Of a DNA stretch of 16,247 nt, positions 1-16,247 are shown piece by piece (within the stretch, counting starts at the first letter, position 1; every line of letters begins with the position of its first letter). The notes beneath the pieces were generated by a model, which worked only from the letters and a program-made list of their open reading frames with translations, made no database searches and was not told where the DNA came from. The DNA is taken from contig JAGYOI010000009.1 of the NCBI GenBank assembly GCA_018399395.1, positions 1 through 16,247 on the forward strand. Reading direction: 5' to 3'. The stretch is from Prolixibacteraceae bacterium (lineage in GTDB: Bacteria > Bacteroidota > Bacteroidia > Bacteroidales > Prolixibacteraceae). Position numbers and translations under genes: made by a program.

Positions 1-482
1 TACCTGGGCAAAACCAGGTTGGAATCGAAATTACGTGAAATTCCACCCAGAAAAGCTCCTACATCGACACCCGATTCGTATAATAAATGTGCAATCATAG
101 TCGACACCGATGTTTTACCGTGAGTCCCGGCTACCGCCACACAATAGTGGCCGGTAGTCAGGAATCCCAGTAATTCACTCCGTTTTACAATATGGTAACC
201 CCTGCCCGATAGCCACTTATACTCGTTAAGCGATTCGGGGACAGCCGGAGTACGGACTACCAACGAATTGACTGATTGATATGTATTGGGTAATTGATTG
301 ATATCGTCGGTATAGTGAACAGCAATACCCTCTTCTTCGAGCTTTTTGGTAAGCGGACTGGGCGTTAAGTCGTACCCGGCCACGTTTTTACCCTGTGCTT
401 TGGAAAAACGGGCCAGGGCACTCATGCCAATGCCGCCAATGCCCAGAAAATAAAGGTTCGATATGTTGTTAAAATCAATCAT
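1..482 (-). CDS. murC: UDP-N-acetylmuramate--L-alanine ligase MurC (N-terminal part, cut by window edge)
   Basis: Adds L-alanine to UDP-MurNAc with ATP, the first step of stem-peptide synthesis in the cytoplasm. I translated 160 codons from the ATG at 480-482; the rest of the gene lies beyond base 1. The product starts MIDFNNISNLYFLGIGGIGM, which has the Rossmann-type GIGGIGMSALA motif of MurC (about residues 14-24). VRTPAVP follows near 77-83, and the ATP-binding P-loop GTHGKTS is at about 119-125. GTHGKT, with His rather than Asn, favours MurC (or its relative Mpl) over MurD, MurE and MurF, and the place directly after murG decides for MurC. The start ATG overlaps the murG stop TGA as ATGA, which suggests translational coupling. 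About two thirds of the usual 450-470 residues are missing. Confidence 0.95.
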   Translation of the reverse strand, partial: MIDFNNISNLYFLGIGGIGMSALARFSKAQGKNVAGYDLTPSPLTKKLEEEGIAVHYTDDINQLPNTYQSVNSLVVRTPAVPESLNEYKWLSGRGYHIVKRSELLGFLTTGHYCVAVAGTHGKTSVSTMIAHLLYESGVDVGAFLGGISRNFDSNLVLPR

Positions 483-1588
483 TTTTGCTTTGCTAATTCT
501 ATAACCATTCTTGCAATATCGGCAGCCGCATCGGGCTTTGCCATTTTTTCAATATTTTGTGATAATTCTATCAGTAAATCATCTTTTTGGATTGACTGTA
601 AAGCTTCGGGTACTAATTTTTCAACAGCTTCGTTGTCGGCTATCATTATTGCCGCAGTCTTATCGGCCAGTGCCAGTGCATTTTTGGTTTGATGATCTTC
701 GGCCACATTGGGTGAAGGCACCAAAAAAGAAGGCTTCTTCATTAAACACAATTCAGAAATTGTTCCGGCCCCGGCCCTTGATATTACCATATCGGCTACC
801 GCATAAGCGAGATCCATTCTCGATAAAAACTGATGTACGTGCACGTTTGGCACCTCTTTCCCTTCGAGCTCTTTTATAATCGAATCGAAATAAAACTTAC
901 CTGTTTGCCATATCACTTCAATATTACTGTTTTTCAATTGTTCCAAACCGTGCATCATGCTTTGGTTTATGGTACGTGCACCCAGGCTGCCACCAACTAC
1001 CAGCAACACCTTCTTGTCCGGGTCGAGCTTATAAAAAGTGCGTGCTTCATCAACTTTTGATAATCCTTCAAGCAATTCTTTACGAACCGGATTACCCGTG
1101 AAAACAATTTTTGAAGTCGGAAAATATTTATCCATATTATCGTAGGCCACACATATTTTGCGGGCTTTCTTTGCCAGCAGGCGGTTGGTTATTCCCGCGT
1201 ATGAATTCTGCTCCTGAATGAGTGTAGGTATTTTCATTTTTGCAGCGGCCCGCAACACCGGACCACTGGCATATCCACCTACGCCCACGACCACATCGGG
1301 CTGAAAATTGTTTATTACCGAGCGTGCTTTCTTCATACTTTGCCTCAGTTTGAGAAAGAAAGTGAGCATTTTACCTCCAGGCTTGCGTGGAAATCCCATA
1401 ACAGGAAGGCCTACAATATCGTATCCTGCAGCTGGCACACGTTCCATTTCCATACGGCCTTCGGCACCCACAAACAAGAATTCGGTATCGGGTGCCAGTT
1501 GTTTTATGGCACCTGCAATCGACAATGCCGGGAAAATATGCCCCCCGGTACCTCCGCCGCTGATAATTATTTTCAAATTTTGCTCCAT
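479..1588 (-). CDS. murG: UDP-N-acetylglucosamine--N-acetylmuramyl-(pentapeptide) pyrophosphoryl-undecaprenol GlcNAc transferase MurG
   Basis: Transfers GlcNAc from UDP-GlcNAc onto lipid I to give lipid II at the inner face of the cytoplasmic membrane. The 369 residues are normal for the family. The GT-B glycosyltransferase signatures are in place: glycine-rich GGGTGGH at 11-17, QEQN near 125-128, a second glycine loop GGSLGA at 199-204, SRAGAGTISE at 270-279 (acceptor/UDP-GlcNAc site) and EDHQTKNA at about 297-304. The ATG at 1586-1588 lies 12 bp after the ftsW stop, and the gene ends in the 4-base ATGA overlap with murC. The order ftsW-murG-murC places the lipid II synthase next to the septal polymerase. 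Nothing unusual in the sequence. Confidence 0.98.
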   Translation of the reverse strand: MEQNLKIIISGGGTGGHIFPALSIAGAIKQLAPDTEFLFVGAEGRMEMERVPAAGYDIVGLPVMGFPRKPGGKMLTFFLKLRQSMKKARSVINNFQPDVVVGVGGYASGPVLRAAAKMKIPTLIQEQNSYAGITNRLLAKKARKICVAYDNMDKYFPTSKIVFTGNPVRKELLEGLSKVDEARTFYKLDPDKKVLLVVGGSLGARTINQSMMHGLEQLKNSNIEVIWQTGKFYFDSIIKELEGKEVPNVHVHQFLSRMDLAYAVADMVISRAGAGTISELCLMKKPSFLVPSPNVAEDHQTKNALALADKTAAIMIADNEAVEKLVPEALQSIQKDDLLIELSQNIEKMAKPDAAADIARMVIELAKQK

Positions 1589-1600
1589 ACCAATTTCTTT

Positions 1601-2812
1601 TTAATCAATAGCCCCTACTTCGGCAAAAGCCTGGTCTTCCTCGGGCACATCATCTGCAAGGTCAACCAATGGTTTGTTATTGCTTTTTTCAACTTTATTC
1701 TGGTAACTAACCCTGAGTATACACCCAAAAGCGGTAGCTGTAAAAATGGTTGATGTTCCCCCCATACTCACCCATGGTAGTGTTTGTCCGGTAACCGGAA
1801 GTAAGCCAACTGCAACCCCCATATTTGTCATAGCCTGCAAAAGCAACATTGACGTGAGCCCGGCAACCATGAACGCCGGGAATGTTCGTTTACTTTGATT
1901 AATAATCACCCCCGAACGGGCTGCAATTATTACATATCCCAATACAACCAAAAAGCTGAACCAGCCATATTCTTCAATCAAAATGGCAAAAATAAAATCG
2001 TTGAAAGCCGCAGCCATGTGATTACGTACTTCACTACCACCGGGGCCTGTACCAAAACGCCCCCCGTTATAAATTGCCATTTCAGCATAATCGGCCTGTG
2101 TCATGCCAATTTCAGAATTCGGGTCCCCGTAAATATAGCGGTCGATACGTCCGCGAACAGTATCAATACGCCCTAGGTCGACATGCGATGCCAACACATA
2201 AAACAGAGCCACAACTGCCACACCTGCACCAACCGTGGCCAGCAGGTATTTAATGGGCACACGTCCTACAAACATTACAATCATAACCGTTGCAAATAGA
2301 ATTGCGGCAGTTGAAAAGTTTGCCATTGAAATTGCCAGACAAGTAACCCCACTAACTCCAAGCACCCAATAAAAAGTACGCCGTGATGGTTTATTCTCCT
2401 GATCCTGGTTATTGGCCAGCATCCGCGAAACAAATAATATCAGCGATATTTTAGCAAGCTCGGCCGGCTGGAACGATATTGGACCGAGGCTAAATGTACG
2501 CCCTGTAGCTTCAGCCCCAATATTCAACACCAATGCAATAGCGATAAAAATTAGCGAAACAATTAGCATCAAAGGTGAGAAAATCGACATAAACTTCACA
2601 GGTATAACATTAACAATTAACACGATAACACCAAACCCAATTAGCGTCATCCCAAATTGCTTAAACAGGTAGAAGAAAGTATTTCCTTCCATTTCACGGT
2701 ATGCCAGCGATCCCGTTGAACTGTATACTACCAGCAATGAAAACATAGACAACAACACCAGGACAAACCATATTACCCTGTCACCTTTTAATATGCTAAA
2801 CAGTTTGTTCAT
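1601..2812 (-). CDS. ftsW: Cell division SEDS glycosyltransferase FtsW
   Basis: Polytopic SEDS protein that polymerises lipid II into septal glycan, working with the class B PBP encoded upstream (FtsI). It has 403 residues and about ten hydrophobic segments; the first is at about 13-31. Family marks include FQPAE at 114-118 (the SEDS QPxE motif), the large extracytoplasmic loop at about 210-270 ending in NDFIFA (271-276), and the C-terminal signature GLLPVTGQTLPWVSMGGTS (about 336-354). The last 35 residues are acidic (LADDVPEEDQAF) and cytoplasmic. RodA has a similar fold, but the location between murD and murG makes FtsW the call. The gene starts 2 bp after the murD stop, so the two are probably translated together. 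Confidence 0.96.
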   Translation of the reverse strand: MNKLFSILKGDRVIWFVLVLLSMFSLLVVYSSTGSLAYREMEGNTFFYLFKQFGMTLIGFGVIVLIVNVIPVKFMSIFSPLMLIVSLIFIAIALVLNIGAEATGRTFSLGPISFQPAELAKISLILFVSRMLANNQDQENKPSRRTFYWVLGVSGVTCLAISMANFSTAAILFATVMIVMFVGRVPIKYLLATVGAGVAVVALFYVLASHVDLGRIDTVRGRIDRYIYGDPNSEIGMTQADYAEMAIYNGGRFGTGPGGSEVRNHMAAAFNDFIFAILIEEYGWFSFLVVLGYVIIAARSGVIINQSKRTFPAFMVAGLTSMLLLQAMTNMGVAVGLLPVTGQTLPWVSMGGTSTIFTATAFGCILRVSYQNKVEKSNNKPLVDLADDVPEEDQAFAEVGAID

Positions 2813-2814
2813 AT

Positions 2815-4155
2815 TTACAAGTTCCTTACTTCTTCTTTAAACATTTTACCACGCTCTTCATAATTATTAAACAGGTCGAAACTGGCGCAAGCCGGCGACA
2901 ACAATACAACATCGCCCTTTTCAGCCATGAAATAAGCTGATTTCACAGCATGTTGCATGCTTTCTGTTTCAACTATATCGGGTACTACACCGGCAAAAGC
3001 ATTTACAATTTTAGTATTGTCCTTACCCAGGCAAATTATTGCACGCACTTTCTCTTTAACCAGCTCAGTCAGTTCGCTGTAATCGTTACCTTTATCAACG
3101 CCCCCTACAATCCACACCGTAGGTTTGGTCATCGACTCAAGTGCATACCAAGCAGAATTGATATTAGTAGCTTTCGAATCATTTATAAATTCGATGCCGT
3201 GCACCGAAATATATTTTTCAAGACGATGTTCAACACCTGCAAACCCGGTAAGGCATTCGCGTATGAACTCATTTCGTATATCCGCAACCTTGCCAACAAT
3301 AGCTGCTGCCATTGAATTGCAAAGGTTATGCTTGCCTTGAAGGGCTAAATCGTAAATCGTCATTTCAAATTTATTTTGGTTGTAATTCACTATCATTTTA
3401 TCGTTAATCACGTATGCGCCATTTTTTGTTAATATCCGGCTGAATGAAAATGGTGCCAGCATTTGCGTTGCTTCACGTGTTTTTATCTCTCTCGCAATTA
3501 GTTCGTCATCAGCAAAGAAGATGAATACATCATTGACCCTTTGATTTTGAATAATCCTAAACTTCGAATTGATGTATTCCTGCATGTTATTGTTGTAACG
3601 GTCGAGGTGATCGGGCGTGATGTTCATCAAAACAGCGACATCAGCTTTAAATTCGAACATCCCGTCAAGCTGAAAACTACTGAGCTCAAGCACATAATAC
3701 GAATAATCCATGGTTGCCACCTGGCGTGCAAAACTTTGCCCGATGTTACCAGCCAGCCCAACATTATGTCCGCCAAGTTTCAACATCTCATAAATCATGG
3801 TAGTTGTGGTGGTTTTACCATTGCTACCTGTTACGCAAATCTTTTTTGCCGATGTATATCGCCCGGCAAATTCTATTTCAGAAACCACAGGGATATTTTT
3901 ATTCTTCAGTTCACGAATGATTGGTACGTTATCGGGGATGCCCGGACTTTTAACCACAAGCGATGCATTTAGTATAAGCCCAGTTGAGTGACGGCCTTCT
4001 TCAAAGGCAATTCCAGCATCGTTGAGCTCATCGCGGTAATTGTCTTTCAGGGCTCCCATGTCAGAAACAAAAACCTCAAAGCCTTTGGCCTTACCGAGTA
4101 AGGCAGCACCCACACCGCTTTCGCCTGCACCTAATATGACTAATCGCTCGCTCAT
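2815..4155 (-). CDS. murD: UDP-N-acetylmuramoyl-L-alanine--D-glutamate ligase MurD
   Basis: ATP-dependent cytoplasmic ligase that adds D-glutamate to UDP-MurNAc-L-Ala. 446 residues, normal length. The N-terminal UDP-binding domain begins with VILGAGESGVGAALLG (about 6-21). The central domain has the P-loop GSNGKTT at 110-116 and NITPDHLDRY near 178-187. The C-terminal domain has HRLE (310-313), NDSKATN (325-331) and LSPACASFDLF (419-429), all Mur ligase signatures typical of MurD. The ATG is 5 bp after the mraY stop and the stop is 2 bp before ftsW. No odd residues at the catalytic positions I can identify. Confidence 0.98.
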   Translation of the reverse strand: MSERLVILGAGESGVGAALLGKAKGFEVFVSDMGALKDNYRDELNDAGIAFEEGRHSTGLILNASLVVKSPGIPDNVPIIRELKNKNIPVVSEIEFAGRYTSAKKICVTGSNGKTTTTTMIYEMLKLGGHNVGLAGNIGQSFARQVATMDYSYYVLELSSFQLDGMFEFKADVAVLMNITPDHLDRYNNNMQEYINSKFRIIQNQRVNDVFIFFADDELIAREIKTREATQMLAPFSFSRILTKNGAYVINDKMIVNYNQNKFEMTIYDLALQGKHNLCNSMAAAIVGKVADIRNEFIRECLTGFAGVEHRLEKYISVHGIEFINDSKATNINSAWYALESMTKPTVWIVGGVDKGNDYSELTELVKEKVRAIICLGKDNTKIVNAFAGVVPDIVETESMQHAVKSAYFMAEKGDVVLLSPACASFDLFNNYEERGKMFKEEVRNL

Positions 4156-4160
4156 TCTTT

Positions 4161-5414
4161 TTATCGTACTTTCAATGTTACAATACTAATTACAGCCAGT
4201 AATATGGCGATAATCCAAAATCGTGTTACTATTTTAGATTCGTGATACCCTTTTTTCTGATAATGATGGTGTAATGGCGACATCAAAAAAATTCTTTTTC
4301 CCTCGCCATACTTTCGTTTTGTATGCTTGAAATAGCTCACTTGCAGCACTACCGACAAATTTTCGGCTACCAGCACCCCGCAGAATATTGGTATCATTAT
4401 TTCTTTACGGATAATAATAGCAAACACGGCAAGAATACCTCCAAGAGCAAGACTACCGGTATCGCCCATAAATACTTGTGCCGGAAACGCATTAAACCAA
4501 AGGAAACCAACGGTAGCTCCGATAAACGCGGCCACAAACACTGTAAGTTCACCTATATTGGGGATATACATTATATTGAGATAATCGGCCAAAATCACGT
4601 GACCACTCACATAGGCCAAGATCCCCAGCGTGAGCCCGCTTATTGAGGTTGTTCCTGCAGCCAGCCCGTCGAGTCCATCGGTTAGATTGGTGGCATTTGA
4701 AACAGCTGTGATAATGAAAGTTATTACCAGAATATAAAAAATCCAGACTGCAATATCCTCCCAGCTATCGGGCAGGAAACGAACGAAAAAGCGGTAATCA
4801 AGTTCCTGGTTTTTAACAAAGGGGATAGTAGTACGTGTTGACTTTACATCTTCGGTTTTATAATGCACTACACGCTGACCGGTTTGGTTGTCAACCACAA
4901 CTTCGGTTATATATTTGCCATCGGCATCTTTCACCTTTTCACGCACTACAACATCGTCGTTGAAAAAGAGCGTAGCACCTACAATCAAAGCCAATGAAAC
5001 CTGCCCCAGAATTTTAAATTTCCCTGCAAGCCCCTCTTTATCTTTTTTAAATACTTTTATATAATCATCAACAAACCCGATAGTCCCGAGCCATACAGTT
5101 GTAATAATCATTAACCAGATGTAGATATTATCGAGCCTTGCAAACAATAATGTAGGGATAAGAATGGAAGCCAAAATAATTATACCACCCATTGTTGGTG
5201 TCCCTTTTTTTTGCAACTGCCCTTCGAGCCCCAGGTCGCGAACCTCTTCGCCAATTTGTTTGCGTTGAAGTAAACGGATAATTTTTTTACCAAACACCAA
5301 CGTAATAATGAGCGACAAAATTACCGATGCCGCTGCCCGAAACGAGATATACTGCATAATCCCAAGTCCCGGAATATCTAAATGCTCTATTAATTCATAC
5401 AAGTAGTACAACAT
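4161..5414 (-). CDS. mraY: Phospho-N-acetylmuramoyl-pentapeptide-transferase MraY
   Basis: Integral membrane enzyme that moves phospho-MurNAc-pentapeptide from UDP to undecaprenyl phosphate, forming lipid I. Catalytic and binding motifs are complete: KKGTPTMGG at 69-77, the aspartate pair in GFVDDYIK (D116-D117), [15 protein letters not shown] at 240-254, FMGDTGS at 315-321 and [10 protein letters not shown] at 380-389. At 417 residues it is longer than the usual 320-360. The excess is a hydrophilic stretch at about 152-208 between two membrane segments, where shorter MraY proteins have a brief extracytoplasmic loop. Such a loop is, to my knowledge, common in Bacteroidota MraY. The gene lies 11 bp after murE and 5 bp before murD; murF, which sits here in many bacteria, is absent. 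Confidence 0.98.
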
Positions 5415-5425
5415 GTTATTTTAAT

Positions 5426-6883
5426 TTAAATGATGCCAAAAGCTTTTTGTACTTCTTCCTTATCGTCGAAATGATGCCTTACACCTTTAACCTCCTGATA
5501 GGTCTCGTGCCCCTTACCGGCAATAAGAATAATATCGCCCGATTGTGCAAGCATGGCTGCTGTTTTGATAGCTTCACGCCGGTCGACAATAACCAGTGTG
5601 TTTTTTTTGCTTAATGCATCAATTCCCGGTTTCATATCTTCAATAATATCTTCAGGCTTTTCGCTACGTGGATTATCGGAGGTTAGGATAATTTTATCGC
5701 TATACTTACATGCGATTGCTGCCATTTCAGGACGCTTAGTTTTATCACGATCGCCACCGGCGCCTACAATGCAAATCAAATTCTCGTTGCGGGTCCGTAC
5801 TCCGGCAATTGTTGACAATACATTTTCAAGCGCATCAGGTGTGTGGGCATAATCAACAATGGCAAACTTCTCGTCGGGAGAACGGACCACCTCAAAACGC
5901 CCAGCTACCGGCTTAAGCTTACTGATTTCAACCAATACCGCTGTTTGTTCAAAACCGAGCAACAATGCTGACCCATAAACGGCCAAAAGATTATATGCGT
6001 TAAATTTACCTACGAAATGGGTCCATACTTCTTTCCCGTCAAAAGCCATCAGGGTACCATCGAAGAATGATTCTAAAATTTTATTTTTAAAGGTTGCCAT
6101 ACTTCGCAACGAATACGTTTCTTTTTGTGCATTAGTATTTTGAAGCATCACTAAACCGTTCTTATCATCGACATTTGAAAGGGCAAACGCTTCAGGTTTA
6201 AGCCTGTCGAAGAATTGCTTTTTCGCTTTTATGTATGCACTGAATGTTTTGTGATAGTCGAGATGGTCGTGCGAGATATTGGTAAAAACAGCGCCATCAA
6301 AATCAAGACCTGATATACGTTCCTGATCAATTGCATGGGAACTAACTTCCATAAAACAATAATCACAACCACTATCGGCCATTTCCTGCATCAACCGGTT
6401 AAGGGTTAGCGGATCGGGTGTGGTATGCGACGAAGGGTATTCTATATCGCCAACCTTGTAAGTAATTGTTGAAATGAGCCCGGCTTTTTGCCCAATATTT
6501 TGGATCATTTGGTGTAAAAGAGATGCAATGGTTGTTTTACCATTTGTTCCGGTTACACCCACAAGCTTCATCCTTCTGGATGGATAACCATAAAATGCAG
6601 ATGCCACATGCCCCAGTGCAACAGCCGTATTTTCAGTTTTCATGTACGTTACCCCTTCGGTTATTTCATCCGGAAGGGTTTCACATAAAACAGCAATGGC
6701 ACCTGCCTCAACGGCTTTTTTAATAAACTGGTGCCCGTCGGTAATGGTCCCTCTTACAGCAACAAACAATGACCCCTTGCCTACTTTGCGTGAGTCAAAT
6801 TCAAGGCCTGTAATCTCCACTTCTTTATTTCCAACTACCTCTGATACTGTAAATCCATTCGTTAATTCGTTCAAATTAATCAT
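5426..6883 (-). CDS. murE: UDP-N-acetylmuramoyl-L-alanyl-D-glutamate--2,6-diaminopimelate ligase MurE
   Basis: Adds the third stem-peptide residue to UDP-MurNAc-L-Ala-D-Glu in the cytoplasm. 485 residues, normal length. The first domain has LEFDSRKVGKGSLFVAVRG (about 27-45). The ATP-binding P-loop is GTNGKTT at 112-118, SSHTTPDP lies at about 151-158 and the central-domain motif NISHDHLDYH at about 202-211. The C-terminal domain has DYAHTPD (344-350), GAGGDRDKTKRPEM (about 374-387) and DNPR at 403-406. DNPR is the known signature of enzymes that take meso-diaminopimelate rather than lysine, so I infer DAP-type peptidoglycan. The ATG follows the ftsI stop by 37 bp, the second longest gap of the dcw run. 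Confidence 0.98.
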   Translation of the reverse strand: MINLNELTNGFTVSEVVGNKEVEITGLEFDSRKVGKGSLFVAVRGTITDGHQFIKKAVEAGAIAVLCETLPDEITEGVTYMKTENTAVALGHVASAFYGYPSRRMKLVGVTGTNGKTTIASLLHQMIQNIGQKAGLISTITYKVGDIEYPSSHTTPDPLTLNRLMQEMADSGCDYCFMEVSSHAIDQERISGLDFDGAVFTNISHDHLDYHKTFSAYIKAKKQFFDRLKPEAFALSNVDDKNGLVMLQNTNAQKETYSLRSMATFKNKILESFFDGTLMAFDGKEVWTHFVGKFNAYNLLAVYGSALLLGFEQTAVLVEISKLKPVAGRFEVVRSPDEKFAIVDYAHTPDALENVLSTIAGVRTRNENLICIVGAGGDRDKTKRPEMAAIACKYSDKIILTSDNPRSEKPEDIIEDMKPGIDALSKKNTLVIVDRREAIKTAAMLAQSGDIILIAGKGHETYQEVKGVRHHFDDKEEVQKAFGII

Positions 6884-6920
6884 ACATTCTTGTTCAACTG
6901 TTGCAATTTGTGTTCACTAT

Positions 6921-9035
6921 CTATCCCAGGTCGAGATATACCAACTGACCTTCGCGGCAGTTTGCACCCGGCAATGGAAATTGCTTTCGCACTTTCCCCA
7001 CGCCTTTAAGTTTCGACTTCATGCCTGATCTTTCGATAAGATAGATGGCATCGGCAGCCCCCATCCCAACAACATCAGGCATTTTGTATTTCTCAACATT
7101 ATGTGGTTCAAGGCCAACCCGATTATTATTTTCGTTCACTTTCACCCAGTCGGCCTTTTCAACGTTCCCTGAATAGGGGATATCTAATTCATTAAAAACT
7201 TTCAAAGTATTGGTTGCATCACCATTTAAAAAATCCGGAACCTGATTCTCACCATCATTGGTGTTATTTGCAATATCAAGCGACAAATCGGTGGTATAAA
7301 CACAGTCGGCAATCTCCCTGAAAACAGGACCGGCTACAGTACCCCCGTAAAATGAACCTTTTGGTTCTGACACAACCACTATACATGAATATTTCGGGTT
7401 ATCGGCCGGAAAATACCCGGCAAAAGATGCCCTGTATTTATGATGCGCATACCCCAGTTCTGTATCCATAATTTTAGCTGTTCCGGTTTTCCCAGCAAAC
7501 GAATACAATTTGCTTTGCAAACTTCGGGCAGTTCCATTTGTCACCACACCTTCAAGCATTTCCTGTAACTTATCCAGGGTTTCGTTTGAGCAAATTGAGT
7601 TACGCATAACCTCTGGCTTAAATTTTTTCATAGTCCTGCCATTGGCCTGCACTTCCTCAACAAACATTGGCTTCATCATTTTGCCATCGTTGGCAACTGC
7701 ATTATAAAATGACAGCACATGTAAGGGCGAAAGGTTTACTTCGTATCCGTGAGCTAAATATGCCAGCGATGTCCCCCACCAGTTTTTATCGGTGGGGTAC
7801 TTTACCCACGGCTCGGCCTCACCCCTGAAATCAAGCCCCAAAGGCCGGTTCAACCCCAGGTTGTAAAGCCTGTCGACAAACTCGCGCGGGCGGTCGCCAT
7901 AATGTTCCTGTATTATTTTGGCAACTCCCACATTTGAAGAGTGCTCAAATATTTCTTTAACGGTTTTCTTGCCGTGTTCCCCATAACCATAATCACTGTC
8001 GTAAATTGTACGGTCGTAAATCTTCCACTTTCCATCCTCGGTGTCATACACATCAGAAGTGTCGATTTTGGCTTCATCAAGTGCAACCATCATTGAAATT
8101 AATTTGAAAGTTGAACCCGGCTCGTTGCTCCCCTGGTGACCAATGGCCCAGTTATAAGTTTCGGCATAACCGCCATTGTGACTTGTCAGGTTTGATATCG
8201 CACGAACCTTGCCTGTTTCAACTTCCATTAGCACAGCCGTTCCATATTCAGCCTCGCTTTTCACCAACTGCTTACGCAAAGCACTCTCAACCACATCCTG
8301 CAAATAAATATCGATGGTAGTAATTACATCATTTCCGTTTTCGGGCTCTACTGTACTTATGTTAACCCAGCGCCCCGAGAGGTTTTGCCGTACAGCAAGT
8401 CCTTCTTCCCCACGCAAATATCCTTCAAACTGAGCTTCGATTCCCGAAATTCCAATACTCCCAAGCATTCCACCATAAGCCCCTTTGTTCATCAGGCCAA
8501 TCGTACGATAAGCGAGATTACCATGAGGCGTAAACCTGATGTATTCCTGCTCTGCAATAAATCCCCCACGGTATGCTCCACGCTTAAAAATAGGAAACTC
8601 TTTTATCCGCTGCAGTTCATCGTAGTTCACTTTACGCGGATGAACAAGGTGATAGCGCTCACCATTTCGGTAAGCCTTTTGTAATTGCGACTTAAACTGC
8701 CAGGCTGAACGATCGGTAAATATATTGGAAAGCTTAGCCGCCAAAGCCCCTACATTCTCGTCAAACACCTCGCCTACGCCGGGAGCTGCCAAATCGAATC
8801 GCAGTTCGTAAAACGGAACTGAAGTAGCTAATACACGGCCACTTGAACTGCAAATATTCCCGCGGTCGCCATAAATAACTTCAGTTTTATTTTCAAGGGT
8901 TTGCAATTTGCCTTCCCATTTTTCGCCGGTTGACATTTGTATATAAACAATACGCCCCACTACCATAAACGAGAACACCAACACCAATGCCAGTATTACC
9001 GAATAACGAGCTAATATGATACGACGTAGATCCAT
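6921..9035 (-). CDS. ftsI: Septal class B penicillin-binding protein FtsI/PBP3 with C-terminal PASTA domain (Spo5D-like)
   Basis: Monofunctional DD-transpeptidase that cross-links septal peptidoglycan, anchored in the inner membrane and partner of FtsW. 704 residues. One N-terminal membrane segment is at about 8-30 after a short basic tail. A PBP dimerisation domain follows (about 50-220; GDRGNICSSSGRVLATS at 56-72). In the transpeptidase domain the active serine is S308 in STFK (308-311), SSN is at 366-368 and KTG at 516-518. A linker (about 580-648) leads to one PASTA repeat (KMPDVVGMGAADAIYLIERS, 651-670, to the end), a module expected to contact muropeptides or stabilise the protein. Length and PASTA tail resemble Spo5D/PBP2x more than E. 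coli FtsI. Starts 3 bp after ftsL. Confidence 0.96.
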   Translation of the reverse strand: MDLRRIILARYSVILALVLVFSFMVVGRIVYIQMSTGEKWEGKLQTLENKTEVIYGDRGNICSSSGRVLATSVPFYELRFDLAAPGVGEVFDENVGALAAKLSNIFTDRSAWQFKSQLQKAYRNGERYHLVHPRKVNYDELQRIKEFPIFKRGAYRGGFIAEQEYIRFTPHGNLAYRTIGLMNKGAYGGMLGSIGISGIEAQFEGYLRGEEGLAVRQNLSGRWVNISTVEPENGNDVITTIDIYLQDVVESALRKQLVKSEAEYGTAVLMEVETGKVRAISNLTSHNGGYAETYNWAIGHQGSNEPGSTFKLISMMVALDEAKIDTSDVYDTEDGKWKIYDRTIYDSDYGYGEHGKKTVKEIFEHSSNVGVAKIIQEHYGDRPREFVDRLYNLGLNRPLGLDFRGEAEPWVKYPTDKNWWGTSLAYLAHGYEVNLSPLHVLSFYNAVANDGKMMKPMFVEEVQANGRTMKKFKPEVMRNSICSNETLDKLQEMLEGVVTNGTARSLQSKLYSFAGKTGTAKIMDTELGYAHHKYRASFAGYFPADNPKYSCIVVVSEPKGSFYGGTVAGPVFREIADCVYTTDLSLDIANNTNDGENQVPDFLNGDATNTLKVFNELDIPYSGNVEKADWVKVNENNNRVGLEPHNVEKYKMPDVVGMGAADAIYLIERSGMKSKLKGVGKVRKQFPLPGANCREGQLVYLDLG

Positions 9036-9038
9036 ATA

Positions 9039-9377
9039 TTATTTGTCAACTTTTATTTTTACAGGCGGAACAGAGGGCTGCTTAAGCCCCAATCCTTTTT
9101 GATTTACACTTTTCAGAATTTCAGAATAACGGCTCATGTTCATAAGCTCAGCCTCAATTGTGGAAGATTCTGAACGCAATTCTTTCACTTCTTCCTGTAC
9201 CTCTACAAGTTCCCGCAATATCTTCTCACCCTTGTACCGGTTCGATATCATTACGAGCCCCATTAAAACAAGCATACCTACAAAAGGCAACCAGCGTACC
9301 ACTTCTTTATTCAGAAAAACGCTACCGAGAAGCACATCCCGGAAACCAACTTTTTTATGTTTGCCTTTTTTTGCCAT
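9039..9377 (-). CDS. ftsL: FtsL-like cell division protein
   Basis: Small bitopic membrane protein of the divisome, expected to act with FtsB- and FtsQ-type partners in recruiting and activating FtsW-FtsI. 112 residues: a very basic cytoplasmic tail (MAKKGKHKK), one hydrophobic segment at about 30-46 (LPFVGMLVLMGLVMI) and a heptad-like extracytoplasmic part rich in Glu, Leu and Val (about 52-95; ILRELVEVQEEVKELRSESS), a probable coiled coil. Sequence similarity within the family is poor, so the call rests on size, topology and its place between rsmH and ftsI, where ftsL sits in other bacteria. Its ATG shares one base with the rsmH stop (TAATG), which implies coupled translation. Confidence 0.85.
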   Translation of the reverse strand: MAKKGKHKKVGFRDVLLGSVFLNKEVVRWLPFVGMLVLMGLVMISNRYKGEKILRELVEVQEEVKELRSESSTIEAELMNMSRYSEILKSVNQKGLGLKQPSVPPVKIKVDK

Positions 9378-10276
9378 TATATTTTTTCAGCTACCCTTAA
9401 TTTTGCACTTCGTGCCCTTGAATTCATTTCAATTTCTTCCTCGCCGGGCACAATTAACTTATCAACGACTTTAAACTTAGTTTTTGGATTACCATAAAAG
9501 TCTTTTTCAACATCTTTATCGAACCCGCCGCGTTGAAAAAAATTTTTAACAAGGCGGTCTTCGAGCGAATGATAGCTAATGACAACAAAACGCCCACCTG
9601 ACCTTAAAACCTCATGCGAGTCGATTAAAAGATTGCGGAGGACATCAATTTCGCCATTCACCTCGATACGGAGTGCCTGAAATACTTTTGCCAAAAACTT
9701 TGATGATGCCTTTTGTGGAACGAGCTTTTCAAGCACTTCTTTCAAGCGGGTTGTTGTTTCAACCGGTCTTTCTTCGCGCGCTTTAACAATTTCGGCCGCA
9801 GCCCTTCGTGCACTTTTCAGTTCGCCATACTGCCTAAAAATCCGAATCAAATCAGCTTCATCGTATTCATTTACAACTGTTGCAGCTGTTAACCCACCGG
9901 TTTGGTTCATACGCATATCCAGCGCGCCATCAAACCGGAACGAAAATCCACGCCCGGCTTCATCAAAATCGTGCGATGAAACCCCCAGGTCGGCTAAAAT
10001 GCCATCAACCTGGTCAATTCCATAATACGCGAGAAAGTTTTTCAGGTATTTGAAATTATGCTGAACAAATATCAACCGCTCATCGTCGGGGACATTTGCC
10101 AAAGCATCCACATCCTGGTCGAATGCAATAAGCTTACCGGTAGTAAGCTTATCAAGTATTTTTGCTGAATGACCGCCACCACCATAGGTTACATCAACAT
10201 ATATGCCATCTGGCTTAATCGCAAGACCTTCGATGCATTCGTTTAATAAAACCGGTATGTGGTAGTCTGTTGTCAT
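9377..10276 (-). CDS. rsmH: 16S rRNA (cytosine(1402)-N4)-methyltransferase RsmH (MraW)
   Basis: SAM-dependent enzyme that methylates N4 of C1402 in the ribosomal decoding centre. 299 residues, normal for the family. The N-terminal YHIPVLLNECIEGL (5-18) is the conserved RsmH opening. The SAM-binding loop is VDVTYGGGGHS at 27-37, followed by AFDQDVDAL (51-59), ILADLGVSSHDFDEAGRGFS (93-112) and ISYHSLEDRLVK (233-244). The conserved opening starts at residue 5, which supports the ATG at 10274-10276. That ATG lies inside one unit of the degenerate repeat array that fills the gap to mraZ. The stop overlaps the ftsL start by one base. Confidence 0.98.
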   Translation of the reverse strand: MTTDYHIPVLLNECIEGLAIKPDGIYVDVTYGGGGHSAKILDKLTTGKLIAFDQDVDALANVPDDERLIFVQHNFKYLKNFLAYYGIDQVDGILADLGVSSHDFDEAGRGFSFRFDGALDMRMNQTGGLTAATVVNEYDEADLIRIFRQYGELKSARRAAAEIVKAREERPVETTTRLKEVLEKLVPQKASSKFLAKVFQALRIEVNGEIDVLRNLLIDSHEVLRSGGRFVVISYHSLEDRLVKNFFQRGGFDKDVEKDFYGNPKTKFKVVDKLIVPGEEEIEMNSRARSAKLRVAEKI

Positions 10277-10368
10277 TTGTCAATTTGTCATTTAGTCATT
10301 AGTAAATTGGTTCCCGATGTAAAATCGGGACTGGCCGCAAAGCGTCCAGCATTGGTCATTGGTCATTG
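10272..10368. repeat. Degenerate 7-8 bp tandem repeat array interrupted by two hairpins, mraZ-rsmH junction
   Basis: On the plus strand the left half reads GTCATTT (10272), GTCAATTT (10279), GTCATTTA (10287), GTCATTA (10295) and a decayed GTAAATTG (10302). The right half has two exact GTCATTG units (10355 and 10362). Between them lie two back-to-back inverted repeats. The array reaches into both genes: the rsmH ATG (10274-10276) is formed by the first unit and the mraZ stop TGA (10356-10358) by a right-hand unit, so the last residues of MraZ (PNDQ) are repeat-encoded. The layout (short direct repeats around paired hairpins) looks like a small intergenic repetitive element, but no transposase or clear target duplication is visible. 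Confidence 0.7.
10312..10349 (-). other. Two adjacent RNA hairpins in the mraZ-rsmH intergenic spacer
   Basis: Hairpin 1 (10312-10330) has perfect 7-bp arms TCCCGAT/ATCGGGA around a 5-base loop. Hairpin 2 (10331-10349) follows directly with 8-bp arms CTGGCCGC/GCGTCCAG, one mismatch and a 3-base AAA loop. In the operon transcript (minus strand) hairpin 2 comes first. Neither is followed by a U run, so this does not look like an intrinsic terminator. Plausible roles are mRNA processing or partial polarity between mraZ and the enzyme genes, or a repetitive element without function in the operon. Confidence 0.65.
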
Positions 10369-10823
10369 GGGTTCATGCCGCCGCCGAGCAATTCCTCAAA
10401 CAATGCCGGGTATTCTTCGTCGGGCAACATGGCAGCTTCGTATGCCTTGGCCTCCCAAAGCCTTATACGGTCGCCCTGACCGGTAAATACTACATCGCGG
10501 TCGATTCCCATTTTATCGAGAAACGAATTGGGTATGTTAACCCGGCCATTTTCAGCTACATTTGTTTTTACAAAACTTTGGTAAAATTTATCGAGAAGCC
10601 GGCTATGCCGCGGATCATTCGGGTTTAAACGTGAACGGATAAATGCCAGGCGTTTCTCCCATGAACTTAGCGGATAGAGGTTAAGGCATTTTTCATAAGG
10701 ATCAATTTCAATTGCAAAAACCCTGTTGAAAGCCTCCCCCATCTCACGCTTATAGGCAGCAGGAAGCACTACGCGCCCCTTGTCGTCTACAGTTGCATGA
10801 TATTGATTAGAGAAATCCGGCAT
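10356..10823 (-). CDS. mraZ: Transcriptional regulator MraZ
   Basis: DNA-binding regulator of the dcw operon, usually repressing its own operon, and the normal first gene of the cluster. From the ATG at 10821-10823 the product has 155 residues with the two SpoVT/AbrB-like halves of the family: VDDKGRVVLPAAYKREMG (12-29) and ENGRVNIPNSFLDKMG (91-106). The DxKGR/xxGR loops belong to the DNA-binding face in known MraZ proteins. A TTG 24 bases upstream (10845-10847) is in frame but lies inside the predicted promoter and adds residues before the conserved region, so I chose the ATG. There is no clear Shine-Dalgarno sequence. The C-terminal PNDQ is encoded by the repeat array in the spacer. Confidence 0.96.
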   Translation of the reverse strand: MPDFSNQYHATVDDKGRVVLPAAYKREMGEAFNRVFAIEIDPYEKCLNLYPLSSWEKRLAFIRSRLNPNDPRHSRLLDKFYQSFVKTNVAENGRVNIPNSFLDKMGIDRDVVFTGQGDRIRLWEAKAYEAAMLPDEEYPALFEELLGGGMNPNDQ

Positions 10824-10844
10824 ACATTCGTTATAAATTTTATT

Positions 10845-10875
10845 CAAAAATAAAACTTATTCCACTTTATTACAA
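10845..10875 (-). promoter_or_regulatory. Predicted promoter of mraZ and the dcw operon (Bacteroidota type)
   Basis: On the minus strand a perfect -7 element TATTTTTG (TAnnTTTG) lies at 10852-10845. A -33 element ATTG (core TTG at 10875-10873) is 20 bp upstream; the known Bacteroidota spacing is about 19-21. Transcription would start near 10838-10840, giving a leader of about 15 bases before the ATG. The -33 core falls in the one degenerate unit of the TGGAA array, so the promoter is interleaved with the presumed MraZ operator. Confidence 0.65.
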
Positions 10876-10910
10876 TTTTATTCCACTTTATTCCACCCCG
10901 TTCCACCTTA
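10860..10910 (-). promoter_or_regulatory. Predicted MraZ operator: phased TGGAA direct repeats
   Basis: Read on the minus strand, units GGTGGAA, GGTGGAA, AGTGGAA and AGTGGAA have TGGAA cores at 10905-10901, 10895-10891, 10885-10881 and 10864-10860. Core-to-core distances are 10, 10 and 21 bp; a decayed unit (core at 10875-10871, TTGTA) fills the double gap, so five units are phased on one helix face. Known MraZ operators are short direct repeats of this type upstream of mraZ (TGGGN with 5-base spacers in E. coli, AAAGTG-type in mycoplasmas). Three boxes lie upstream of the -33 element and one between -33 and -7, a position expected to block RNA polymerase. Confidence 0.75.
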
Positions 10911-10922
10911 AATTTCAAAAAA

Positions 10923-10945
10923 CTTATCAACAATTTGTTTATAAG
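10923..10945. promoter_or_regulatory. 23-bp near-perfect palindrome in the divergent control region
   Basis: Arms CTTATCAACAA and TTGTTTATAAG match at 10 of 11 positions around one central T. With a 1-base centre it cannot form a good hairpin and looks more like a binding site for a dimeric regulator. It lies 18 bp beyond the outermost TGGAA box and about 90 bp before the -33 of the rightward promoter. Which protein would bind is unknown. Confidence 0.4.
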
Positions 10946-11031
10946 CCGATCAAACATGCTGAATAAAAATCAGATCATACACTTTCAAAATTTTCTAACC
11001 AAAATTAACCTGTGCAATAAAATAACATACA

Positions 11032-11063
11032 TTGTCATCTTTTTAAAAAAATTACTACATTTC
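11032..11063 (+). promoter_or_regulatory. Predicted promoter of the rightward acyltransferase genes
   Basis: TACATTTC at 11056-11063 matches the TAnnTTTG -7 element except for the last base, and a TTG (-33 core) lies at 11032-11034 with a 21-bp spacer. Transcription would start about 10-15 bases before the ATG at 11082. It is a reasonable but imperfect match in an AT-rich region. Confidence 0.4.
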
Positions 11064-11081
11064 GACGCTAAATTTTAAAAA

Positions 11082-11918
11082 ATGGCAAGGAACAAACAGG
11101 GGAACAGTCTGGAGCCAATTGATATTAAGGAACTTGTGCGGAGCAAAAACGAAAAACTCGCACACAGGCTTCCTAAATTTGTATATCGTTGGCTCGAAAA
11201 GCTTCTACACCTTGATGAGCTGAATGATTTTCTTCAACAACATGGCCATCTTAAAGGACTTGAATTTGTTGAAGAAGCCATAAAATTGCTCAACATCAAG
11301 TTCAATATTGAAGGTGAAGAAAACCTGCCTTCGGACGGCCGCTACATGTTTGTTTCGAACCACCCGCTTGGAGGGCTTGACGGGGTACTTCTCCTGAAAA
11401 TTTTAAACGAAAGGTTTGGGAACACCCGCGTTTTAATAAACGACTTTTTAATGGCGGTAACCCCGCTAAGAGATTGGTTTGTACCAATAAACAAAATTGG
11501 TGGACAGGCCCGCGATTCCATAAAACATGTTGACGAGCTATATGAATCGGACGATCAGGTTTTGATATTCCCGGCCGGGTTATGCTCACGTAAAACAAAT
11601 GGGGTTATAAAAGACCTGGAATGGCAAAAACACTTTGTGCAAAAGGCGGTACAATATAAATTAGACATCGTACCCATCCACTTTGGAGGCCGCAACACCA
11701 ATCGGTTTTACAACCTTGCCAACTTACGCAAGTTCCTGAAAATCAAATTCAATTTTGAAATGCTGTATTTAGTTGACGAAATGTTTAAACATAAAAATAA
11801 AACCTTTACCATACGTTTTGGAAAGCCCTTACCTTTTACTAAATTCGATAAAACAAAGCGACCTAAAGAATGGGCACAGTATATAAAAGAACAAACATAC
11901 GAGTTGGCAAAAAAATAG
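11082..11918 (+). CDS. glsA: PlsC-family O-acyltransferase, probable glycine lipid synthase subunit GlsA
   Basis: Membrane-associated lysophospholipid-type acyltransferase of 278 residues. The family core is visible: acyl-acceptor motif SNHPLGGLDG at 92-101 (the catalytic His and Asp in the variant seen in Bacteroidota), then FPAG at 163-166 and PIHFGGRNTNRFY at about 198-210. There is no clear membrane-spanning segment. In Bacteroides an O-acyltransferase of this type (GlsA) acts with the N-acyltransferase GlsB to make glycine lipids; the GlsB-like gene follows 59 bp downstream, which is the main reason for the name. Paired enzymes of similar type (OlsA/OlsB) make ornithine lipids elsewhere, so the amino acid headgroup is inferred. 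Gene order here is GlsA then GlsB. Confidence 0.7.
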   Translation: MARNKQGNSLEPIDIKELVRSKNEKLAHRLPKFVYRWLEKLLHLDELNDFLQQHGHLKGLEFVEEAIKLLNIKFNIEGEENLPSDGRYMFVSNHPLGGLDGVLLLKILNERFGNTRVLINDFLMAVTPLRDWFVPINKIGGQARDSIKHVDELYESDDQVLIFPAGLCSRKTNGVIKDLEWQKHFVQKAVQYKLDIVPIHFGGRNTNRFYNLANLRKFLKIKFNFEMLYLVDEMFKHKNKTFTIRFGKPLPFTKFDKTKRPKEWAQYIKEQTYELAKK

Positions 11919-11949
11919 AATAATTTAAACAATACTATTGATTAAGCTA

Positions 11950-11957
11950 TATATTTG
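11950..11957 (+). promoter_or_regulatory. Candidate -7 element upstream of glsB
   Basis: TATATTTG is an exact TAnnTTTG match, 20 bases before the ATG at 11978 in the 59-bp gap between the two acyltransferase genes. No good -33 TTTG lies at the usual distance (TTTA is present about 21 bp upstream), so glsB may have a secondary promoter besides read-through from glsA. Confidence 0.35.
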
Positions 11958-11977
11958 TAAATTTTGAAGTTTAAAAT

Positions 11978-12937
11978 ATGAAAGAAATAATATCAAAGAT
12001 ATCGACAGAACTTATTGAGGCCGAACTAACTGACAATAAGTTCATGCGCAAAACCAATAAAGGCGGAAACCATATATATATCATCACTGCACACGATTCG
12101 CCCAACACAATGAAAGAAATTGGCCGGCTGAGAGAGATTACATTCAGGCAAGCCGGTGGTGGTACCGGAAAAGATTCCGACATTGATGCATACGACACTT
12201 CAGAAACTCCGTATAAACAACTCATTGTCTGGGATCCGGATGCTAAAGAAATTTTGGGCGGATACCGTTATATTTTATGCAACGAGCTGGGCTATACTGA
12301 AAATGGTGAGCCCAACCTGGCTACAGCCCGTATGTTTCATTTCACCGACAAATTTAACGAAGAGTACCTGCCACACACCATGGAGCTTGGCCGCTCATTT
12401 GTTCAGCCTGAATACCAGTCGAGCAAAGCAGGATCCAAAGCATTGTTTGCCCTTGACAACCTTTGGGACGGCTTAGGGGCACTTACAGTTGACCACCCTG
12501 AGATTAAATATTTCTTCGGGAAAGTAACGATGTATACCCATTTTAATGTAACTGCCCGCAACCACATCTTGTATTTCCTGCGAAAGTATTTTTTCGACAA
12601 CGAAGAATTGGTGTATCCCAAATCAGATTATCGTCTTGAGATAGATTTTTCAAACATAAAAGATTCATACAAAGGCGATGATTTTAAAAAAGACTACAAA
12701 ACCTTGTCAAAAATAGTACGTGATTACGGCGAAAACATCCCACCGTTGGTTAATGCATACATGAATCTTTCGCCTACAATGAAAACATTTGGCACCGCCG
12801 TAAACGACCATTTTGGCAATGTAGAAGAAACCGGTATCATACTAACCATTGCTGATATTTATGAAGCAAAAAAAGACAGGCATATCGAAACATACCTTTC
12901 GAACAAGGACAATAATTCGTTGATTGTGCCGCATTAA
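11978..12937 (+). CDS. glsB: GNAT-type N-acyltransferase, probable glycine N-acyltransferase GlsB
   Basis: Acyltransferase of the GNAT/OlsB-like superfamily, often annotated as a hemolysin or GNAT family protein, 319 residues. Recognisable stretches are IGRLREITFRQAGGGTG (48-64), YKQLIVWDPDAKEILGGYRY (79-98), ELGRSFVQPEYQ (136-147) and FALDNLWDGLGAL (157-169), which I recognise from the Bacteroides GlsB protein group. GlsB attaches a 3-hydroxy fatty acid to the amino group of glycine, giving the substrate for the O-acylation assigned to the upstream gene. The C-terminal third is charged and without obvious motifs. No transmembrane segment is seen. The stop lies 7 bp from the stop of the converging purF-like gene, inside a 17-bp palindrome. 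Confidence 0.72.
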   Translation: MKEIISKISTELIEAELTDNKFMRKTNKGGNHIYIITAHDSPNTMKEIGRLREITFRQAGGGTGKDSDIDAYDTSETPYKQLIVWDPDAKEILGGYRYILCNELGYTENGEPNLATARMFHFTDKFNEEYLPHTMELGRSFVQPEYQSSKAGSKALFALDNLWDGLGALTVDHPEIKYFFGKVTMYTHFNVTARNHILYFLRKYFFDNEELVYPKSDYRLEIDFSNIKDSYKGDDFKKDYKTLSKIVRDYGENIPPLVNAYMNLSPTMKTFGTAVNDHFGNVEETGIILTIADIYEAKKDRHIETYLSNKDNNSLIVPH

Positions 12938-12949
12938 GTTTAACTTAAT
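12933..12949. other. 17-bp perfect palindrome holding both convergent stop codons
   Basis: Arms ATTAAGTT and AACTTAAT flank one central T. The TAA of glsB (12935-12937) and the TAA of the purF-like gene (12947-12945) both fall in it. It has almost no GC and no real loop, so it is a poor intrinsic terminator; no other terminator is seen between the two converging genes. Confidence 0.5.
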
Positions 12950-14846
12950 ACGCCCTGCCGTCTTTCCCTTCGTAATAATTTAAGAAAGATGTGTTTACAA
13001 CCTTGTTGCCGCCCGGCGTAGGGTAATTACCTGTAAAATACCAGTCTCCGGTATGGTCGGGCGATGCTGCATGAAGATTTTCAATGGTTTGATAAACAAT
13101 CTCAACATCTGCATGGCAATCATCGGGCTTAAGCATCTGAGCCATTTTTGAAGAAATTTCTTCGGCAGTAAAAGGTTTGTATATCTCTTTAACGTAGTTT
13201 ACAATCTCCTCCTTTGGCAAATTACGCTGTGCCATACATTTTTTATATACGTCTTCAAGTATTTTCTCTTTGCCTTTTTCCTTAATTAATTCAATAGCTG
13301 CATTAAATGCGGCAAATTTACCCAGTTCGGCCATATCAATCCCGTAACAATCGGGGTATCTGATTTGTGGGGCAGAAGACACAATTATTATTTTTTTGGG
13401 TTGCAAGCGGTCGAGTATCCTCAGTATGCTCTGCTTAAGCGTTGTGCCGCGTACTATTGAGTCATCGATTATCACCAATGTATCTACATTATTTTTAACC
13501 ACGCCATACGTAACATCGTAAACGTGTGCTACCAAGTCGTTTCTACCACTATCGCCAGAAATAAAAGTACGGAGTTTTACATCTTTTATTGCTATTTTTT
13601 CCATGCGTGGTTCTACAGCAATAATATCGGCAATTTTCTCTTCAGTCAGATTCCCGTTCAGGGCTTTAATTTGATTTTTCTTCCAATCGAGCAAATGCTG
13701 CCTTACCCCTTCCATCATGCCATAAAATGCCGTTTCGGCTGTATTTGGGATGTAAGAGAAAACCGTATCATTGAAGTTGTAATTGACTTTTTCGAGTATG
13801 GTATCCGATAACAAGCGGCCAAGTTGTTTGCGTTCGTTATATATATCCCTGTCGCTGCCCCGTGAGAAGTAAATGCGCTCAAACGAACATGATTTTCGAT
13901 GATGGGGGACACGAACAATTTCTTTTGAAATTGTACCATCTTTTTTCACAATAATTGCCTGGCCAGGTTCAATTTCTTCCACAGTATCGTGCTTCACGTT
14001 CATCACTGTTTGAATAACCGGACGTTCAGAAGCAACCACAACAATCTCATCATCATGATAGTAGTATGCAGGACGTATCCCCCATGGATCGCGTGTAGCA
14101 AATAAGTCACCATGGCCAACCATGCCCGCTATGGCATAACCACCATCCCAGTCGCGCGAGGCGTTTTCAAGAATTTGCTGTACATCGAGGTTTTGCTCTA
14201 TAAGTGGTGATATTTCGCTGTTTGAATATCCTTCGTTTTTGTATTGCCTGAAACGCAATTCATTTTCCTGGTCGAGAAAATGCCCTACTTTTTCAAGAAC
14301 GGTTACGGTATCGGTGTATGCACTCGGGTGTTGTCCCAGTTCTACCAGACGCTCAAAAAGCTCATCGGTATTGGTCATGTTAAAATTACCGGCAAGCACC
14401 AGGTTTCGCGAACGCCAATTGTTTTGACGCATTACGGGGTGTACAAACTCTACCGAATTACGGCCAAATGTACCATAGCGAAGATGCCCCAAATAAGCCT
14501 CACCGGCGAAAGCGAGGTGTTCTTTTGCCCAACGAGGGTCGACAAACTCATCAGGATGTTTTTTTTCAGCCTTTTTGTAATGTTTAAATATATGGTCGAA
14601 TGTATCTTTAATCGGATTTGGCTTTACCGAACGGTAACGGTCCAGATATTCTTGTCCCGGGGTATTATCTATTTTCAGAGAAGCGACGCCGGCGCCATCC
14701 TGCCCCCGGTTATGTTGTTTTTCCATCAGCAGATAGAGCTTATTAAGCCCATACATCCAGGTTCCGTACTTTTCTTTGTAGTATTCAAGTGGTTTAAGCA
14801 ACCGTATCATTGCCACACCACATTCGTGCTTTATCAATTCACTCAT
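12945..14846 (-). CDS. PurF-like class II glutamine amidotransferase / phosphoribosyltransferase (long Bacteroidota form)
   Basis: Homologue of amidophosphoribosyltransferase, which makes phosphoribosylamine from PRPP and glutamine in the first step of purine synthesis. 633 residues against 470-510 for usual PurF. The Ntn glutaminase domain begins with HECGV (candidate nucleophile C9), then NRGQDGAG (46-53), HLRYGTFGRNS (121-131) and DPWGIRPA (253-260). The PRTase domain has CSFERIYFSRGS (320-331) and the PRPP loop VIIDDSIVRGTT (458-469), then SSAPQIRYPDCYGIDM (490-505). Near the C-terminus FTGNYPT (604-610) matches the region that in Bacillus PurF carries two Fe-S cysteines, but those are G600 and Y603 by my alignment. 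Insertions occur after C9, at about 60-105 and in the C-terminal region. Catalytic motifs are intact, so it is probably active; whether it is the main PurF or a paralogue is open. Confidence 0.8.
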   Translation of the reverse strand: MSELIKHECGVAMIRLLKPLEYYKEKYGTWMYGLNKLYLLMEKQHNRGQDGAGVASLKIDNTPGQEYLDRYRSVKPNPIKDTFDHIFKHYKKAEKKHPDEFVDPRWAKEHLAFAGEAYLGHLRYGTFGRNSVEFVHPVMRQNNWRSRNLVLAGNFNMTNTDELFERLVELGQHPSAYTDTVTVLEKVGHFLDQENELRFRQYKNEGYSNSEISPLIEQNLDVQQILENASRDWDGGYAIAGMVGHGDLFATRDPWGIRPAYYYHDDEIVVVASERPVIQTVMNVKHDTVEEIEPGQAIIVKKDGTISKEIVRVPHHRKSCSFERIYFSRGSDRDIYNERKQLGRLLSDTILEKVNYNFNDTVFSYIPNTAETAFYGMMEGVRQHLLDWKKNQIKALNGNLTEEKIADIIAVEPRMEKIAIKDVKLRTFISGDSGRNDLVAHVYDVTYGVVKNNVDTLVIIDDSIVRGTTLKQSILRILDRLQPKKIIIVSSAPQIRYPDCYGIDMAELGKFAAFNAAIELIKEKGKEKILEDVYKKCMAQRNLPKEEIVNYVKEIYKPFTAEEISSKMAQMLKPDDCHADVEIVYQTIENLHAASPDHTGDWYFTGNYPTPGGNKVVNTSFLNYYEGKDGRAY

Positions 14847-14877
14847 AACACTTTTTAAACCTTCAGCTAATTATAAA

Positions 14878-15387
14878 TTAATTCGTTTTAAGCCGGGGAA
14901 AATTTATTTTATCTTCAACAATAAACGAACCGGGAAAATCCTTTCCTATTATTTTCTTTAACTTAATAGCTTCACTACGCGACCTAAAATCTCCAACACG
15001 AACCCTGAAATCGGGTGTTTTGAAAAGCACGTAAACATTATAGTTTGGATAACTTTTCAGGAATTCAGACTTATAATCATAAGCCTTGTTTTTTTCGCCC
15101 TGGTATATTTGCACACGGTAGCCGGCTATGCCTGCATCGCGCTTATTCTCTTCCTTTGAAATACCAAGCAGCTTATTAATCCGTTTATCTGAATTAATTG
15201 TTAAATGCGACCATTCATCCTGAAATCCGTCCTCACTGTTGAACAAAGTGTCAGTATTTGGTACATTCGCCCCATCAAATTCAGATAAAGAAGTCACAAT
15301 TTGATCGGTGTTTTGTCCGTATAATTGAAATACAAAAAGCAAAACAACCAACATTAAAAAACTATTTCTCATAGACTTACGATTCAT
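14878..15387 (-). CDS. Secreted SPOR-domain protein
   Basis: Small exported protein of 169 residues. The N-terminus MNRKSMRNSFLMLVVLLF is a Sec signal peptide with a likely cut after LYG (about residue 24); no lipobox cysteine, so it is probably free in the periplasm. A linker of about 60 residues rich in Asp, Asn and Ser follows. The last 80 residues are a SPOR domain (GYRVQIYQGEKNKAY at 89-103, FRVRVGDFRSRSEA at 127-140, FIVEDKI near 155-161). SPOR domains bind glycan strands stripped of stem peptides, mostly at division sites. No enzymatic domain is present. The ATG at 15385-15387 follows a promoter-like box; an internal Met at residue 6 could also start it. The purF-like gene begins 31 bp downstream. 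Confidence 0.87.
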   Translation of the reverse strand: MNRKSMRNSFLMLVVLLFVFQLYGQNTDQIVTSLSEFDGANVPNTDTLFNSEDGFQDEWSHLTINSDKRINKLLGISKEENKRDAGIAGYRVQIYQGEKNKAYDYKSEFLKSYPNYNVYVLFKTPDFRVRVGDFRSRSEAIKLKKIIGKDFPGSFIVEDKINFPRLKTN

Positions 15388-15409
15388 ATTGAATACATCA
15401 ATGAAGATA

Positions 15410-15417
15410 CAAAGATA
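15410..15417 (-). promoter_or_regulatory. Candidate -7 element upstream of the SPOR gene
   Basis: On the minus strand TATCTTTG is an exact TAnnTTTG match 22 bases before the start at 15387. No convincing TTG lies 19-21 bp further upstream, so only half of the promoter is supported. The rest of the 200-bp gap to rimO shows neither a gene nor a clear terminator. Confidence 0.45.
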
Positions 15418-15587
15418 ATTGATTTATTATAGAAACGATGAATGATTTGTGCTAGTATCAGAAGTCCGTTTAAATATTGTGCTTTAATTCTTTTACCCAG
15501 TAAATCAATTAATAATTCGGTAATATAAAGGGCGTTTTCTAAATTATATTTTGAAGTCAACTTGCCGGGTATGTGTTTTGCATTCTA

Positions 15588-16247
15588 TTATACAACAACA
15601 CCAAAAAGATCAAACATATCAGATCCGGTTATTTTAACCCTATAAAAATGACCAATTTCAAGGCCATCATCTTTTACCAGCACTTCACCATCAACCTCAG
15701 GTGAATCATACTCAGTACGCCCCACATAATAATCACCCTCCAACCTGTCGATTAAAACCTTAAGCACTGAACCAACTTTCTGAGCCGCAATATCTTCTGA
15801 TATTGCCTGCTGAATATTCATCAGCTCTTCGGCACGTTCTTCCTTAATTTCCTGTGGAATAATGTCATCATTTTTAAAACCGGGTGTGTCATCTTCATGC
15901 GAATAAGGAAAAACCCCCAGGCGATCAAATTTTTCTTCTTTAACGAAATTAAGCAACTTACTAAAATCTTCTTCAGTTTCGCCGGGATGACCAACCATAA
16001 AGGTTGTCCGCAAAGCGATCCCGGGCACACGCTCACGTATTTCGCGAACCAAAGCACGGGTTTCATCTTCGGTAATGTTTCGCCGCATACTTTTTAAAAC
16101 CGGCGTTGAAATATGCTGTAACGGGATATCGAGATACTTACAAACTTTTGGGTTTTGTGCAATTTCATCAAGCAATCCAAGCGGAAAACCTGCCGGGTAA
16201 GCATAGTGGAGCCGGATCCATTCAATACCATCAATTTTTGACAGCTC
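15588..16247 (-). CDS. rimO: Ribosomal protein S12 methylthiotransferase RimO (C-terminal part, cut by window edge)
   Basis: Radical SAM enzyme that adds a methylthio group to an aspartate of ribosomal protein S12. The reading frame is open to the right edge (first full codon GAG at 16247-16245), so the gene continues outside and its N-terminal UPF0004 domain and Cx3Cx2C cluster are not seen. Visible parts are the end of the radical SAM domain (EWIRLHYAYPAGFPLGLLDE, CKYLDIPLQHIS, LKSMRRN, LRTTFMVGHPGETEEDF, RLGVFPYSHEDDTP) and the C-terminal TRAM domain from about 15790 down to the stop (VGSVLKVLIDRLEGDYYVGR, SPEVDGEVLV, FYRVKITGSDMFDLFG). The HYAYPAGFP stretch and the DLFG ending fit RimO better than MiaB. 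A TTG at 16175-16173 is not the start, since conserved sequence precedes it. Confidence 0.94.
   Translation of the reverse strand, partial: ELSKIDGIEWIRLHYAYPAGFPLGLLDEIAQNPKVCKYLDIPLQHISTPVLKSMRRNITEDETRALVREIRERVPGIALRTTFMVGHPGETEEDFSKLLNFVKEEKFDRLGVFPYSHEDDTPGFKNDDIIPQEIKEERAEELMNIQQAISEDIAAQKVGSVLKVLIDRLEGDYYVGRTEYDSPEVDGEVLVKDDGLEIGHFYRVKITGSDMFDLFGVVV

Follow-up and report, generated by a model that had tools for sequence, protein, structure and literature searches.

The window analysed here, a 16.2-kb contig (16,247 nucleotides in full) from a Prolixibacteraceae genome that is 56.7% complete and distributed over 508 contigs, raises the question of how these bacteria control their dcw operon. 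The first gene of the operon, mraZ (10359..10823, minus strand), specifies a protein of 155 amino acids that matches the Pfam MraZ model in two stretches (3.8e-16) and, by sequence, the solved MraZ structures 1n0e, 9qlr, 9qlg and 9sx6; the ATG at 10823-10821 is most probably its start codon, and the MraZ of the closest named relative, a Prolixibacteraceae MAG (L036), is 97% identical. Downstream on the same strand (1601..10276) lie genes that were recognised by Pfam as encoding MraW, an FtsL-like protein, a PBP transpeptidase, a Mur ligase, MraY and FtsW. We take murD to be among them, and murG and murC presumably carry the cluster on to position 3. Gene order and strand suggest that the dcw genes are transcribed as one unit from the mraZ promoter. 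The intergenic region upstream of mraZ is common to a divergent acyltransferase gene (11082..11918, plus strand; Pfam Acyltransf_2, 5.3e-70). We propose that positions 10845-10944 within it form a composite control region in which autorepression by MraZ is combined with an input from DnaA, a statement that, taken as a whole, we consider reasonably likely.

Directly upstream of mraZ, which heads the dcw genes, the minus strand carries five units in the direction of the gene: the outermost predicted MraZ box GTGGAA (10901..10906), two further GTGGAA boxes (10891..10896 and 10881..10886), a decayed unit TTGTAA (10870..10875) and a last GTGGAA box (10860..10865), followed by the -7 element TATTTTTG of the TAnnTTTG type (10845..10852). 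The TTG of the decayed unit (10875-10873) is a candidate -33 element with 20 nt between it and TATTTTTG (10852-10845), and thus, by consensus position, a promoter of the Bacteroidota type overlaps the array, one MraZ box lying between -33 and -7. The first-pass annotation had described both the repeats, as TGGAA units, and the overlapping promoter, and rightly so; the spacings it gave (10/10/10/11) have the same values as those found, which towards mraZ are ordered 10/10/11/10. When the 150 bp upstream of mraZ were shuffled, four TGGAA in register arose in none of 5,000 dinucleotide shuffles, and GTG in three of the four 10-bp slots, as in the window, in none of 2,000 shuffles. A two-unit pattern on its own is less remarkable over the whole window (2 matches against 0.17 expected, with at least 2 in 4 of 200 shuffles).

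The AAAGTGGAAT units of the window conform to the formula (AAAGTGKN3)3 published for the MraZ operator of Mollicutes (PMC5282649, PMC8475190), and a GTG core has been reported for Mollicutes, B. subtilis, E. coli and Burkholderia (PMC5282649, PMC7761207). The likeness to the Mollicutes operator, as that formula gives it, comprises the GTG-core direct repeats, the 10-bp step and the position upstream of mraZ, whereas the array of the window differs in being laid over a Bacteroidota -33/-7 promoter, in having one TTG unit and in being preceded by boxes of the DnaA type. Very probably, then, the repeats serve the dcw operon as its MraZ operator, as had been suggested before, and as such an element of an already known kind. 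Because of the position of the array and the known MraZ systems, we propose autorepression: MraZ made from the first gene would bind the GTG array, cover the -33 element and the stretch up to the -7, and block the polymerase.

The upstream regions of mraZ in relatives bear on this assignment. They were collected for 42 loci from Prolixibacteraceae, 18 from other Bacteroidales and, phylum-wide, 43 of 70 loci (L073-L142), the other 27 having been omitted as the script found no ATG start. A second mraZ-like gene of G014 (L010) and an mraZ lacking a start (L052) gave no usable upstream; L049-L051, L053 and L054 repeat the genomes behind L036-L040, L002 repeats L001, and of the 18 order loci one fell short of 150 bp, so that the slot count covers 17. 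GTG occupied at least two of the four 10-bp slots in all 42 Prolixibacteraceae upstreams, in 16 of 17 from other Bacteroidales and in 40 of the 43 usable ones phylum-wide, against 8.4%, 6.6% and 8.3% of shuffles, respectively. At least three slots were filled in 29, 10 and 25 upstreams, respectively, as compared with 0.1-0.3% of shuffles. When periods of 8-13 were compared, GTG chains of at least three units appeared with period 10 only. The promoter recurs as well, in that 40 of the 42 family loci have TAnnTTT[G/A] about as far from the ATG; a recognisable -7 was missing in 7 of 60 loci. Relative to the -7, the GTG starts of the family have peaks at -54, -44, -34 and -13; between the last two, at -25/-24, the peak is weaker and split. 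The arrays, their spacing and their conservation can thus be read directly from the DNA.

The core of the repeat had to be redefined. The first-pass annotation had put forward TGGAA and had proposed an alignment of mraZ upstreams from related Bacteroidota, and although 10-bp repeats over the promoter indeed recur in such an alignment, TGGAA is present in only part of the Prolixibacteraceae. What the relatives have in common is GTG; the fourth position takes G, T, A and, rarely, C, and the bases after it vary. A further suggestion, that one unit was given up in favour of the -33 element, holds in part. In the slot 26-20 bp upstream of the -7, 18 of the 40 family members with a recognisable -7 have GTG and 18 have TTG only, and TTG stands exactly 20 nt from the -7 in 14 of 40; in the two slots further upstream GTG occurs 34 and 35 times and TTG without GTG 0 and 1 times (n=40). 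On the other hand, TTG-only units are also found 8 times in the slot nearest the -7 and 3 times in the outermost slot, and the TTGGAA of L040 satisfies both readings. These counts support the trade-off as a tendency of the family, not as a rule.

In part of the phylum the array is placed differently. A TTGAC[A/T] hexamer of the -35 type was observed in 20 of the 43 phylum-wide mraZ upstreams (L075, L080, L083, L101, L134 and others), and in 18 of these 20 a GTG array of at least two slots begins 10-38 bp downstream of the hexamer, therefore at or after the -10, as in E. coli and Burkholderia. In Burkholderia cenocepacia the MraZ boxes are four 7-nt repeats with 3-nt spacers (PMC7761207); with this species and with E. 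coli, as far as these are described there, the Bacteroidia share a dcw promoter that contains repeats of a GTG motif, but their array lies upstream of the -7 and not downstream of the -10. It would seem that the array has shifted with respect to the promoter. A search for further MraZ targets with the strict pattern AGTGKN5AGTGKN5AGTGK matched in 3 of 30 genomes, twice at mraZ and once (G008:C3) in a tract of overlapping repeats, and missed most of the mraZ arrays too, so that other targets may exist. The first genome-wide GTGGAA match in the genome of the window (G000:C246) was rejected as an MraZ array, being a 12-bp tandem repeat with the wrong period; it consists of 3-4 tandem copies of GTGGAATAAACT, 12 bp each, towards the end of an ORF (L072:about 660-710).

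Just upstream of the array lies a second element, which escaped the first-pass annotation as it falls just outside the interval given there. It is a convergent pair (10924-10944) of probable DnaA boxes, both predicted and of the TTATNAACA type, with TTATCAACA on the plus strand (10924..10932) and, after a gap of 3 nt, TTATAAACA on the minus strand (10936..10944), so that the mraZ strand reads TTATAAACA-AAT-TGTTGATAA (10944-10924). Base 6 is A in both boxes, where the canonical DnaA box TTWTNCACA (PMC7561715) has C. In the 42 family upstreams, AACA pairs were found 34 times at a distance of 11 (0.6 in shuffles) and 12 times at a distance of 22 (0.4 in shuffles), and the AACA-type units upstream of the array of Prolixibacteraceae read TT(A/T)(T/C)N(A/C)ACA. 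Taking [AC]AC[AG] as the unit, 17 loci have a longest 11-bp run of three, 11 loci one of two, and 14 loci a single unit; under the stricter [AT]TNAACA, 6 loci reach three units and 11 reach two. Boxes with this spacing, TTWTN[A/C]ACA, were also observed upstream of a conserved gene of ~180 aa in two genera (L173 and L174, from G013 and G033; L196, from G008).

Of the upstream regions, 32 of the 42 from the family, 12 of the 18 from the order and 5 of the 43 from the phylum-wide sample carry TTATNAACA within 220 bp of mraZ; among control intergenic stretches, 21 of 434 contain it. For family and order together (44 of 60 against 21 of 434) Fisher's test gives 2e-33, a P value that is too small, as related genomes are not independent; 10 of the 42 family upstreams have no TTATNAACA. 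In an unbiased count TTATNAACA ranked first of 4,219 gapped 9-mers in the family upstreams and second of 2,137 in those of the order, where the first overlaps the junction between box and array. In the upstream interval used for the family, the wider order showed no excess of AACA (25 against 25.6), as its single box lies closer to mraZ than the interval counted. Convergent pairs were present in 8 of 42 family and 0 of 18 order upstreams and at 3 places in 1,372 kb of background; genome-wide, they were found at 16 sites in 38 genomes (1 in the control), of which only that of G056 was recognised as an origin. A strict two-box pattern gave 10 sites genome-wide in 20 genomes, one of them at mraZ, which is barely above the 5 of the control. 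The region is AT-rich and single-pattern matches are few across the window, which could be taken to mean that we are dealing with chance similarity in AT-rich intergenic DNA. Given the shuffle and genome-background controls and the conservation of both elements across families, the probability of this is practically negligible.

In a part of the other Bacteroidales the box and the array are joined. The pattern TTATNAACA-NN-GTGK-N6/7-GTG was recovered at 66 sites in 64 of 295 Bacteroidales genomes and 46 of 178 genera, against 9 sites for the reversed pattern as control. Neighbouring genes were checked for 30 of the 66 sites, and 28 of these were directly upstream of mraZ; the loci of the other two contain no mraZ. 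From the start of the box to the first GTG is a step of 11 bp, as it is from one tandem box to the next. None of the five family genomes among the 295, that of the window included, has the exact composite; these use 11-bp runs or convergent pairs. Among the 18 order loci the exact 2-nt gap was seen in 9 and a 3-nt gap in two more. The fixed distance to the mraZ array argues against the boxes serving the divergent acyltransferase (11082) instead of mraZ; this assignment is suggested by the common intergenic region, in which the boxes are ~140 bp from the acyltransferase start codon, and we regard it as very improbable.

The same fixed step to the first GTG (exact gap in 9 of 18 order loci, 3 nt in two, and 64 of 295 order genomes) might be explained if MraZ itself, or a partner of MraZ, made an additional contact with the 9-mer beside the array. 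In all 66 composite sites base 5 of the box is confined to T or C, whereas at oriC it may be any base; this would fit in with such a contact and at the same time tells against the DnaA reading. The boxes of the Prolixibacteraceae, however, stand apart from the GTG array, in their 11-bp runs or convergent pairs, and a GTG array was not noted at oriC, which this 9-mer marks as well. Contact by MraZ is therefore improbable to our mind, if somewhat less so than control of the acyltransferase, and DnaA is the binder that we prefer.

The evidence for a link with the replication origin is as follows. No box cluster was found beside dnaA at 30 dnaA loci. In a relative with a single-contig genome (G036), GC skew changes from -0.08 to +0.18 at 2,396,700, with smaller fluctuations further out, in an intergenic region that holds six TTWTN[A/C]ACA boxes within ~265 bp; a seventh lies a little way into the ORF that follows. 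This conserved ORF of ~1,100 aa, the first 331 aa of which gave no Pfam match, has orthologs in 20 of the 31 other genomes searched. The skew changes from negative to positive next to this ORF in all 8 genomes probed (G030, where the flip is weak on the left side, G015, G023, G032, G010, G008, G027 and G002, the last belonging to the genus of the window). At the resulting 21 family loci, nine skew-checked genomes among them, TTATNAACA was present in 18 and was the most enriched of 5,834 gapped 9-mers. It occurred 40 times, as compared with 4 for TTATNCACA, and base 6 of TTWTNxACA was A in 63, C in 8, T in 5 and G in 2 cases. The convergent pair was found at 4 of 21 loci with a strict and at 11 of 21 with a relaxed pattern.

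The three loci that lack TTATNAACA are those of G013 and G033, which belong to one genus, and of G019, which is outside the skew-checked set. In G033 the ~1,100-aa gene is at 3.156 Mb, whereas negative skew persists to 3.301-3.311 Mb and gives way to positive skew from ~3.315 Mb; since it flips away from the gene, the gene is not an origin marker there. L173/L174 were dismissed as origin candidates, the skew of G033 flipping elsewhere, and so was L176, at which no clean skew flip was seen in G018. Beyond the Prolixibacteraceae an origin was located in one genome of another family (G056), where the skew goes from -0.107 to +0.195 at six TTWTNAACA boxes and one TTATTCACA, including a convergent pair. 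This origin is 4.5 kb away from the ortholog of the ~1,100-aa ORF, therefore the gene is no guide there either. At the orthologs in ten Bacteroidales genomes outside the family, where the gene may likewise be no guide to oriC, TTATNAACA was found in none. The origins located by GC skew are at L178:549-1088 and L247-L266 for Prolixibacteraceae and at L305:1330-1850 for G056.

One and the same gapped 9-mer is thus the most enriched both upstream of mraZ and at oriC in Prolixibacteraceae, an identity that is a plain property of the sequences. From this co-occurrence we infer that TTATNAACA is a lineage-specific DnaA box, in which base 6 of TTWTNCACA has changed to A and the other fixed positions match. 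The DnaA protein itself points in the same direction. P423 and T435 are listed among its base-reading residues (PMC7561715, section 13), and in the alignment to E. coli DnaA both are changed to A or S at 30 of 30 dnaA loci, that of the genome of the window included. Conceivably, the array is a plain MraZ operator and the 9-mers are read by another oriC-binding protein, such as a nucleoid or segregation factor, without DnaA control of dcw. The A at base 6, where the canonical box has C, and the convergent pairs at other loci would suit such a protein. Nevertheless, the 9-mer fits the DnaA box at all other fixed positions, tops the enrichment at oriC and comes in 11-bp steps, and it is the base-reading residues of DnaA that are changed, which makes this reading unlikely, even if it is the most serious of the alternatives. 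That DnaA reads the TTATNAACA boxes and acts on the dcw promoter we hold to be fairly probable, and MraZ and DnaA probably share this promoter.

Mechanistically, DnaA would bind the convergent TTATNAACA pair just upstream of the array, and from these adjoining boxes it may help or hinder MraZ or act on the polymerase from upstream. The amount of free ATP-bound DnaA varies with replication initiation. Free DnaA, changing as replication is initiated, would in this way act on dcw transcription, either alone or together with MraZ. That MraZ and DnaA are the binders we infer, as we do the coupling and the sign of the regulation. In its widest form the proposal is that the Bacteroidales DnaA box shifted from TTATNCACA to TTATNAACA along with the changes of P423 and T435, and that it is bound beside MraZ at a fixed step, coupling replication initiation and dcw transcription across much of the order; for this extension we see the chances as evenly balanced.

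The two components have precedents of their own. DnaA binds the ftsL promoter of Bacillus subtilis (PMC8203912, PMC11019786), which likewise places DnaA at a promoter for a division gene of the dcw type; binding was demonstrated in that case and is predicted here, and MraZ sites and a changed box are not mentioned in the parts of those accounts that concern ftsL. At the mioC promoter of E. coli an MraZ site overlaps a DnaA box (PMC4446571), which resembles the situation described here in that both kinds of site occur at one promoter. As described there, however, mioC neighbours oriC and lies outside the dcw operon, and its sites overlap, whereas those of the Bacteroidales adjoin. No report of Bacteroidota MraZ operators, or of DnaA at mraZ, was found in the open-access literature searched. 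Considering that MraZ operators and DnaA at division genes are known separately, it is the DnaA-MraZ composite that would appear to be new. If the box has indeed shifted, origin finders that seek TTATNCACA would miss most of the DnaA boxes of this lineage. Moreover, a DnaA-type box fixed beside an MraZ array in many Bacteroidales genera provides a defined promoter that is testable by a few base changes, and suggests a direct link between the start of replication and the making of division proteins.

No MraZ match was obtained for 8 of 61 relatives (G004, G018, G037, G038, G047, G056, G057 and G059), among which G018 is a single-contig genome and G056 the one with an origin of the new type, and in some of the eight mraZ may have been lost. 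Conversely, G014 carries a second MraZ-like gene (L010, G014:C110) in addition to its dcw copy.
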